NCBI GenBank assembly: GCA_947643165.1
Contig: CANRVB010000006.1
Location: 1 to 64,000 of the forward strand
Length of the DNA: 64,000 nt
Direction of reading: 5' to 3'
Source: an uncultured Porphyromonadaceae bacterium
GTDB lineage: Bacteria; Bacteroidota; Bacteroidia; Bacteroidales; Muribaculaceae
Each line of letters begins with the position of its first letter. Position 1 is the stretch's first letter. The position numbers and the translations under genes are program-made. Below the pieces are notes generated by a model, which worked only from the letters and a program-made list of their open reading frames with translations, made no database searches and had not been told where the DNA came from. Shown one piece after another: positions 1 to 64,000 of this stretch.

Positions 1-57
1 CAAATTTAACACTTTTCTCAAAATTCATGCACCGGGTTTTCGGCTTGAGCCAAAAAA

Positions 58-1209
58 ATGTGCTCTTTAAGAAAAAATTTCTCTCCCAAAAGTGAAGTCC
101 TCGCGTTCACCTATCCAAAGCTCCATCAGGGTAAATCCTGGTATGTAGACTTTACGTCCTACGATCCGGCCTCGGCCAAGATGAAGAGAAAGAAATACAT
201 GTTGGACTCGATCCCGAAGGTAAAGGATCGACGGCTCAGAGCCTCTGAACTCATCGAGTCGATCACCAAGCTGCTCCGCAATGGATGGTCACCCTGGGTA
301 AACGTTGATGATAACAGGGGGTATACAGATCTCGATGAAGCCCTGACTAAATATGATCGCTCGCTCGAGCGTCTGCCTAAAGCTAAGACCAGGAGCAGCT
401 ACCGCTCGCGCCTGACCATTCTCCGGAAATATATCTCCTCCCTCGTGCTCCCACCTCGCTACGTCTATCAACTCAACACGTCGTTCTGTTCAGATTTTCT
501 CGACTGGTTATACCTCGATATGGACGTTTCAGGAAGAACCAGGAATAACTACCGTGGCTGGCTTAGTTCCCTGGCCGGATATTTCATCGAACGACAGTAC
601 ATATCCGCCAACCCTGTAGAGAAAATCAAAAATGTAGCTGAAGAGCCAAAGAAACGCCAACCCCTGTCAGCTAACATGTTAGCGCGTCTACGCGAGTATC
701 TGCTTGAGGTCAATCCGATGTTTCTTCTCGCCTGCATGATGGAATACTATACTATGATTCGCCCAACAGAGCTTACCAGTATCAGGCTATGCGATATCTC
801 GATCAAAGAGCAAAGCGTCTTCATATCCGCAGAGTTCTCCAAAAATAAAAGAGATGGTAAGGTCGGCCTGAACGATGAGATAATAAGACTGATGATTGAT
901 CTGAAGATCTTCAACAGTCCTGACAGTTATTACCTTTTTGGTGATGGACTCCGGCCAAATTCCAAAAAGGGTAGCTCTGAAATGTTCCGTCGACAGTGGC
1001 TCAAAGTCAGAGCCAAATTAAAATGGTCTGACGTCTATCAGTTCTACAGCCTCAAGGATTCCGGAATTCGTGATCTCGCCAATGATCAGGGCATAGTCAT
1101 TGCCCGCGATCAGGCCCGTCATACCGATATCTCGACTACCAACAAGTACCTTCAAGGCCGGGACCAACCTATCCATGCCGAGACCAAACATTTCCGTGGC
1201 CACTTATAA
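58..1209 (+). CDS. Tyrosine-type site-specific integrase of the prophage
   Basis: A 383-residue recombinase that would integrate and excise the phage genome by strand exchange. The N-terminal third looks like an arm-binding/SAM-like region; the catalytic domain starts near residue 205. Visible catalytic positions are Arg235 (in MIRPTELTSIR), a YSLKDSG segment (330-336) where the usual HxxR is YxxK, His355 (ARHTDIST) and the nucleophile Tyr364. The YxxK variant is seen in Bacteroidetes phage integrases as I remember them, so it is probably functional. The gene sits at the left end of the phage and is convergent with the tail gene next to it; the stop codons overlap by a few bases. Integrase class is very likely; the target site is inferred separately. 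Confidence 0.93.
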   Translation: MCSLRKNFSPKSEVLAFTYPKLHQGKSWYVDFTSYDPASAKMKRKKYMLDSIPKVKDRRLRASELIESITKLLRNGWSPWVNVDDNRGYTDLDEALTKYDRSLERLPKAKTRSSYRSRLTILRKYISSLVLPPRYVYQLNTSFCSDFLDWLYLDMDVSGRTRNNYRGWLSSLAGYFIERQYISANPVEKIKNVAEEPKKRQPLSANMLARLREYLLEVNPMFLLACMMEYYTMIRPTELTSIRLCDISIKEQSVFISAEFSKNKRDGKVGLNDEIIRLMIDLKIFNSPDSYYLFGDGLRPNSKKGSSEMFRRQWLKVRAKLKWSDVYQFYSLKDSGIRDLANDQGIVIARDQARHTDISTTNKYLQGRDQPIHAETKHFRGHL

Positions 1210-3207
1210 TGTAAGCTCACGAAAATACCCTGTCAACTGGTGATTGAGGCCGTCCGTTGTAATGTCGGCCTCAATTTTTTCACACACATAACGTTTATTC
1301 CTGATGACGAATATGTCTGAAGTATCAGGAATTCTATCAGATATAAATTTGATGCACAATCGTACCGGTGTATTTATCATAATCCCGGATTTAGTTTTTG
1401 AATATAAATTTGTCTGTCCTTTAACCTCTGACAGAGACAGCGACAACGGCTCGTTCACAGTCTCCTTCGCGCCACCGATAAGCCATAATTTCTCTTCTGT
1501 AGTAAACCCCATCGGCATTTGTACAGTGACCGGGCCTTTGTTTATCCCATTTTGTACCGCTCGGTAGTGCGTTGATACGTTCTGCGGTGTCGCTTTTGCC
1601 AATGCAATGTAAACCAGATCTTCCTGGCTTGATTCCTCTTCCGCTTCTTCCTCCCCGTTTATCATATTCTCGATTGAGTATGTCCCGGTTTCAAGTGTTC
1701 CAAAACCGAGTGACACCACGTCTCCTCGATCAGGCCGCTGAAATATCTTGATCTCCGGATTATCTGTCTCAACGTATGGCGTCCCTCGTAATGATGCCAT
1801 GGTGTGCCCTCCGTCCTGCTGCGTAAAGTGGAGGGTATCAGTTGTCATCGGGCATGGAACGAATTTCAACTCTATATCGATGTCATCAGTACCGTTTACT
1901 ATGCGGTTTCTGAACTGATTTACCTCTCCAAGTATCGCACCTCGTTTATCCTCGCTTAAAAACTTGACATACTGCCGCCCGTCTTCACAGTCCCATATTG
2001 TATCAGCAGGAAAGTTTGACTCATTCGCCGTTGGCATCCTTCCGGATATATCGTCGAGTGAGGCATATCCGGCGTCCGTTTTTGCAACACTCAGGATATC
2101 CTCTGATAATTTCTTCCGTGGTTCTGCTTCATGGTCCGCAAACCCTACATTATTCGCCGTGACATCGACAATAGTATCATCATCAATCTCTACAGAGTAT
2201 TCATCCACTATCTGATTGAGGTATGTTGTTTTGGCTGTCGCGCCATAGTAATTAGCCTGCGACTTTATGGCCATGCTTTTGTGCTCTTCATCAATGATGA
2301 TAAGCACACCAAAAGCATTTTTGAGATTCTCGAAAAACTCGTTAAGCGTCCAGTGCGGTAAGCAATCGCTTATGGCCATATGAGTCGCCACGTTCACAAT
2401 AAAGATCCGGCGTAAAAAACTGTCAGCCCAAAACACATTGTCATCTTTATCCAGTGTGTAGCCAGTCGCACCTGCTATCCACTGCGTTATAGCCCACAGA
2501 TAAGGCTGCGGCGCAAAGTATAGCCATGGTTCCCCCAGTTCAGCCGGCATTGAAGTCCGTTGAGTATGCAGCTGAATCCGGAATTTGCCGCTTCCCTCTG
2601 CAGTTTCACGCATTATGTATTGGTTACATAGTACTCCTGACGTCGTATTATATACCGGATATGCCACAAACGGCCAATCCTCTCTACCGAAGCACATCAT
2701 TTCTGCTGTAGCCTGTTGGCTGTCCGTCAACTGATAGTCGATATCAGTTGAACCGTATCCCGGTATCAACAGATTCTTCCATATATAGCCGCCGAGTATA
2801 GCTGTTGTCGCGGCAGCCATGGTTATACCCATTGCTGCCGCCCAATTTCCCATGTTCAGTTTGTCAATGTAGATCTTTTCGCGTGATGATTTATAATTGT
2901 AAGCAGCTGTCCCGCCGAGCAACTGGATCTTAACGCTGTCTTGATCTATCGACGTGATCACCGCCGATCCGATCAGCACAGTTATATTATCGACATATAA
3001 TCTCGCCGTGAATTCTTCCTGCTGCTTTTTTACATCCATACGCGTTAATTCTCCGAATATTTTCTTATTCTGAGCTATTGACAACGGTAGTTCAACCTCA
3101 TACGTGTATGAGGTTGAAGATGAAAAATATGGATTTTCGGTTGTGAGCTTGATTGACGTCCCCGCTTTGGGTACGGCTTGTTTCCCGTTGAGTAATAAAT
3201 ATATCAT
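1204..3207 (-). CDS. Phage tail-tip/baseplate-like structural protein
   Basis: A 667-residue protein directly downstream of the tape measure gene and overlapping it by 4 bases, the usual place for distal-tail or tail-hub proteins of long-tailed phages. The first 120 residues form a beta-rich domain that begins with a short hydrophobic strand (MIYLLLNGK), followed by a segment rich in aromatic residues. A run of acidic residues (EEEAEEESSQED) near residue 540 separates a C-terminal beta-rich domain. I see no catalytic motif. Assignment rests on position and size; it could equally be a fibre-anchoring protein. Confidence 0.6.
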   Translation of the reverse strand: MIYLLLNGKQAVPKAGTSIKLTTENPYFSSSTSYTYEVELPLSIAQNKKIFGELTRMDVKKQQEEFTARLYVDNITVLIGSAVITSIDQDSVKIQLLGGTAAYNYKSSREKIYIDKLNMGNWAAAMGITMAAATTAILGGYIWKNLLIPGYGSTDIDYQLTDSQQATAEMMCFGREDWPFVAYPVYNTTSGVLCNQYIMRETAEGSGKFRIQLHTQRTSMPAELGEPWLYFAPQPYLWAITQWIAGATGYTLDKDDNVFWADSFLRRIFIVNVATHMAISDCLPHWTLNEFFENLKNAFGVLIIIDEEHKSMAIKSQANYYGATAKTTYLNQIVDEYSVEIDDDTIVDVTANNVGFADHEAEPRKKLSEDILSVAKTDAGYASLDDISGRMPTANESNFPADTIWDCEDGRQYVKFLSEDKRGAILGEVNQFRNRIVNGTDDIDIELKFVPCPMTTDTLHFTQQDGGHTMASLRGTPYVETDNPEIKIFQRPDRGDVVSLGFGTLETGTYSIENMINGEEEAEEESSQEDLVYIALAKATPQNVSTHYRAVQNGINKGPVTVQMPMGFTTEEKLWLIGGAKETVNEPLSLSLSEVKGQTNLYSKTKSGIMINTPVRLCIKFISDRIPDTSDIFVIRNKRYVCEKIEADITTDGLNHQLTGYFRELTL

Positions 3208-6200
3208 AGCTTCGGATTATTTGTTAGTTTCTGATACCTTTTCCACTTGCTTACAAACCCATCCTCGCCGTCCATTATCATTTTGGCCTCGATTCCTCCT
3301 TCAAGGATCTCGATCAGCCTCTCGATAACCTGTCTTGACGCAACCATGTCCGTCATGACGGCGACATCCCCGGATACAGCCTCCCCGGCTGCTCCTGGTC
3401 CTTTATGTACAGATACATCGTTCACTCCGAGAACTCGAGAGACATCCGCTCGTGATAGCGAACCTATTGTATTCGTTCGTTGCGCATGATCGATCAGATC
3501 CAGGATCGGTGAAAGTACCGGACTTGCGACGGCTTCGTGATTAGCCACAAATTCGTTCGCATGGACAACTCCCACTTCCCGGTGATTGTCCCGGTCTCGT
3601 TTAGTATAACCGCCGGAATAATAGCCTGCTGCTTCCGCTTCATGCTGCTTCTTGATTGTCGCTATCTGCACCATGCCTGCCGCTGTGGCCATCGCTGCAG
3701 CAATCGGGCCGAGAAGCCAGTTTACTTTTGACGCAGAGGCATACGCATTTATCGCCGCTACTGCTGTCTGAGCGTAAGCCTGCGCCAGTTCAAGCTTCAT
3801 CTCCTTCTCATTGTATTTCTGTTTGACCTTGGCCACTGCAGCTTCTTTCTGCGCCTCGAGTTCTTCCTTCTTCTTGGTGTTGTTTTTTGCCGCAGAGATC
3901 TGCCGGTCATAGCTTTTTTCTACCTGAGCGACTTCCAGATCCCTTTGTGCCGCCGCATAACCTGTATACTGTGATAACATACCTCCGATCACTGCGTAAG
4001 CTGATGTAGCAGCTTCGGCGAGTCGATCCCAAAAATCAGTGCTTTTAGTGTCAAGATCATTAAAAAATCTATCCCATGAAGTCCACAGATTCAGGATGAG
4101 ATCTGCATACTCCGAGTCTGTTTTCCTTACTCGTTCGATGTCTTCATTCTGATGCTTCCGTTTCAGTTCTGATACAGCGACCTGATATTCCTCTTCTGAT
4201 ATCAGTTTCTTTTTAAGCAGATCGTCAAGCACGGCTATCTCCATTTTCTCCCGGCGGGATCCTGAAGCATTCCTATACTGCTGTTCAAAGCTTTCTATGG
4301 CTTGCGCCGTCTCTTTCTGCTTATTGAGTTGATCAGCTGCTAATTTTTCTCTGATCTCCCTCTCTATCTCAGCCCGTTCCTTAGATCCTTCGTTATAGAG
4401 ATCAGCCTTCTTCTTGAGATAATCTATATCCTCCTCCAGGAGTGCCTGGTTAAGCCATTTCTCATTTTGATAAGTGTCACTATCAATATCAAAATATCGA
4501 GAATTAATCCCCCGTGTATTGTCCTTATGGGATATCTCAATATCCCTCAGTGATAGTGCCTGTTGCTCCTTGGTGTGGTTCTGAAGCATTGTAGCCTTCT
4601 GCTTGAGTGCTTGACCATATGCGGCGATATCCAATTTATTATGTTTCTCGTGGATATCCAGGACATCGTTGTTGTATTGCTCCTCGAGAGCTTCTTTCGC
4701 GGCTAAATACTCTTCATAATCCTTTTGCCCGGTAACATAGAGCGTGAGGTTTTCAGCTTCAGCCTGCAGATACATCGACTTCCGCTCCTCAAGGTCTTTT
4801 TTCAGTGCCTCTTTTGCCTCTCTCAGGGCTGCCTTTTCTGCTCGCGCTTGAGCCTTCAACTCCTTATCTGACGGACCGATGACAGGTTTCTCATTGGTGG
4901 TCTCCTCTTCGTTTGTGCCTATCACTGTCCGGTGTATCTTGTCGCCATAGACATTGAGAATTGCCTGTTCTTCCTCCTCTAATTTCTCAATTTGTTTCTC
5001 AAGTTCCACGATTTTAGATTTCGTTTCTGTCAGCGCGCGGTCAATCGTGTTAAAGCCACCAGTGGCTATACCTCCTGTGGCTCCGAGATAGACATTTCCA
5101 GTCCTATCTTCTTTGATGTCTTTGTAGCGTTCTTTCAATGGTTCTAATTCAGGTATGATCTTAGATTTTTTATTGCCAATTTCCTGAAGTCTTTCCTGAG
5201 CACCCATTACCTCATACATCTTTACAAGCTTATTGATGTATTCTTCGGCCGCTGTTGAATTTGCTTCGAGCTTACCTGTCGTCTCATCCAAATGCCCGTT
5301 GTAGTCGGGTATTATTTTGTTCAACTTCTCAATAGCTTTTCTTCTCTCCTCAAGAGTGAGATTCTCATTTTTTGCCGCTGCAATCAACAATTCGATTTCA
5401 GTTTTCTCCTTCACTACTTTCTGTTGAGCGTCGTTCCGTATATCGTTGATTACCTTTGTCTTCTTCGCCGTCTCGGCCTCCGCTGTAGCCAAGTCGATAA
5501 GAGCTCCGGCAAGCAGACTAACGACAGCGAGAACTGCTCCCAACGGGTGATTCATGAACACCCGGAAGCAACTTATAGCTGAGGCTCTCACCTTGTTAAG
5601 CCAAAATACTTTTAGCTGATCCTTGATGATTGACAGATTAAGAGCTGTTGTGTATACGATTATCGCTGCCGTCAGTAATGCTATGCTTGTCTTATGCTGC
5701 AAGAAGAATCCTACCAGTAGGTTCATCACGCGCATTAACATGCTCGTTCCTGAAATGCAGTACCTCATTGCCGGAAGAAGCTTCTCTCCAAGAGATACCG
5801 CCATTTCTGTAAATCCTTTCTTCGCTTTATCAAGTTGAGCCTGTACGGTGTTGTTCTGCACCTCAAATTCCCGGTCAATCGAAAGACCTTCCGCAAAAGC
5901 TTCGTTGGCCGCGTCGACTTGACTCTTCAGCTCGTCCACATGGCCAGCCAATGCGCTCAACACTGCTGTAGCTCTTGCACCATCGGTCCCCATATCTTCG
6001 AGAATTTTAGCAAGGCTTTCCATTCCACCGAATTTGCTCATCTGCTCAAAGAGCATGATCAAAGCCTCGTTCATATCTCGCTTCACTGTGTCAGTGAATT
6101 CCTTTACGTCCAATCCGACAGCTTTAGCTATCTTATCCGGGCCTTTGTATATCGTCGTGATAAGATTACCGATCGCGGTGCTTGAAGCCTCTAACTCAAG

Positions 6201-7184
6201 ATTTTGGGTATCTATCACCGCGCCCAAAGCCATCACCTCTGTTACAGTCATATGTGACTGATTAGCTATACCTCCGAGTCTCGATGTAAACTCTGTTATA
6301 AAAGGAGCTGCTGCCGAGCAATTTTGCGATAGCTCGTTGATAACTGATCCGACTTTAAGCAATGATTTCTCTGTGCCATATATCTTTTCATCGCCGAAGA
6401 TACCTGTAAGTTTTGACAGCGTAAGTGTCGCTCCGCTTCCGAGATCATCGAGAGCCACATTGATTTTATCTGCGGCCTTCACATAGCCCAAAACATCTTC
6501 TTCAGTGGTCTTGCCGAGACGGCCAGCCTCTTGAGCCATTTTGTTTAACTCCTCGCGCGCCGTCCTGGTGTCCATAGCCTTAAACTCATTATTAAGACTC
6601 TTAACCTGCTCCTCCGTCATCCCTGTAAACTTACGGACATTAGCCTCTTCCGCTTCCATATCCGCATAGGCTTTTACTGCTGACTTCCCCGCGATCACAA
6701 TTCCCGCGAGACTCGCTGTCGCTCCCGCGATCATCCCACTCCAGTCATTAAAAAAGTTTTTGGCCTTTTCTAATCTGCTCGTATTGTTGACCGCCATTTC
6801 AGCATTGACCTCTTTCAATGCTGCTTTTACCTGTCTGAGTTTTTCAGTGTACTGCTGCCATTCCTCAGACCCTCTCTGCACTCTCCCGGAATTAAGCTCT
6901 TTATTTATAGCTTTTATAGCCGCTTGCAGTTGCTTCGGCGTTGCTGTATCAGTCCTTTCCAGAGCCGCGCGAAGATTATTAACCTGTAGCTCTGTGTTTT
7001 TGATAGATCTATTTACACTGTTAATCTCAGCATTGAGCTTTCTGACAGCGTCTTTATCGTTGACCTTATTAGCTTGCTCGAATTTTTGCCTTAGTGCTTC
7101 GGCCTTCGATTTGAGCTGCTCGAGCTTTGCCTCTGCCTCTTTAGAGTTTACAATCAGATTAACTTCCGCGTTGTTCTGTGCCAT
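3204..7184 (-). CDS. Phage tail tape measure protein
   Basis: A 1,326-residue protein that sets tail length and is threaded through the tail tube. Residues 1-130 are a coiled coil (repeated EAKLEQLKSKAEALRQK-type heptads). A TP901-type core follows with the family's pattern around ADMEAEEANVRKFTG and the ALGAVIDTQNLE region. Two strongly hydrophobic segments lie near residues 485-540 (MRVMNLLVGFFLQ; TSIALLTAAIIVYTTALN). The second half is again long charged coiled coil (residues 590-1,150), then an Ala/Gly-rich hydrophobic patch (LLGPIAAAMATAAGMVQIAT). The gene has its own promoter (7,203-7,232) and follows a strong terminator. At 1,326 codons the tail would be long (siphovirus-like); I saw no sheath gene, so non-contractile is inferred. 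Confidence 0.92.
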   Translation of the reverse strand: MAQNNAEVNLIVNSKEAEAKLEQLKSKAEALRQKFEQANKVNDKDAVRKLNAEINSVNRSIKNTELQVNNLRAALERTDTATPKQLQAAIKAINKELNSGRVQRGSEEWQQYTEKLRQVKAALKEVNAEMAVNNTSRLEKAKNFFNDWSGMIAGATASLAGIVIAGKSAVKAYADMEAEEANVRKFTGMTEEQVKSLNNEFKAMDTRTAREELNKMAQEAGRLGKTTEEDVLGYVKAADKINVALDDLGSGATLTLSKLTGIFGDEKIYGTEKSLLKVGSVINELSQNCSAAAPFITEFTSRLGGIANQSHMTVTEVMALGAVIDTQNLELEASSTAIGNLITTIYKGPDKIAKAVGLDVKEFTDTVKRDMNEALIMLFEQMSKFGGMESLAKILEDMGTDGARATAVLSALAGHVDELKSQVDAANEAFAEGLSIDREFEVQNNTVQAQLDKAKKGFTEMAVSLGEKLLPAMRYCISGTSMLMRVMNLLVGFFLQHKTSIALLTAAIIVYTTALNLSIIKDQLKVFWLNKVRASAISCFRVFMNHPLGAVLAVVSLLAGALIDLATAEAETAKKTKVINDIRNDAQQKVVKEKTEIELLIAAAKNENLTLEERRKAIEKLNKIIPDYNGHLDETTGKLEANSTAAEEYINKLVKMYEVMGAQERLQEIGNKKSKIIPELEPLKERYKDIKEDRTGNVYLGATGGIATGGFNTIDRALTETKSKIVELEKQIEKLEEEEQAILNVYGDKIHRTVIGTNEEETTNEKPVIGPSDKELKAQARAEKAALREAKEALKKDLEERKSMYLQAEAENLTLYVTGQKDYEEYLAAKEALEEQYNNDVLDIHEKHNKLDIAAYGQALKQKATMLQNHTKEQQALSLRDIEISHKDNTRGINSRYFDIDSDTYQNEKWLNQALLEEDIDYLKKKADLYNEGSKERAEIEREIREKLAADQLNKQKETAQAIESFEQQYRNASGSRREKMEIAVLDDLLKKKLISEEEYQVAVSELKRKHQNEDIERVRKTDSEYADLILNLWTSWDRFFNDLDTKSTDFWDRLAEAATSAYAVIGGMLSQYTGYAAAQRDLEVAQVEKSYDRQISAAKNNTKKKEELEAQKEAAVAKVKQKYNEKEMKLELAQAYAQTAVAAINAYASASKVNWLLGPIAAAMATAAGMVQIATIKKQHEAEAAGYYSGGYTKRDRDNHREVGVVHANEFVANHEAVASPVLSPILDLIDHAQRTNTIGSLSRADVSRVLGVNDVSVHKGPGAAGEAVSGDVAVMTDMVASRQVIERLIEILEGGIEAKMIMDGEDGFVSKWKRYQKLTNNPKL

Positions 7185-7202
7185 ATGGATTTAATTTACA
7201 GT

Positions 7203-7232
7203 CAAATATATGGCACCCTTCATAAAGGCAAA
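7203..7232 (-). promoter_or_regulatory. Late-type phage promoter for tape measure operon
   Basis: On the minus strand a -33 TTTG (7,229-7,232) is separated by 18 bases from a -7 TATATTTG (7,203-7,210), matching the Bacteroidetes consensus. The -33 box is embedded in GTCTTTTTG (7,229-7,237), shared with three other phage promoters. Predicted transcription start is about 7,196, giving a leader of about 12 nt before the ATG at 7,184. Confidence 0.75.
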
Positions 7233-7251
7233 AAGACATTTTTTAGTTGAA

Positions 7252-7278
7252 AAGCCCGGCAATAACCGGGCTTTTCTT
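7252..7278 (-). terminator. Bidirectional intrinsic terminator after lysis cassette
   Basis: A GC-rich inverted repeat (AAAAGCCCGG, 6-nt loop, CCGGGCTTTT) lies just past the last lysis gene and before the tape measure promoter. U-rich tracts flank it on both strands, so it can act in either direction. Confidence 0.8.
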
Positions 7279-7279
7279 T

Positions 7280-7792
7280 TCAGAAGCTCAAGAGTGAATA
7301 GCTGAGGGTGACGCCGATGAAGGGTTTGGCGCCGTGGCCGTCGTAGCCGATGCCGATAGCGGGACCGACATGCCAACGCTTAGGCTTGGGAGGTTTGAAG
7401 ATCCGATCCGGGTATAGCTCCAGTTCTACCAATCGTGGCAGATAGCCTTCGACAACTGCGCGATAGCGTTGCAAACTGTCTTCATATATTACTCGCTCGA
7501 TCGGGATAACCACCGTAGCGGAGTCCTGATTTTCAGTTGCTGCAACGGTATCAACCGCAGACGTTTTGCTCCCGTCATCCACGTCGGGAGCAGCGGCCAC
7601 GGCCAACGGCAACCGGACGGTGACAAATCGCGTCACAGTATCAACGCGCGTAGGCTGCGGATCGACGATTCTAATTGTGTCCGGCGGCAACGATACCTCT
7701 CTGGTTTCGATAAATTTTGTGCAATTGACATATATCATAAGCAAAAAAATCACAATAGCCAATGCTGCCAACAGTATAACTTTAGCTTTCAT
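7280..7792 (-). CDS. Single-pass membrane protein next to endolysin; spanin candidate
   Basis: A 170-residue protein with an N-terminal membrane segment (residues 4-24, VILLAALAIVIFLLMIYV). After it comes a Pro/Val-rich stretch (PPDTIRIVDPQPTRVDTVTR), then a helical segment (ERVIYEDSLQRYRAVVEGYL) and a C-terminal beta-like end (IGIGYDGHGAKPFIGVTLSY). It resembles the DUF6808-type proteins I recall from Bacteroidetes mobile elements. Its start overlaps the endolysin stop (ATGA-type coupling), so it belongs to the lysis module. A membrane-anchored periplasmic protein here would fit an inner-membrane spanin, but no partner lipoprotein gene is visible; function is inferred. Confidence 0.5.
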   Translation of the reverse strand: MKAKVILLAALAIVIFLLMIYVNCTKFIETREVSLPPDTIRIVDPQPTRVDTVTRFVTVRLPLAVAAAPDVDDGSKTSAVDTVAATENQDSATVVIPIERVIYEDSLQRYRAVVEGYLPRLVELELYPDRIFKPPKPKRWHVGPAIGIGYDGHGAKPFIGVTLSYSLLSF

Positions 7793-8364
7793 ATCTTACA
7801 ACCATTGGGGGTTATTGCTTCAGTGCGATTTAGCCAGCCGGTGAGGAAGCGGGCGTTTGTGCCTGTGGCTATGCGTCGGTAGTAGGCGATGCGAGCGGCT
7901 TTGATTTTGGTGAATATATCAGTTGTGGCGGCGTTGAGCGCGGCAATGGTTTTCGGGCCAACAACGCCATCGGCTTTAATGCCGAGTGCTTTCTGTGTGT
8001 TGGTTATCGCGTAGCTGCCACTTGTGTAGCACCAATCGACAAGCATGTTCGCCGTTGCCTGGAATGCTATCTGATCACCTTTACAGCGATCCCAAAAACC
8101 GGATTTTGAGATGTCAAGCCATGTCTCGTAAGTCATTTGCCCGAGAGTCTTTTCTGTCGGTTTCGGCAGGCCTTTTCGCTTGCAGTAGTCTGTGAAGGTC
8201 TGGAGTGTGACGCCTACAAACGTCGGGCCTCCGCGGTCTCCTTTCAGCGTAACGACGCCGACTGCGGCGCACCCTGCGAATGCTGTCGCAGCGTCATTGC
8301 TGATAGGCTTGCGTCCCGTCTCCCGGTATAAGAGATGCGGTATAAGTAGTTCAAATTTTGCCAT
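7789..8364 (-). CDS. Endolysin, GH108-type muramidase with peptidoglycan-binding end
   Basis: A 191-residue peptidoglycan hydrolase for host lysis. The N-terminal part fits glycosyl hydrolase family 108: a candidate catalytic Glu in LLYRETG (about residue 16), then KGDRGGPTFVGVTLQTF (about 43-59), matching the family's D-GG-T--G-T signature. The C-terminal part (LGIKADGVVGPKTIAALN, about 128-145) is the family's peptidoglycan-binding module. No signal peptide, so release depends on the holin upstream. The family's EGG motif is replaced by ETG; whether this affects activity cannot be judged here. Confidence 0.85.
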   Translation of the reverse strand: MAKFELLIPHLLYRETGRKPISNDAATAFAGCAAVGVVTLKGDRGGPTFVGVTLQTFTDYCKRKGLPKPTEKTLGQMTYETWLDISKSGFWDRCKGDQIAFQATANMLVDWCYTSGSYAITNTQKALGIKADGVVGPKTIAALNAATTDIFTKIKAARIAYYRRIATGTNARFLTGWLNRTEAITPNGCKI

Positions 8365-8411
8365 ATTGTTTTAAATGAGTACATTTGAGTCCCTAATTAA
8401 CTAAGTTTCAT

Positions 8412-8442
8412 TGATGGCCGCTGCCCGTGAGGGTCGCGGCGA
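8412..8442. other. Hairpin between holin and endolysin genes
   Basis: GCCGC and GCGGC arms enclose about 14 nt in the short gap between the holin stop and the endolysin start. A T6 run follows on the plus strand only, so it would terminate antisense transcription, or act as a structure in the lysis mRNA. Confidence 0.4.
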
Positions 8443-8446
8443 TTTT

Positions 8447-8932
8447 TTATTCCACGGTCTTCTCCGGAGGATCGGCCGTGGCTTTCTCCAAGCTACGGTG
8501 AGCCATATCGGATAGCAGGCTACGTAGCTCATCGATGCCGCCGACAAAATCGGCTATATCGTGGAGTGCTTCCGGGAGTTTGGCTGATCCCGTCTTACGG
8601 CGTTTGGCATGCTCGAGCATCGACTTTCCCTCTATGAAGATCACTGCCACACCAAACAGCAGCGTAAGGTAAGGCAGAGCATAAAACGGCAGAAATGCCC
8701 CTACCACATCGGCCACTACGGCCAATATTATAAACTGCCAATATTCTACGATCTTGCCGATCGTCACTCGCAAACGGTTACTTCGGATCGGCTGCGCGAG
8801 GATTCGCGCAGTCTGTAGCCCATCGCGCAGATCGAGCAGTACAGCGACAAGCGTGGCGATCAGCACACACAGAAACACCGCGGCGAATACATGGAGCCTC
8901 GCCATTGGCAGTGTGTTGATTAAAATTTCCAT
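8447..8932 (-). CDS. Phage holin
   Basis: A 161-residue membrane protein with hydrophobic segments at about residues 13-34 (VFAAVFLCVLIATLVAVLL), 65-84 and 85-103 (FYALPYLTLLFGVAVIFIEG), and a charged C-terminus. Size, topology and the GKSMLEHA(K/R)RRKTG cytoplasmic segment fit the phage_holin_4 family. It opens the inner membrane to release the endolysin encoded immediately downstream. The first gene of the lysis cassette, following the fibre array. Confidence 0.85.
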   Translation of the reverse strand: MEILINTLPMARLHVFAAVFLCVLIATLVAVLLDLRDGLQTARILAQPIRSNRLRVTIGKIVEYWQFIILAVVADVVGAFLPFYALPYLTLLFGVAVIFIEGKSMLEHAKRRKTGSAKLPEALHDIADFVGGIDELRSLLSDMAHRSLEKATADPPEKTVE

Positions 8933-8965
8933 GATTGATAGTTTTGTTATTGATTTGTTTAATAG

Positions 8966-9739
8966 TTATTGTAATAGCTCACTTATCGGTCTCACACTAC
9001 ATAGTCTGTTATACTTAGTTGAGTAGCGGTTTACATCTCCGTTCCGCATGTTTATAAACCATGCATCCGAATTTGTATATTCCGTCGAGGCCCAATAAAT
9101 ATCATCTGTCAGCAATGTTGCTCCATGTATAAGACTGAGACAATAGTTTATGCGGGAGCGATTCGCAAAAATCGTCAGCAGCTCGCCAACGGAGGGTAAC
9201 CACCAATTACCTGCTGCTATGCCGTTGCCATCTGCGTTAGCCCGGCTATATAAACTACAAAAACCTGGAGCGTAGTCCGCAGTATTTGTGACTGCTGTTG
9301 TTGTTCCCGCTGCTATAATCGCTTCTGTATTCCTCTTACCGCCGTTATCAGCTATCGCTTCCAATCTGTTTGTGGTCATCACAGCCCCACCTTTAATCCC
9401 AGCACTGCTCCACAAAAGTTCGGAAGCCTCGGTTGGCGCGACAATTAAGGGCTTGCTGCCACTGATGACCACAACCCCTATTGCCGTCTGCCCTGCGTTT
9501 TGAAGAGCTGTCCACTCATGGGGTTTTACCATAAATGTACGGTCACTGTTTTTAGGCCAGTAGATCACAAACACACCGTCCATGATGCAGCCGAGATCGA
9601 TGCCTTGCATGAGGGCAGATCTGACTTGATCGGCAGTAGCCGAGAGCAGCTGTCCGGTTGCGCTTACGCCAACGATTGAGGAGAGATCGGAGGGTGATGC
9701 CGCTTTCAGCAGCTCTGTTGACTTCTTGATCTGTGTCAT
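8966..9739 (-). CDS. Tail-fibre module E with DUF1566/Lcl-type C-terminal domain
   Basis: A 257-residue protein. Residues 1-45 are the anchor-like N-terminus shared by this gene array (MTQIKKSTELLKAASPSD). The C-terminal 100 residues match the DUF1566/Lcl_C pattern of a C-type-lectin-like fold: NWWLPSVGELLTI, YWASTEY, AWFINMRNGDV and a final CSVRPISEL. Such domains often bind host surfaces. It is preceded by a strong Shine-Dalgarno (AAAGGAGGTGATTG) that is duplicated in front of module C. Diversity-generating retroelements often target such domains, but no reverse transcriptase or template repeat is visible in this window. Confidence 0.65.
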   Translation of the reverse strand: MTQIKKSTELLKAASPSDLSSIVGVSATGQLLSATADQVRSALMQGIDLGCIMDGVFVIYWPKNSDRTFMVKPHEWTALQNAGQTAIGVVVISGSKPLIVAPTEASELLWSSAGIKGGAVMTTNRLEAIADNGGKRNTEAIIAAGTTTAVTNTADYAPGFCSLYSRANADGNGIAAGNWWLPSVGELLTIFANRSRINYCLSLIHGATLLTDDIYWASTEYTNSDAWFINMRNGDVNRYSTKYNRLCSVRPISELLQ

Positions 9740-9764
9740 GCGGCAATCACCTCCTTTCTGCCGG

Positions 9765-10112
9765 TTAAGTCACAACAGTAGTTGTGACTTTTACCCAAGC
9801 CGTCCAATTCCCGTTTAAATACCTCCTTGTATATATCTCCGCGTTTGCGTTTGGATAATACATTTGGAGAAAGTAAGCCACCGAGAATCCGAACACCATC
9901 ACACAACCATTTTGCTTGAGCGGCGCGTTTTGAGGATTTGAGACTGGATATATTCCCGTTTCGGTAGCCTCGTTCAGATCTGAGATCATAGGCTTTATCG
10001 CCATGAAATTTGATCTGCGCTCGAGCACTGTTGCTCCTGATTCGTTTACCGCAAGAATCGACTGACTTTGCGAGGAACCAGGCAATTTCGAACTTTGTTT
10101 TACCTTCGTCAC
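9765..10112 (-). CDS. Tail-fibre module D, pyocin-knob domain, GTG start
   Basis: A 115-residue protein. The GTG start at 10,112 is chosen because a strong Shine-Dalgarno (GAAAGGAGGGCGGC) ends just before it, and MTKVKQSSKL matches the shared module N-terminus. The remainder fits a pyocin-knob domain (LNEATETGIYPVSNPQNAP ... YLNGNWTAWVKV). It is a diverged duplicate of module B, including the 5' spacer. A second reading frame is open across the entire gene (to 9,736), and would be entered from module C if its G tract gained one base. Confidence 0.6.
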   Translation of the reverse strand: MTKVKQSSKLPGSSQSQSILAVNESGATVLERRSNFMAIKPMISDLNEATETGIYPVSNPQNAPLKQNGCVMVFGFSVAYFLQMYYPNANAEIYTRRYLNGNWTAWVKVTTTVVT

Positions 10113-10151
10113 GCCGCCCTCCTTTCTCGCAAAACACAGAGTAACAATTGT

Positions 10152-10691
10152 TTACCCCCCCCCGATCAGTCCATCTGTCGTGAGGCTATATTCACGCGCT
10201 GAATAGCCGTCGGGAATCTCTGTTGCCTCTTCAAAGCGTGCTAATGTGCATGATCCAATCGCGGTTAGCGATATCTCCTGTATTTCTCCGGGAAACCACA
10301 TATCTATATAGTGTTCGCTTGAATTAGCCGATGACAGTACCCGTATTTTAGTCAATGCTCCTTTCATCGGCATAATGCTTGCAACTTGTGTCGTCGAACT
10401 TGCGCTACTCATTCGATAAGCTGTTCCTACGGCAAAAATACCTGCATTTACTATCCCATCGTACCATGAACCTTTAACTATAAACATAGCTGTCTCGAGA
10501 CTATTCATAACTGCAAATCGCCGCCAACAAGCTGTTGATCCGCGCAAAGATCTGTACCTGACTGTCTGAATCTGTTGACTTGCACTCGGCGCGGTTTGCA
10601 TCTCACCTTGCGCGTTGACGGTCACAATCCGATCAGTTGATGAGAGAGCCTCTACAGCAGGTAGATCTGATGCTTTTCTGGTCTTGGTCAT
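10152..10691 (-). CDS. Tail-fibre module C ending in a G9 tract
   Basis: A 179-residue protein starting at MTKTRKASDLP (10,691), with a strong Shine-Dalgarno (AAAGGAGGTGATTG) 5' of it; an upstream in-frame ATG at 10,730 lies in module B and is not preferred. The N-terminal 40 residues are the array's shared anchor; the C-terminal domain (TEIPDGYSAREYSLTTDG) resembles the end of module A. The gene finishes with three Gly codons made by a G9 run directly followed by TAA. Any 1-2 base change removes that stop. Confidence 0.6.
   Translation of the reverse strand: MTKTRKASDLPAVEALSSTDRIVTVNAQGEMQTAPSASQQIQTVRYRSLRGSTACWRRFAVMNSLETAMFIVKGSWYDGIVNAGIFAVGTAYRMSSASSTTQVASIMPMKGALTKIRVLSSANSSEHYIDMWFPGEIQEISLTAIGSCTLARFEEATEIPDGYSAREYSLTTDGLIGGG
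10155..10163 (-). repeat. G9 homopolymer at the stop of module C
   Basis: Nine C on the plus strand (G9 in coding sense), immediately followed by TAA in the module C frame. With 10 G, translation would continue as GVNNCYSVFCEKGG... into an open frame overlapping module D to about 9,736; with 11 it would stop at the module D start region. Confidence 0.85.
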
Positions 10692-10716
10692 GCGGCAATC
10701 ACCTCCTTTCTGCCGA

Positions 10717-11022
10717 TTAAGAAACAGCAATTTTCGCCCAAGGACGCCACGCTACCTTTCCTTCGCGCGTACGAATGAAGATTGAATCGCCCGTTCCGAT
10801 GAAATAGTTTATCCACACCTGAACTGTGTATTGCGATGATGCGAATACTATTAGCATCCCATAACGTGATGTGCTTGGCGGCCGATTCAAGGATGATTCC
10901 AGCACTGTGTATACTCCTGGTTCTACAGCCTCGTCTAAGTCGTTTATTAGACCTTGCTTTTTTAGCACGCTCGGCAAGTAAGGAAGCAGCAGCGCTTCTG
11001 AAAGTTTTTTCATCTTCGTCAT
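10717..11022 (-). CDS. Tail-fibre module B, pyocin-knob domain
   Basis: A 101-residue protein with the shared N-terminus (MTKMKKLSEALL) and a pyocin-knob-like remainder (INDLDEAVEPGVYTV ... WRPWAKIAVS). Its ATG overlaps the stop codon of module A in the present tract state, with a Shine-Dalgarno (GAAAGGAGGGCGGC), so translation can be coupled. It pairs with module C in the same way D pairs with E. A second frame is open across the entire gene and ends at 10,688. Confidence 0.6.
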   Translation of the reverse strand: MTKMKKLSEALLLPYLPSVLKKQGLINDLDEAVEPGVYTVLESSLNRPPSTSRYGMLIVFASSQYTVQVWINYFIGTGDSIFIRTREGKVAWRPWAKIAVS

Positions 11023-12164
11023 GCCGCCCTCCTTTCTCGCAAAGCGCAGAGTAACAGTCTTTTACCCCCCCCCCAGACGGTTCTTGTGATCTCACTCAGC
11101 TCTACTTCGTGAGAGCTATAGCCATCTGGTATAAAACCCTCGGTAAGAGATCCCATCAGTGTTCCGCCAGCAGGATTTGATAGTGTCAAGTGTATATAGA
11201 CTGGATTTGAGTCCGGGCAGTTATAGTATAACTCAATCCCTTTCTCCTTTGAATCGTTTTTGTTTAGTGGCGCAACGATTCTGATTTTTGAAAAAAGGGT
11301 ATTATGTCCTGCCAACTGGACTATTACGCTTGGCGTTGTGGCCATAAACTGAGGTGTCACTATCAGAGCGAGATTTCTCGACATTAGATGTTCATATTGG
11401 TTTGATATCAGAAACTGCCCAATGGTAGAAATATTCATCTCCGCTATGCGATACCAGCCTTGTTTGGCGATGCCATAGCCACTTGTTTGTATGCCGAGCG
11501 ATTTTCCTACTTCTTTGGCCAACGCGTTGATCGCAGTAGGCGTGATTGTTCCGTCAGCTGAGACTATCGGGATGCCAGCTTGGAGCTTTTTGGTTTTTGT
11601 TGCCATATCCATAATTGTTTTAAGCAGCATTATACATACGGCAACAGAAACCATTGAGGCACAGGATTTTACCCCCCCCCACATTGCAGTGGCGCTTATT
11701 TTGGCCATATTGAACTTATGTTCATACGAACCAAAGCGGACAACGGAACTTGTTGAACTCAGCGGGAAAAATGTGCCACTCGCATATCTTGGCAAGCCTC
11801 CATCCTTATTAGTGCTATCATAATAGATGTGGATCAGTACTATGCCCATTCCGGTAGGTTTAGCCGCCCCGACAAACACCCCATAATTGTAACGTTCCAT
11901 CAGAATCTCAAGTATTTTGCTAAAGTATTCAGCCTCTGTTGGATCAGAACTGATATCTCCACTCTTGATAAGCTCTTCACGCGATGGAATGTCCGTGCAG
12001 CCGAGTACGCTTCCTGTAGTATGGCCGGGGAGTGCTGCTTTGAGCTTGGCGAAGGTTGTTCGCTGGATCTGACCGGTAGCCGGATCTGCGATCGTTACGA
12101 TCGCGTTATTGGCTATCGAGGTAGCTTCGGTAAGCTCCGTGATTTTCTTTTTATTTGTTGCCAT
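11019..12164 (-). CDS. Tail-fibre module A: two modules fused in frame across a G9 tract
   Basis: A 381-residue protein. Residues 1-45 are the shared anchor (MATNKKKITELTEATSI). The first receptor-like part ends at about residue 163 with ATAMWGG, encoded by a G9 run. Reading continues as VKSCASM into a second module whose own start would be MATKTKKLQAG (11,606) and whose end (FIPDGYSSHEVEL ... VWGGG) resembles module C. A second run, G10, near the 3' end gives 15 extra codons to a TGA overlapping module B's ATG. One base less in the first tract would stop translation at once (TGG GGG GGG TAA), splitting the protein in two. Confidence 0.6.
   Translation of the reverse strand: MATNKKKITELTEATSIANNAIVTIADPATGQIQRTTFAKLKAALPGHTTGSVLGCTDIPSREELIKSGDISSDPTEAEYFSKILEILMERYNYGVFVGAAKPTGMGIVLIHIYYDSTNKDGGLPRYASGTFFPLSSTSSVVRFGSYEHKFNMAKISATAMWGGVKSCASMVSVAVCIMLLKTIMDMATKTKKLQAGIPIVSADGTITPTAINALAKEVGKSLGIQTSGYGIAKQGWYRIAEMNISTIGQFLISNQYEHLMSRNLALIVTPQFMATTPSVIVQLAGHNTLFSKIRIVAPLNKNDSKEKGIELYYNCPDSNPVYIHLTLSNPAGGTLMGSLTEGFIPDGYSSHEVELSEITRTVWGGGKRLLLCALRERRAA
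11065..11074 (-). repeat. G10 homopolymer near the end of module A
   Basis: Ten C on plus (G10 coding), followed by TAAAAGAC. With 8 or 11 G the module would end at the TAA; with 10 it ends 15 codons later at module B's start; with 9 it would read through an open frame over module B to 10,688. Confidence 0.85.
11672..11680 (-). repeat. G9 homopolymer at the junction of modules A1 and A2
   Basis: Nine C on plus (G9 coding), followed by TAAAATCC. At the present length the A1 and A2 frames are joined. With 8 the codon after the run is TAA; with 10 the frame ends after about 18 codons. Confidence 0.85.
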
Positions 12165-12245
12165 ATAGTATAATGCTATGATTAATACATGTTTATCTCT
12201 CTGTTGTCATATCGGTTATGTCTTCATATTCGCCTCCTTTCCTGT

Positions 12246-14102
12246 TTAAGTGTAAGCACTTGGGTTAAGTGTCAGCGGCATTTGTAATTCGTAAACACAC
12301 CATATAGTACTGCCATTATCCGGATCGCAATATCCCATAAGATCGAAACAGCGCCCTGAATTTATCCCTCCACTTTGGATAGTCGCGACTCCTGTAGCTG
12401 ATATCGATATGTCGCCACCTCCTCCGCGGGTGTCTACGCTAACCCCCGATAATGGAATTAGCTCTAAATTTGTCGGTGTACGACTCAGTCTATAGCTCCA
12501 TATTCGCAATTGCCGCATTGTGCCTTCCGGCACTTTGGGCAACACCACCTGCGCTTGATTCAATATCAAAGTCGCGTTTGGCGCCGACGGATAAGATGTC
12601 GTTGATATACCGTAATACAGCTGATTCGCGGTGATCTGACCGCTTACGGTTATATCTTTGAACGTTCCGGTATTGCAGATCACATTGCCATTGAGTACCT
12701 GAAACAGCACATTGCCCGCGCTGTCTTTCATTTCGACAGACTCGACTCCAAGATTTTTGATTAGCGCATACTGTGCTAACAGGATCTTCGTGGCAACTAT
12801 GTTAAATTCACTTCCTGACTGCCAATAGGTGGTCGATGAGCCGGGAGTCCGAAGTGTTGATTTGGTGTGCGATTGCTTACAGTAGTAGTAATTGCCATTG
12901 TAGATCACTACGTCAAGATACGTATCTCCCTCGCCTCCGGCCTCAAATGGGTAGCTCGTAGCACAATCGCTCCAATTCTGCGGGCCACGGAGGACGGGGC
13001 CACGATCGCCCCGCGATCCGGCGTCACCATCCTGCCCCCAATACCCGGCGAGAAACACGTCAGATTGACCGGTGTAACCGCCGTTGGAGTAGTAGATTAT
13101 CTCCACCTTCCAGAGATAGGGGCGCGACGCCGAGTAATCCGACGGGATCTTGTTCAGCTCCCAAAGTCCTGTTGCGTTTGGATTGAATGTCGGTTTGGAG
13201 TACCCGGTAGTGGCGTAGTAATAGACTTGCCGCCCGGTTATGCCGATACCGTCATTACCCGGCTTGCCGTCCTGACCCCATACTCCAATGATGATAGCCT
13301 TGCCAACCTGCCGTGTGCCATCTGAGAAATAGATCACCTCCGCATTCCAGAGATAGGGACGCGATGCCGAATAATTCTCCGGCGGCTCGTTCATTTCCCA
13401 AAGTCCAGTGGCATCCGGGTTGAAGGTAATGTAATCCGTTGCTTTGACCGACGCGTAATACCACTCCTGTATTCCGGTAATCGAGCGTCCATCCTTGCCA
13501 TCCGCGCCATCCGCGCCATCCGCGCCCGGTCTGCCGTCCTGCGCCCACATCGTGATCAGGTGTGGCGTGGACCAAACGGCTCCGTTTTGGCTGTATGACA
13601 GCAGCTCTTTGCCCCACAGATAGGGCAACCCGGCGCAGAACCCGGCGCGTGCCGGATCTGTTACCCACGCTCCATCCGGAGCTTCGACCGACGATATGCC
13701 GGCCATGTAGTAGTTGGTTACATTGAGCAGCGAATTGCCGTCTTGGTTGACCCCGATGGTGAGCGTGTCGATGAGCAAACCATCCTGATATAGCTCGCAC
13801 TGTACGCGAGTGCCCTTGACGTTGCCAAAGTAGTAAGTGTCGCCGCTGTTGGTCAGCGCGACAGATTCTCCGGCTTCAGTGATCAGAGCCACAGATACAG
13901 TGAGTCCGTAGCTGTCGGCGGCCACAACAGCGGCCTCCACACCATCGCGCCGGAGGATAGTCAACTTGAAAAATGACGGCTCGTAAACCGACGTCTCCGG
14001 ATTAAATTTCGCATTCGTCACCGTCGATACAAGGTTGTAGACAACTGACTCCTTATCGTAGGTGAGTTGATACGTCGCGGAGCAAAGAGCTTTTTCTGCC
14101 AT
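12246..14102 (-). CDS. Large tail-fibre protein with collagen-like segments and repeated modules
   Basis: A 618-residue fibre. Residues 1-150 form a beta-rich head. There follow three copies of a module of about 75-90 residues containing YSASRPYLW-type strands and a hydrophobic end, each closing with a short Gly-X-Y stretch (AQDGRPGADGADGADGKDG; GQDGKPGNDG; GQDGDAGSRGDRGP). Next is a Tyr/Cys-rich patch (YLDVVIYNGNYYYCKQS), a coiled-coil-like stem (FNIVATKILLAQYALIKN) and a C-terminal beta domain. Collagen-like segments in phage fibres trimerise. Between this gene and module A lies a relic-like Shine-Dalgarno with tiny frames. Confidence 0.7.
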   Translation of the reverse strand: MAEKALCSATYQLTYDKESVVYNLVSTVTNAKFNPETSVYEPSFFKLTILRRDGVEAAVVAADSYGLTVSVALITEAGESVALTNSGDTYYFGNVKGTRVQCELYQDGLLIDTLTIGVNQDGNSLLNVTNYYMAGISSVEAPDGAWVTDPARAGFCAGLPYLWGKELLSYSQNGAVWSTPHLITMWAQDGRPGADGADGADGKDGRSITGIQEWYYASVKATDYITFNPDATGLWEMNEPPENYSASRPYLWNAEVIYFSDGTRQVGKAIIIGVWGQDGKPGNDGIGITGRQVYYYATTGYSKPTFNPNATGLWELNKIPSDYSASRPYLWKVEIIYYSNGGYTGQSDVFLAGYWGQDGDAGSRGDRGPVLRGPQNWSDCATSYPFEAGGEGDTYLDVVIYNGNYYYCKQSHTKSTLRTPGSSTTYWQSGSEFNIVATKILLAQYALIKNLGVESVEMKDSAGNVLFQVLNGNVICNTGTFKDITVSGQITANQLYYGISTTSYPSAPNATLILNQAQVVLPKVPEGTMRQLRIWSYRLSRTPTNLELIPLSGVSVDTRGGGGDISISATGVATIQSGGINSGRCFDLMGYCDPDNGSTIWCVYELQMPLTLNPSAYT

Positions 14103-14107
14103 AGTGA

Positions 14108-15211
14108 TCAGGTGTCTTGATAAGCTGTGATATTGACTGCAGGGCCAAAGTTGATCGCCTCGAACATAGCGCGAGTGACAGTGTAAGTAGTCACCTTCGC
14201 AGACGTGTTGGCGATGATCGTACCCTCCGGAGACAGGACAGTGAACAGATATTTAAGCCCGGTGATCTCCGCGTTGGTCTCGCGTGAGCGCACTGTCGGG
14301 GTGAATATAACGCCTGTACGTGTGTCGCTCTGAGCAATGCGGCCATCCTCCGGATTTGGATTGGGGAACAGAATCAGCGAGTCGGAATTATCTGAGATCG
14401 CCTGCATGTCGGACGCCATGACCGATGTACCGCTCATGATCTCCACCTTGACAGTGCCAAAGGTGTTGATCATGTCGCGGTCGACAACAAGGTTGCCCGC
14501 CGCGTTGACGTGTGCGGTGTCCTGCACCCATGCTCCATCTGTCAAGAGATACCACTTGCGATCAGCTGCGGCCACGGTCACGTCCTTTGACAAATCGCCA
14601 TTCCAGTAACGAACCTTGCACTCGACAGACGGGTTCGTCTCGCGGTCGAGAACGAATGAATCGGAGGCATCGCAGTAGATTTCGCAGATCGCCGCCTGAC
14701 CATCGACATTGCGGATCTGAACCGTATAGCTCGCCTGCACCTTGGCCGTGTTAGCCCCAACCTCGATAGTGAGGACGTTTGTTATTGTCATCGGTATACC
14801 TCCGGAGGCAGTCACAAGGTTCTTTAGGACACGCAATCCTCCGCATGGGTACTTGGCGTTGGCGGCAGTGTCGGGCGCGATCAGCTTAAACAATCCTGCA
14901 TAATCGCCTGTAGACACGCCCTCAGCATTAAACACCAGCTTGTCACCGTTTACGCTCCACACCGTTTCCGACGGGAGTATAAGACTCGCGATGTTGGCCA
15001 CGTCGGGATCAGAACACATCAGCACTGTCTTGAGTACCGGCTTTTCAGACTCGTTGCTGATCGCGTCGATGTTGGGGTTGATCTGATTGGGAGCGGACGC
15101 ATTGCCGGAAAACACCTGCGAGATGTCGCCGGTATCGCCCATCAGAGCGATCGTGTATGTGTTGGCGTCAGCCAGCCACGTACATTGATATAGCGCGGAA
15201 GCTACACTCAT
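14108..15211 (-). CDS. Phage structural protein, Ig-like beta domains (fibre/appendage)
   Basis: A 367-residue protein of unrecognised family in the fibre operon. It starts with a probable beta domain (MSVASALYQCTWLADANTYT) and contains segments resembling immunoglobulin-like folds (DASDSFVLDRETNPSVECKV; TGLKYLFTVLSPEGTIIANT). A segment (RKWYLLTDGAWVQDTAHVNA) resembles the one in the 15,745 gene (RWYALEDGVETEI), so the two are probably distant paralogues. It overlaps the next upstream gene by 4 bases. Probably part of the tail appendage; no enzymatic motif seen. Confidence 0.5.
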   Translation of the reverse strand: MSVASALYQCTWLADANTYTIALMGDTGDISQVFSGNASAPNQINPNIDAISNESEKPVLKTVLMCSDPDVANIASLILPSETVWSVNGDKLVFNAEGVSTGDYAGLFKLIAPDTAANAKYPCGGLRVLKNLVTASGGIPMTITNVLTIEVGANTAKVQASYTVQIRNVDGQAAICEIYCDASDSFVLDRETNPSVECKVRYWNGDLSKDVTVAAADRKWYLLTDGAWVQDTAHVNAAGNLVVDRDMINTFGTVKVEIMSGTSVMASDMQAISDNSDSLILFPNPNPEDGRIAQSDTRTGVIFTPTVRSRETNAEITGLKYLFTVLSPEGTIIANTSAKVTTYTVTRAMFEAINFGPAVNITAYQDT

Positions 15212-15720
15212 GCGTCACCTCCTTCCTCGGTTTCGGCCTCCGGATCCGGCAACACTTCGCCCTGGGCTGTCTCATCAGCTTCCGTGCTTCCGGCGTCAGC
15301 TTCCGGGGTGTCTTCCGTACTTTCCTCCGTGGTCTCCTCCGGATCTGTGGTCTCGCCTTCCGTTGGCTCGATACCGGGGTCTGAGTCGTCCGGGCGTTCC
15401 TCCTCTATGCCGGGGATCTCCCCACCTTCTCCTTCCTCCGGATCTACAGGCTTCGGCTCGATGTAGAAGCGCGGATCAGTGGCCACAGGCAGAATAACCT
15501 CACGCTCGCCGCGCTGCGCCGCCGCGGCCTCGCGGTCGGTCAGCACCACGCCGCCGATCTGTTCCATCGTCTGCTGCTTATGAGCGAGCCAATCGTTATC
15601 AATTTGCTTGATGTCGCGCCACCACAGCAGATAATCTCCGTCGGCAAACTGGTAACGTTCCTTTGTGAGGCCGAGAAACTCGGCCACTTTGGGATTAGCT
15701 TTGATAAATATAGTTGACAT
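15208..15720 (-). CDS. Phage protein with long acidic C-terminal tail
   Basis: A 170-residue protein with a compact N-terminal 90 residues (KANPKVAEFLGLTKERYQF ... LLWWRDIKQIDNDWLAHKQQ) and a low-complexity C-terminal 75 residues dominated by Glu, Asp, Pro and Thr. The tail is presumably disordered. It lies between two beta-rich structural genes in one operon, overlapping the downstream one by 4 bases. Function not recognised; an assembly or linker role is a guess. Confidence 0.5.
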   Translation of the reverse strand: MSTIFIKANPKVAEFLGLTKERYQFADGDYLLWWRDIKQIDNDWLAHKQQTMEQIGGVVLTDREAAAAQRGEREVILPVATDPRFYIEPKPVDPEEGEGGEIPGIEEERPDDSDPGIEPTEGETTDPEETTEESTEDTPEADAGSTEADETAQGEVLPDPEAETEEGGDA

Positions 15721-15744
15721 GTGTATAATGATTGAGTTAAAGGA

Positions 15745-16911
15745 TTATCGGATAAGGATCAATGCACCGTCGCTGTCGGTGATCACAGCACCGTCGCTGT
15801 CGGCCAATACATGCCATGTATCAAACGGCTCTATTTCGAGCTGCACCTTGCCGCCATATCGCTGCGCTATCGAGTTTGACGATATCACCGGAGTCTCGCC
15901 GGTAGCCACAACATCACCGTAGGTCACCTTGCCATTTGCCACGCCGGTAGATACACGCCAGCGCAGGTCAAAAAAGTTGGCCGGATTCGGGATCTCCTCG
16001 CTGTCGTAGACCTTGCCGATCGGCATTATGGTTGTCTGTCCCGGCGGAATGCGGGAGCTGCCGAGTATCGCCCCGCGAAGCGTGGGATATTGCAGCAGGA
16101 ATGAGCATGTGGCCGTTGGCGATGACGTGTCGAGCGTCACAGACGCAGGATCCCCGTAAGGATCATACTTCGCACGGACGCGCAGATCAAGTCGCTCATT
16201 CATCAGATCGCGATGAACTACGGCACTTGTACAGTCGGCGCTCACCTCTACCTCAAGATCGAGATCCGCGCCATCATAGGCCGCAGTGTCACCTACGGCC
16301 GTCCAGCTGCCATCATCGCGCTTGATCTCCCAGACAAATATGCGTTGCGCCGCATCAACCTCCTTGTCAGCGTTGCCGAGACGTGCAACCACAGTAACAT
16401 CAGCGTTTGGCTCACGCACCGGATAGTAGTAGTTCACTTCCGGCATATCGAGCCGCAGAACCGGTTTCATAGCCACGGCATCGCAGACAACTGTCTGAGT
16501 GGCCATCATCGGGTAAACCTTACCCGTGCGGCTATCGAGATACTCACCCTCAAAGCGCAGCGTCAGCGGCATGTTGGGCTGCAGATTGCGTTTAACAAGC
16601 AACTGACCTGTGGCCGAGTCAAAGCCGTAATCCGGGTCATCGGCCATGATCTCCGTTTCCACGCCATCCTCAAGAGCGTACCACCGCGGATTTACGATAG
16701 CCACGTCAGCTGAGATAGTCAAATCATCCTTGGCCGTGACGTGCATCCACGGTTTTAGCGACAGATAAGTAATCGTGTAATCCGGCTCATAACCCCCATC
16801 GCTCAGATTGTACTGCTGCGATGCAGGGACGTTGCCGGTTATCTCGATACCCGACGTTATGTCGAGCGGGGAGTAAACAATCCCTAAGTCCTGTTCTACG
16901 GATATTTTCAT
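15745..16911 (-). CDS. Phage structural protein, Ig-like beta domains (fibre/appendage)
   Basis: A 388-residue beta-rich protein with repeated Asp/Val-rich segments typical of Ig-like appendage domains (LDMPEVNYYYPVREPNADVTVVARL; VSADCTSAVVHRDLMNERLDL). The C-terminus carries a direct repeat at protein level (DSDGAVITDSDGALIL). It overlaps the upstream gene by 4 bases and shares motifs with the gene at 14,108. Likely a fibre-associated component. Confidence 0.5.
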   Translation of the reverse strand: MKISVEQDLGIVYSPLDITSGIEITGNVPASQQYNLSDGGYEPDYTITYLSLKPWMHVTAKDDLTISADVAIVNPRWYALEDGVETEIMADDPDYGFDSATGQLLVKRNLQPNMPLTLRFEGEYLDSRTGKVYPMMATQTVVCDAVAMKPVLRLDMPEVNYYYPVREPNADVTVVARLGNADKEVDAAQRIFVWEIKRDDGSWTAVGDTAAYDGADLDLEVEVSADCTSAVVHRDLMNERLDLRVRAKYDPYGDPASVTLDTSSPTATCSFLLQYPTLRGAILGSSRIPPGQTTIMPIGKVYDSEEIPNPANFFDLRWRVSTGVANGKVTYGDVVATGETPVISSNSIAQRYGGKVQLEIEPFDTWHVLADSDGAVITDSDGALILIR

Positions 16912-18389
16912 AGTCTTATGCCTTTGATTGCTGTATGTTGGTAAGTAGTCATTCCATCACGCAGAGTGGCCGTGCATTTGAATAGGCAGACGGGCGGGAC
17001 ACCGTCGGGCACACTGTCAAGATCGGCCTCGGTGAACGTAATGGAGCTACCGCAGTTGGCATGCTTGGCCGCCCACACATTGTCAGAGGCCACCCGCTGA
17101 TTGCCATCCTTATCCTCGCTATATCGCGTCCATTCAAAATCAGCCGGCAGGATCTGTGCTGTCACATCCTGGTTGTACAGCTCCGCATATACCGTCAGCT
17201 CAAATTTGAACTTTGCCGGGTTAATTGCCGCCGGACCACCGATTAATTGGATCGTGAAATAGGGGTTGCCTTCAACGAACGCCCAGTCGGTGTTGTTCCA
17301 TGCAGGAACAGCCGTTGTGCCGGTCTTGCAGCAACGCCACTTACAGCCGAGATACCACACGTCGGACTGTTCATAGTCAAGAGTCTCCTCTCGGAAGGTG
17401 TCTCCGGCGTAGTAGTCCGCACCTGCTACAAACGGCCCACGATCGCGGATAACCGGCTTGGGCCTGCCCTGATAGTCGACCGTGATAAAGTTCTGCGCTG
17501 CGATTACCTTGCTGTAGATGCCCTCTGCGCCGTGCAGCTCTTCCGGTAGCTGCTTGTCAAGAAACGACGGCAAGATACCGAAAGATGATCCCCAATTTGA
17601 GGCGTCGATGATCGGCTTTGTCACGCCCTCGTAGCGTACAAGCCTGCCCTCTGACGACGACAGATAGAACAGCCTTTGGCGCGTCTCATCGGTCTGATGT
17701 CCCCAGCGAGCTATCTTCATCAGCTCACACGGCGGCGGGCAATACTTGGTTGGCTCGCCCGGCTGATACTCGTAGCCCTGTCCCTCCGGCGTATCCTCGA
17801 CCGGGTAAAGCGACACCTCGATAGAGTTAGCGGCAGTGTTGACGCTGTTGACGCGCATCCACGACGTGTAGTACGTGCCGCCACCGGTAGCGAGATTGTT
17901 GATCATGCCCTTAAGCACCGCACCCTGAGTCATGGCCGTAAAGTAGCCGTCGTACTTCGGAGAGAGCGTCAGGCGATAGGTGTTGTTGCCAAGATCCTCC
18001 ACCGACTCAACCGTATCGCTCTCGGTGAAAATCTGATCACCCTCGATAGCCTGCAGGCGGTTGACGATGAGTTCCTGAACCCACATGGCCGTCCGCACTC
18101 TGAGGCTCTCCACCTCGGCGTTACCTCCGGCGTCGATCCTGCCGCCGGATCCGCCCACCATGCCCTGGATGAACTTGCCGAACTCGGCGCCCTTAAGGAA
18201 CTGGATCAAGCCCTCGGCCACGTCATCATCGACCCTGCTAAGATACTTGTCAGACCCGCCACTCTCTACAAATTGCTGTATCATGTCGACAAGGATTGAG
18301 CCGACACGAAAAGCAGTATTCTCGCGGTCATGGATCGCGTCGCGAACCATACAAGCGCGGTTTAACAAGTCCTGAATATTAACGGGCAT
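16908..18389 (-). CDS. Phage fibre/appendage protein, first gene of fibre operon
   Basis: A 493-residue structural protein. The start at 18,389 (MPVNIQDLLNRACMV) is chosen because the upstream in-frame ATG at 18,407 lies inside the -7 promoter box. The N-terminal 75 residues are helical and may anchor to the tail; a Gly-rich hinge (MVGGSGGRIDAGGNAEVESLRV) leads to a beta-rich region. Residues around 310-370 hold a Trp/Tyr-rich segment (GADYYAGDTF ... VWYLGCKWRCCKTG) that resembles carbohydrate-binding modules in other fibres. Receptor-binding role is inferred. Confidence 0.55.
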   Translation of the reverse strand: MPVNIQDLLNRACMVRDAIHDRENTAFRVGSILVDMIQQFVESGGSDKYLSRVDDDVAEGLIQFLKGAEFGKFIQGMVGGSGGRIDAGGNAEVESLRVRTAMWVQELIVNRLQAIEGDQIFTESDTVESVEDLGNNTYRLTLSPKYDGYFTAMTQGAVLKGMINNLATGGGTYYTSWMRVNSVNTAANSIEVSLYPVEDTPEGQGYEYQPGEPTKYCPPPCELMKIARWGHQTDETRQRLFYLSSSEGRLVRYEGVTKPIIDASNWGSSFGILPSFLDKQLPEELHGAEGIYSKVIAAQNFITVDYQGRPKPVIRDRGPFVAGADYYAGDTFREETLDYEQSDVWYLGCKWRCCKTGTTAVPAWNNTDWAFVEGNPYFTIQLIGGPAAINPAKFKFELTVYAELYNQDVTAQILPADFEWTRYSEDKDGNQRVASDNVWAAKHANCGSSITFTEADLDSVPDGVPPVCLFKCTATLRDGMTTYQHTAIKGIRL

Positions 18390-18404
18390 ATCTTCGTTTT
18401 TCAA

Positions 18405-18434
18405 CAAAGATATGCCCTCCCGCTCATAGCCAAA
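18405..18434 (-). promoter_or_regulatory. Late-type phage promoter for fibre operon
   Basis: Minus strand: TTTG (18,431-18,434), 18 bases, TATCTTTG (18,405-18,412). The -33 box is within GTCTTTTTG (18,431-18,439) as in three other phage promoters. Start of transcription is predicted about 18,398, nine bases before the ATG at 18,389. Confidence 0.75.
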
Positions 18435-18440
18435 AAGACC

Positions 18441-18920
18441 TTACCGCAGAGCATTGCGGCTGTCATCGACAGCATCGCAGACGACACGCGCCGCCTCCTC
18501 TCCGGTTATCCTGGCAAGATCCTCGATCATTGCCCGGACAGACATATACAGCTTCTTGCTGAACCAGTCGCGCCGTTGGCGTGGCTTTCCTGAGGTCAGA
18601 TAACCTCCCGGCTTCTTTCCTACACGGCGTGGAATATCAAGTTTGGCCTCCCGCCGGTATTCAGGATCAAGGATCAGAAGGTCACCGTCATTCCCTTTCT
18701 TATATCCGTTGCCTACGCCGTAGGCCTGGTACAGGCCATAGCGTAGGAATGTCATTGTGATTGACGTTCCGTTGGCCGTCTCCTGAATCCGGCTATTGAA
18801 CGACTGATGAAGATTGCCGGTATAGACAACCTTCATCCGCTCGATTTTCTCCTGCCAGATATGGAGCTGAGTTCGCGTCCACTCCTCGATGTATTTTTTA
18901 TCGTCGTTCAGTTCTCCCAT
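18441..18920 (-). CDS. Phage head-tail/tail completion protein (HK97 gp10-like candidate)
   Basis: A 159-residue basic protein. The helical N-terminus followed by VVYTGNLHQSF, FLRYGLYQAYGVGNG and a C-terminal helix resembles small tail completion proteins such as HK97 gp10 in layout. It overlaps the 18,908 gene by 13 bases and is the last gene of the connector block. The family match is by layout only. Confidence 0.45.
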   Translation of the reverse strand: MGELNDDKKYIEEWTRTQLHIWQEKIERMKVVYTGNLHQSFNSRIQETANGTSITMTFLRYGLYQAYGVGNGYKKGNDGDLLILDPEYRREAKLDIPRRVGKKPGGYLTSGKPRQRRDWFSKKLYMSVRAMIEDLARITGEEAARVVCDAVDDSRNALR

Positions 18921-19411
18921 TCCTCGCTATCATAAGTCAGATCCACCGGTTCTGACACGTCGATCATGAAATAAAGGCCTGTGCAACCGCTGAGAAAGTA
19001 CTGGCCGAACTCACGCGACATCACATTTTCGGTGTGAAGGTAGACCATCTCATTGCTCAGATCCTCCTGATCAACGAGCAATCGGCTCATTATCTGCCGG
19101 AACAAAATTCTGCACGTGGTGAGCGCCGCTATACGCGCTGTCTCATCTTGGAGCTTATGCCGCCGCATCATGAATACAGTAAACGTCCTCTTCATGAACC
19201 AGCCTCCTGACTTTCCCCGGAACAGCACCCCATCGTTCGCATCATCGAGACAGAAGAACGCATTTGTTGTCCTGAAGCTGTCGAGCGGGCCCTGCAGCGA
19301 TTCAATGCCTGTGCATGTACAGAACTTGAATCCCAAAGCCTTTGCGAGACGGTTTTTCGCGCAAAGCTTCGAGAAATAAGCCTCCGAGTCAAATAAACTT
19401 TTTGCGTCCAT
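18908..19411 (-). CDS. Phage connector-block protein of unknown function
   Basis: A 167-residue protein without a family I recognise. It has a Cys pair (KFCTCTG), an aromatic/basic centre (GGWFMKRTFTVFMMRRHK) and ends in an acidic tail. Its place between portal-proximal genes and the tail completion candidate suggests a neck or tail-terminator role. Confidence 0.45.
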   Translation of the reverse strand: MDAKSLFDSEAYFSKLCAKNRLAKALGFKFCTCTGIESLQGPLDSFRTTNAFFCLDDANDGVLFRGKSGGWFMKRTFTVFMMRRHKLQDETARIAALTTCRILFRQIMSRLLVDQEDLSNEMVYLHTENVMSREFGQYFLSGCTGLYFMIDVSEPVDLTYDSEEWEN

Positions 19412-19413
19412 GC

Positions 19414-20181
19414 CTATGATTTTGATTTACGTCTGTACTCTTCAGCTTCCTTCGACTTGTAGTCAAGTTCTGTCAATGCACGCCAACAGTCAGTATCAAA
19501 TATCTCCTGCTCCTTTGTGACGTCGCCGCCTGTCAAGGCTCGGATCTGATTGTTCATCACCTCAAGCATTTCCGGAGTCTCTACCTCGCCGGCTACCGGA
19601 CGGAAGAAATTTCGGAACTGCCGGGCGAAATTAGCCTTGATCTGCACAGCCCACTGGATCAGGTTGAACACCTCAAAAGGCTCAAGTCCCCGCTGGCGGT
19701 CATAGCCGGGATACAGGATTTCGGCTATCGACTTCAGAGCTTCAGGATTCCTTGAGGAGATGTAGCCCTGGTATAGATTCTCAAGCTGAAGATAATCGCT
19801 GAACTTCACGCCGTGGAGCGAAGCGTCAACGGCCTTGACCTTCGGGGTCTTGAGCCAGGCGATCCGCACGGGATCCGCGCCAGGGTGCTTGATAAACTCC
19901 AACGGCTCGAGATACTCAAGCAACTTGTCCGGCGAAATCCATAGCCTACGCGGTTTTCCATCGACCATAAACCTGATCTGATACCGCTCCTCCTGGCAGC
20001 GCTCTATCCGGAGCCCGGTCAGATAGCGGAACACAGCGAACATCAGGTTTACCTGTCCCTGGTGTGACGCGCAGAGCCGGTACACATCGCGCAATTCATC
20101 TTGCGTGAATTCAGTCCACGCCTTAGGCAGAGTGACATGTACCGTATTATCCGAAAAAGAAACACGTGTCCGATTTTTCAT
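19414..20181 (-). CDS. Phage protein, connector region, unknown function
   Basis: A 255-residue protein starting at MKNRTRVSFSDNTVHV (20,181). An upstream in-frame ATG at 20,259 is not preferred because it lies deep inside the preceding gene. Even so the two genes overlap by 35 bases. The protein is mostly helical, with a conserved-looking core (FTQDELRDVYRLCASHQGQ ... GLRIERCQEERYQI). It probably takes part in head-tail joining or DNA packaging, judged by position next to the portal. Confidence 0.45.
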   Translation of the reverse strand: MKNRTRVSFSDNTVHVTLPKAWTEFTQDELRDVYRLCASHQGQVNLMFAVFRYLTGLRIERCQEERYQIRFMVDGKPRRLWISPDKLLEYLEPLEFIKHPGADPVRIAWLKTPKVKAVDASLHGVKFSDYLQLENLYQGYISSRNPEALKSIAEILYPGYDRQRGLEPFEVFNLIQWAVQIKANFARQFRNFFRPVAGEVETPEMLEVMNNQIRALTGGDVTKEQEIFDTDCWRALTELDYKSKEAEEYRRKSKS

Positions 20182-20986
20182 TGCGGTAAGGTGTAAAGTG
20201 AATAGCCTTGTACGCTGAAGATCCCATATATTCCGGGAAATCCTCGGGATGCTCCTCAAGATATTGTATCAGCGCATTTCGATGGAATATCTGCATATCC
20301 GATTTTCCCGCATAAGCCACAACAACGTTGCGGCACATTCTCATGGCCACTATCTGAGTCTCCGTCTCGCGGCCATAGGCTACGGCACCCGTCAGAGCCT
20401 TGAACTGCTCCGGAGAGATGATGTGCTTCACAACATACTCTCCGGCATAGATCGCTTCCCAATATTTCGCTCTGTCGGCCAGTGTCGGCTCCGCTATGCC
20501 GAACAGCTTGAAATACTTCAGATGCCAAAACAGCGATTCCGAGAAAATCCCGCGCGTATGCTCCGGGATATCCTCCCGATGTCTTGCCAGTTCAAGCAGA
20601 TCCATCAGATAACCCTCGTAGAGCTTACAAAGCTGACGCCGGAGCCGCTCGACACGATCCGCTGACGCCGGAGCCACATTCTGATTTGACACTACGCCAA
20701 ATCCGGTAGACGTCTGCACCAGATCCAACTGAGGCACCGCCTCATGATAAGCCTTGCATATCACATACTTCTTGACAGCCTGCGCCATCTTCATGTCATC
20801 GTCGGTCGCATCTTCGCTGAGTGCGGCCTCAAGCGGCAGAGCCTCAGTAAAGTCCACAGATAGCAGCCTGATAATATCCGCGTGTGCGTCAGCTATAGCC
20901 ACCCTTAGCTGCTCGAGCAGGCTGTCATCAGGCGTCGTACCGCTCGGGCATACGGCTTCAAAATCTTCTTTTGTAATCGTGATCAT
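20147..20986 (-). CDS. Phage head-tail connector-like protein
   Basis: A 279-residue protein directly after the portal. The N-terminus (MITITKEDFEAVCPSGTTPDD) and helical body resemble Bacteroidetes phage connector proteins (DUF6712-like, from memory). ITKEDF, AQAVKKYVICKAYHEAVPQLDLV and RVERLRRQLCKLYEGYLMD are its more distinctive segments. Adaptor role inferred from position. Confidence 0.5.
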   Translation of the reverse strand: MITITKEDFEAVCPSGTTPDDSLLEQLRVAIADAHADIIRLLSVDFTEALPLEAALSEDATDDDMKMAQAVKKYVICKAYHEAVPQLDLVQTSTGFGVVSNQNVAPASADRVERLRRQLCKLYEGYLMDLLELARHREDIPEHTRGIFSESLFWHLKYFKLFGIAEPTLADRAKYWEAIYAGEYVVKHIISPEQFKALTGAVAYGRETETQIVAMRMCRNVVVAYAGKSDMQIFHRNALIQYLEEHPEDFPEYMGSSAYKAIHFTPYRNEKSDTCFFFG

Positions 20987-20989
20987 CGG

Positions 20990-22375
20990 TTAGTCGTTTA
21001 CATCTGTTGTCGTTCCGTCAGGATTTTTCTTGACTGCATCCGTTTTCTTATCAAGAGTGGTCAGCAGCACAATCGGCACTTCCGGCTTGACCTTTGCCTG
21101 CCATCCGTTGAAATATATTATCAGCTCATGAACGCGGAGCAGCATGTCATGGAATGCCGTCTCAAGACTCTGTTTCAGGGTGAACAGCTCCCGCTTGTCA
21201 GATCCTGAATTGTTGCTCTGACTCTTGCCCGGAGTCGCGCCTACCAGGTTAGGATGGATGTTCGTGCCATAACAGATCATGTTACTGGCCTCCTGGATAT
21301 CCTCGCTCCAGTCGCCGCCCTCCTTGCTGCTGTCGATCAGATTGACCCTGACCATGCGCTGCTCCTTGCCGTAGCTGTCGATATAATAGCCGGTGATCCA
21401 CACCTTGCCGGAGTTTTCAACGCCCGTGACAAAGCGCTTGATATTCTCCTTCTCCTGCTTTATACGCTCGGCTATGGCGACAGGATCAATCAGATGCTCC
21501 TCCGCGATCAGGTTTGCCCAATAGTCCTTGTGGATCTCAACCTGATACTTTACTGACGCGTGATTGCGGATCTTCGCCTTTTTCGCCTTGCCGATAAGAC
21601 GCTTCAGATCGTACCAGTCGCCACGGAACAGAGCCGTGTAGTACGGCATCGGATAGTAGCGCTGTCCCGGAGTAGGGAAGCGCATTACCATGGCAAACTT
21701 TGTTTCCGACGTTGGGCGTTGAGTCACGCCCTTGTCGTTAGGCTCGCGCCCCATGAGCGCCATCAGATGACCGATAGGGTTGCGCTCGTCAAGGAGTGTC
21801 AACACCTCTACGTCATCCTTTGTCAGGCGGCTTTTCTGCTTCCAGTTGGCGAAAAACACATGTTCAACACGTCCGGAACTGTTTGCCTTCTCAAAGCGGC
21901 AGTAACAGGCATCCTTATGCACCACCTTGACTATTTTTGTACGCGCCTTATTCAGGATCACCACAGCCACGGAGAAGAAAAAGTGCTTCATATCCGTACA
22001 CTGCTCAAGATAAAAACTCTTGAGAGAATTGCTCATCATGAAGCGCTCTATCTCCGGATCCTCCGTAGGCGTCTTTGTCTCCCGGTCGTTATACTGGAGT
22101 CCGTTGCCGTAGGCAGTCAGGACGTTAAAAAACAGGTTCTGCGACAGCACCTCGTCAGTCCCGATAGCATGGAGCAGATGCTGCGGCATCTGATCATCGG
22201 GACCGAACGGAATATACTTCAGCTTCTGATAGCCCGGCACCGGCAACGGTGTGGCATATCCATCCTCGTCAAAGACAGAGGCAGAATCGGCTACGTCCGA
22301 CAACGCCTCGTTCATCGGCACCGAGATATCATATATCTCGCCCTTCGGGATTTCAACGTATGACTTCAAATCCAT
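20990..22375 (-). CDS. Phage portal protein
   Basis: A 461-residue protein forming the DNA entry ring of the head. Portal-type features include KYIPFGPDDQMPQHLLHAIG (about 45-65), the central basic region after LFRGDWYDLKRLIGKAKKAK, and the C-terminal NLVGATPGKSQSNNSGSDKR segment followed by a long helix (ELFTLKQSLETAFHDMLLRV), common in phage portals. It is separated from the terminase by several accessory genes, an unusual order. Confidence 0.8.
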   Translation of the reverse strand: MDLKSYVEIPKGEIYDISVPMNEALSDVADSASVFDEDGYATPLPVPGYQKLKYIPFGPDDQMPQHLLHAIGTDEVLSQNLFFNVLTAYGNGLQYNDRETKTPTEDPEIERFMMSNSLKSFYLEQCTDMKHFFFSVAVVILNKARTKIVKVVHKDACYCRFEKANSSGRVEHVFFANWKQKSRLTKDDVEVLTLLDERNPIGHLMALMGREPNDKGVTQRPTSETKFAMVMRFPTPGQRYYPMPYYTALFRGDWYDLKRLIGKAKKAKIRNHASVKYQVEIHKDYWANLIAEEHLIDPVAIAERIKQEKENIKRFVTGVENSGKVWITGYYIDSYGKEQRMVRVNLIDSSKEGGDWSEDIQEASNMICYGTNIHPNLVGATPGKSQSNNSGSDKRELFTLKQSLETAFHDMLLRVHELIIYFNGWQAKVKPEVPIVLLTTLDKKTDAVKKNPDGTTTDVND

Positions 22376-22601
22376 TTATCTCAAATAAAGTTATGTCGCG
22401 GAACTCGCGGATCAGATGGCTTTCCGGCAACTCGATCCTGTGCGTACCCTTGCGCCAGTGGCCACCTATGCACTTCACATTGCGATACTCCAGGATATCG
22501 CCGGTCGTCAGCTTCCACACCTTGAGAGTGACCGGCAGGCCGCTCTCGAGCAAAGTAATGGCGTCTCGCCAGTGCAGACATTTCGTTGGTCGTTTATTCA
22601 T
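22353..22601 (-). CDS. Small phage protein, unknown function
   Basis: An 82-residue protein. The start MNKRPTKCLHWRDAI (22,601) is chosen because ATGAATAA there overlaps the stop of the preceding gene. It is a basic protein with a small beta-rich core (VTLKVWKLTTGDILEYRNV), resembling small head-associated proteins in placement only. Its 3' end overlaps the portal start by 23 bases. Confidence 0.5.
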   Translation of the reverse strand: MNKRPTKCLHWRDAITLLESGLPVTLKVWKLTTGDILEYRNVKCIGGHWRKGTHRIELPESHLIREFRDITLFEINGFEVIR

Positions 22602-23628
22602 AAGTGCGGTCGAATGTGTCATCGAATATCCGCGGAGGCCTCGGCACATCGAGCCTGGCCACGCGGTCATCAGCGAGCTGCCACGTGATAGTGGCGTTGC
22701 GGTATGAAAAATTAAGGTTTGACTCTGAGGTATTGTCGTTGGTGTGCTTCAGATCGCAGTCGGTCACATGCACTTCATCGCCGCTGTCGCCGTTGTCGAG
22801 CAGGAAGAAAACAGCCTTTGAATTGGCCAGCGACATTGCCACCCATTCCATGCCGGCAGGCAGTGGCCCGGTGTACGTCTTCTGCGATATCACCTCCTGG
22901 ATCTGATAAGACCGGATATACCCGTTGATATTGGCCGTGGAGCGCGTGTAGGTCGGCTCCGTCTCCCGAGTGCCGGTCATATACAGTGTGTCCCACGCTC
23001 CGAAAGCGTTTCTGAAGATGAATGCATCGCTCAGATCCGGCATCGTAGGCATCACCTGATACTTTGCCCTTCGGGCGCCGCACACAACTGTATATTCGAC
23101 CAACTGACCCATCGACGCATTCACAAACTTGCGCGGGCTCACATCGAGCACTGCCAATCCTGAGGCCGTAGCTATGGCCACAGTGCGCCGGGAGATACCG
23201 GCATCGCCGTAGTAGACGCATTCGGCGGTTACAGCCGCCGGACTGGCGGCATATACCGTCAGCGTCTCATATCGCGCCGTGTGAGTCCTGCGGGCACCCT
23301 GCATCGGAGTAAGGAATGAGGCATCAAGAAAATTCATGGCCCTCGATGTAATCGACCAGGCGCAGTAGAACACCCGTGGAGAGCCTATCACCGCGCCGTC
23401 GATCGAGAACGTGAAGTCGGCGTATACATCCTTGATATACGGTTCGAGGATCGAAGCCACGTCATAAATCGTGATCGTCCCCGTGTCATCAGGATAATAC
23501 GTGTTGCTGAAGATCTCCTTGCCTCCATGGCTGATCACAAACTCGGCCATCGACGACGACGTGAACGAAATCCTGTTGAGTTCGCCGAGAAACATTCTGG
23601 AATAAAGAGCTGTGAGAGTGATAGCCAT
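22594..23628 (-). CDS. Phage structural protein, beta-rich, unknown function
   Basis: A 344-residue protein, first gene after a late-type promoter. No family recognised. Composition is rich in Thr, Ala, Ser and aromatic residues with alternating hydrophobic strands (SFTSSSMAEFVISHGG; VYADFTFSIDGAVIGSPRVF), as in tail or appendage proteins. It is coupled to the next gene by an ATGA-type overlap. Confidence 0.5.
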   Translation of the reverse strand: MAITLTALYSRMFLGELNRISFTSSSMAEFVISHGGKEIFSNTYYPDDTGTITIYDVASILEPYIKDVYADFTFSIDGAVIGSPRVFYCAWSITSRAMNFLDASFLTPMQGARRTHTARYETLTVYAASPAAVTAECVYYGDAGISRRTVAIATASGLAVLDVSPRKFVNASMGQLVEYTVVCGARRAKYQVMPTMPDLSDAFIFRNAFGAWDTLYMTGTRETEPTYTRSTANINGYIRSYQIQEVISQKTYTGPLPAGMEWVAMSLANSKAVFFLLDNGDSGDEVHVTDCDLKHTNDNTSESNLNFSYRNATITWQLADDRVARLDVPRPPRIFDDTFDRTYE

Positions 23629-23648
23629 GCCGTTTATCTTGATGACGT

Positions 23649-23678
23649 CAAAGTTAATACACCCTCATACAAGGCAAA
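23649..23678 (-). promoter_or_regulatory. Late-type phage promoter upstream of the portal block
   Basis: Minus strand: TTTG (23,675-23,678), 18 bases, TAACTTTG (23,649-23,656), with the -33 box embedded in GTCTTTTTG (23,675-23,683). A GC-rich hairpin (GGCAGCGCC ... GGCGCTGTC) lies just upstream and could terminate transcription entering from the accessory genes. Confidence 0.75.
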
Positions 23679-23737
23679 AAGACAGCGCCATCACGGCGCT
23701 GCCTTTCGCACGATATTTATTAATGTCAAAAAAAATG

Positions 23738-23992
23738 TCAGTCGAGCGGTGGGAACGGCGGGATAGGCATCCACTGAGTGGCGCCTTCCGGCCATCCTGA
23801 CCACTCATGAAATGACTCTGTGAGCAGACAATCATCAAACAAGAACCCGGTCCGGGTTTTCCGAGTGTATCTCACAAGGATCCGCTGACCTTCGGCCGGT
23901 GTTTCCTTCACGCTGCGCCATGGTGATTGACTGTCTCCGGCCACGGCCTGAGGCTTGTCATTGTTCTTGCTCATCTTCTTTTTTGTTTGCAT
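23738..23992 (-). CDS. Small DUF551-like phage protein
   Basis: An 84-residue protein. The pattern SPWRSVKETPAEGQRILVRY ... GWPEGATQWMPIPP is that of DUF551, a family frequent in phages and of unknown function. Start could also be Met7 (23,974). It is the last gene before a late-type promoter. Confidence 0.55.
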   Translation of the reverse strand: MQTKKKMSKNNDKPQAVAGDSQSPWRSVKETPAEGQRILVRYTRKTRTGFLFDDCLLTESFHEWSGWPEGATQWMPIPPFPPLD

Positions 23993-24025
23993 AGATAGTC
24001 ATATATAGCGTTAACGTGTTGATGG

Positions 24026-24346
24026 TCACTCCATTTCTCTCAGCTGATGGGGGGGGGTCGATTTCCCTGACACCCTGCGCATCATCCACCTCCAGGTGTG
24101 TTCGTAGTCCGTCAGCTCATAGCCGAGCTTGATCATTGTCAGCGATACCACGTCGTCAGGCACAAACGACACCGGCTCAAGCTCACGGATTATATCCTGG
24201 GAATCCATGTCGTCATCGCCCGGCACTGCCGACGGACGGAAGCTCTTCATCATTGTGGCCACGATAGCAGCCTCACGGTCCAGGCCGTGTACAGCCGGTT
24301 CGGTCCGGATCTCCTCGATAATGTTGAGATACTCCTGATCAGTCAT
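24026..24346 (-). CDS. Small phage protein with C9 tract near its end
   Basis: A 106-residue acidic protein of unknown function with a Shine-Dalgarno (AAAGGAGGTGAG) before its ATG, which overlaps the stop of a 30-codon upstream frame. A run of nine C in the coding strand (24,049-24,057) encodes STPPHQLREME at the end; a one-base change would truncate or replace the last 6-10 residues. No recognised domain. Confidence 0.55.
   Translation of the reverse strand: MTDQEYLNIIEEIRTEPAVHGLDREAAIVATMMKSFRPSAVPGDDDMDSQDIIRELEPVSFVPDDVVSLTMIKLGYELTDYEHTWRWMMRRVSGKSTPPHQLREME
24049..24057 (-). repeat. G9/C9 homopolymer in the 3' end of a phage gene
   Basis: Nine G on plus (C9 coding) located within the last ten codons of the 24,026 gene. 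The same length class as the three fibre tracts. Confidence 0.8.
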
Positions 24347-24431
24347 GGCTCACCTCCTTTCCGGCTACATGGTTAACTACCGACAGCATCAGGCTGCAGC
24401 CCGGCGCATGGATTGATGTTGATGGTTTCAT
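24339..24431 (-). CDS. 30-residue frame behind structured element 1
   Basis: A short frame (MKPSTSIHAPGCSLMLSVV...) beginning 6 nt after segment c of element 1 and ending at a TGA that overlaps the ATG of the 24,026 gene, with a Shine-Dalgarno inside its 3' end. The position is that of a leader peptide or translational coupler. Whether the peptide itself matters is unknown. Confidence 0.35.
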   Translation of the reverse strand: MKPSTSIHAPGCSLMLSVVNHVAGKEVSHD

Positions 24432-24662
24432 TGTTTTGGTCTTTAGCAAGGTAGACAGAAAAACGGCTACCGATCCGTTGCTAAAGACCATGATGCTATC
24501 TCTTTCGAGCGCAAATGTCCGGATGGTAGCCGTAAGGCTATGTAATGCCGGGGCGCAGTATTGGCCACGACAGGTTGAGCGTTGTTCGAGCTCGTGCGAG
24601 ATAGACATACTATCATGATCTTTAGCGCCACAAATGTAGTCTAAATTCTGTAATCCACCAAA
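24429..24662 (-). ncRNA. Structured leader RNA element 1 (promoter + switch-like leader)
   Basis: Minus strand. Promoter TTTG (24,659-24,662), 20 bases, TACATTTG (24,631-24,638). Segment a at 24,612-24,626, b at 24,480-24,494, c at 24,438-24,449. a:b pairs over 15 bp with one G-U; b:c pairs over 12 bp with no wobble. A second pair of alternatives: CGGCTACC-type strand at 24,520-24,533 with 24,463-24,477, or the GGTAG part of the latter with CTACC just before c. Segment c ends 6 nt before ATG 24,431-24,429. The second-stem bases covary with element 2 (A-T versus T-A). Confidence 0.7.
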
Positions 24663-24689
24663 TTTATTTGACGGAGTTGTTGAAAGTTT

Positions 24690-24920
24690 CATTGTTTTTG
24701 GGGTTAGCATGGTAGACAAAAAAGCGGCTACCGTTCCGCTGCTAACCCCATTGAGTCTGCTCCGAAGAGTACACGTAAGGACGGAAGGTAGCCGTGTGGC
24801 TATAACATGGACATGTGACATGCCCTGAGCTACTGCGAGCGTTAACCGCGCTCTGCGGTGCAGACTAACTGCAATGAGGTTAGCGCCACAAATGTAGTCT
24901 AAATTCTGTAATCCGCCAAA
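24690..24920 (-). ncRNA. Structured leader RNA element 2
   Basis: Minus strand. Promoter TTTG (24,917-24,920), 20 bases, TACATTTG (24,889-24,896). Segment a 24,872-24,884 (GCTAACCTCATTG) pairs with b 24,741-24,753 with one G-U; b pairs perfectly with c 24,700-24,709 (TGCTAACCCC). The second stem uses 24,782-24,794 with 24,725-24,738. c ends 7 nt before an ATG at 24,692-24,690. It lies in tandem with element 1 and shares the promoter region nearly base for base. Confidence 0.7.
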
Positions 24921-24958
24921 TTTATTTGACGGATTCATCTGAGCTATGGCCATACTGT

Positions 24959-25354
24959 TCATACCGCACCTCCTTTCTCCTGCTTCATCAGGTCGCGCAC
25001 AGTCTGATCCTCGATCAGGCTATAAAACGTGTAAGACACCTGGCTGCGGTTCATGAATCCTTCCTTGACCCGACGTACGGTCATATCGAAGACAAAATTG
25101 TCGTTGTACGGCGACGCTGGCTTAACGATGATCCATCCTTTATACAGATCTGCATCGAGCTTCAGCGGCTTGCCCTTGCTTGTCTCGTTGAGAGCGGCCA
25201 CAAGGTCAGCAAACTTCTTGACCAGTAGCTTCAGCTCAAGATCGCTCGGCAGAAGCACGTTCTCAAACTCCTGGGCTACCTTCTGCAGCAATGCCCCGCG
25301 CTTGGTCTTGCCCTGCACGGAATAGGTTGTCACCTTCGATACAAAGTATTTCAT
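24959..25354 (-). CDS. Small phage accessory protein, unknown function
   Basis: A 131-residue basic protein (MKYFVSKVTTYSVQGKTKRG...) with no recognised domain. It has a strong Shine-Dalgarno (AAGGAGGTGAGG) and overlaps the upstream small membrane protein by 4 bases. Its own 3' end contains AAAGGAGGTG right before an overlapping ATG (24,962), the start of a long frame running through elements 1 and 2. Confidence 0.55.
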   Translation of the reverse strand: MKYFVSKVTTYSVQGKTKRGALLQKVAQEFENVLLPSDLELKLLVKKFADLVAALNETSKGKPLKLDADLYKGWIIVKPASPYNDNFVFDMTVRRVKEGFMNRSQVSYTFYSLIEDQTVRDLMKQEKGGAV

Positions 25355-25602
25355 AAGGCCTCACCTCCTTCCTTGATAGCGCGGGCGCCCCATACGATAG
25401 CCCACGGCATGAGCACTGCCGCCATCAGGCCGATGGTCGGCTCCGACACGCCTGCGGCCTGGCCGAAAAATATGCCTATGGCCACGGCTATCAGCATAGC
25501 CATTGAGAACTGGCGGCCAAACATGGCTGCTGTTATCCTGCTCAGGATCCCGGCATTTGTCCTGCGGCTCCGGGTTGCCGCGATTGTCAATGAATTGTTC
25601 AT
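25351..25602 (-). CDS. Small membrane protein behind structured element 3
   Basis: An 83-residue protein, start MNNSLTIAATRSRR (25,602) chosen because it lies 2 nt after segment c of element 3, the same arrangement as in elements 1 and 2; an upstream ATG at 25,620 would sit inside the helix. Two hydrophobic segments (MAMLIAVAIGIFFGQAAG; IGLMAAVLMPWAIVWGA) suggest two membrane passes. Function unknown; superinfection exclusion is a possibility for phage membrane proteins of this size. Confidence 0.5.
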   Translation of the reverse strand: MNNSLTIAATRSRRTNAGILSRITAAMFGRQFSMAMLIAVAIGIFFGQAAGVSEPTIGLMAAVLMPWAIVWGARAIKEGGEAL

Positions 25603-25834
25603 TGGTTGATGAGTTAGCAAGGTAGACAGAAAAAACGGCTACCGATCCGTTGCTAACTCATCAACGCAGTTCCGGGGAACGCATAATGACGGATGGTAGC
25701 CGCAATGGGCTATATAAAGTCAGGGCATAAAAAAAGCCCGTCAAAGTATGTCGAGCAGTAACCGCGCCCGCCGGGACAACATTACGTTGACAAGTTAGCA
25801 CTGCAAAGGTACTCCAAATTTTAGAACCTGCAAA
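25600..25834 (-). ncRNA. Structured leader RNA element 3
   Basis: Minus strand. Promoter TTTG (25,831-25,834), 19 bases, TACCTTTG (25,804-25,811). Segment a 25,786-25,800 pairs with b 25,651-25,665 over 15 bp with two G-U wobbles; b pairs perfectly over 16 bp with c 25,605-25,620. Second stem 25,690-25,702 with 25,636-25,649. The helix sequences differ from elements 1 and 2 but all pairings are kept. The T run between the GGTAG and CTACC arms is one base longer than in element 1, so no reading frame is conserved. Confidence 0.7.
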
Positions 25835-25851
25835 TATTTTCGGATGATTTT

Positions 25852-26523
25852 TTATTCAAAAAGCAACTGCTCGAGCTTCTCCTTCACACACTCCGGAGTT
25901 GCCTGGCACCAATAAGGCTCGAGGCTATCCGACTTGACTATGTAGCTGCCGGCCGGCGTAACCATGGCCACATTGCCGTTAAGCACCTCGTCGAGCGGGA
26001 ATATATACAGGCGATAAGGATCTGTCGGTATGCCCGCTTCGCCCAGCATGACGAACACCGGCAGCCCGGTGTTTCGCTCCACCTCCCGGTAACGTTCCGC
26101 CTGGGCCTTGCGGATCACAAGATTGTTGGCCACGCTGCGATACTTGCACTCTATCCAGTAGTTCACCTTGACACGCCCCTTGCGGTGTACCACCTCAAGA
26201 TCCGGCATAAGCGAGCGCTCATCGAGCGATTGCGACATACCCATCTTATTGTCAGCACTGCGTGAGCCAACCGTCAGCCCTTCTGCCGCGCACAGCAGAT
26301 CTATGGCCACGTTCTCAAACTCTATGCCCTTGATCAGGTTGGCGCTCACCTTCACAGCCTTTGTCTCGACCAGTGCCGACAGCCGGCGCAGTTCCGCCAG
26401 ATAGTCCTCACATTCTATGTGGGCCTGATCGGCATATTCGCGGATCACGGCCTCTTCCTCCTCCGACAGAAGGCCGTCGGCTATGGCCACTTGCCCCAGC
26501 CATTTCAACGTATTGTAATCCAT
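25852..26523 (-). CDS. TerB-like/PD-(D/E)XK nuclease-like accessory protein
   Basis: A 223-residue protein starting at MDYNTLKWLGQVAIA (26,523); the first in-frame ATG at 26,553 overlaps the -7 box. The N-terminal 50 residues resemble TerB-like helical bundles (LGQVAIADGLLSEEEEAVI). The rest fits a PD-(D/E)XK nuclease: GIEFENVAIDLLCA, then MPDLEVVHRKGRVKVNYWIECKYRS, where Asp and the E-x-K pair are the candidate metal ligands. It neighbours ardA, so a role in phage-host or phage-phage conflict is plausible. No experimental basis is visible. Confidence 0.5.
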   Translation of the reverse strand: MDYNTLKWLGQVAIADGLLSEEEEAVIREYADQAHIECEDYLAELRRLSALVETKAVKVSANLIKGIEFENVAIDLLCAAEGLTVGSRSADNKMGMSQSLDERSLMPDLEVVHRKGRVKVNYWIECKYRSVANNLVIRKAQAERYREVERNTGLPVFVMLGEAGIPTDPYRLYIFPLDEVLNGNVAMVTPAGSYIVKSDSLEPYWCQATPECVKEKLEQLLFE

Positions 26524-26550
26524 ATAATCATATATCATTGATTTGATATA

Positions 26551-26558
26551 CAAATATA
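26551..26558 (-). promoter_or_regulatory. Candidate -7 promoter box
   Basis: TATATTTG on the minus strand, about 28 bases before the start of the nuclease-like gene, without a good -33 TTTG. Downstream of the ardA terminator-like hairpin, so the gene probably has its own promoter. Confidence 0.4.
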
Positions 26559-26573
26559 GTCAAAATAAATGAG

Positions 26574-26598
26574 TCGGGCCCGCTTTTGGCGGACCCGA
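26574..26598 (-). terminator. Terminator-like hairpin after ardA
   Basis: TCGGGTCCGC and GCGGGCCCGA arms (one G-U) around a 5-nt loop, followed on the minus strand by an A/T-rich stretch (CTCATTTATTTTG). Confidence 0.55.
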
Positions 26599-26609
26599 TA
26601 CCGGATTTA

Positions 26610-27209
26610 TCAATAGTTGCTGAACACATATCCACCGCAGAATGTATAGTCGCACATGAACAGATCGCGGGCAAAAGCCGAGTAGTCGAAGTAGCAAGCG
26701 AGATTGCCCATCTTCTCCAGATCGTAGCACTGGTCAACAATTTCCCGGGCATAGTCCTCTTCGCTGTCATAAGCGCCCTGATATCGATCTTCAAAATCCT
26801 CCAGCTCGAAACCGCAGTCAATATATTCTGTGACAGCCTCACGTGAGTAGCGTTCGCAGAGGTCAGCGTAGGCCTGGATCTTATCGAAGGTCTCGCGGTC
26901 CATGCACGACTCCGAGTAATATTCGCGGGGGAAATACTCGAAGTCCTGGAACATCAGCTCCGGATCCGACTCGTCGCTGTGGACAGCCTTGCAGAAGTCG
27001 ATGAAGTCATCGTAGTCGGCGAAGGTAGTCAGGTCGATCCAAAGGCCGTTGATCGAACCGTTGTTAGTCCCGCAGTATACAGCCGGATTTTCGTTATTGT
27101 AGTCCGCTTCGTGGATCTTGATGGCGTCGAGCAGAGAGTCAACTGTGTAAGAAAGCTCGTTGAGACGGTTGATTGAAGTAGCTGTGATTGAAGTTTCCAA
27201 GGTCTGCAT
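26610..27209 (-). CDS. ardA: ArdA-family anti-restriction protein
   Basis: A 199-residue acidic DNA-mimic protein that protects incoming DNA from type I restriction. The start MQTLETSITATSINRL (27,209) is chosen over an upstream ATG because the upstream residues are basic and unlike the family. The body is very acidic (DFIDFCKAVHSDESDPELMFQDFE) and the C-terminus has the family ending YFDYSAFARDLF ... GGYVFSNY. ArdA is frequent on mobile elements. It is likely expressed early or in the lysogen; a 1.3 kb leader region precedes it. Confidence 0.85.
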   Translation of the reverse strand: MQTLETSITATSINRLNELSYTVDSLLDAIKIHEADYNNENPAVYCGTNNGSINGLWIDLTTFADYDDFIDFCKAVHSDESDPELMFQDFEYFPREYYSESCMDRETFDKIQAYADLCERYSREAVTEYIDCGFELEDFEDRYQGAYDSEEDYAREIVDQCYDLEKMGNLACYFDYSAFARDLFMCDYTFCGGYVFSNY

Positions 27210-27380
27210 AGTAGTAAAGTTTAGTGGGTTAAGATTTGATTGTGTAAAGAGATTGTCCCTTTTACACTGCCCGAAAAGTGCCGGCATGAGGCGAAAGCAA
27301 GGGTAGACGCAAAATTTACTACCCGCAGGGTGGAGAAATTTTGAGGCTATTCACATAGCCCTTGAGTGCCGTTGACGGCT

Positions 27381-27653
27381 CTAACTTTGCGGCGTAAAAG
27401 AGACATTCGGCATAATCATATCGGCCACTGAACCGGCTATGCAGACAGGAAACGCACACAGCAGCCATATCTCCGCCATGAGCGCCGACAGTTGACACTT
27501 GCCGCCATTCCACGTGCGTACTACTCTATCCGGCTTATCGCGGCATACCACATAACAGCGGGAGCAACGGGCTCGACCGCCGATCTGCCGACAAGACTCA
27601 TCGCCCGCAAGGCCACAGCACCTTATCCGGCAGTCCTGGACAAGAGTTCCCAC
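27381..27653 (-). CDS. Weak candidate: small Cys-rich protein, GTG start
   Basis: A 90-codon frame with a cysteine cluster (CRIRCCGLAG ... CRQIGGRARCSRCYVVCRDK) that could bind zinc, followed by a hydrophobic stretch (ALMAEIWLLCAFPVCIAG). There is no ATG start or Shine-Dalgarno, and the complementary strand is also partly open, so it may not be a gene. Confidence 0.25.
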   Translation of the reverse strand: MGTLVQDCRIRCCGLAGDESCRQIGGRARCSRCYVVCRDKPDRVVRTWNGGKCQLSALMAEIWLLCAFPVCIAGSVADMIMPNVSFTPQS

Positions 27654-28220
27654 AAATATCCGGGGTCGCGCCGCGCAACCTGAGTCCGGCCTACCACTCT
27701 GCTGCTACTACGGCTGTCAGCCATGTTGACGGTTTCTCCGATTTTACACGATATCAGGCCAACCGAAGAGACTGCCCGGAGCATATAGACAGTGCGATCC
27801 GGTGACGATGGCCGCTGCTACCGGCTACGCCTTGACCGCTCCTTATACCGACTATACTACGGCGGATCTGCAGCAACAGCCTTTCCGGTATCGGGTTCGC
27901 CAAAAACGGGCCCGACGCCAGAGTCGCGGGGGAGGTCCGGAGGGGGTGGAGCCAAAAAGCAGAACCCCCTCCGGCGTCACGCCGAATGGGGCCCTATGAT
28001 AGCTTCGATAAAATGAAATATACAGTACAGACTTATCTTATCCAAGAACCATCTACATACTAACCCTAAGTAATCTTTATGACTTACCTTAAAACCTAAT
28101 CGTACTTATGCAAATAGAATAGTAACTTATATCCGTGTACAAAATTAATAAAATCAATCGAATACAGCAACACAATCAACTATTTTCATTTGATTTTGCC
28201 TCTGTGGGCTTGTCCCCTTA

Positions 28221-28285
28221 CCTCCCGGAGGCTTAAAGGCTCACGGTCAGGACTATCACCTGTCCGGGATTAAGCCTCCGGGAGG
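28221..28285. other. Long perfect inverted repeat downstream of terminase
   Basis: Arms CCTCCCGGAGGCTTAA (28,221-28,236) and TTAAGCCTCCGGGAGG (28,270-28,285), 16 bp without mismatch, loop 33 nt. On plus, GATTTTTCTG follows, resembling an intrinsic terminator; on minus the flank is not T-rich. Could end a plus-strand transcript or be a structural RNA. Confidence 0.6.
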
Positions 28286-28570
28286 GATTTTTCTGATTCT
28301 CCCGCCAATCAGAAACGGCAACGGCTGACTGTCAGCCAGTTGCCCGATCGTTGCGCCGCTTTTCAAGCGGCTATGACCGACGGCAGCCCCCACCGCCCTA
28401 CGCAAAAATGAGCTAATTCGCTGATTTTTAGCGGAATATGCAGAACACTATAAACAACTGATAATCAACCAATTAGCAAATCTTCGCAACAGATTTTAAT
28501 AAATCATAGCAATCTGATTATCAATGCGTTACAAATGGCGATTTTGGCGAAAAATAGTACAAAAAACAGC

Positions 28571-28602
28571 GTTCGCCAGGGCGATTTTACACCCTGGCGA
28601 AC
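28571..28602 (-). terminator. Intrinsic terminator after the terminase gene
   Basis: GTTCGCCAGGG and CCCTGGCGAAC arms (11 bp, 10-nt loop) with GCTGTTTTTTG following on the minus strand, 26 bases past the terminase stop. Confidence 0.85.
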
Positions 28603-28627
28603 GGCGAAAACGGCGAAAAGCGCACGG

Positions 28628-30256
28628 TCAAAAAGCCGACGTGACGCTGACCATCGTATTAGAACGCGGCTGCGATTCGCAACCTATACATAGAGTGTCA
28701 AAAGCGTCCGAACCGTCGGTACGGTTCTCCAGACGGTTCTCCTCGCTCTCGGCCAACTTCTCGCCGCGTTTGTCCTTGCCACCGTTGTAGATACCCGCTG
28801 TCTGTATCGACAGCAGCAGATCCTCGTTGTTCTCCCGGTTGATCATAGGCTTGAGCTTTGCCTGCCCTGCGAACATACGGTTGATCAGCAGATGTTTCAT
28901 GATCTGCTTCATCGGATTGCCGAGATCCACCTCAGTCACAAACCAACCATGAAAGCGGAACGCATTGGTGATCACGGTCTGAAACGTCACACCGTCGACA
29001 GCATAGCTACCCTGCTTGGCTGTCGCGTCAAAATAGAATATAACCCTCCGGTTGTGGTGGAAACGGTAGTACTTGCAGAAATCATCTACAAGTTCCTTCA
29101 GCTTGCGCTCATACTTGACAAAGAACGACTTCAGGACCAGCAGACGGTTGCCACGCGGTTGCCCGCATACAAGCCAGTTGATATTGGCATTGTAGTCGAA
29201 AGCGATACACAGTGGCAGGCCAGGATCGACATCCGAGTCCATGAGGCTGCACGGCTCCTTGAGCTTGTCGAAGTCATACTCAAGAGAATCGAGATGGCTG
29301 AAGTTGGTAGCGCTGTACTTGTGGGCCTCGGTCATCGACGAATAGAAGCCATCGCGGGCTATACCAATGCGCTTGCACAGTACAGAAGTCTGAAACGTCA
29401 ACGGAGGCAAGTCACGCTTAAGCTGCCGGATGAACGGCTCGCCGAGTACCTGAAGATTGTCGATCGTCGACACCTCCCGGTAGTCAACGGCTATCGAGCG
29501 GAGGCGGCACATGTCGCGGTGAAGCGATCTGAGCTGCCCCTTCAGATAGTCGGGAACAACCACTCCATGCTTCCTCAGCTCCTGAATACGACGCTCAATA
29601 TGGTTGATTTCAGCCATAAGCGCCCGGATAATGTCGATAACTTCCGGATCGCATTTCTTGTCGTAGTCCAGGAACCATGATCCCTTCTTCGTCACCGGCA
29701 TGTCTGAGCTGATCAGCATGGAGTGATGATAGAAATGCTTGCCGAAATACATCCTGTTGCCGCGGTTAGCCGGGAGCGTCTCGTCTTTGAACTGCTCGAA
29801 GTCGATGAACTTAGCTTCGTCGACATCGAGAGCGTCATACGACTGCGAGTTGGAGGTTCCGGAGCGATCCTGACTGATTATGTAGCCTACGCTGCCATTG
29901 CAGAACGACAGCACATTCTCGTAGTTTTGGACAGGGAAAATCGGTTCCTTCCATCCCCAGGCCTTCGGAGGCTTTATACCGATAGCCCAGAACACATTGC
30001 GCTTCAACCCCCAGTTCTCCCAATGAACAAGCATCGACGGCAATGTGTTGGTCAGAGCGCGTTTGATATTGGCCGATACAAAACCGGTGATCGAGCCCGG
30101 CATGCGTGTGAAATTTCGGTAGTTCCAGAGCGCATGCACCATGCCTTTGCCGAACGCGCGTCCGGCCACAAGCACAGTGTCCTTCGCCTGGACGACCGTC
30201 ATCAGATCGCGCTGCACATCGTTAAGATATACCGGCTTGATTTTCGGAGCTTCCAT
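28628..30256 (-). CDS. Phage terminase large subunit
   Basis: A 542-residue DNA-packaging motor: ATPase plus headful/cos nuclease. The N-terminal Walker A is VLVAGRAFGKGM (residues about 29-40), an R-x-x-G-K-G variant. The C-terminal nuclease region has CIAFDYNANINWLVCG (about 350) and IFYFDATAKQGSYA (about 407), whose Asp residues are candidates for the RNase H-like metal site. Its start overlaps the upstream small protein by 35 bases. An intrinsic terminator follows, which separates packaging genes from the accessory and portal genes. Confidence 0.88.
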   Translation of the reverse strand: MEAPKIKPVYLNDVQRDLMTVVQAKDTVLVAGRAFGKGMVHALWNYRNFTRMPGSITGFVSANIKRALTNTLPSMLVHWENWGLKRNVFWAIGIKPPKAWGWKEPIFPVQNYENVLSFCNGSVGYIISQDRSGTSNSQSYDALDVDEAKFIDFEQFKDETLPANRGNRMYFGKHFYHHSMLISSDMPVTKKGSWFLDYDKKCDPEVIDIIRALMAEINHIERRIQELRKHGVVVPDYLKGQLRSLHRDMCRLRSIAVDYREVSTIDNLQVLGEPFIRQLKRDLPPLTFQTSVLCKRIGIARDGFYSSMTEAHKYSATNFSHLDSLEYDFDKLKEPCSLMDSDVDPGLPLCIAFDYNANINWLVCGQPRGNRLLVLKSFFVKYERKLKELVDDFCKYYRFHHNRRVIFYFDATAKQGSYAVDGVTFQTVITNAFRFHGWFVTEVDLGNPMKQIMKHLLINRMFAGQAKLKPMINRENNEDLLLSIQTAGIYNGGKDKRGEKLAESEENRLENRTDGSDAFDTLCIGCESQPRSNTMVSVTSAF

Positions 30257-30863
30257 AGTCAGGTCTTACAGGTTTGAAAATATCCTCCAGTTCGGCGTCG
30301 ATCTCCTCATAATCCACCTCTTCGGTAGCTTCAGACCAGTATTTATCCTTGAGCGACTTCATCTTCTCCCGGACGTTAGGCATACGCTTGAGACCGATCA
30401 CCTCCGGATCGTCGGTGAACTTGAGCGTGACGCGGACGATCTTGTCAATAACATTGGCCCGGTCATCCTCCTTGTCGAGAGCGTAGTACTTGGCGAGCTT
30501 GTCGGCTGCAGCCACCATGACACGGGTGTTGTTGGCGATGTCGGCCTTCTCATAAGCCCGGGTGAGCATCTGAGTCACCCTGTAGCGCATGTAGTCCTTG
30601 GTAACTTTCTGAAGATCGCCCAGCAGTGTCTTGATCAGCTTGAGATCTTCACGCGCCACAGTATCGCCCAGGCCGTAGCGGGTTTTGAGTTCGGCCACGA
30701 TATCCCGGTCTTTTTTCTGCGGATATGAGAGCCAGTAATTGTAGATATCGCGTAGCCTGACAAGATGACGGATGGTAGCTTCCGGAAGTCCGGAGGCCAC
30801 CATCTTGTCCTGATCGGCGAACAGATAAGTCTCGGCTACATCGAGAATCGCGGGTAATGGCAT
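30222..30863 (-). CDS. Packaging-associated protein, possible terminase partner
   Basis: A 213-residue, mostly helical protein; start MPLPAILDVAETYLFAD (30,863) lies 10 bases after the preceding stop, while a longer frame has no support. Residues 40-130 are charged helices (EDLKLIKTLLGDLQKVTKDY). It ends in acidic residues. The overlap with the terminase start suggests a packaging accessory or second small-subunit-like protein. No helix-turn-helix was clear. Confidence 0.45.
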   Translation of the reverse strand: MPLPAILDVAETYLFADQDKMVASGLPEATIRHLVRLRDIYNYWLSYPQKKDRDIVAELKTRYGLGDTVAREDLKLIKTLLGDLQKVTKDYMRYRVTQMLTRAYEKADIANNTRVMVAAADKLAKYYALDKEDDRANVIDKIVRVTLKFTDDPEVIGLKRMPNVREKMKSLKDKYWSEATEEVDYEEIDAELEDIFKPVRPDYGSSENQAGIS

Positions 30864-30873
30864 GGCAAAACAA

Positions 30874-31197
30874 TTAAAAATCCTCGTCGGCCGACATGTC
30901 GCGCAGATAGGATCCTGTGAGCTGCACAGCCAGCGGCGAACCGACGCGGGCAAACTCCAGTTCCTGACGCCGCAGCATGTGGGCTGTCTCCGCTTTAGCC
31001 TTCAGATAAGCTCTGCGTACCGGCGAGTGCTTATCGCCCAGCTCCTGGTTGAGCTGATCGATGTCAAGATCGAGTATCGCGGCAATCTCGGTCGGCGGCG
31101 TCAGGTCAGCTGCCAGTTCCGCTATCCTGTCGGTCAGTTCCTGAGTGAATGAGAGAATCAAGAGGTAAAGATTTTTCGGCCATGGCGTCAAAGCCAA
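30874..31197 (-). CDS. Terminase small-subunit-like protein
   Basis: A 107-residue protein. The segment LTPPTEIAAILDLDIDQLNQEL is a helix-turn-helix-like pattern, and VRRAYLKAKAETAHMLRRQELEFARVGSPLAVQLTGSYLRDM resembles the helical body of small terminase subunits of Bacteroidetes phages. It overlaps the upstream PLD-like gene by 92 bases if the first ATG is used; a TTG start near 31,158 is possible. Confidence 0.5.
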   Translation of the reverse strand: MALTPWPKNLYLLILSFTQELTDRIAELAADLTPPTEIAAILDLDIDQLNQELGDKHSPVRRAYLKAKAETAHMLRRQELEFARVGSPLAVQLTGSYLRDMSADEDF

Positions 31198-31633
31198 GCC
31201 GCAGTTGATAGAATGTCGATAAATCGTTAGTGATCACACCGGCCTCAAAACGATCACCGCGGGTCTGGTTCTGCGACGTAATGACAGCCACCTTATGGCT
31301 GTCGTTCGACAGCAGCACCACCTTGGAGTGGTTCTCGCAGAGATTGACCGCGGAGAATACCGATTTGATCAGGTGATACAGCACCATGGTTTTGCGGGCT
31401 GCCCTCAGGTCACAGAACAGCGTGCTCGAGAGCACCAGGCCGTTGCGCTGCAACCTATGGAGACGTCTGATAAAGTCCTCGCTTGTCGAGAAGGTCGAGA
31501 TCATCAGGTCTGCCGGGCCAATCTGATGAAGAACCCACTCAAGTATCTCTGACAGCTGTATACGATTGGAAAAGTAGGGTACAATCCCATGCTTTTCCAA
31601 AGGTATCAGGTCATCGGTTGCCGGGATCATCAC
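31106..31633 (-). CDS. PLD-like nuclease-fold protein with one HxK motif
   Basis: A 175-residue protein. SEILEWVLHQIGPADLMISTFSTSEDFIRRL is a Rossmann-like start, and NHSKVVLLSNDSHKVAVITSQNQTRGDRFEAG contains H-S-K and the SQN-T spacing of phospholipase D-superfamily proteins. Single-motif members usually dimerise. In the packaging operon; DNA processing is the likely role, but other hydrolases share the fold. Confidence 0.5.
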   Translation of the reverse strand: MMIPATDDLIPLEKHGIVPYFSNRIQLSEILEWVLHQIGPADLMISTFSTSEDFIRRLHRLQRNGLVLSSTLFCDLRAARKTMVLYHLIKSVFSAVNLCENHSKVVLLSNDSHKVAVITSQNQTRGDRFEAGVITNDLSTFYQLRLGFDAMAEKSLPLDSLIHSGTDRQDSGTGS

Positions 31634-32448
31634 TCACCGAAAGAGATACCAAGTGTACGGAGGTCTGTCATCGTGTCGGCGCTGAATGTGCCGCCCGATG
31701 TCAGAACGAAGTCGACCGTTTTCTGCATCTTCATGATCAGCTTCGGTCGTTTCGGGTCTTCATCGGCCAATTCTGAGATCTGCTTACGATACTTCGACAG
31801 GTTCTTACGGGCATTGCCTACTTTAGCGGCGATGTCAACCGTAGTTTCCGGAGCTTCAGGATCCGCGCTCGGTTCAACCGTCGGAGTCCCGGCTGTCGCG
31901 TCAGCGGTGCCGGGCACGTAAGCATCGTATTTCTCAAGATTGGCACGGTAGATCTTATCCAGCTCACCAAGCATTTTGACCTTCTCGTAGCGGTCGCATG
32001 GGCGTTGGTCATACATGTTCTTCAGCTCGTTGAAGAGCTGTATGATCTTGCGTATACGTGGGCCGTTATCATCCCATAGAGCTTGTATCTCCGGAGGCAA
32101 CTGGTCGTGATCGGCGCGGCGGCCTGCGGCTTCAGCCTCAGTGATCTCGTCGTCAGTCGATATAACGGTCTTGCCGACTGTCTCAGCCGCTTTTGGCATA
32201 ACTTCGTTCTCAAGACGCACTACATCGGCCATCGTCATGTGATCGAGCCGGATCTTGAGATACTTCCGGAGCTCATAAGTCATTTTAGCCGCGAATTTCG
32301 CCGGCGCCCTCATTACTGAATTATATAGAGCGTGATTGTTGGTGAGCTGTAGCAGCATGGTTGCTCCGGCGTCAATATCACGCTCCTTTTCCGGGGTGTT
32401 CAGCCATTCCTGAATCCTGCCCGTAAGTTTTGGATCTATCTTCTTCAT
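31630..32448 (-). CDS. Phage morphogenesis protein, unknown function
   Basis: A 272-residue charged protein starting at MKKIDPKLTGRIQEWL (32,448). It is helical with a Pro/Ala/Glu-rich linker (TADATAGTPTVEPSADPEAP). The start codon sits 4 bases after the U run of a terminator-like hairpin. Possibly assembly related; I do not recognise the family. Confidence 0.45.
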   Translation of the reverse strand: MKKIDPKLTGRIQEWLNTPEKERDIDAGATMLLQLTNNHALYNSVMRAPAKFAAKMTYELRKYLKIRLDHMTMADVVRLENEVMPKAAETVGKTVISTDDEITEAEAAGRRADHDQLPPEIQALWDDNGPRIRKIIQLFNELKNMYDQRPCDRYEKVKMLGELDKIYRANLEKYDAYVPGTADATAGTPTVEPSADPEAPETTVDIAAKVGNARKNLSKYRKQISELADEDPKRPKLIMKMQKTVDFVLTSGGTFSADTMTDLRTLGISFGE

Positions 32449-32451
32449 GAT

Positions 32452-32494
32452 AAAAAAAAGGCGCAACGCGCAAGCTCTTCGCTGCGGTTGCGCC
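32452..32494 (-). terminator. Intrinsic terminator/attenuator after the tail-tube candidate
   Basis: GGCGCAAC (32,487-32,494, minus) pairs with GTTGCGCC (32,460-32,467), followed by eight U. The next ATG begins 4 bases after the run, so it probably reduces transcription of downstream packaging genes relative to the capsid. Confidence 0.8.
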
Positions 32495-32526
32495 ACTCTA
32501 AATATATTAATTCAACAGGTTGGTGT

Positions 32527-33126
32527 TTACGGTTCTACCGTGACAGCGCCGGTAGAGCAATCGATTGTGCCGTCGGGCGTCACAATCTTGCCCTCGTAGA
32601 AAGGAGCCGGGCAAACGTCGGTACAGCTGATCTCGAGCGTAGTTCCGGAGGAATCGGTGACCGACATACCGGAATCCTGCCCGGGGTTTGTATTCGATTC
32701 GAAAGCTTCAGAGCCGATCACTCGGTATTTGCCATCGCGCTGCTGCACGATATACACAAGATCCTCACTGTTGGCCATACGGCAGAATCCTGTTGCCTCC
32801 TCGTTGGTACCGGCATACTTGATAGTCGATGAATTGAGGAACGTCTTTGAAGGCTTCTCGCCCTGTGATGCTGACGTCAGGTTTGACGCGGTATCCAGTA
32901 GGTCGATCACAATAAAAGTAGCGTCGGCTGCAAGGGTGAAATCACCCTTGTAGACCGCGATCGACTTCATGGTAGCACCCTCGGCTGACGGATCGGCCAG
33001 CGTAGGCCATTTGACGATTGAGTCCTTGGGAACAGCGTAAGCCTTGTTGCGCAGACCCGGGAGAGTTGTCTGCCCCTTGCAATGGGTCAGGCTCTCATAT
33101 ATATTGACAGATGCACACTTTGACAT
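32527..33126 (-). CDS. Virion protein (tail tube or decoration candidate)
   Basis: A 199-residue protein directly after the major capsid gene. Beta-rich with Ser/Thr/Asp-rich strands (TFIVIDLLDTASNLTSASQ; VIGSEAFESNTNPGQDSGMS) and two Cys-containing turns (EISCTDVCPAP). Its place and size fit a decoration or tail-tube protein. Confidence 0.45.
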   Translation of the reverse strand: MSKCASVNIYESLTHCKGQTTLPGLRNKAYAVPKDSIVKWPTLADPSAEGATMKSIAVYKGDFTLAADATFIVIDLLDTASNLTSASQGEKPSKTFLNSSTIKYAGTNEEATGFCRMANSEDLVYIVQQRDGKYRVIGSEAFESNTNPGQDSGMSVTDSSGTTLEISCTDVCPAPFYEGKIVTPDGTIDCSTGAVTVEP

Positions 33127-33138
33127 AACTCAGAGGGT

Positions 33139-34143
33139 TTAAGCGGTTGCAAGTTTTCCGACAAGCAGGCGGGTAGGATCCAGCGACTCATAGTCACAGC
33201 CGAAGAACATTGTGGCCACGAAGTCGAGCAGGAATGGATGATGCTTCTCGACAGCGATATTCTCGGTGCCGCTCATCTGATCACAGCCGATCAGCATATT
33301 GCTCTTCGTTGTAAGCTGAACAAATGGCGACTTGACCTTACCTGCGAACGGAACCAGGGTTATGTTGTCGAACCCTTCTACTACGGTCTGATTGAACTTG
33401 TCATAAATAGGTGAGTGACCGGTGGTTGCCTTGTAGTCATCGCGATACGCGTAGACAATCGAGCGGGGAACAAGCAGATTGAGCTGCGATCCCTTGACAT
33501 CTGCGCTGCCGTCCTCATAGCCCAGCAGTTCATCTGATGCCGCGCGACAGAAAGCTACGATCTGATCGACACAGTTGGTAGAGTCAATAACATCGGCAAA
33601 CTCAAACAGATTGCCCTTGTCAACGGACAGGCCTCCGTTGGTTATCTCTGTAGCCGTGATGGTGTCAAAACCGTTGAACAGGTCTACAGTTTTTGTGCCA
33701 CCGTCCTTGCGGATAGCATCGAACAGGTGAAGAGCGAATCCTTTGCCGAGTTTTGCGGCGAGGTAGGTGAGAGCCTGAAGGACGATGGGTACTGTCATCT
33801 GACCGTCACCCTTTGTGATCGACGATCCGTAGATTGTCTGAGCGACAGAGTTAGGATGGAATTTTTTGATGACCGAACCGAAATAGGTATAGAGAGTACG
33901 TGGCGTAATTGTCATGTCCTCATTGTCAACGCGCGTAGGGTCGTAAGGTCCCATCTCGATGTTACCCGATAGTTCGCCGACAGTTTCCGAATAGCGTATG
34001 CCGGTGCGGATAGTCATATAGGACAGAGCAGGTCCAAGAGCCAGCATAGGAGCTTTGAGCAGCTCAGTGCGGTTCTTCGCCGCGCTTTTTGCGAGATCAG
34101 CGTCTGTAATTTTTACATTAGCTGCGTTTATATCATCTGCCAT
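33139..34143 (-). CDS. Major capsid protein
   Basis: A 334-residue protein following the prohead protease/scaffold gene, as in HK97-type phages. The N-terminal helix (AANVKITDADLAKSAAKNRTE) could be processed or form the N-arm; the rest alternates helices and strands (SVIKKFHPNSVAQTIYG; NLLVPRSIVYAYRDDYKA; FLLDFVATMFFGCDYES). Separated from the next gene by 12 bases. Confidence 0.75.
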   Translation of the reverse strand: MADDINAANVKITDADLAKSAAKNRTELLKAPMLALGPALSYMTIRTGIRYSETVGELSGNIEMGPYDPTRVDNEDMTITPRTLYTYFGSVIKKFHPNSVAQTIYGSSITKGDGQMTVPIVLQALTYLAAKLGKGFALHLFDAIRKDGGTKTVDLFNGFDTITATEITNGGLSVDKGNLFEFADVIDSTNCVDQIVAFCRAASDELLGYEDGSADVKGSQLNLLVPRSIVYAYRDDYKATTGHSPIYDKFNQTVVEGFDNITLVPFAGKVKSPFVQLTTKSNMLIGCDQMSGTENIAVEKHHPFLLDFVATMFFGCDYESLDPTRLLVGKLATA

Positions 34144-34149
34144 AGTTTG

Positions 34150-35154
34150 TTAGAGTGCTGATTTAATTGAATTGAAAAGTTGTGAAGCGGTGAACGATCC
34201 TGCCTCTGAGCCATCATCCTTCACATCGGTTGTGTCGTCTGCTGGAGCTTCCTCAAGATCCTTGATTTTATTCTCAAGCTCTGTGATCTTGGCGTCTCTA
34301 TCGGCGATCTGCGAGGCCTGTGAAGCAATGTGGCTGTCGATAGCTTGCATCGAGTTCTCCGGGATAGTCACATTTCCGTCTTCTGAGATCTCAAAATTGG
34401 CGTCCTGCTTTGTAGCTGTGCCAATGTTCTTAAATTCTTTCTTTGCCATTTCCTTAGATTGATTTTCGTCGGTTTTATCCTCCTTCGGGGGAAAAACCGC
34501 CTCGACGATTTTTGACAGCAGCCCTTTTCGTGCGGCCTTGTTGACCATGACGTCTTCAAGCCCGTCCGTAGTCAATCCGATAGCGTTGAAACGTCTCTTA
34601 AGATCCGGCGTCATATTCAGCTTTGACTCACCGTCAAATTCGCTGATCTCATCGATGAAGCCATACTCAAGAGCCTCTTCAGCGGTCATCCAACGTCCGG
34701 CTTTGAGCAGATCGAGGATTTCCGACACCTTCTTTTTACATTTCGCGGCATACATATTGGCCAGAACGACGTCGATCTTATCATTTTCCCGCTTGTTTTC
34801 CGTAAGCTCATTGATGAGCTGCTGCATTTCGTCCGCGTTGTAGGCTCCCCAGGCGTCAATAAAATTCGAGCATTTATGCACGAGGAACATAGCATACTTG
34901 CTCATGACAACCCGCGAAGCGCCCATCGCTATGACTGTAGCGGCAGAGGCTACAAATCCGGATAGATAGACAGTCACGTCTCCGTGGTCTAAGAACTGCT
35001 GACGGATATCAAGTCCATGGTCGAGCTCGCCGCCTGGACTTGAGATCTTGACATCGACATGTTTACCTTTGTAACCGGAAAGGACGTTACGGACATACTG
35101 TTTCGAGTAACCCCATGATCCGATTGTGTAGTCAATTATGAGTTGATAGTTCAT
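34150..35154 (-). CDS. ClpP-like (S14) prohead protease fused to scaffold domain
   Basis: A 334-residue protein. Start MNYQLIIDYTIGSWGY (35,154) is used because the earlier ATG (35,175) falls in the promoter -7 box. ClpP-fold features: VKISSPGGELDHGLDI, nucleophile Ser in SGFVASAATVIAMGA, and His in MFLVHKCSN, then EALEYGFIDEI. After residue 220 a linker leads to a coiled coil (SQIADRDAKITELENKIKDLEEA) typical of scaffolding delta domains. It directs capsid assembly and removes scaffold from the capsid protein encoded next. Confidence 0.85.
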   Translation of the reverse strand: MNYQLIIDYTIGSWGYSKQYVRNVLSGYKGKHVDVKISSPGGELDHGLDIRQQFLDHGDVTVYLSGFVASAATVIAMGASRVVMSKYAMFLVHKCSNFIDAWGAYNADEMQQLINELTENKRENDKIDVVLANMYAAKCKKKVSEILDLLKAGRWMTAEEALEYGFIDEISEFDGESKLNMTPDLKRRFNAIGLTTDGLEDVMVNKAARKGLLSKIVEAVFPPKEDKTDENQSKEMAKKEFKNIGTATKQDANFEISEDGNVTIPENSMQAIDSHIASQASQIADRDAKITELENKIKDLEEAPADDTTDVKDDGSEAGSFTASQLFNSIKSAL

Positions 35155-35172
35155 GCCTTTATGCGTTTTACA

Positions 35173-35202
35173 CAAAGGTAGTCATCCCCTAAACATGGCA
35201 AA
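35173..35202 (-). promoter_or_regulatory. Late-type phage promoter for capsid operon
   Basis: Minus strand: TTTG (35,199-35,202), 18 bases, TACCTTTG (35,173-35,180); -33 box embedded in GTCTTTTTG (35,199-35,207). Predicted start about 35,166, leader about 12 nt. Confidence 0.75.
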
Positions 35203-35213
35203 AAGACTCGCCA

Positions 35214-35630
35214 CTAACCGATTATGGGCAAAATACCGTGAATATCAGTGTATTCTATTGTCAGATCACATCCGGATTCGCCAGTTGCCGTACCCGGAAA
35301 ACTATCGGTTGTATTAATCGTCGGGTATGGAGCCGAGCTCGAGCCTACAAGGTAAGCCATGTGCCCGGCGGTCCTGACAATAAAAGCAAGTTTCCTGTCG
35401 GCCACAGCAAAGTGGTTGCATAATTTAGCGTTGACGGTTGTTTTATACACCCGGCCTTTATGGTCAATTGCCGAGGATATGACTACGGTACTCAATCCGA
35501 CAATCGGCAATATCTCTTCGACCACATTACCGATATTAACACCTATTCCCGGGATAAGGACCATCCCCGAAAGCTGCGATATTTCGACTGCCGATACTGC
35601 GTTAATAAAGATCAGTGTTTGTATTCCCAT
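35214..35630 (-). CDS. Phage protein, unknown function
   Basis: A 138-residue protein without recognised family. Two hydrophobic segments (ILPIVGLSTVVISSAID; FIVRTAGHMAYLVGSSS) and Gly/Thr-rich strands suggest a beta-rich virion or assembly protein. It lies between the regulator-like gene and the capsid promoter. Confidence 0.5.
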   Translation of the reverse strand: MGIQTLIFINAVSAVEISQLSGMVLIPGIGVNIGNVVEEILPIVGLSTVVISSAIDHKGRVYKTTVNAKLCNHFAVADRKLAFIVRTAGHMAYLVGSSSAPYPTINTTDSFPGTATGESGCDLTIEYTDIHGILPIIG

Positions 35631-35687
35631 TTTGTACGCGGTTGTGTTGAGTTGTTTCGAGTTGTTTTGATTATCAAAAAAAAGGCT

Positions 35688-36176
35688 TCATAATAGCTCT
35701 TTTGGACGCGTGAAATCTTTAAGATTTATTCCTACTTCACCGTATGACTTCCTGATCCGGTAATAACATTGCCTTACAGCTTCGACGTTTCCGTCAGATA
35801 TCCCGTGCAGCTCGCACCACGCGCCTATCAGGCGGTTGAGTCCGAGGTTAGATTTGACCATTGGGGTAATATCACTCCAGAGCTCGCGAAGAAACAGATC
35901 TTTTATACTTTCGGCAACGGCTTCTTTTCCTCTTTTCGCCATGTGATTGTACACTTCCGGCGGTTTCGCTATTGAGTCCGGAATGCTGACGGCGGTCAGT
36001 CCTTCTGCTGCTGTTTCCGGTCTCATCCCTGGAGGTAGTTTCTGCGTATACGTTCTGATCACACAATTCTGCGGAGCCCGGTAAGGGAACACTACAGGAT
36101 CTCCCAATCTGTTTGTAACCCATTCATGCAAGTACTTCGGGAGTTTCACATAAATAACAAAATCACTCATAATCAT
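35688..36176 (-). CDS. Phage protein, possible DNA-binding, first gene after replication region
   Basis: A 162-residue basic protein (MSDFVIYVKLPKYLHEWV ...). The C-terminal part (IGAWCELHGISDGNVEAVRQCYYRIRKSYG) may be a helical DNA-binding region. Start is either 36,176 or Met3 (36,170). Its own promoter lies 15-44 bases upstream. Similar proteins occur in Bacteroidetes mobile elements as far as I recall, without known function. Confidence 0.5.
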   Translation of the reverse strand: MIMSDFVIYVKLPKYLHEWVTNRLGDPVVFPYRAPQNCVIRTYTQKLPPGMRPETAAEGLTAVSIPDSIAKPPEVYNHMAKRGKEAVAESIKDLFLRELWSDITPMVKSNLGLNRLIGAWCELHGISDGNVEAVRQCYYRIRKSYGEVGINLKDFTRPKELL

Positions 36177-36190
36177 TCATTTACCTTATG

Positions 36191-36220
36191 CAAAGATAGC
36201 AATTATCAACTGCATTTAAA
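36191..36220 (-). promoter_or_regulatory. Promoter upstream of 35,688 gene
   Basis: Minus strand: TTTA (36,217-36,220), 18 bases, TATCTTTG (36,191-36,198). It lacks the GTCTTTTTG extension of the late promoters, so it may be used at another time. Confidence 0.6.
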
Positions 36221-36267
36221 TGGAATCCAATCATTTTTAATTGGAAAAAGTTCATATATATTTTGCG

Positions 36268-36505
36268 ATCTACACCGTCTACAAAATCTACATTTCCCGA
36301 TCATCAACGTAAATAACTAATATTCAATGCTATACAAAATTTTCATTCTTTATAAAATCACGTAAAAGTGTAGATTTCCCTCAAATTTGTTGATATTTTG
36401 TTGATTTTCCCTCATTTTGTAGATTAGTGTTGATTGTTGTTTAAAGCACAAAAATAGCATAACTCCCTGATTATTAAGTTTGTTGAAAGTGTAGATAGTG
36501 TAGAT
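36268..36505. repeat. Iteron-like TGTWGAT array in 460-bp non-coding region
   Basis: ATCTACA-type heptamers occur at 36,268, 36,277 (GTCTACA) and 36,286, spaced exactly 9 bp. Reverse-oriented TGTAGAT/TGTTGAT copies lie at 36,369, 36,388, 36,399, 36,418, 36,428, 36,490 and 36,499 (the last two again 9 bp apart). The rest of 36,221-36,565 is AT-rich. Such arrays bind replication initiators or regulators; next to the primase-helicase gene an origin is likely. Confidence 0.55.
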
Positions 36506-36567
36506 CGGGTTTTCTTCTGAATTCTGACCGAAAATTTTCCCTCAAAACCTCCTCCTTCCAACCATAA

Positions 36568-36603
36568 AAACAGCGGGGCGCCACTCTGACGCCCCGCTGT
36601 TTC
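36568..36603 (-). terminator. Intrinsic terminator
   Basis: ACAGCGGGGCG and CGCCCCGCTGT arms (36,570-36,580; 36,590-36,600) with 9-nt loop and short A/T runs on both sides. It ends the early/replication operon after the 36,643 gene. Confidence 0.85.
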
Positions 36604-36642
36604 CCGGTCTCCAGCTTATACAGCCATCTGATTAAGTGTTGA

Positions 36643-37029
36643 CTATATCCTTACCAAAATCTCCAATATAGTCCTTACAGCATGTGATATTGCATTATCA
36701 TACGAATGCTTTATTGGATGTTTTATGTACCCATCCCATTTCTGACTTGAGGAGTTAAAGTTTGGCAAAAAAACTTCTTTCCACTTGTATTCCCCCTCAC
36801 TATTTGCTAATATACACAAAGCAATACCATATTTGACCCTGAGCCATTGAGCTACCATTCCATATGTCGGGCATACGCATACCCCTGGATTATGTTTCTC
36901 AAACTCTTTCTTTTTTACGATCTCCAGGCCTCTCTGCCCGGTCCAATTATCCACAGTTTGGACTAACCCATAGCTGTCATAGCCCAGTTTGTCCAAAAGT
37001 GCATAATCGTACATGTCTACTGTTTTCAT
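36643..37029 (-). CDS. Phage protein, unknown function
   Basis: A 128-residue protein (MKTVDMYDYALLDKLGYDSYGLV...) with several aromatic residues and a motif CVCPTYGMVAQWLRVKYG. Seen by me as a commonly encountered small phage protein in Bacteroidales, without assigned function. It is the last gene of the replication operon. Confidence 0.55.
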   Translation of the reverse strand: MKTVDMYDYALLDKLGYDSYGLVQTVDNWTGQRGLEIVKKKEFEKHNPGVCVCPTYGMVAQWLRVKYGIALCILANSEGEYKWKEVFLPNFNSSSQKWDGYIKHPIKHSYDNAISHAVRTILEILVRI

Positions 37030-37046
37030 TATTTTTATTACTATTA

Positions 37047-37235
37047 TTATAAATCCAACCTTGGATTCCTTTTCTCTTTTTGTATTAATCTGACTCGTGC
37101 AATTTCCAGATCCACCTGTTTTTCTAACTCTCGAGAAGCCGACAGAGCAGTCCTGTTTTGTCCTCTGGACTTAAACAATATTCTCTGTTGCTCCCTCATG
37201 GCCGCTACCAATTCAAAAAAATCTCTCGCGGTCAT
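37047..37235 (-). CDS. Small helical phage protein
   Basis: A 62-residue charged helical protein (MTARDFFELVAAMREQQRI ... LEKQVDLEIARVRLIQKEK) overlapping the primase-helicase stop by 4 bases. Unknown function; common in Bacteroidetes phage and plasmid operons. Confidence 0.5.
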   Translation of the reverse strand: MTARDFFELVAAMREQQRILFKSRGQNRTALSASRELEKQVDLEIARVRLIQKEKRNPRLDL

Positions 37236-40200
37236 TCGTAAGGAATAGTTTGATCGGTTTCATCAATATCTATTGGATCTACGCCATCATTGTCTGTCTC
37301 AACCTCAAGATTGATGCCATAGTTTTCTTCGATCATTTCATAATCGAAAACTAACGCCCAATCTATACGTGAAGTCTGTTGAATCCGTTTAAATCCGTTC
37401 TCTTCTACAGCCTTTGTTGCCTCGACAGCGTTTGATATATTCTTAAATCGGACGGCATTTTTTGTCCCGAGATACTCTTTAGAGTTCTCGAGATAAAACC
37501 GCAACGATTCAACAGGTAGCGCAGTGTCACCTGTAGCCTTGGCATTCTTTTTATACAGCGGCATAATGCGCTTGGAGCATAAATAAAGAAGTCTTTTCGG
37601 GTATGCAAACTCGATACCTTCTCTCATGCCTTTCCCTTTGAATTTGCGCTCATGCTTCACCCGGTAATCTGCCTCTATAAATATCTCTCCGTTCTGATGA
37701 AGGAAGTCAACGGTGTTCCAGAATGCCGCCAACTCGTTAGTCGACTGACATTCCTTATTCTGTCGCTCAATCCCCTCAATGCAGATCCGTAGCATATCCT
37801 GGTAACTGAATGATACATCTATAGCACCTTGAAGGGTTCTGAATATAGCCAGCGGGATTACCCAGTTTCGCAAGATCCTATCCTCGATTCTCTTTCCTTC
37901 AAGCTTATCCATGATATCCGCCATGGCCGATTTATAATTTATATAGAAATCAGCCTCGACCCGCTTTCTATGCTTGAGTAATTCAAGAACTAAATGTGTA
38001 CATCCATTATCTCTGAGTTGTACAAGTTCATCAAATTTCCGTTTGGCATCAACGGTAAATTCCGATGTTTTAAACGTCAGGAACAACAGCCTCGAAAATA
38101 TAGCGATATCGACTGTAGGCATTTCCTGTCCGGACAAAATCACCCCGCAATCTACTGCTGTTGTCTCACGCTTTTTGTCTCGGTCCATATTCATCCTGGT
38201 TCTGCCTACACCATCATATAAAGCCTTGATAAATTCTCTCCGAGACAACTCAATGGTATTTTTATACTCGTCGATATGTACCAGGGCATTCGCGCACTGT
38301 GCTACTGTGTCAGCCAGTGCCGCGTCTGTCGCTGTCGACAGATTCGGTGGGTCGTTTTTAATTATAAAAAACGACATGAGCGAATGCCCCAACTCTGATT
38401 TGCCTGATCCTTTCGGACCAAACAGATTGAGGATAGGGAAATTCTTTGTTACAGTAGTAACAACGTCTTTAAATATCGTGGCGAGAGTGAAGCATATCCC
38501 GACTTTGGCATTGTCTCCGAACACCTCAATCAGTTTATCTGAGTACTTCCGGAACGAGATCTCTGATAATTGAGCATGTATAAAGCGCCGCTCAAACTGG
38601 AATAGTTTTCTCTCATCACGATATATCAATGATGACGCCGGCAAGTAGAAATTACCCACATCCGGAATTCTTGCTATACCGTACTCATCACATTTTATCC
38701 ATTGCCCATTATAATAGACTCCATTGCCGAAGGCGTAAAATTCTTGTCTCTGCCATCCTAATTGCGTTATCTCAGTGGCCGTTTCGGTGTTTGCATATAG
38801 AAATTTTTTTAGTTTGGTCAACTGTTCTTCAGAACCTGACCAAATGAAATTCCCAAGTCCTTCTACCTTTATCTTAAATTTCTGAAGGCCACACAGTTCT
38901 TCCTGCTTCATTTCTATTATTACTGATTGGTTATCACTATTCTTTATCTTAAACAGTCGTTTCGGATTTAATTGATCTTTGATATGGAAAAGTGGAGTCA
39001 TTGTGAAATTTGACCATTCTGCTTGATCGCCATCCTTTCCTAAAGAATAATAGCAATTACCTCGATCAAAAAAACCATATTTTTGATAAAGCTCCTGATC
39101 GATCAGCTTTTTTCCTGAGTGTAATTTCCGTTCAACGCTATCCTTTACTTTTTCTGTAATCGCCGCTTGAATAAGATTTACCGGTGTAAGCATTATCTTT
39201 TTTAGCAATGGTAACATCATCTTGAGATAATCTTTATCCTCTACCTTTGCTAAAACCTCCGCTATTGTCTTGACTGCCTCCGCTCGTTCTGAGGCAGTCT
39301 CTCTTCCGATCATCAACTTTGTAGCATACCAGGTGATGAAATCTTCCTTTGGTATAGCTTCAAGCAAATCTTTTGATCGGATGTAGCTGTCAGGATCAAC
39401 TTTATCATCTTCTGACTCCGGGATTATCTCCTTGACTATTACCCTAAATCCCGATGCCATTGCAGCGCTGCCATTTTTAATGACAGCGTTAATACCTGCT
39501 CCGAACTTTTGTCCCTCTTTGGGTGGATCTATGTCCGGAATAAAGCATAATGTAGGATTGAATCTCTTTAACTGCTTGAAATGCTCATCGGTCCAGGCTG
39601 TCCCCAGTGGAGCGATCGTGTTGTAAATTCCGATTGACTGTAGCTTTAGTACATCTGGTCCACCCTCCACTAAGTAGAAGCACTCCTCGGTAGCACCCTT
39701 TCGTATTGCATTTTGAAGGCCGAATATTACCGACCCTTTCTTAAATACAATACTCTCCGGAGAATTGATATATTTAGGCTTGACATCTGCCAACGCCCTT
39801 GCTGTAAACGCAATGACCTGGTTACTTCTATTCCGTATAGGGATTATTATACGCTCATAAAAGCCATCGTATAATTGCCCGGAATCATTTTTCTTTAGCA
39901 AACCAAGATCAAGTAACAACTCTGTCGATAAGCCCTCCTTCTTAGCCCACTCCCGGAAATGGCCTCTTCCCGGAGCATAGCCTATGCACTCTTCTTTGAT
40001 GGTGTTTTCACCCCATCTTTTTTTTGCATAGTTATATGCGAACTGACACTTTTCATCTTCGGCTAAAATTTGGGCAGCAAAGAACTTAGCGGCTGCATTA
40101 TTAGCAGCCAACATCGCAGAATATCTTTGTTCCCGCTCAATATCTTCATGACTCTTAGGCTCGTCTTTCGTAAGTTCTACATGATATTTTTTCGCAAGAT

Positions 40201-40459
40201 ACTTTATCGCTTCCGGATATGACAAGTGTTGCGTCTCCATCAGGAAACTGATAGCGTTGCCGCCGATGCCGCATCCGAAGCATTTATATGTATTTTTAGC
40301 CGGAGTCACTACAAATGATGGCGTCCGCTCATTGTGCACCGGACAGCAGCATTTATATCTTGAGCCTTCTCTTTTGAGAACTCCAGGATAAAAATCTTCA
40401 ATTACTTCTTCGATCCGACAGCGATCAAGAATCCTATCTCTATCACTGTCGTTAATCAT
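37232..40459 (-). CDS. Primase-helicase: DnaG-type CHC2 zinc finger plus SF3-like ATPase
   Basis: A 1,075-residue replication protein. Residues 12-90 are a CHC2 zinc-binding domain (C39-P-V-H42 ... C60-F-G-C63) as in DnaG. A TOPRIM region lies near 255-320 (FYLVEGGPDVLKLQSIG; LCFIPDIDPP). The C-terminal half carries a P-loop near residue 683 (NLFGPKGSGKSELGHSL) and ALVHIDEYKNTIELSRREF as Walker B-like. It would prime and unwind phage DNA at the nearby iteron-like region. Overlaps its neighbours by a few bases on both sides. Confidence 0.88.
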   Translation of the reverse strand: MINDSDRDRILDRCRIEEVIEDFYPGVLKREGSRYKCCCPVHNERTPSFVVTPAKNTYKCFGCGIGGNAISFLMETQHLSYPEAIKYLAKKYHVELTKDEPKSHEDIEREQRYSAMLAANNAAAKFFAAQILAEDEKCQFAYNYAKKRWGENTIKEECIGYAPGRGHFREWAKKEGLSTELLLDLGLLKKNDSGQLYDGFYERIIIPIRNRSNQVIAFTARALADVKPKYINSPESIVFKKGSVIFGLQNAIRKGATEECFYLVEGGPDVLKLQSIGIYNTIAPLGTAWTDEHFKQLKRFNPTLCFIPDIDPPKEGQKFGAGINAVIKNGSAAMASGFRVIVKEIIPESEDDKVDPDSYIRSKDLLEAIPKEDFITWYATKLMIGRETASERAEAVKTIAEVLAKVEDKDYLKMMLPLLKKIMLTPVNLIQAAITEKVKDSVERKLHSGKKLIDQELYQKYGFFDRGNCYYSLGKDGDQAEWSNFTMTPLFHIKDQLNPKRLFKIKNSDNQSVIIEMKQEELCGLQKFKIKVEGLGNFIWSGSEEQLTKLKKFLYANTETATEITQLGWQRQEFYAFGNGVYYNGQWIKCDEYGIARIPDVGNFYLPASSLIYRDERKLFQFERRFIHAQLSEISFRKYSDKLIEVFGDNAKVGICFTLATIFKDVVTTVTKNFPILNLFGPKGSGKSELGHSLMSFFIIKNDPPNLSTATDAALADTVAQCANALVHIDEYKNTIELSRREFIKALYDGVGRTRMNMDRDKKRETTAVDCGVILSGQEMPTVDIAIFSRLLFLTFKTSEFTVDAKRKFDELVQLRDNGCTHLVLELLKHRKRVEADFYINYKSAMADIMDKLEGKRIEDRILRNWVIPLAIFRTLQGAIDVSFSYQDMLRICIEGIERQNKECQSTNELAAFWNTVDFLHQNGEIFIEADYRVKHERKFKGKGMREGIEFAYPKRLLYLCSKRIMPLYKKNAKATGDTALPVESLRFYLENSKEYLGTKNAVRFKNISNAVEATKAVEENGFKRIQQTSRIDWALVFDYEMIEENYGINLEVETDNDGVDPIDIDETDQTIPYE

Positions 40460-40697
40460 TGCCAGGTAGTTTTATATCATATTTGACAGACCTTTGCCAC
40501 CTCCCGTAGGTATAGCATTCTCCCCTGTAATTCCATCTCACCGGAATTACTTTGTCATCGTCTACGACTTCGCCTTTGACTCTATATACTTTGCCTGATC
40601 GTAGTGTCATCGACGTGTATATTATGCCGTTTTTCGATTTTATAGCTGCTTCCCACTCTTGGATGGAGCGCAGATCTATAATATTATTCTCTGTCAT
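40452..40697 (-). CDS. Small phage protein, unknown function
   Basis: An 81-residue protein (MTENNIIDLRSIQEWEAAIKS...) with a beta-rich C-terminus, coupled by overlap to both the LuxR-type regulator upstream and the primase-helicase downstream. No recognised family. Confidence 0.5.
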   Translation of the reverse strand: MTENNIIDLRSIQEWEAAIKSKNGIIYTSMTLRSGKVYRVKGEVVDDDKVIPVRWNYRGECYTYGRWQRSVKYDIKLPGND

Positions 40698-41229
40698 GGA
40701 AATGTGCTATAATTTGAGTTGTTGTCGACAAATGCAGGCGCGTTTTTATATTGTCTACATGACGCGCTACTGTGTAAATGGATATACAGAGTTGATCGGC
40801 GATCTCCTGACGAGATAACCCTCTTGCTATTAATACCGCTACTTCCTTTTCTCTGTTGCTCAACTCTGTCTCCATTTTGGGCTTACATATAATACCTTCG
40901 TAGAGACATTCGCCGCGTAGAGGACACTTTACATTCTCATAGTTTAGACGCCCGAGAACCCCAACGTCATAGCTTAAAGCATCAAATTCTCCGAAATTAC
41001 AACGGATAAACCTATGCACTATCAGATACTCATAGTAGCGTTTATTGGCAGAACTCTTTTCATAGATCTTTGCCAACGTTTTAAAAGTATTTGGATGTAG
41101 ATCTTGGATCCGGGTTATCAACGCGTCTGTGATATCCTTTCTTGACTCATCGTACTTATACATGTCACCATTCTCAGGTTTGACATATATTGAGCCATCG
41201 GGGGATGTATAAAATTCCAACCTGTCCAT
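40684..41229 (-). CDS. LuxR/GerE-type helix-turn-helix regulator
   Basis: A 181-residue regulator. The C-terminal SNREKEVAVLIARGLSRQ ... LCISIYTVARHVDNIKTRLHL (about 120-176) is a GerE-type helix-turn-helix. The N-terminal half (MDRLEFYTSPDGSIYVKPE ...) has CPLRGECLYEGIICKP, a cysteine cluster that could bind metal. Genes like this start many Bacteroidetes phage early operons. It likely controls phage replication or late genes. Confidence 0.75.
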   Translation of the reverse strand: MDRLEFYTSPDGSIYVKPENGDMYKYDESRKDITDALITRIQDLHPNTFKTLAKIYEKSSANKRYYEYLIVHRFIRCNFGEFDALSYDVGVLGRLNYENVKCPLRGECLYEGIICKPKMETELSNREKEVAVLIARGLSRQEIADQLCISIYTVARHVDNIKTRLHLSTTTQIIAHFHDRE

Positions 41230-41231
41230 GG

Positions 41232-41405
41232 TTACTGATTGATTATAGTATTAATCACATATATTTCTGACGGCCTCCAGGATTCCGCTCTCAGCTTATT
41301 GTAAAACGACGCGATACTCATGCCCGTAAGCTCAAGAACCTTATCTCTGAATTTCTTCTTTTCCTTTTCAGAATCCAACGATTTGTAGTAGTCTGAAACA
41401 ACCAT
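41232..41405 (-). CDS. 57-residue helix-turn-helix-like phage protein
   Basis: A short gene (MVVSDYYKSLDSEKEKKKF ...) with LELTGMSIASFYNKLRAES as a helix-turn-helix-like segment, ending 2 bases before the LuxR-type gene. Bacteroidetes phages often carry such a small protein, opposite the repressor; a Cro-like role is inferred. Starts at ATG 41,405. Confidence 0.55.
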   Translation of the reverse strand: MVVSDYYKSLDSEKEKKKFRDKVLELTGMSIASFYNKLRAESWRPSEIYVINTIINQ

Positions 41406-41549
41406 TTTTTGTTAAATATTAGTAGTATTATATGATATTATGAATATTGTTCTTAAATTTATACTGCGAAGTAACTAAATATAGTTGATACTTCAATCAT
41501 ATATATCTAATTTAACAACGTTAAAAAAATATAATACGCCCTGACATCT
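41406..41549. promoter_or_regulatory. Lysogeny-switch intergenic region
   Basis: 144 AT-rich bases between the divergent repressor and early operon. Imperfect palindrome at 41,468-41,494 (GAAGTA ... TACTTC with ACTA/TAGT inside) and TTTAAC-AAC-GTTAAA near 41,512. Likely operators. I could not identify clear -7 boxes. Confidence 0.5.
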
Positions 41550-41933
41550 ATGTATAATCCTCAGTCAATATTAGACTTACTTGAGGCAAGAGGTCTCAAA
41601 CGAAAAGATCTACTCAACTATCTTAATAAGAATAAGAATGCGTCTCTTACCCAAGTCTTATCTCGCAACATCGGCGTTAACACGCTTGAGTCCATAGCAG
41701 ATTTTTTCGGCGTTCCTATAGATACTTTTTTTAACCGAAAAAATCCAAATCATTCTGTTAATGTTAATGGAACTCTTAACTCTGTCCACAACTTTAATAA
41801 TACTACAACCACGAATAACAAATATGAGAATTCGTGTAGCTATGACATCCATCTCCAGCTCATTGAAGAGAAGGACAAACGAATAGCTGCACTTGAAAAG
41901 CTCATTGCTCTTTACGAAAATCAGCATCAATAG
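41550..41933 (+). CDS. XRE-type phage repressor with coiled-coil tail
   Basis: A 127-residue protein. Residues 1-62 (ILDLLEARGLKRKDLLNYL ... NIGVNTLESIADFFGVPID) are an XRE helix-turn-helix; an Asn-rich linker (VNVNGTLNSVHNFNNTTTT) leads to a coiled coil (IHLQLIEEKDKRIAALEKL) for oligomerisation. The only + gene at this end, divergent from the early operon, so it is the likely lysogeny repressor. Lacks a LexA-type peptidase. Confidence 0.8.
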   Translation: MYNPQSILDLLEARGLKRKDLLNYLNKNKNASLTQVLSRNIGVNTLESIADFFGVPIDTFFNRKNPNHSVNVNGTLNSVHNFNNTTTTNNKYENSCSYDIHLQLIEEKDKRIAALEKLIALYENQHQ

Positions 41934-42021
41934 TCCCGGACAAATTTCGGACAACAATCTTGAAATCTCTACTATAACGCCGGTTATAATCAGCATGTTA
42001 TGCCTGTTGTCGTGCGAGAAA

Positions 42022-42040
42022 TTGTCCCTCTCTCTCCGCG
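42022..42040. other. Candidate attachment site: tRNA-Ser 3'-end fragment
   Basis: TCCCTCTCTCTCCGC at 42,025-42,039 matches the usual last bases of Bacteroidetes tRNA-Ser (from memory), with no rest of a tRNA. Phages that integrate in tRNA genes leave such a fragment at the distal junction. The intact tRNA would lie left of the window. Confidence 0.45.
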
Positions 42041-42053
42041 AAAAGGCAAACGT

Positions 42054-42091
42054 AAGTCCTGTAAGTAGCTTACTTACAGGACTTTTTCTTT
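42054..42091 (+). terminator. Intrinsic terminator next to attachment site
   Basis: AAGTCCTGTAAG and CTTACAGGACTT arms (42,054-42,065; 42,073-42,084) with T-rich flank (TTTTTCTTTTT). It would be the host tRNA's terminator displaced to the right end of the prophage. Confidence 0.75.
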
Positions 42092-42140
42092 TTAGGCATT
42101 GCCTGAAAACGTCATAAAAACGCCCCGTTTTGACATAGTT

Positions 42141-42187
42141 GTGCTACAGACATGCTACACAAACCTGCTACACGAAAAATGTAGCAC
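42141..42187. repeat. GTGCTACA repeats
   Basis: GTGCTACA (42,141), TGCTACAC (42,153), TGCTACAC (42,166) and inverted TGTAGCAC (42,180), spaced 12-14 bases. Such repeats precede integrase genes in other Bacteroidetes elements; here no integrase follows, so they may be a remnant of an older element or arm sites. Confidence 0.45.
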
Positions 42188-42269
42188 GAAACGAGATAAC
42201 TAATTGATATGACTCAATTTGGGATCGGCGGCAAAACCTGGTTGAAGTGTTAAAGAACTAACCGAGTGT

Positions 42270-42305
42270 AAAAAAGATCGGGGCAACCTATAATAAATTG
42301 CCCCG
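42270..42305 (-). terminator. Terminator of the redox operon
   Basis: CGGGGCAA and TTGCCCCG arms (42,279-42,286; 42,298-42,305) with an 11-nt loop and T6 on the minus strand, just after the 42,329 gene. Confidence 0.85.
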
Positions 42306-42328
42306 GAATTAAAGTCTTGCTTAAGATG

Positions 42329-42892
42329 TTATCTGGAGATCCATTCCTTGATTTGGTCGACACTTGCCGGAAGTCTAAGGCCTGTGTGCCATTTGAGGTC
42401 AGGATAACCTTTCTGCAAAGTTGCGTCAGCCTCTGACATCGGACTTTCGTATGATGTGCAGAAGGGATATAGTTCTTTCCATTTCAAATCCGTATTATCA
42501 AGGAAAGTACGGATTACAGCCGGCTCTTCGTGCCACCAGATTGGAAAGCCGATAAAAACGGTGTCATATTGGCTGAAATCTACATCCAATGGTTTGATTG
42601 CGGGACGTAATGTCTGATTAAGATGCTCTTGAGTGCATCGTGACTGTTCGTTTACCCAATCAACATCGGCCGCCGTATATGGCTCGGAAGGAAGTAGCCT
42701 AACAATAGGCGAACCCGTGACTTCCGCCAATTTTTTCGCGGCGAGTTCGGTGTTGCCTGAGTGGGTGAAGTAGACTATTATGGATTTCATGTCTTTCTCT
42801 GTTTTTGCGGTTGGTTCGGTCGCTGAAAGGGTGAAACTGACTAACAGAGCGGCTATCGCCATGACCATTTTTATGATGCTTCGTATCTTCAT
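42329..42892 (-). CDS. Exported flavodoxin-family protein
   Basis: A 187-residue flavodoxin. Residues 1-24 are a signal peptide (IIKMVMAIAALLVSFTLSA) without a lipobox Cys, so it is probably periplasmic. YFTHSGNTELAAKKLAE is the FMN phosphate loop; TVFIGFPIWWHEEPAVIRTFL is the family's second loop. This type (flavodoxin_4) donates or accepts electrons via FMN. Last gene of the operon, 4 bases after a flavin reductase. Confidence 0.85.
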   Translation of the reverse strand: MKIRSIIKMVMAIAALLVSFTLSATEPTAKTEKDMKSIIVYFTHSGNTELAAKKLAEVTGSPIVRLLPSEPYTAADVDWVNEQSRCTQEHLNQTLRPAIKPLDVDFSQYDTVFIGFPIWWHEEPAVIRTFLDNTDLKWKELYPFCTSYESPMSEADATLQKGYPDLKWHTGLRLPASVDQIKEWISR

Positions 42893-42896
42893 GCAG

Positions 42897-43469
42897 TTAT
42901 TTGATTAGTTGTGAACCATCATGGAATGCCTTGCCGATTATTCCACCCATTTCACGATAGCTGCGTGTCTCAGAATCATAGGAGATCGGACGAAGCAGTG
43001 AATAATCAAGTTGTCCGGATTCATTGAATAGATTTTCTTCCGCCTGAAGATTGACAACTTTTCCGACAACACGGGTTTCGCCGAGTTCATCGTTGATTGA
43101 TATAACCTCACATTCCATTGTCAATGGAAATTCGTTAATCACAGGTGCATTGACAAATTCACTCTTTACAGCAGTCACACCGACTTTCTCAATCTTGTTT
43201 TCCTTTCGACCGGATACCAGTCCAAAGAAATCACACAACAACATGGTGTCAACCGTGCCGATGCTTAGAGTGAACGCCTTGTTTGCACGGATATTCTCTG
43301 TTGTCTTGTGACCCACAGCAAGATTGAGAGCAACCTCGTGATAGCCACACTGACCACCCCATGCGGCGTTCATTGCATCAGGGACACCGTGTTCATCGTA
43401 TGTCGCAACAATCAGGACAGGTAATGGAGTTAGGATGGTTCTGTTTGAAAAATTCTTTTTCATAACCAT
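42897..43469 (-). CDS. Flavin reductase-like FMN-binding protein
   Basis: A 190-residue protein. LTPLPVLIVATYDEHGVPDAM ... NLAVGHKTTENIRANKAFTLSI fits the flavin reductase-like (FMN-binding split barrel) family, which reduces free flavins or acts as an oxidoreductase. Start may be the third codon. Cytoplasmic; between an aldo/keto reductase and the exported flavodoxin, 3-4 bases from each. Confidence 0.8.
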   Translation of the reverse strand: MVMKKNFSNRTILTPLPVLIVATYDEHGVPDAMNAAWGGQCGYHEVALNLAVGHKTTENIRANKAFTLSIGTVDTMLLCDFFGLVSGRKENKIEKVGVTAVKSEFVNAPVINEFPLTMECEVISINDELGETRVVGKVVNLQAEENLFNESGQLDYSLLRPISYDSETRSYREMGGIIGKAFHDGSQLIK

Positions 43470-43472
43470 TTC

Positions 43473-44312
43473 TTATCTCCAGCCCATGAACATCTTGACG
43501 ACTTCCGGCGCGTGGTGGTCGAAGAACAGGCTCTGTTTTGTGTCAAGAGCCGCGATAGCCGCCATATCGTCCTGCGACAGTTCAAAGTCGAATATATCGA
43601 AGTTCTGCTGCATACGCTCGACATGAACCGACTTCGGGATAATAATTATATCACGCTGAATGAGCCAACGCAAGGCTACCTGTGCTACAGATTTGCCGTA
43701 TTTTTTGCCTATTCCTTCAAGTACGGGGTTTGTAAAGAAGTTGTTCCGTCCCTCGGCCAGAGGAGCCCATGCCATCATGTATGTACCAAACTCTTTCATG
43801 TAGGACTGAGCCTCAATCTGCTGGTCGAACACATGGACCTCAACCTGATTGACAGCGGGAACAATATCCACGTTGTCTGCAAGGTCAATGAAATGGTCGG
43901 GGTAGAAATTGCTTACACCGATCGCACGTACTTTGCCCTCTTTGTAAGCAGCCTCCAATGCGCGGTATGCACCGTAGCGGTCGCAGAAGGGCTGGTGGAG
44001 GAGCATAAGGTCGATGTAGTCAGTGCCAAGCCTACGCAGACTCTCGTCAATGGAAGCTTTTGCCTTGTCGAAGCCATAGTTGGAAATCCAGACCTTTGAC
44101 ACAAGGAACAGTTCATCACGGGGAATACCACTTTTCTTGACAGCCTGGCCAACACCTTCCTCATTATGATAGACCTGAGCGGTATCAATCATACGATAGC
44201 CTACACTCAGAGCATCGGAAACACAACGCTCACACTCGGCCGGAGCTACCTGATAAACTCCGTAGCCAATCTGGGGCATAACGACCCCGTTATTCAATGT
44301 CACTGTCTTCAT
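43473..44312 (-). CDS. Aldo/keto reductase (AKR5-like)
   Basis: A 279-residue NADPH-dependent aldehyde/ketone reductase. VMPQIGYGVYQV, then YRMIDTAQVYHNEEGVG with catalytic Asp and Tyr, LFLVSKVWI with Lys, and DLMLLHQPF with His in the usual order. The length matches small 2,5-diketogluconate reductase-like members. C-terminal DIIIIPKSVHVERMQQN is the NADP-binding signature. An 88-bp gap upstream may hold a promoter. Confidence 0.9.
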   Translation of the reverse strand: MKTVTLNNGVVMPQIGYGVYQVAPAECERCVSDALSVGYRMIDTAQVYHNEEGVGQAVKKSGIPRDELFLVSKVWISNYGFDKAKASIDESLRRLGTDYIDLMLLHQPFCDRYGAYRALEAAYKEGKVRAIGVSNFYPDHFIDLADNVDIVPAVNQVEVHVFDQQIEAQSYMKEFGTYMMAWAPLAEGRNNFFTNPVLEGIGKKYGKSVAQVALRWLIQRDIIIIPKSVHVERMQQNFDIFDFELSQDDMAAIAALDTKQSLFFDHHAPEVVKMFMGWR

Positions 44313-44400
44313 ATTGTAGTTTTGTTTTTTACAAATTAAACAAATGTCAAACGACTTTGCCTTATACAGATTTCGGTAAGTCTTATCTTTTTTACTGTTA

Positions 44401-45555
44401 TCAGAGTCGCCCTTTCAAAACTTCAAAGATCTCATCGCGGGTAAATCTCTTGCAGCATCCGGGGGTAAGCACACAGGTATCGGCAGAATCGCGCATTACC
44501 TTTTCATCAGTGATACCCATCTGGCTCCAACGTGTAGGCAGACCAATTTCCTGAATAAATTCTTCAAGAAGATCGATACCTGTGTTTGCCGCACGCAAAT
44601 CGTCATTGTCGTGGACGCCCCATACCTCACGGGCCATCCGTGCCAGTTTCGGAGCACCTTCGGGCAGATAATGACGGTAGAGCGCGGGGTGTATCACTGC
44701 AAGACCCTGACCGTGGTTGCAGTCAGTGTTAGCACCCACGGCGTGTTCAATCATGTGGCATTGGAAGTCGGTCATCTTGCCGAGTTTCAGCATCCCGTTT
44801 TCCGCCATTGCGGAGTCCCACATCAACTCGCCACGGGCAAAGTCATCATCAGGATTTGCTATAATGGCACGGATATTTTTAATCACGTTGCGCATTACCG
44901 CCTCGTTGATTTCATCTGAAACATTGGTGGCGAAGGGCTGCCCCATATAGGTTTCCATACAATGGCTCAGAGTGTCGAAAGCCCCGCTTATCACCTGTTT
45001 CATCGGGAGAGTGAGCGTAAGGTCACTGTCAAGAACTGCAAAACGGTGGAACGCTCCGAAAAGAGCCTGCTTGAGTTTCTTTTCCTCGTGGGTTATCACA
45101 GCTCCGTTGTTTTGTTCCGCACCGGTTCCGGATGCCGTAACGACAGCACCGCAGGGAATAAATTCAGTTGGCAGACGGTGCTCATTATAGAACATATCCC
45201 AGACATCTTCGTCAGTCTTTGCCTGAGCGGAGATGATTTTGCAGCAGTCGATTACCGAGCCACCACCAACGGCGAGAATGAAGTCAACACCTTCTTTGCG
45301 GACAACTGCCGCTCCTTCCTGAACTTTGGCATAAGTCGGGTTAGGCATGATGCCGCCGAAATCCACAACTGTCTTGCCGGCTTCTTCAAGCCAGCCACGG
45401 ATTTTGTCATACAGACCGGTGCGTTTCAGCGACCCGCCGCCATAGGCCAGCATGATAACACGGCCCATGGCGGGCATTTCTTTTTTCAGTGCTTCTTCGG
45501 CACAGCCTTTCCCGAAATACTGCTTTACGGGATATTGATAGTTAAAACTGTTCAT
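44401..45555 (-). CDS. Iron-containing alcohol dehydrogenase, BDH/YqhD-like
   Basis: A 384-residue NADPH-dependent dehydrogenase. AVGGGSVIDCCKIIS is the nucleotide-binding GGGSxxD motif; metal ligands fit Asp in LDSDLTLTLP, and His in DTLSHCME, CHMIEHAVGA and NCHGQG-like CNHGQGLAVIHP. Probably reduces aldehydes formed in stress or by the neighbouring reductases. Overlaps the upstream reductase by 4 bases. Confidence 0.9.
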   Translation of the reverse strand: MNSFNYQYPVKQYFGKGCAEEALKKEMPAMGRVIMLAYGGGSLKRTGLYDKIRGWLEEAGKTVVDFGGIMPNPTYAKVQEGAAVVRKEGVDFILAVGGGSVIDCCKIISAQAKTDEDVWDMFYNEHRLPTEFIPCGAVVTASGTGAEQNNGAVITHEEKKLKQALFGAFHRFAVLDSDLTLTLPMKQVISGAFDTLSHCMETYMGQPFATNVSDEINEAVMRNVIKNIRAIIANPDDDFARGELMWDSAMAENGMLKLGKMTDFQCHMIEHAVGANTDCNHGQGLAVIHPALYRHYLPEGAPKLARMAREVWGVHDNDDLRAANTGIDLLEEFIQEIGLPTRWSQMGITDEKVMRDSADTCVLTPGCCKRFTRDEIFEVLKGRL

Positions 45556-46259
45556 AGTTTATGGAATTTATAACGTAACCAGACAATACCATGAGGCCTT
45601 TGCTCCACGGAGAGCAGCTCCAGAGCCTGGCCATCGGCCGGTCGCTCTTCCGGGTGTCCGAGATATTCAAAGATTGACGGTGCGGTGGTCAATCCGTCTA
45701 TTCCGGGATAGATTACAAGGCTCAATTCATTTATAAGTCCCTGTGCGAGCATGGCTCCGTCAATTATGCCTCCACCTTGCAGGGATATGGTATTGATATT
45801 GAAATAGTGCTTTACAAGTGTGCAAACCTTGCGAAGGTTGTGCACGTCATCCACCACAAGGTAAGAAACTCCCTTTTCTTCAAGGGACGCAAGATAGTCT
45901 GATGTGGCATTCTTACCTAAAATAGTAAGAATATTGTCGCCGCGCAGACGGTCGGAAGTGAAGAGTATATCGGCATCCTGGTCAATGGTGATAAACAGCC
46001 TTGATGAAGTTCGGTTGCCCATAAATATCTTTCCGTCTTCGCCCACCGGTGCGCCTTCAGACATGAATTTACCGGGAAAAGCCTCGCATGCGGTAGCCTT
46101 TCCGAACATCCAAGCGTCTGTATCAAGGCTCTTGGCTATTTCAGCGTATTCTTTAAATAGCTCAGACGGATTTGTGCCGTCGAATGGAGCGGTCCAGCGT
46201 CCAGGCAACAGACGCCCGTCCACTGAACTCATTATATGGCAAATTACTTTTGGTGTCAT
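45552..46259 (-). CDS. RibD C-terminal/dihydrofolate reductase-like reductase
   Basis: A 235-residue protein starting at MTPKVICHIMSSVDGRL (46,259), 4 bases after the preceding stop; an earlier ATG lies within that gene. Motifs HIMSSVDGRL, AWMFGKATACEAF and SLQGGGIIDGAMLAQGLINEL fit the RibD C-terminal family (NADPH reductases). The specific substrate is unknown. Confidence 0.8.
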   Translation of the reverse strand: MTPKVICHIMSSVDGRLLPGRWTAPFDGTNPSELFKEYAEIAKSLDTDAWMFGKATACEAFPGKFMSEGAPVGEDGKIFMGNRTSSRLFITIDQDADILFTSDRLRGDNILTILGKNATSDYLASLEEKGVSYLVVDDVHNLRKVCTLVKHYFNINTISLQGGGIIDGAMLAQGLINELSLVIYPGIDGLTTAPSIFEYLGHPEERPADGQALELLSVEQRPHGIVWLRYKFHKL

Positions 46260-46263
46260 AATA

Positions 46264-47274
46264 TTATGCTTCTTGTGTTTTGATAACTTTTGATCCACCA
46301 AAAACTTCACTCATCGGTATGCTGTCGAGTTGGCGGTCGATTGCCTCGACTTCATCTGTTGACAGATTTATATCAGCTGCCCCGATATTCTCTTTCAGGC
46401 GGCAAAGATGGCGGGTGCCGGGGATAGGCACAATATATGGTTTCTTGCACAGCATCCATGCAAGTGAAATCTGTGACGGAGTAGCATGCTTTTCATCGGC
46501 AAGCCGTCGAATAAGTTGAAACAGCATCTCGTTTTCCTCAAAACTCTCCCGGCTGAACTGAGGCATTGCCGCACGATAATCATTCATGGGATTGAATTTG
46601 GAGTCGGCAGTATAGAAATCCGACAACAGACCGTTGGCAAGCGGAGAGAAAGCGATGAAGCCTATCTTCAATTCCTCAAGTGTAGGAAAAATATCCTCGT
46701 GCCACCTTGCCATCATCGAATAACGGTTCTGTATAGCCGTTACGGGACATACCGCATGCGCGCGTCGCAGATATTCCTCGGTAGTTTCAGATATACCCCA
46801 ATGGAGTATCTTTCCCTCCTGTATAAGTTGCGCCATAGTTTCTGCCACAATCTCCGGCTCAATATCCGGGTCAATGCGATGTTGCAGATACAGATCGATA
46901 TGGTCGGTTTGCAAGCGACGCAGAGATCCTTCAACAGCTTCCATGATGCTATCGGGAGTTGAGTCGGGTATCAGTGGATAAGGCCCCGGTTCATGGGATT
47001 TGTCGAATGTAAGACCGAATTTTGTCGTGATCACAACCTTATCGCGGTAAGGCTTCAATGCATCCCCAAGCAATTCCTCGTTATCGTGAGGATTTATATC
47101 AGTGCCGTAAATTTCAGCGGTATCAAACAATGTGTAACCCATCTCCACAGAATCAGCAAGGAGTGTTTTCATTGATTTTTTATCAGCGGGTGCACCGTAT
47201 GCGTGGCTCATGCCCATACATCCGAGACCAACAGAGGATACCGTTAATCCTGAAATTGTGCGAAAATTATTCAT
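46264..47274 (-). CDS. Aldo/keto reductase (AKR13-like)
   Basis: A 336-residue reductase. VSSVGLGCMGMSHAYG, DTAEIYG with catalytic Asp and Tyr, VVITTKFG with Lys, and DLYLQHRIDPD with His. The C-terminal end IVPIPGTRHLCRLKENIGA is typical. Closely resembles the reductase at 57,927 (same GLGCM-MSHGYG start), so the two are likely paralogues duplicated within the cluster. Confidence 0.9.
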   Translation of the reverse strand: MNNFRTISGLTVSSVGLGCMGMSHAYGAPADKKSMKTLLADSVEMGYTLFDTAEIYGTDINPHDNEELLGDALKPYRDKVVITTKFGLTFDKSHEPGPYPLIPDSTPDSIMEAVEGSLRRLQTDHIDLYLQHRIDPDIEPEIVAETMAQLIQEGKILHWGISETTEEYLRRAHAVCPVTAIQNRYSMMARWHEDIFPTLEELKIGFIAFSPLANGLLSDFYTADSKFNPMNDYRAAMPQFSRESFEENEMLFQLIRRLADEKHATPSQISLAWMLCKKPYIVPIPGTRHLCRLKENIGAADINLSTDEVEAIDRQLDSIPMSEVFGGSKVIKTQEA

Positions 47275-47295
47275 TTTGATATATTTATTTAATAT

Positions 47296-47790
47296 TTAGG
47301 GGCGATGTTTGCGCCATGGTTTAAATACAGATATTACAACAAGAAAAATCAATGCTATTGCTTGATAGAATGATGCGTCACGAGCCATTTTTAGTGAGGT
47401 AAGTACCTGATTGTTGTTCAATGCATCATCATAATTTTGAAGTATCGTACCATAAGCGTGTTGACAGGCCGGATAAAAGACCAGTGATGCAAGCAGTATA
47501 ACAATACCACAAACTATCCACTTAACAATAATCCAGCGTTGCTTAAAAAAGCCCCAAGACGTGAACAGACCGTAAATAATTCCTGTGCCTATGCTCAATA
47601 TCGCCGCCGGGACAGTAAGGAGTCTGTCAATCCAAACCATACACTTATAATACATGAAAAGCTCCTGACCTGTATCATAAGAAATCCATGAAAGAACCCA
47701 CATGGCAATAATACTGACAGTCCATGTCATGACTACAAGCAAATGCAGGATTTTCAAAATCTTGGTTCCGGTAGGATTGAGATGTAGCAT
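47296..47790 (-). CDS. Four-helix membrane protein, DUF2269-like
   Basis: A 164-residue integral membrane protein with segments at about residues 12-35, 52-75, 82-105 and 138-158. It could be a quinone- or haem-associated membrane protein in shape, but no haem-binding histidine pair is evident. Start overlaps the stop of the flavodoxin-hydrolase fusion by 1 base. Confidence 0.6.
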   Translation of the reverse strand: MLHLNPTGTKILKILHLLVVMTWTVSIIAMWVLSWISYDTGQELFMYYKCMVWIDRLLTVPAAILSIGTGIIYGLFTSWGFFKQRWIIVKWIVCGIVILLASLVFYPACQHAYGTILQNYDDALNNNQVLTSLKMARDASFYQAIALIFLVVISVFKPWRKHRP

Positions 47791-49355
47791 TAGTTTGTCT
47801 TTAATACCTTACGGGTTGAATTGCCGGATTTTACGATGTATATACCATTGCCGACTGTATCGGGGGATACTACTCGTCCATTAAGATCATAATATGTTTC
47901 AGTAGTATTCTCCGCCAGATCTGCACTCACATTATTTATAGCCGCAGAGTTGCCATGCATAATCGGAGTCAGGAAGGCATCGAAATCCTTACCCCAGATT
48001 GAGGCATTGTCTCCGCTGCCATATCCATGCGGATAACCTTGAAGCACTTTGGTTTCCACTCTTACCCCGGCTTCTTTCACTGCATTTGAGTTTTGGGTAA
48101 ACTGGCCGGCAAATCCGTCGCGTGTGCCCCAGCAATAGAAGGCGGGAGGAAGGTTAGCTGCACGGAGTGTCTCAACATTGTTCATCGACACGCTCAATCG
48201 TCCATAGAAAGAATATATCATGCCCACGGCACAGGCTGAAACAGGCACGTTGTCAAGTTCATCGGGGCGGTATGAGCTGTCGAGAGCCGTAGCGTTGGTA
48301 AGGTCACGCCAGTTCAGCAGAACTTCGCCGTTCAATATACCTCCGGCTGAAAAACCGACAAGCGCGATGTTTTCAGGATTGATGCGATAGTCTTCAGCAT
48401 GGGCTTTTACATATCGTATCGCCCTTTGCAGGTCAGTTGCGCTGGCCTGCATGGAATAAGGATTGATGCGGTAGTTCACAATAAAGCACTGGTAGCCCAT
48501 CGGCACAAGCATATCAGCTATGTCATAGCCCTCGTTCTGCATACTGCGGAAAGCAAATGCACCTCCTGGGCAAATCATCACGGCTCCTTTGGGCTGAATA
48601 TTCTCAGGCACAGTATATACCAGCATATTGGGCATAAAGTCAGGGCCATCGGAATTATTCACATTCTCGCGGAAACCGGGAATATTGCCTCGTTGCCAAA
48701 GTTCTACTGTCCCTTCCATCGGTGCTGTCGCACCTCCGGGGTTAAGACTGCCATACTGCTCGTTGATAAGGTCAATCCATGTCTGTATGCGACTTTCATT
48801 GATAGAGCCGCTTGTAAGTCCAAGACCTTCAAGATGGTCGGCATCAGGTGTCATATCCACAATCGCCTGAAGGGTTTCATCACGGTAGGTAGATGCGTAT
48901 GTGGTAAATGGCACAACCGTCTTGCCTTCAAAATCGTAGCTTTCCGCAAAAGTATGGAGAATCATGGGAGCGGTATGCCACCACACCGGGCCACCGAGAA
49001 AAACAACGTCATATTCATCCCAGTCAGTAACACTGTTTTTTATGGCTGGACGTGCATTGCTGTCGCGTTCCTCCAATGCTACTTCAGTGCATGGGGTATA
49101 TGATGTCGGATATGGATTGACAGGCTCGATTTCAAATATGTCGCCCCCTGTGATTGCCTGTACCTGCTGGGCCATGCGTCTGGTTGTGCCGCCCCAAGAA
49201 AAATAGGCAATCAAAACTTTTTTGCCTGAAAAATAATCAGAGCCTCCGCCTTCTTCCGGTTGCACCGGTTGGGGCTGTTCGGGCATTTCAGGTTCATTTG
49301 CGCTGCATGATGTAAATGTCAACAGTGCCAGAATAAAAAAAAGAAAATGCTTCAT
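47790..49355 (-). CDS. Lipoprotein: flavodoxin domain fused to alpha/beta hydrolase
   Basis: A 521-residue protein with lipobox Cys18 (LTFTSC). Residues 40-200 are a flavodoxin (YFSWGGTTRRMAQQV; VVFLGGPVWWHTAPMIL). Residues 235-470 are an alpha/beta hydrolase of the BD-FAE/acetylesterase type (GAVMICPGGAFAFRSMQNEG; nucleophile Ser in VGFSAGG; HGYG near the end). The C-terminus (YYDLNGRVVSPDTVGNGIYI) resembles type IX secretion tails or Bacteroidetes end domains. A fusion of an electron carrier and an esterase is unusual. First gene of the minus operon, divergent from a second flavodoxin. Confidence 0.8.
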   Translation of the reverse strand: MKHFLFFILALLTFTSCSANEPEMPEQPQPVQPEEGGGSDYFSGKKVLIAYFSWGGTTRRMAQQVQAITGGDIFEIEPVNPYPTSYTPCTEVALEERDSNARPAIKNSVTDWDEYDVVFLGGPVWWHTAPMILHTFAESYDFEGKTVVPFTTYASTYRDETLQAIVDMTPDADHLEGLGLTSGSINESRIQTWIDLINEQYGSLNPGGATAPMEGTVELWQRGNIPGFRENVNNSDGPDFMPNMLVYTVPENIQPKGAVMICPGGAFAFRSMQNEGYDIADMLVPMGYQCFIVNYRINPYSMQASATDLQRAIRYVKAHAEDYRINPENIALVGFSAGGILNGEVLLNWRDLTNATALDSSYRPDELDNVPVSACAVGMIYSFYGRLSVSMNNVETLRAANLPPAFYCWGTRDGFAGQFTQNSNAVKEAGVRVETKVLQGYPHGYGSGDNASIWGKDFDAFLTPIMHGNSAAINNVSADLAENTTETYYDLNGRVVSPDTVGNGIYIVKSGNSTRKVLKTN

Positions 49356-49614
49356 GCTTATTATGAATTTAGAATTTTACTGCTGCAATGGTTTGCCATT
49401 ATATCCGACCGCAAAATTACACACAGACAGCAAGTACGTTATTGCTCTTTTTTCGGGTCGTCATTCCAAAATTTCCGAAAAGATATTTTTTTAGGAATTT
49501 CTTATGTTCACTTTCCGGAAAAATGGTAATGAAAGCCGAGAAATGTGTAACATCCCATTGTTTAGCCCTATTTATATTTGCACATTAATAAATACTCTAA
49601 ATCAGAAAACATCA
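49356..49614. promoter_or_regulatory. Divergent promoter region
   Basis: 259 bases between the minus operon and the + operon. Candidate -7 boxes: minus TAATTTTG (49,412-49,419) and plus TATATTTG (49,573-49,580). -33 boxes are weak, consistent with activator-dependent promoters. A regulator such as the AraC protein at 53,532 could act here. Confidence 0.5.
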
Positions 49615-50199
49615 ATGAAAAGACTATTTCATCTTGCATTGGCTTTGGTTGTAGCCGGCTTTGCACTCCAATCTTGCGTAAACAACAATCAGGCTAAGAA
49701 AAACGACAGTCAGGAGAATGGTACAAAAGTTCTTGTATGCTATTTTTCTGCAACAGGAACAACCGAGAAGGCTGCACAGCGTATTGCCGACCTTACAGGA
49801 GGTGTTCTTCATAACATTGCTCCCGAAGTGGCATACACTGATTCTGACCTAAATTGGCGCGACTCTCTTTCGCGCTCGTATGTGGAGATGCACAACCGTG
49901 ATTTCCGCCCGGCTCTTAAAGGTTCTGTGACAGATATGTCTGATTACAGTGTTGTGTTCATCGGCTATCCGAACTGGTGGAATACACATCCAACTATTAT
50001 AAATACATTCATAGAAGCCAATGATTTACAAGGTAAGACCGTAATACCTTTCATGACCTCAGGTGGCAGCAATATTATCAACAGTGAGAACGAACTGCAT
50101 GAGGCATATCCCGGCATCAGGTGGGCAAAAGGTCTGCTGATGAACAATGTTTCTGACGATGATATTAAGGATTGGTTGAAAGAAAACGGACTCCGATAA
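49615..50199 (+). CDS. Lipoprotein flavodoxin
   Basis: A 194-residue flavodoxin with signal peptide and lipobox (FALQSC), start MKRLFHLALALVVAG (49,615) chosen because it begins the signal sequence. FMN loop YFSATGTTEKAAQRIAD; second loop VVFIGYPNWWNTHPTI. An envelope-anchored electron carrier. First gene of the + operon. Confidence 0.85.
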   Translation: MKRLFHLALALVVAGFALQSCVNNNQAKKNDSQENGTKVLVCYFSATGTTEKAAQRIADLTGGVLHNIAPEVAYTDSDLNWRDSLSRSYVEMHNRDFRPALKGSVTDMSDYSVVFIGYPNWWNTHPTIINTFIEANDLQGKTVIPFMTSGGSNIINSENELHEAYPGIRWAKGLLMNNVSDDDIKDWLKENGLR

Positions 50200-50258
50200 C
50201 GCCTGCAACCGAAAAAAGTGTATGACTTATCGACGTTTGTAAAAATCATCAAAACGAT

Positions 50259-50293
50259 TTATTTGTTTAATAACCGTGCTTCGGCACAAATAA
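50259..50293 (+). promoter_or_regulatory. Inverted repeat before hydrolase gene
   Basis: TTATTTGT (50,259-50,266) and ACAAATAA (50,286-50,293), enclosing a GTGC-TTCG-GCAC mini-hairpin, 10 bases before the ATG of the 50,303 gene. Could be an operator or an mRNA structure. Confidence 0.45.
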
Positions 50294-50302
50294 CAAGATT
50301 AC

Positions 50303-51346
50303 ATGAAACTTAAAGCGATTTTAATCATGGCAGCATCAGCTATCAGTTTCGGCACGGTTCTCCATGCACAGGATAATCAGTGGGGCCTTGTCTATGAGCA
50401 GGCAATCACCGAAAACGAACCCGGCAAAGTGAATATCCATCCGGTAAAATACAATCTCGACGGCATTGAAATAGCCGCTAATGTCTATACTCCTGCCGGT
50501 TATAATCCCGAAGAAAAGGAGTATCCGGCTATTATAGTGGCTCATCCAAACGGTGGAACAAAGGAGCAGGTTGCAGGGCTGTTCGCACAACGGATGGCAG
50601 AAAAAGGCTATATAACGATTGCTGCCGATGCCTCATATCAGGGTGCCAGCGGTGGCGAACCGCGTCACACCGACAAGCCGTACTTCCGTATCAATGACAT
50701 TCACGGCATGGCGGACTATATCTCCAAATATCCCGGCGTTGATCCACAGCGAATAGGCGCATTCGGCATCTGCGGAGGCGGTGGCTATACTCTCGGTGCG
50801 GCCAAAAGTGACAAGCGCTTCAAAGCCGTAGCCACACTGAGTATGTTCAATTCCGGTCGTGTACGTCGTAATGGCTTCATGGACTCAGGTATGCCCACAA
50901 TTCAACAACGCCTCAAGGAAGCCTCCGATGCGAGGGAAAAGAGAGTCACCATAGGCGAAATTGTGTTTACGGGCGATATGAACCTGACGGATGAGGAAAT
51001 TGAGAAACTTCCGTTTGATCTCTACCGTGAAGGCGCGATATATTATAACCGCACACATGCTCACCCTAATTCTACATTCCGTTACACAATGGAGAGCCTT
51101 ATGGACCTGATGACTTGGGATGCGACAGAGCAGATCAACCTTATCAACGCCCCGCTGCTTATGATGGCCGGAAACAAGGCTGATACCTTCTACATGACCT
51201 CAGATGCCTTTGAGAAAGCCACCGGTACTACCGACAAGGAATTGTTCCTCATTCCGGGCGCGACCCATATCCAGACATATTATGTGCCTGAATACGTGGA
51301 TCAGGAAGTCAACAAACTTACAGAGTTCTTCGGCAAAAAACTATAA
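50303..51346 (+). CDS. Exported dienelactone hydrolase-like alpha/beta hydrolase, Cys nucleophile
   Basis: A 347-residue protein with signal peptide (residues 1-23). Hydrolase fold: PAIIVAHPNGGTKEQVAG, nucleophile elbow GAFGICGGGGYTL with Cys in place of Ser as in dienelactone hydrolases, and LIPGATHIQTYY with the catalytic His. Similar to YcjY-like hydrolases. Periplasmic location and substrate unknown. Confidence 0.8.
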   Translation: MKLKAILIMAASAISFGTVLHAQDNQWGLVYEQAITENEPGKVNIHPVKYNLDGIEIAANVYTPAGYNPEEKEYPAIIVAHPNGGTKEQVAGLFAQRMAEKGYITIAADASYQGASGGEPRHTDKPYFRINDIHGMADYISKYPGVDPQRIGAFGICGGGGYTLGAAKSDKRFKAVATLSMFNSGRVRRNGFMDSGMPTIQQRLKEASDAREKRVTIGEIVFTGDMNLTDEEIEKLPFDLYREGAIYYNRTHAHPNSTFRYTMESLMDLMTWDATEQINLINAPLLMMAGNKADTFYMTSDAFEKATGTTDKELFLIPGATHIQTYYVPEYVDQEVNKLTEFFGKKL

Positions 51347-51349
51347 CTC

Positions 51350-52447
51350 ATGAACCGGTTGATTATTTCGTTTCTTGCATTTTTACCTCTAATATGTATG
51401 GCAATGAACATAGATGATTTCAAGCAACCATATCCCGCAGGTACGGAGATGAATGGCAATCCCAACTTCATCGGCACTGCATGGCTCTATCCATTGAGCC
51501 ATGAAAAGGAGCTCAATGTACCGATGTTCAATGTTACATTTGAGCCCGGATGCCGCAACAACTGGCACCGTCACAGCGGCGGTCAGATACTTATCGCCAC
51601 TGCCGGCGTTGGCTATTATCAGGAGAAAGGCAAAGCCGCCCGTCGCCTGTTTCCCGGCGACATCGTAGAGATTGCACCTGGTGTGGAACATTGGCATGGA
51701 GCGGCTCCCGACAGCTGGTTTGCTCATCTGGCTATTGAATGTAACCCTGAAAACAATGAGGTCACTTGGCTCGGTCCGGTCACTGACTCAGATTATCTTG
51801 ATGCTACAAAAAATCCGGAGACCGTAACCGAACTCACACCCCGTCAACAGGCTATTGTTGCAATCGCTTCGTATGCCGCCATCGGTGACACCGACGGCTT
51901 GACAAAAGCTCTTGAGCAAGGTTTGACAGCAGGAATGACAGTCAACGAAATCAAAGAGCTGTTGATACAGGTATATGCCTACTGTGGTTTCCCTCGCTCT
52001 TTGTCAGCACTCGGTGTTTTCAAAAATCTACTCTCTGAGCGTATGGCAAAAGGCATAACCGACCCGGAGGGAGAATCGGCATCGGTGGTAAGCGACATTG
52101 ACAAGTATGAACAAGGAGCCAAGACCCTGAGCGAACTTTCAGGAATACCTGTCGATACCCCGTCACCATGGTACGAAGATTTCGCTCCCGGTATCAACCG
52201 CTTCTTGAAAGAGCATCTTTTCGCTGATATATTCGGTCGAGGGGTCCTTCCTTATTCTGACCGCGAAATTGCGACAGTATCCATGCTCACCGCACTCGGC
52301 GGAGTCGAACCTATGGCAACCGGCCACATCGGCATCTGCCGTCATCTCGGAGTCACCTCGCCGCAGTTAAACTCACTGTTGGACATCATCGAGTATAATA
52401 TCGGCCCGTCAAAAACAGAACCCATCCGCAAGATTGTAAACAGATGA
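51350..52447 (+). CDS. Exported cupin plus two carboxymuconolactone decarboxylase domains
   Basis: A 365-residue fusion with an N-terminal signal-like segment (LIISFLAFLPLICMA). Cupin at about 40-130: NNWHRHSGGQILIATAG and PGDIVEIAPGVEHWHGA with metal-binding His. Two alpha-helical CMD-like domains follow (about 165-235 and 265-360; LLIQVYAYCGFPRSLSAL with a Cys that is typically redox active). CMD proteins can be peroxidase-like. Spaced 3 bases from the preceding gene and overlapping the next by 4. Confidence 0.8.
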   Translation: MNRLIISFLAFLPLICMAMNIDDFKQPYPAGTEMNGNPNFIGTAWLYPLSHEKELNVPMFNVTFEPGCRNNWHRHSGGQILIATAGVGYYQEKGKAARRLFPGDIVEIAPGVEHWHGAAPDSWFAHLAIECNPENNEVTWLGPVTDSDYLDATKNPETVTELTPRQQAIVAIASYAAIGDTDGLTKALEQGLTAGMTVNEIKELLIQVYAYCGFPRSLSALGVFKNLLSERMAKGITDPEGESASVVSDIDKYEQGAKTLSELSGIPVDTPSPWYEDFAPGINRFLKEHLFADIFGRGVLPYSDREIATVSMLTALGGVEPMATGHIGICRHLGVTSPQLNSLLDIIEYNIGPSKTEPIRKIVNR

Positions 52448-53499
52448 GGAAGTTACTGACTCTAATAATATCGGCTATGGCAATAACATCATCTTTTGCC
52501 GAAGGTATTGTAATAAAGAAGCAGGGACAGTTCCCTGTCGGAGGCACCACCATACAGCGCGAAGGCACTTTCAATTCCGACACGTTTGTCGGCTGGGCTG
52601 AGCAAGACCAGGCCGGACAAAGTTATCGTTGCGATCATGCGTTTGCCCGCTACCAGATACCTGCCGATGCGAAAAATATGCCGCTGGTGTTCGTGCATGG
52701 CTACGGAGGTGACGGAGTCTGCTGGGAAACTACGCCTGACGACCGGCCCGGTTTCGCAACACTCTTGCTTGCCGAAGGTTATCCGACATACGTTCTCGAC
52801 CTCCCCGGGCGCGGACATGCCTCCCGCACAAGCTCCACTGTTACGGTCGAGCCGGTAGCAGACGAGATGTTCTGGTTTGACATCTGGCGCATGGGTATAT
52901 GGCCAGAATGGAATGAAGGTATACAGTTCCCTAAAGACTCTCTCAGCGTCAGCAACTTCTTCCGTCAGATGGTGCCCGATCTGAGCAATCATCAGCTTGA
53001 TGTTCCGGCACTCGATGCAATGGCAAAAAAAATCGGCGATCAGGTGCTGGTGACACACTCTGCCGGAGGATTCCCCGGCTGGATGGCTGCGATGCGCAAT
53101 CCCGAAGTGAAGGGTATCGTTGCCCTTGAACCCGGAGGATATGTTTTCCCCAACGATGAAGTTCCTCCGACTCTACCCGGTTTGACCGGTGGCTTGAAAG
53201 GAGTAGGGGTGCCGATGGAACAATTCATGGAGCTTACAAAAAAGCCAATTGTGATTTATTTCGGCGACTACATTCCCGAAAACAACGCCACAACTCTTGG
53301 CGGAAGCAACTGGGAGGTGAGATTGAAGATGGCCCGTGAATTTGTCGCGGCAATCAACCGTCACGGAGGTGACGCCGCTCTTGTACTTCTTCCTGAAATC
53401 GGAATAACGGGAAATAGTCACTTCCTGATGCAGGAGCTCAACAATGACGTGATAGCCAAACTTGTAGCCGAATGGTTATATCTTAAATTCCAAAAATAA
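52444..53499 (+). CDS. Exported alpha/beta hydrolase (esterase)
   Basis: A 351-residue protein with signal peptide (1-19). Hydrolase motifs: MPLVFVHGYGGDGVCWETT (oxyanion), nucleophile Ser in LVTHSAGGFPGW, and NSHFLMQELNN with His. Fits a lipase/esterase of the alpha/beta hydrolase_1 kind. Overlaps the upstream gene by 4 bases. Confidence 0.8.
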   Translation: MRKLLTLIISAMAITSSFAEGIVIKKQGQFPVGGTTIQREGTFNSDTFVGWAEQDQAGQSYRCDHAFARYQIPADAKNMPLVFVHGYGGDGVCWETTPDDRPGFATLLLAEGYPTYVLDLPGRGHASRTSSTVTVEPVADEMFWFDIWRMGIWPEWNEGIQFPKDSLSVSNFFRQMVPDLSNHQLDVPALDAMAKKIGDQVLVTHSAGGFPGWMAAMRNPEVKGIVALEPGGYVFPNDEVPPTLPGLTGGLKGVGVPMEQFMELTKKPIVIYFGDYIPENNATTLGGSNWEVRLKMAREFVAAINRHGGDAALVLLPEIGITGNSHFLMQELNNDVIAKLVAEWLYLKFQK

Positions 53500-53503
53500 T
53501 TTG

Positions 53504-53531
53504 TAAATTTGCGGTTGAAAATTCGCAAATT
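53504..53531 (+). promoter_or_regulatory. -7 box and palindrome before araC-type gene
   Basis: TAAATTTG (53,504-53,511) and a perfect inverted repeat AATTTGCG/CGCAAATT (53,506-53,513; 53,524-53,531) that ends directly at the ATG. Overlap of a palindrome with promoter and start suggests auto-control. Confidence 0.5.
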
Positions 53532-54347
53532 ATGTCAGAAGAGAAATTATTTGATAAAATTATCATAACAGATTCATTGAGCGAGATAGCCTCCGAAAAG
53601 ATGGAGGGTTATCTCGCTCATGCTCTTTGTCTTGACGGGAGCATGGAGTTTGATTTCAACGAACGGCATTTCACTTTCGGGCGACATGATCTCATGATAG
53701 TGCGCAAGGGAGGGCTTGTGGCCAATATACATCCGTCCGATGATTTCCGTGTTATGGTAATTTATATCGACTCCGGCTTCGTTGAGCATTGCACACCGCA
53801 GTCAAACTACGGCATGAAGGGACAGCTCGCGCTGTTCATGAACCCCGTGATGAAACTCAATGAAGCGCAATTCGCTCTCAGCCTTCAGGATTTTCAAGGT
53901 GTGAAATATCGCTACGATACCACCGGATTTGTTTTCTATGAGGAAAGCATCCGATGCGCCGTGCAGCTCATGATTCTTGACTTCTTCGACTTCCATGCCT
54001 ACAACTATGGAGAGGACTCCATTACGCCACAGTATGCTGCCGTTATGAACAAGTTTTTCGCTCTTCTCGACAGCGGAGTTTACCGTGAGCACCGCGAGGT
54101 GACATATTATGCATCCGAACTTTGCATAACGCCTAAATACCTCTCGGAAATATGCAAGAAAGTCAGCGGGCACTCGGCCAACTTCTGGATCAACCGTTAT
54201 ACCTCGCTCGACATTTCCCGTCAGCTGCGCGACAAGCGGCTGACATTCGTCCAGATTTCCGACATGTTCCACTTCTCCTCCCCCGGCTATTTCAGCCGCT
54301 ATGTGCAGAACAACCTCGGCATGAGTCCTTCCGACTATCGCGAATAA
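53532..54347 (+). CDS. AraC-family transcriptional regulator
   Basis: A 271-residue regulator. The N-terminal part (about 1-150) is cupin-like sensing (FNERHFTFGRHDLMIVRKG). The C-terminal 100 residues have the two AraC helix-turn-helices (YYASELCITPKYLSEICKK; FVQISDMFHFSSPGYFSRYV) and the ending NNLGMSPSDYRE. Last gene of the + operon and a good candidate to control the flavodoxin/reductase cluster. Sensed signal unknown. Confidence 0.9.
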   Translation: MSEEKLFDKIIITDSLSEIASEKMEGYLAHALCLDGSMEFDFNERHFTFGRHDLMIVRKGGLVANIHPSDDFRVMVIYIDSGFVEHCTPQSNYGMKGQLALFMNPVMKLNEAQFALSLQDFQGVKYRYDTTGFVFYEESIRCAVQLMILDFFDFHAYNYGEDSITPQYAAVMNKFFALLDSGVYREHREVTYYASELCITPKYLSEICKKVSGHSANFWINRYTSLDISRQLRDKRLTFVQISDMFHFSSPGYFSRYVQNNLGMSPSDYRE

Positions 54348-54363
54348 TACGATTTTCAATATC

Positions 54364-54401
54364 AAAGGGAGCTATCCAGTCGCGGACGGCTCCCTTTATC
54401 A
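54364..54401 (+). terminator. Terminator after araC-type gene
   Basis: AAAGGGAGC and GCTCCCTTT arms around TATCCAGTCGCGGACG. The loop core TATCC-GTCGCGGAC is shared with the hairpin at 62,152-62,187. Confidence 0.8.
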
Positions 54402-54427
54402 TGAATGTGTGGTTGGTGAAAAAAATA

Positions 54428-55951
54428 TTATTCTATTAGTATTTCCGGATATCCTGGCTTTACCGGTATGTGTGTGTCATCCATTGCTGCACTGTATGCA
54501 AGCCATGCCACTATTGCTGCATTCACTTTCAAATCGTCAAGCGAGAGACGTTCATATGTATCCATTGTTGTATGATAGGCTCTGAAATAGTCAAGCGGAT
54601 CCTGAATGAACTGAAATGCCGGAAGCCCCAGACGGGTGAAGCTGACATGGTCTGTACTGCCAACAGACATCGGCGAGAAGGTATTAAAGCCTAACGAAAC
54701 CAAAGGTTGTTTCCAGGCTTCAAAATACGGATATGCCATGTCATTCTCTTCCATATAGACCCCCTTGAAGCATCCCGAACCAAAATCCATGTTCAGGTAC
54801 AGAGCGAAGTCATCATATCCAGGTAACTTTTTCTTTTGCTCTTTATCGTAGAGTTTATGGTCGGCATAGCCTCTTGAACCATAAAGTCCTTGTTCTTCTC
54901 CACCCCACAGGGCAAGGCGGATAGTGCGGCGAGGTTTTATATCAAGGGCTTTAAGGATACGCATTGCTTCTATCATTGTAATGCAGCCTGAGCCATTGTC
55001 GGCACCACCTGTTCCGCCGTGCCAAGAATCAAGATGTGCGCCGATAAGAACTATTTCATTCTTGAGTTTTGGATCTGTACCCGGTATCTCGGCAATGATA
55101 TTGTTGATTTTCTGATTGTCGGTAAAAGTGTTTCTTACGTCAAGCTCCATTTTTACCTCATCACCCCCTTTAAGCAGGCGAACCATTCTGCCGTGGTCTT
55201 CGGTGGGCAAAACAATCTCCGGCACAGGCTCAGGATCGCCTACTTTATAATTAACACCTCTTGATCCGGGTATATTGAAAGTCCCGTCGCCCACAATTAT
55301 AGCCAGCGGACGTTCTTCCTTTATAAGCGAGTCGATAGCCTGTTGCAACCCCTTGTTTGAACCGGAAGACCATCTTCCCCACGGAGTTGAAGGACGATTG
55401 TCCTTTGTCATTTCAGCAAGTTCTTCATCGGTATATCTTTTTGCCATAGGACGGAACGAAAGTTCATACTCCCTTGCTATTGGCATAATGACAATCTTCC
55501 CGTGGAGTTTTCCGCGATAGTTTGATAATGAAGTCGTATCGGTTGCTTCCAATAGGATGCAATCGCCTGTAACCAACCCATCAGTACTCCCTGACCATGC
55601 TTTGGGATTTGCAGCGAAACTGCAATAGTATGGAGCAGTCATCGCCACATAGTTCTTCTCGTTGTCCCAGCCACCTTTTGCAAAATCCGATGCAAACTCT
55701 GTGTGGACATTGTCGAAGCCGAATCCCTTCAACTTATCAGTCACAAGTTGTTCGGCACGCATTTTTTGTTTTGATGCCGCAAGCCGCGAACCGAGCTTGT
55801 CAGTGATGAAATGTGATATGCCCTCAACCTGAGAATGATTAAAGGCTTGGTCTTTTACCCTATACGCCATTTCTTCTGACTGGCGTGTCTGGGCTTGGAC
55901 TCCTGTCGCAAATAAAACTGCCGCGACAAAAGCCACGATACATCTTGCCAT
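54428..55951 (-). CDS. Exported M28-family zinc aminopeptidase
   Basis: A 507-residue peptidase with signal peptide (residues 1-20, VAFVAAVLFATGVQA). A PA-domain-like insertion lies around 100-260. Zinc site in the usual order: IGAHLDSWH, GADNGSGC, WGGEEQGLYGS, MDFGSGCF, and RAYHTTMDTYE. Removes N-terminal amino acids from peptides or acts as a carboxypeptidase-like enzyme. Two bases after a lipoprotein flavodoxin in one operon, an odd pairing. Confidence 0.9.
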   Translation of the reverse strand: MARCIVAFVAAVLFATGVQAQTRQSEEMAYRVKDQAFNHSQVEGISHFITDKLGSRLAASKQKMRAEQLVTDKLKGFGFDNVHTEFASDFAKGGWDNEKNYVAMTAPYYCSFAANPKAWSGSTDGLVTGDCILLEATDTTSLSNYRGKLHGKIVIMPIAREYELSFRPMAKRYTDEELAEMTKDNRPSTPWGRWSSGSNKGLQQAIDSLIKEERPLAIIVGDGTFNIPGSRGVNYKVGDPEPVPEIVLPTEDHGRMVRLLKGGDEVKMELDVRNTFTDNQKINNIIAEIPGTDPKLKNEIVLIGAHLDSWHGGTGGADNGSGCITMIEAMRILKALDIKPRRTIRLALWGGEEQGLYGSRGYADHKLYDKEQKKKLPGYDDFALYLNMDFGSGCFKGVYMEENDMAYPYFEAWKQPLVSLGFNTFSPMSVGSTDHVSFTRLGLPAFQFIQDPLDYFRAYHTTMDTYERLSLDDLKVNAAIVAWLAYSAAMDDTHIPVKPGYPEILIE

Positions 55952-55953
55952 TG

Positions 55954-56547
55954 TTATTTTAGTTTTAAGTTTATATCATAGAGCCATTGAGCTATGCCGG
56001 CTGTATCTCCTTCTTCTGATACAAATCCGTTGGGGTGCTGTGAATTTGGTGTAGCATTTACAATTTCAAGCAATGTCTCATGGGGAAACATATTTGCGTA
56101 TGAGCAGAATGGAATCACAATCTTTCCACTGAAATCATAGCCTGTCTTTCTAAGAAATGACAGTACCGGCATTGGTGTCGTATGCCACCACACAGGACCA
56201 CCTACAAATATTACATCATATTTGTCAAAATCAGCTATGGTATCTTTCAACGCCGGAAATACGCTGTCATTCAACTCTGATTTTGCCTCCGCCGCACAGT
56301 CTTTGAAATCTTCCGGATAAGGCTCTTTTCTTTCAATCCTATATAGCATGCCACCTGAGTGTGCGGCTATCTCCTTTGCAACCTTTTCGGTATTCCCGCT
56401 TCGGCTGAAATATGCAACCAACACATTGCGTGTCGTATCCGGAGATATATCATCCCCGATATAAAGAGGTTGCTTTGAGCCGGTAAATTTGCTGCAAGAA
56501 CAGAAAATAAGCCCAATGAGAAGCATCAGGATGTGTTTTGCTTTCAT
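55954..56547 (-). CDS. Lipoprotein flavodoxin
   Basis: A 197-residue flavodoxin, lipobox Cys16-Cys18 region (GLIFCSCSK). FMN loop YFSRSGNTEKVAKEIA; second loop VIFVGGPVWWHTTPMPV. The fourth exported flavodoxin-domain protein of the cluster. -7 box TAACTTTG at 56,576-56,583, about 22 bases before predicted start of transcription to the ATG. Confidence 0.85.
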   Translation of the reverse strand: MKAKHILMLLIGLIFCSCSKFTGSKQPLYIGDDISPDTTRNVLVAYFSRSGNTEKVAKEIAAHSGGMLYRIERKEPYPEDFKDCAAEAKSELNDSVFPALKDTIADFDKYDVIFVGGPVWWHTTPMPVLSFLRKTGYDFSGKIVIPFCSYANMFPHETLLEIVNATPNSQHPNGFVSEEGDTAGIAQWLYDINLKLK

Positions 56548-56575
56548 CTGAGATAACGTTTGTAGTAAGACAATA

Positions 56576-56583
56576 CAAAGTTA
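56576..56583 (-). promoter_or_regulatory. -7 promoter box for flavodoxin/M28 operon
   Basis: TAACTTTG on minus, well placed ahead of the ATG at 56,547. No TTTG at the -33 position. Confidence 0.5.
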
Positions 56584-56724
56584 TTCCTTTTGATTTGCAG
56601 GAATTTAATTAATTTGTCGGTGTATCATACACTTTTTTCTTATTCATTGCATTAAAGCATATTTTTCCGAAAAAAAGTAAGAACTCACAGAAATAAATGC
56701 TGTAACCGTGCAATGCTGGTTTAG

Positions 56725-56732
56725 TAACTTTG
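56725..56732 (+). promoter_or_regulatory. -7 promoter box for hydrolase/AKR operon
   Basis: TAACTTTG on plus, 33 bases before the ATG at 56,765. Lacks a clear -33 TTTG, as with other cluster promoters. Confidence 0.5.
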
Positions 56733-56764
56733 TATAATGAAAACATGATAATTAGATTTTTAAT

Positions 56765-57835
56765 ATGAGAATGAATGTTTTGATGTTGTCGGCTGTACTT
56801 CTGTGCGCATCTTGCTCGGATTATGAGGACATTATCAAGAATGAGGATTCAATGAAACCAAATAAAGAAACACAGACCGAAAATAACGGTGGAACCAATA
56901 ACGCACACACAGAAAATAGATTTAATTCTGATTCAACAGTTGCCGATGTCATCTCGGATCCCGCATTAGGAAATTTCGGCTATCTGTTATTTCCTGTCGA
57001 CCGCAATGTGTCACGGTCTATGACGCTTGCCGATATCAGTTCTTCAAGTGTATATGTATGGTACAGCCACATACAGACAGAGAAAACGGTGGAAATAATA
57101 AACCGCCTGTATAGCGACGCCAAGGCCGGAAATCAAATTTTCTATCGGATCTATTCCGATACTGAAATAGCCGCTGACCCATCGAAAGCTCACACTGGTT
57201 TATTCCTTTTCCGTGGAGAAACAGATAAACCGTTTGCCATCACCAATGCCGGTGGTGGATTTGCCTATGTCGGAGCCATGCACGACAGTTTCCCGCACGC
57301 CCTTGAAATAAGCAAAGCCGGATACAGTGCATTCGCATTGATATATCGTCCCGATGATCCATTCAATGATCTGGCCCGTGCTATAACCTTTATTCATGAC
57401 AATGCCGCGGAATTAGGTGTCAAGCCTGATGATTATTCCTTATGGGGAGGTTCTGCAGGAGCAAGAATGGCTGCCGTTCTTGGAAATTCATCATACCTCC
57501 ATCAACTTACCGGACGCAGCGACATTCCCCAGGCTGCCGCCGTCATCATGCAATATACCGGCTATTCAACGGCATCTCAATATGATGCTCCAACCTATGT
57601 CTGCGTAGGGTCAAACGACGGAATTGCCTCATGGCGTACTATGAAGTATAGGTTGCAACGTCTGTCCGAAATGGGCATATCCACGGAGTTCCACGTCTAC
57701 AATGGTTTAGGGCACGGTTTCGGGCTCGGTCATGGCACAGTTGCCGATGGTTGGATAAACGATGCGCTTAAGTTCTGGCATAAGAATATGAAAACAGATG
57801 AACGTGCAGGTATTCCGCCTGTATACGCCGATTGA
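56765..57835 (+). CDS. Lipoprotein alpha/beta hydrolase
   Basis: A 356-residue protein, lipobox LCASC. A Asn/Thr-rich linker (NKETQTENNGGTNNAHTEN) precedes the hydrolase: GLFLFRGETDKPFAITNAGG (oxyanion region), nucleophile Ser in LWGGSAGARMAA, and GLGHGFGLGHG with His. Similar in kind to the hydrolase half of the 47,790 fusion. Substrate unknown. Confidence 0.75.
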   Translation: MRMNVLMLSAVLLCASCSDYEDIIKNEDSMKPNKETQTENNGGTNNAHTENRFNSDSTVADVISDPALGNFGYLLFPVDRNVSRSMTLADISSSSVYVWYSHIQTEKTVEIINRLYSDAKAGNQIFYRIYSDTEIAADPSKAHTGLFLFRGETDKPFAITNAGGGFAYVGAMHDSFPHALEISKAGYSAFALIYRPDDPFNDLARAITFIHDNAAELGVKPDDYSLWGGSAGARMAAVLGNSSYLHQLTGRSDIPQAAAVIMQYTGYSTASQYDAPTYVCVGSNDGIASWRTMKYRLQRLSEMGISTEFHVYNGLGHGFGLGHGTVADGWINDALKFWHKNMKTDERAGIPPVYAD

Positions 57836-57890
57836 GAAAAGGGAAAAATGGCAATAGTTACCGAATTTTTTCAAGAGCTTCCGACTATGA

Positions 57891-58919
<1,029 letters not shown>

Positions 58920-58930
58920 CAGACATACAT

Positions 58931-58981
58931 CATCAGAAATACAGAAGGCAGGTGTCCTACCTGCCTTCTGCATTTCTGATG
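58931..58981. terminator. Long near-perfect inverted repeat between convergent genes
   Basis: CATCAGAAAT, one mismatch, then CAGAAGGCAGGT, 5-nt loop, and the complementary arms: 22 paired bases. No long T run. Probably a bidirectional 3'-end structure for the AKR and TonB receptor genes. Confidence 0.7.
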
Positions 58982-59114
58982 AAAACACTGCTTTTCAACC
59001 ACCTGATCCATAAATAAAGTTCTAACTATTGATACTACCCTGACTGACAGTCGTATCATGTCAGGCTTGTCGACACAGCCCGGATATGAACCAGTTGAGG
59101 TGGCAAACTTATCA

Positions 59115-59165
59115 ATTCAAAAAATAATCATCCGCTATGTGTTGACGATTATTTTTCATTTATAA
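59115..59165. terminator. AT-rich hairpin after TonB receptor gene
   Basis: AAAAATAATC and GATTATTTTT arms with 17-nt loop just downstream of the receptor stop on the minus strand. Weak terminator candidate. The rest of 58,982-59,198 shows nothing recognised. Confidence 0.5.
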
Positions 59166-59198
59166 CAACTGAAAATATGCTGATATATCGGAAGCTCC

Positions 59199-61052
59199 TT
59201 AGAAACTGATCTTTAATCCGCCCATTGCCGTAAATCCGGGCATCTCATAGCCACGGTTCACAGTGTAGCGCGCGTCAGTAATGTTTTCGAGACGTGTGAA
59301 CAGATCCAGATAGCGGCATACCGTATATGTTATCTTCAGATTGAGCAATGCGTAGTTCTGACGTGGCATATCGTCGGCAACATACAGCGCCCCGACGCCT
59401 TTCAGATCGGCGGCAAACCGCCATCGTGCCCGCACCGATAGTTCGGCTCCGAGATAATACTGGTTGGCAGGAGCGCCAACCAGATTGTCCAGTGAAGTAT
59501 GCAGGTAGCTGTATGAGGCATACAACCGTAGATTGTCAACAGGATGGCTGTTGGCCGATATCTCGATACCTTTGTTGATAAACCGGCCGGTATTTACATT
59601 CTTCTGATCTACCACCTGAATCATGTCGTAACCACGGCTATAATATGCCGTCAGCTCGGCCGACAGGTATCGTGAGAAGCGTTTGCCTACCGAGATCTCG
59701 TAATTCATCATCTTTTCGGGTTGCAGATCAGGGTTGGCCATACGGTAAAGATATAGTTCCCTGAACGAAGGATTACGGTAGCCCATGGCAAGATTGGCCT
59801 TGATACTTAGACCGCGGCCCGGGTTTACGGAAAATCCGAACTGCGGGATGATCTGCGTGTCAAACATATCGCTCGCGGCAACACGCATCCCGGCGTTCAG
59901 ATTGAGCATGTCGCCGCCCACACTCTGCGAGAGTGTGATATACGGCGAATACTCCACGATAGTCTTGCGGCTGATAGTAGACATCGAACCTTCGGTGTGG
60001 TTATTACCGCCCGACACCGGAATCTTGCCCGAATATGAGTCGAAGTCAAACCCTGCGGTGGCCGACGCTCCTCTCCACGGCCTGAAGTTCTGATAGACCA
60101 TAACTCCCACGCGGTCGTCCAGACTATGGAAATGACGTGGATCATCTACAAAATGATTGCCGTAGCTGTAATATATACGTGCGAGTCCCGAAGTCGATGC
60201 ATAGCTGTTTGAGGCAGTCACCGAAACATCGCCCCTCGTTATGCTCTGCCGGTAGATATCGGTTGACGATGGATCCGAAAGCGTAGGATATATCGGATCA
60301 TTCCCCTTGAAATGCATCAGCGTGAAGTCGGCAGTCGCCTTCCAGCTGTCCGATATATCGTAACCGGCCTTGATATAGCCGTCGGCCTGCTTGAAATCGA
60401 AATTGTCTACATTTCCGTCCGTGCGGTTGTATGAAACCGATGCAAGCGATGAGAATCTGCCTATACGCAGAGAGTTGGTAGCCGACGACAACCATGTGTT
60501 ATACGATCCGTATTGCGAGGATACCACCGTGTGCGCCCCTTGCCTCTTCGAATCTTTTGTGATCACGTTGATTGTTCCGGCCATGGCGTTCGAGCCATAT
60601 AGAACCGATCCAGGTCCACGCAACACCTCTACGCGCTCTACATATTCCTTATCGTAGAAATCGGCTATGTGGTGGGAGTATATACCGGCAAACTGCGGCT
60701 GTCCGTCTACCATCATCAACACTGCGCTGGCTCTGTCGCCGCCCACACCTCTCAGCTTGATATGGCCCGATCCACCGTTGCTCACACCAAAGCCAAATAT
60801 ACTCCGCTCCGTTACAAACAGACTCGGCACCATACCCGATATTGCCGACAACACCTGGGTGCTGCCGGCCGATTCAAGCCTGTCATGCCCTACCACTGAT
60901 ACGGTATAAGGCAACAGATTTTCAGGCAGTGGCGAATTGGTACCGGTCACTACCACCTCCTGCAGACCACGTATGGTATCACCGGTCGCAACACCGGCCG
61001 AAGCCGACATTGCGACAAGCATACTTAGAACAGTTACGATCTGTTTACCCAT
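59199..61052 (-). CDS. TonB-dependent outer-membrane receptor
   Basis: A 617-residue receptor, start MGKQIVTVLSMLVAMS (61,052) which begins the signal peptide; an earlier ATG is possible. TonB box-like EVVVTGT, plug domain with GVGGDRASAVLMMVDGQPQ and YVERVEVLRGPGSVLYGSNA, and a beta barrel ending in F. No carboxypeptidase-like N-terminal extension, so it is BtuB/siderophore-like rather than SusC-like. Next to a ZnuA-like gene, so metal or metallophore import is plausible. Confidence 0.9.
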   Translation of the reverse strand: MGKQIVTVLSMLVAMSASAGVATGDTIRGLQEVVVTGTNSPLPENLLPYTVSVVGHDRLESAGSTQVLSAISGMVPSLFVTERSIFGFGVSNGGSGHIKLRGVGGDRASAVLMMVDGQPQFAGIYSHHIADFYDKEYVERVEVLRGPGSVLYGSNAMAGTINVITKDSKRQGAHTVVSSQYGSYNTWLSSATNSLRIGRFSSLASVSYNRTDGNVDNFDFKQADGYIKAGYDISDSWKATADFTLMHFKGNDPIYPTLSDPSSTDIYRQSITRGDVSVTASNSYASTSGLARIYYSYGNHFVDDPRHFHSLDDRVGVMVYQNFRPWRGASATAGFDFDSYSGKIPVSGGNNHTEGSMSTISRKTIVEYSPYITLSQSVGGDMLNLNAGMRVAASDMFDTQIIPQFGFSVNPGRGLSIKANLAMGYRNPSFRELYLYRMANPDLQPEKMMNYEISVGKRFSRYLSAELTAYYSRGYDMIQVVDQKNVNTGRFINKGIEISANSHPVDNLRLYASYSYLHTSLDNLVGAPANQYYLGAELSVRARWRFAADLKGVGALYVADDMPRQNYALLNLKITYTVCRYLDLFTRLENITDARYTVNRGYEMPGFTAMGGLKISF

Positions 61053-61075
61053 GAAACTCCTGTTGTGGCACGTGA

Positions 61076-62044
61076 TCATTTATCCAGGTCAACAATTCTA
61101 TAGTCGAGCGAGCCAAGACCAATCGCGGCGGCATGGTCTATGGTATGCGTGCCGTGACGGCTGTTGATACGCTCTATGAGCGGTGCATTGTCATTGCCGT
61201 CCGATGGCTTCATATTGAAGATTATGTCGACACATGCCTTATCGAGCGCGACAGGATCGGTAGAGGCCAGGATTCCGTAGTCCTTGAGAACGGCATCCGA
61301 CGGATGTGCATCGCAGTCGCAATCTACCGACATATTGTTCATCACATTGATATACACTATATTGTTGCCGAAATAGTCATCTACAGCCTGGGCGGCAGCG
61401 GCCATTGATTCGAGAAACAGATCCTGCTCCGCGATGTTCTGCCACATCTCTGCGGTCTTGTCAGTCTTTCCGGCTGTGTGGATATAGGCCTTACCGTCGG
61501 CCGAGGCCACACCTATGCTGGCATTCTTGAGCACACCTCCGAATCCGCCCATGGCATGACCTTTGAAGTGGGCAAGATTGATCATATAGTCGTAGCGTGG
61601 CAGATGGTCGCCGACAATGTCATATTTTATGTGACGCCGGTCGCGCACCGGTATCCTCATCTGTCCATCCTCATCCATCAGATCGACCGGAGCTATGCTG
61701 TCGAAACCATGCTCATGTATTGTCTGCCAGTGAGCCTCGACAGTATTACGCTTTCCATTGTAAGCCGTGTTGCACTCCACTATCGTACCATGCACCGAAT
61801 CGACCAGAGCGCTTATCAGCGTAGGCTTGAGATAATTGGGATTGCCGGCCTCGCCGGTGCTTATCTTCACTGCCGCACGGTGCCCGTCGGCAGGACGGCC
61901 CAGAGCCTTATAGATTTTCACAAGAGCCTCGGGAGAGATCTCTCTGGTCATATATACGGTCGATGTTTTTCCGGCCGGCTGTTGCGGAAACGCACCGAAT
62001 GAAACGAGAGTCATGGCCGCAGCCATCAGCATTTTCTTTATCAT
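61076..62044 (-). CDS. DUF362-family protein, exported
   Basis: A 322-residue protein starting at MIKKMLMAAAMTLVSFG (62,044), a signal peptide. DUF362 features: RAAVKISTGEAGNPNYL, DYMINLAHFKGHAMGGFGG, and DCDCDAHPSDAVLKDYGILASTDPVALDKACVDI. Family members often carry iron-sulfur clusters, here only the CDC cysteines are visible. Operon with the TonB receptor downstream. Confidence 0.8.
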   Translation of the reverse strand: MIKKMLMAAAMTLVSFGAFPQQPAGKTSTVYMTREISPEALVKIYKALGRPADGHRAAVKISTGEAGNPNYLKPTLISALVDSVHGTIVECNTAYNGKRNTVEAHWQTIHEHGFDSIAPVDLMDEDGQMRIPVRDRRHIKYDIVGDHLPRYDYMINLAHFKGHAMGGFGGVLKNASIGVASADGKAYIHTAGKTDKTAEMWQNIAEQDLFLESMAAAAQAVDDYFGNNIVYINVMNNMSVDCDCDAHPSDAVLKDYGILASTDPVALDKACVDIIFNMKPSDGNDNAPLIERINSRHGTHTIDHAAAIGLGSLDYRIVDLDK

Positions 62045-62410
62045 AATTGCGGGTGATATTGGTTTTCGGCTGCAAAAATACATTATCCTACATTATGGTA
62101 AGTTGTTAATATTTCGGATATAATTACCATTATTTCGGATATACGGCAACAAAGAGGGCTATCCTGTCGCGGACAACCCCCTTTTTTCACTTCGCGTTTA
62201 CTTGGTAAGGAATAAAATAATGCACGACTACATGTTTTTGCATATCCGAATACTTTCCTGACAGATGCTGCATACTCTATCAGGTACATTTCTGACCCTG
62301 GAGAATTAGTATCGGCAAAGGTAGTGGGAATATGCCGGTGGTATCGCGCACAGATTGCTGTATTTGATTACAAAATTTCCGAATATCGAAAATACATCAC
62401 ATTGCACCTC
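62045..62410. promoter_or_regulatory. Regulatory region of DUF362/TonB operon
   Basis: 366 bases without a convincing gene (a 68-codon frame at 62,083-62,289 is probably not real). -7 box TATTTTTG at 62,073-62,080 (minus), two direct repeats TATTTCGGATATA (about 62,110-62,122 and 62,131-62,143) upstream of it, related TATCCGAAT sequences near 62,241 and 62,378, and a second -7 box TACCTTTG at 62,316-62,323. A hairpin at 62,152-62,187 lies between. Confidence 0.5.
62152..62192. terminator. Hairpin with T6 on plus
   Basis: AAAGAGGG ... CCCCCTTTTTT around CTATCCTGTCGCGGACAA. The same loop core as in the 54,364 terminator. It lies in the leader of the minus DUF362 operon, so it might also act as an attenuator. 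Confidence 0.6.
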
Positions 62411-63301
62411 TCAATTACCGGGTGCCGAAGTCATTGCATCGACAGCCTTTGTGAGCTGCCCGAGCCAGTCGTAGTCAAGTGGATCGATATCGACGCAATA
62501 GGCCTCGACATTGCCGCGAACTGTCGACACAAGCGGCGGATCGAATCCGGGTTGAGCAAAAAACACCGTACGCCCTGCACCCTGTGCGCCCACAATCGAA
62601 TTGTATAGCTTGCGCACGGATATTTCTTTATTCTCACTACCCACAGCGTGCTGATGCAGATTGTAGTCGCGGGCAAAATAGCTTAGCGAGGGATGCCACA
62701 CCATAAATTCGCCGGCCGATGAAGTCTTGAGACGCGCTGCGAACAAACTGTCTGCAGAATCAAGCACAGTAGTCAGACTGTCCAGCCTGTGTCTGTAGTA
62801 GTCCTTACCGTCGGGATCTATTTCTTCAAGCGCGGCAGCGATGTTTGCAGCCATTATACGGGCATTTCGTACAGAGCTCCATATGTGGGGATCATACATA
62901 TGTGAATGCGTGTGCCCGGCCTCATCATGATCCTCCTCACCATGGGTTCCTTCTATGAGCTGTATCCCCTCCGACACATCAAATGTACGTGGCAACATAT
63001 TGTCGAGCCTTTCCAGCAGGTTGGTTTCAAATGGCAACGTGCCGAGCCTTATGTAGGCATCCGAACTGCTCAGACGCATCAGCGATGACAACGACGGATC
63101 GTATGTCTCGGGATCGCCACCCGAAGAGAACAAAGTGATGACCCTGGCTCTGTGGCCGGCGATATCCTCCGCAAGCTTGCGTTGCGGCTCTATCGACACC
63201 GCTACCGTGAGGCCGTCATGATAAGACTCTCCACGCCGGCATCCGCATGCAGCGACAACAAACGCCGCTGTCACAGTCAGTACTACAGCAGAACGGTTCA
63301 T
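62411..63301 (-). CDS. ZnuA-like metal ABC transporter binding protein (lipoprotein)
   Basis: A 296-residue metal-binding protein with lipoprotein-type signal (VVAACGC). His-rich loop EGTHGEEDHDEAGHTHSHMYDPHIW (around residue 118-140) is typical of zinc binding; further ligands are His in VWHPSLSYFARD, NLHQHAVGS and acidic VDIDPLDYD. Usually delivers zinc or manganese to an ABC importer; the permease and ATPase genes are not in the window. The gene overlaps the acetyltransferase stop by 4 bases. Confidence 0.88.
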   Translation of the reverse strand: MNRSAVVLTVTAAFVVAACGCRRGESYHDGLTVAVSIEPQRKLAEDIAGHRARVITLFSSGGDPETYDPSLSSLMRLSSSDAYIRLGTLPFETNLLERLDNMLPRTFDVSEGIQLIEGTHGEEDHDEAGHTHSHMYDPHIWSSVRNARIMAANIAAALEEIDPDGKDYYRHRLDSLTTVLDSADSLFAARLKTSSAGEFMVWHPSLSYFARDYNLHQHAVGSENKEISVRKLYNSIVGAQGAGRTVFFAQPGFDPPLVSTVRGNVEAYCVDIDPLDYDWLGQLTKAVDAMTSAPGN

Positions 63302-63867
63302 ATCGACTGCTCCCCTGCTCCGTATACAACCGAGCGGATTTCAGTAGCCAGAGCATGGATATCTGCTTCTCCGGCAATACCATGTGTCATAAGACGTAGC
63401 TCAACCTCATCCAACCCATCGGAATAAGGAGGCTGTATATAAGGATAATCGCTCCACAGCATAAACCCTGCACGGCGATAGAACGCTATACGGCGCGATG
63501 CGAACGGATTTGACCCCTCGGGCTCAACTTCAAGAACCAAAGGTTCAGGCCTCATCGCCATGAGCAGTCTGAGAGCCGCACTGCCGGCTCCGTTTCCGCG
63601 CATAGCCTCATCCACAGCAAAATGCTCTATATAGCTGACGCCCGACGGCAATGCATGCAGAGTTATGAATCCTACGGAGCTACCGTCAATCTGAAGCAGC
63701 AGCAGATTGATACTCCCCTCTGCAATGCGGGCCTGCAGATCAGCCACATCTCTACGCTCCTCATCGGGAAATGAATGCTCATAAAGACGAAGCATATCAT
63801 CCGGCATTCGGCGTGCTGTAGACATGGTCAGACGTGAATCTATTCCGCGTGTAAAGTGTAAACTCAT
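63298..63867 (-). CDS. GNAT-family N-acetyltransferase
   Basis: A 189-residue acetyltransferase. VSYIEHFAVDEAMRGNGAGSAALRLLM is the acetyl-CoA binding motif A, and NPFASRRIAFYRRAGFML is motif B. Substrate not predictable. First gene of the operon with the ZnuA-like gene. Confidence 0.85.
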   Translation of the reverse strand: MSLHFTRGIDSRLTMSTARRMPDDMLRLYEHSFPDEERRDVADLQARIAEGSINLLLLQIDGSSVGFITLHALPSGVSYIEHFAVDEAMRGNGAGSAALRLLMAMRPEPLVLEVEPEGSNPFASRRIAFYRRAGFMLWSDYPYIQPPYSDGLDEVELRLMTHGIAGEADIHALATEIRSVVYGAGEQSI

Positions 63868-63888
63868 TTTTTATTGCTGTTTTTTTTG

Positions 63889-63926
63889 CAAATGTAGTGC
63901 TTTTACAAAAAAAATCCGTACGTTTG
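63889..63926. promoter_or_regulatory. Divergent promoter pair
   Basis: Minus -7 TACATTTG (63,889-63,896) for the GNAT/ZnuA operon and plus -7 TACGTTTG (63,919-63,926) for the gene starting at 63,950. T-rich flanks; -33 boxes are weak. Confidence 0.6.
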
Positions 63927-63949
63927 CAAAACATTAGCAACGATTACGT

Positions 63950-64000
63950 ATGCGATTCGTAACAGAATTGTATCAAATCAGCATTATCAACAATCTCTCC
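63950..64000 (+). CDS. 5' end of a gene running off the window
   Basis: 17 codons (MRFVTELYQISIINNLS) open to the window end, 24 bases after a plausible -7 box. Too little to identify. Confidence 0.4.
   Translation, partial: MRFVTELYQISIINNLS

Follow-up and report, generated by a model that had tools for sequence, protein, structure and literature searches.

The C4 antisense RNA of phages P1 and P7 is a phage leader in which short segments are complementary to flanking targets, and it controls an antirepressor gene in Proteobacteria. HK022 put is a cis-acting structured RNA at the start of a phage operon that acts in antitermination through short twin hairpins; it is not known to have an alternation of three strands or a coupling to a start codon. 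The ZTP riboswitch contains a pseudoknot aptamer, and the middle sequence of the P4 CI RNA is named seqB. The available part of PMC4825925 describes the P4 CI RNA leader as having a middle sequence complementary to upstream and downstream copies, for which premature termination of the operon has been proposed. In the same text, Gifsy-1 IsrK is described as having one promoter, a partly read-through terminator and two alternative leader folds, with a small ORF, the stop of which overlaps the following start, and with the start of the first ORF hidden in one fold (PMC4825925). In strand-displacement riboswitches such as ZTP an early fold is displaced by a later strand during transcription, according to the available text of PMC10085676.

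The leader RNA analyzed here is likened to these systems by its layout; kinship with the P4 CI RNA or IsrK is not claimed, and the element appears to be undescribed. Its strand b can pair with strand a at the 5' end or with strand c on the start-codon side. This was recognized in 76 of 79 copies and corresponds to the P4 middle segment with complementary leader segments on both sides, and premature termination is proposed here as it is for P4. Next to b, a strand T3 pairs either with the upstream strand T5 or with the downstream strand T4. Unlike P4, there are up to four elements per contig, each ending at a start codon, and dozens of sequence variants. With IsrK, a small RNA plus readthrough mRNA, the element shares the alternative folds and a small first ORF, whereas its three interchangeable strands, the second triplet T5/T3/T4, the Bacteroidales host and the lack of an Rfam match set it apart. 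It resembles C4 in being a phage leader with complementary segments, but the C4 model RF01695 gave no covariance-model match in the window or in eight relative loci. The likeness to put is that of a structured RNA at the head of an operon, and in contrast to ZTP the rival helices are hypervariable and no Rfam aptamer matched at the elements. The 4227 families of Rfam 15 yielded no match in the window at the gathering threshold; in the eight relative loci there was none at the elements, with a tRNA and a SAM-II aptamer elsewhere. This agrees with the first-pass annotation, which could name no known family. A permissive Rfam scan of 24000-26000 returned five matches, all below the gathering score, the best with an E-value of 0.63. 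In L048 (18767-18828, minus strand) a SAM-II riboswitch scores above the gathering score, probably in flanking host DNA. Literature searches found no such element, and an unnamed earlier prediction may exist in supplementary tables; the candidate RNAs in the available parts of PMC8040213 and PMC2864571 have descriptions that do not fit it.

The window, by which we mean the whole 64-kb stretch of DNA analyzed, contains three copies of the leader RNA (e1, e2 and e3) on the minus strand of a Bacteroidales prophage, starting near 24,660, 24,920 and 25,830.

24429..24662, minus strand: e1 as a whole (promoter, leader RNA and start codon); covariance-model match 24429-24532, 113 bits
24631..24638, minus strand: e1 promoter -7 box TACATTTG, with TTTG at 24659-24662
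24612..24626, minus strand: e1 strand a, 15 bp with b, one G-U
24525..24533, minus strand: e1 strand T5, continuing with ATCCG to 24520; partner T3
24478..24494, minus strand: e1 strand b, pairing with a via 24480-24494 or with c via 24478-24490
24463..24477, minus strand: e1 strand T3 (CGGAT C GGTAGCCG T), partner T5 or T4
24459..24463, minus strand: e1 second U-tract (U2)
24450..24454, minus strand: e1 strand T4, CTACC
24437..24449, minus strand: e1 strand c, 13 bp with b, no wobble
24429..24431, minus strand: ATG of the 30-codon ORF1 behind e1
24346-24026, minus strand: gene after e1's ORF1, its start preceded by AAAGGAGGTG
24690..24920, minus strand: e2 as a whole; covariance-model match 24690-24794, 104 bits
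24872-24884, 24787-24794, 24740-24753, 24725-24732 and 24699-24709, minus strand: e2 strands a, T5, b, T3 and c, respectively
25600..25834 (region about 25595-25850), minus strand: e3 as a whole, the most canonical copy; covariance-model match 25600-25702, 106 bits
25804-25811, 25783-25800 and 25695-25703, minus strand: e3 -7 box, a and T5, respectively
25650-25668, 25635-25643 and 25605-25620, minus strand: e3 strands b, T3 and c, respectively

All three copies follow one layout of TTTG, 19-20 nt, TAnnTTTG, a, hairpins, T5, b, T3, a T-run, T4, c and ATG, with strand a beginning 11-12 nt past the start of the -7 box. The TTTG/TAnnTTTG pattern is taken to be the Bacteroidetes promoter consensus; as the first-pass annotation had claimed, it precedes both e1 and e2 (TTTG-N20-TACATTTG), and the third copy of that annotation is e3, with a spacing of N19. 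Every leader part that had been claimed for e1 and e2 was found, read on the minus strand, as were the predicted a:b helices of 15 bp (e1) and 13 bp (e2), each with one G-U, and both members of the second pair of alternatives, CGGCTACC:GGTAGCCG and GGTAG:CTACC. The b:c helix is indeed free of wobble, but it measures 13 and 11 bp instead of 12 and 10, a length that depends on counting the closing A-U pairs. Likewise, c ends just before an ATG, but the gap is 5 nt in e1 and 6 nt in e2 rather than 6-7 nt. ATGs are present behind both elements as described, but the one behind e2 opens a 117-codon frame through e1 and therefore probably does not start a gene. Because this frame merely runs through e1, e2 and e1 look like a tandem duplication. 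In the alignment, e1 and e2 lack the first T-run, which is kept by e3 and most relatives.

The gene order on the minus strand is e3, an 83-aa ORF, a 131-aa gene, e2, e1, the 30-codon ORF and more phage genes. The surrounding prophage genes are:

25351..25602, minus strand: ORF1 behind e3, 83 aa, apparently with two membrane helices (by eye)
24959..25354, minus strand: 131-aa MKYFV protein, second gene behind e3; its cluster occurs also in L056, and L004 has a similar start
3204-7184, minus strand: tape-measure-type gene; its cluster holds a PHROG tape-measure match in L060
20990-22375, minus strand: portal-like gene, weak PHROG match
25852-26553, minus strand: protein with a TerB-like N-terminus (sub-threshold Pfam match) and a nuclease-type-looking domain (by eye), between the ArdA gene and e3
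26610-27287, minus strand: ArdA-type antirestriction protein, upstream of e3 (Pfam E-value 2.4e-26)
28628-30256, minus strand: 542-aa protein; its cluster holds a terminase match in L056
37232-40459, minus strand: DnaG-type primase

Neither the MKYFV protein nor the 76-aa C-terminal part of e3's ORF1 had a match in Pfam or PHROG. Two other operon starts of this phage, near 36200 and 7190, were seen by eye to have plain promoters and no element, so the element is not obligatory. Strong AGGAGG Shine-Dalgarno sites, which are unusual for Bacteroidetes, occur on genes within phage operons, in the window at 24346, 24962 and 25354, and in the relatives. The ORF1 behind each of the three window switches is without a Shine-Dalgarno site.

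The covariance-model search that the first-pass annotation had proposed recovered relatives far above chance. With model R1, built from five copies, 52 of 397 sampled genomes of the host family carried copies, the window's own included. In the order sample R1 matched in 4 of 393 genomes and model R2, built from 83 hits, in 7 of 393, each time including the window's own, and among the 296 genomes of the phylum sample R2 matched the window's own alone; these genome searches applied strict filters and may miss weak copies. Two to four copies were present in 15 of the 52 genomes, and in 11 of the 15 these share one contig and strand at distances of 0.3 to 40 kb. An exact pattern scan of genome contigs gave three places, namely the true relatives L003 and L004, and L005 (Mesonia), which was rejected because it looks like a chance match with the other element parts absent. 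L003 is labeled Porphyromonadaceae, and the Clostridiales label of L004 looks like a binning error. The exact pattern scan of IMG/VR gave nothing; additional copies were found on IMG/VR contigs. A BLAST search of e3 against phage records had no match, and one with a relative retrieved a single human faecal phage record, MT836146, which the covariance model confirmed. The 83 hits were reduced to 80 by removal of one L003 duplicate and of two weak hits opposite the strand of other hits. L038 (27 bits, with neither promoter nor a strand) was left out of later counts, and L018, L024 and L040, in which a:b or b:c is not recognizable, were excluded from the a:b/b:c comparisons, leaving 76 of 79 copies. 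Separately, four units of element plus 88-aa ORF were seen on one contig (L048 at 3875, 8820 and 9634, and L047 at 6021), with near-identical proteins and four different sets of a/b/c sequences; they represent repeated cassette duplication with change of the a/b/c barcode.

In the alignment of the 76 copies the 5' part consists of GCAGTGC, a, a hairpin P2 with a TTAGT-like loop, CCG, S1, a CGGTTA-like loop, S2 and S3, and the 3' part of a T-run, S4, T5, a hairpin, b, T3, a T-run, T4, c and ATG. A loose pattern located a -7-like box in 75 of 80 copies. The T-run behind S3 has at least five T in seven positions in 72 of 76 copies, and in the second U-tract T accounts for 91-100% at positions 2-5, position 1 being T by construction. 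TTTT lies within 8 nt behind T3 in 75 of 79 copies, an adjacency that is partly by construction, as the search for T3 covered the sequence preceding the first T-run. T5:T3 forms an uninterrupted helix with a median of 14 bp (range 7-17). Thus, as in an attenuator, a G+C-rich helix (T5:T3) stands directly before a U-run and has a mutually exclusive, covarying alternative (T3:T4). The best ATG is located between -6 and +7 nt from the end of c in all 79 copies, which places an alternative helix beside or over the initiation codon in each of them. A frame of at least 50 codons follows this ATG in 74 of 79 copies (six running off the contig), and 58 of 79 have a GGAGG-, GAGGT- or AGGAG-like site plus another ATG at the end of ORF1. 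From these positions, ORF1 directly follows the switch and often bears the ribosome site of the next gene. ORF1 itself varies, with apparent two-membrane-helix proteins, a 62-aa group and others, and six representatives of ORF1 or the next gene had no Pfam match. By a strict criterion, the terminator of a preceding operon lies just upstream of the element in merely 4 of 79 copies.

Covariation was assessed by comparing the complementarity of each strand to its own partner and to swapped partners, with 55 dereplicated copies of the 76 and 2000 permutations. None of the 2000 permutations reached the own-partner excess of a:b (z 35), b:c (z 36), T5:T3 (z 11) or T3:T4 (z 6.3); excesses were also found for P2 (z 19), S1 with the later hairpin strand (z 8.4), S1:S2 (z 6.0), the 3' strand of P2 with the b region (z 5.8) and S3:S4 (z 5.7), and weakly for S2:S3 (z 2.7) and the small hairpin T0:T5 (z 1.5, 138 of 2000 permutations), the smaller z values calling for caution because pairing had been used as a guide in placing the c, T3 and T4 windows and because the statistics are uncorrected for phylogeny. 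The unexpected pairings that served as controls gave z values of -0.6 (a:c), 0.8 (a:T3) and -1.9 (S2 with the later hairpin). A pairing of the CGGTTA loop with the start of ORF1 was weak, the observed value being reached by 38 of 2000 permutations, with a perfect 9 bp in L003. In an alignment of 81 distinct sequences that was fitted to the structure, 92.9% of the b:c/T3:T4 cells were paired and the covariation score was 0.554, compared with 0.018-0.056 after sliding by 1-3 columns; paired cells made up 99.2% in the 8-pair core of b:c and just 48.7% at one modeled pair. Hence the proposal that pairing is kept while the helix bases differ holds on the larger alignment, and it does so for both rival folds. 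As judged by comparison of the copies, the RNA family in front of these prophage genes is real, and selection maintains two folds in it that exclude each other.

The mismatches carry a strand signature. Among the non-Watson-Crick cells of 73 deduplicated copies, G-U outnumbered A-C by 97 to 5 in a:b and by 26 to 2 in b:c (56:3 and 14:2 with symmetric G-U/A-C scoring). Twelve IMG/VR elements, eight with new b strands and four repeating a b strand of the first set, were checked later and gave 21:0 for a:b and 3:0 for b:c (11 of the 12, the twelfth lacking upstream sequence). This excess argues that selection acts on RNA of this strand. It also makes it barely credible that the element works at the DNA level, as an invertible or single-stranded hairpin site: a and c are direct repeats and b is an inverted repeat, as such a site could have, but read on the transcribed strand the mismatches are G-U with hardly any A-C (97:5), and the promoter pattern, T-runs and ATG hold fixed positions. 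The claim that a:b is the weaker helix was supported, since it has more non-Watson-Crick cells than b:c in 49 of the 73 copies, fewer in 2 and equal numbers in 22 (34, 2 and 37 with symmetric scoring). A weaker first helix and a cleaner later one fit a displacement of a by c, as far as sequence can tell.

Folding models were calculated for transcripts of different length. For RNA ending just past the second T-run the median probability of a:b was 0.95 over the 76 copies, and L050 and L079 preferred T5:T3 in RNA ending at the second T-run. For RNA reaching 45 nt past c the medians were 0.95 for b:c and 0.004 for a:b; with nested folding, b:c outweighed a:b in 61 of the 76 long RNAs, and the reverse held in 15. 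The cotranscriptional switch postulated earlier is thus supported by comparison and modeling, with a:b in the short and b:c in the long RNA. Displacement of a by c is modeled in those 61 long RNAs, but not in e1 and e2 themselves, for which the full-length nested fold retains a:b as the likelier helix (0.54 and 0.87, respectively); e3 has b:c at 0.97. Since a:b and T5:T3 can exist together only as a pseudoknot, the pseudoknot was estimated by adding the T5:T3 duplex energy with an arbitrary penalty of 9 kcal/mol. By this rough estimate 72 of 76 copies favor it at the T-run, and at full length a median of 0.8 kcal/mol separates the two folds, 57 of 76 copies lying within 5 kcal/mol and 30 of 76 favoring the pseudoknot. 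As far as so rough an energy estimate goes, it describes a bistable RNA. Features that go beyond the first-pass annotation are the T-runs suggesting termination, the probable pseudoknot, the location at operon heads and the hypervariability.

On the strength of these alignments and models, each element probably heads a prophage transcription unit as its 5' leader and acts as a bistable attenuator/translation switch. Transcription would start from the host-type promoter, and a:b and T5:T3 would form first, probably as a pseudoknot. Because T5:T3 sits directly before the U-tract, some polymerases may stop there, releasing an RNA of about 200 nt. After escape of the polymerase, the emerging T4 and c would displace T5 and a by branch migration, and the b:c hairpin would cover the region before, or including, the AUG of the small first ORF and turn translation off. 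The operon would thereby be silent by default in the lysogen, and for induction some factor, be it protein, RNA or ligand, would have to keep T5 off T3 during transcription and c off b afterwards. The premature stop, the start sequestration and the relief by a factor are what we infer from position and from analogy with the P4 CI RNA and IsrK. Unlike a textbook terminator, the supposed terminator has a long loop containing b between its arms. Moreover, the upstream fold would terminate but free the AUG, and the downstream fold would do the opposite, so only one of the two actions may matter.

In the alternative of a purely translational or ligand-operated switch, the polymerase would pause at the U-tracts, and the CGGTTA loop with its surrounding hairpins would form a core to which a factor or metabolite binds, stabilizing a:b and T5:T3 and keeping the AUG open. 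The ATG adjoining c in 79 of 79 copies, the CGGTTA-like loop in 66 of 76 and the nearly equal energies of the pseudoknot and hairpin folds speak for it, but it leaves the T-runs right behind T3 (75 of 79) and S3 (72 of 76) unexplained, and the classifiable downstream genes are of phage structural type and have no metabolic theme. We regard this reading as possible but doubtful. The length of b:c, which reaches 16-25 pairs in many copies, would also suit an RNase III entry site at which the long b:c/T3:T4 hairpin is cut to give a mature mRNA beginning beside the AUG; such a site would not account for the covarying a:b and T5:T3 or for the graded weakness of a:b, and we hold it to be very unlikely.

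Under the preferred reading, a bistable switch at the head of a transcription unit, the genes behind the element would be those under control. Members of recurrent phage clusters are present within the following nine genes of the same strand in 37 of the 51 copies with long context. The first recognizable downstream block is, in 14 of these 51, the structural one with clusters C0/C12/C25/C4/C3, of which C3 has matches to profiles of tail and head; 10 copies have tape-measure and 9 have portal-side genes in this place. In contrast to P4, control of a satellite replication operon was thus not seen among these contexts, the next downstream clusters being of structural type, portal-side or tape measure in 33 of 51 and the other 18 unclassified. 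Of the latter, 11 have no such cluster in the first six same-strand genes and seven loci have none at all, several of them being short contig ends. Since most clusters lack a profile match and are called phage by synteny, the term late operon is a deduction from gene order. A protein-linked explanation was set aside, there being no gene family common to all copies. In 33 of 51 contexts the element precedes genes of structural type, portal-side genes or tape-measure genes. This position, together with the conserved core hairpins, would also be expected of a processive antitermination RNA resembling HK022 put, in which the core would modify RNA polymerase, with the b switch tuning the effect. 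Such an RNA has no need for a start codon beside c or for matched a, b and c, and we consider this quite unlikely.

Several genes upstream of the elements were noted in passing. A HicA-type toxin gene (Pfam match) lies just upstream of the element in L055 (8002-8193), and its cluster is found upstream of the elements in L057, L058, L074 and L076 too; the small gene beside it, whose relative in L064 has a helix-turn-helix domain, is probably HicB. A P22_AR_N (phage antirepressor N-terminal) gene was identified in L063 (7807-8352), the only member included in the domain scan. In L063 and L076 the gene of this cluster has a primase-type gene on one side and the element on the other, and in L080 it stands upstream of the element. 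In L003, genes that by eye appear peptidase-like and lipoprotein-like precede the element at about 1289-2148 (minus strand) and resemble a lysis cassette.

The strands a, b and c change quickly and nevertheless remain mutually matched. In 44 pairs of copies with a core identity of at least 0.8, the mean identity was 0.85 for the core, 0.94 for T3 and 0.60-0.66 for the b barcode with two anchorings, and under both anchorings barcode identity was below T3 identity in 44 of 44 pairs. The second anchoring moved 13 of 76 barcodes, a few of which, L029, L036, L053 and L065 among them, then look shifted; the conclusion was unchanged. None of 29 within-genome pairs share a barcode, the identical copies L061 and L077 on one contig having been set aside. 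At a core identity of at least 0.85, barcode identity was 0.63 within a genome (4 pairs) and 0.66 between genomes (19 pairs). As barcodes differ about equally within and between genomes, no specific within-genome avoidance is shown, and orthogonality of the barcodes within one phage was not seen beyond general fast change.

Such variability raises the alternative of a trans-acting immunity RNA resembling the P4 CI RNA. The free b strand of a terminated or processed leader would pair with a or c of other nascent leaders, so that leaders of the same specificity, in resident and incoming phages, would be silenced and the variable strands would represent immunity specificities. The a-b-c layout equals seqA-seqB-seqC of P4, as given in the available part of PMC4825925. 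Barcode identities of 0.60-0.66 against 0.94 for T3 in the 44 pairs, and 0 of 29 within-genome pairs with a shared barcode, point in the same direction. However, barcodes differ between genomes (0.66) about as much as within one (0.63), and control of a late-type rather than an early or replication operon would be unusual; on balance this reading is unlikely. Equally tentative is the suggestion of private RNA locks, in which a, b and c would form a changing three-strand barcode that insulates each switch, and a released leader would silence matching leaders only.

Documenting expression platforms by covariation is called difficult owing to their diversity, according to the available text of PMC13273304. 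The rival folds of the present element are backed by covariation and not by energy alone. Their fast-changing three-strand pairing amounts to a natural library for cotranscriptional strand displacement, and the a/b/c variants could supply orthogonal parts for Bacteroides genetics. To our knowledge, how temperate-phage operons under host-type promoters are kept quiet in gut Bacteroidales has been little studied. The element offers a concrete RNA candidate for this quieting, present in about one-eighth of the sampled genomes of one family (52 of 397), and its rival folds right before the first gene probably decide whether the gene block is read out. If the private-lock suggestion were true, it would mean sequence-specific RNA silencing and superinfection immunity in Bacteroidales phages.

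The topology of an HDV-like ribozyme was also considered for the leader and set aside, as the joining region seems too short. As the 5' leader of prophage transcription units, the element would give gut Bacteroidales phages an RNA means of holding a gene block silent in the lysogen.
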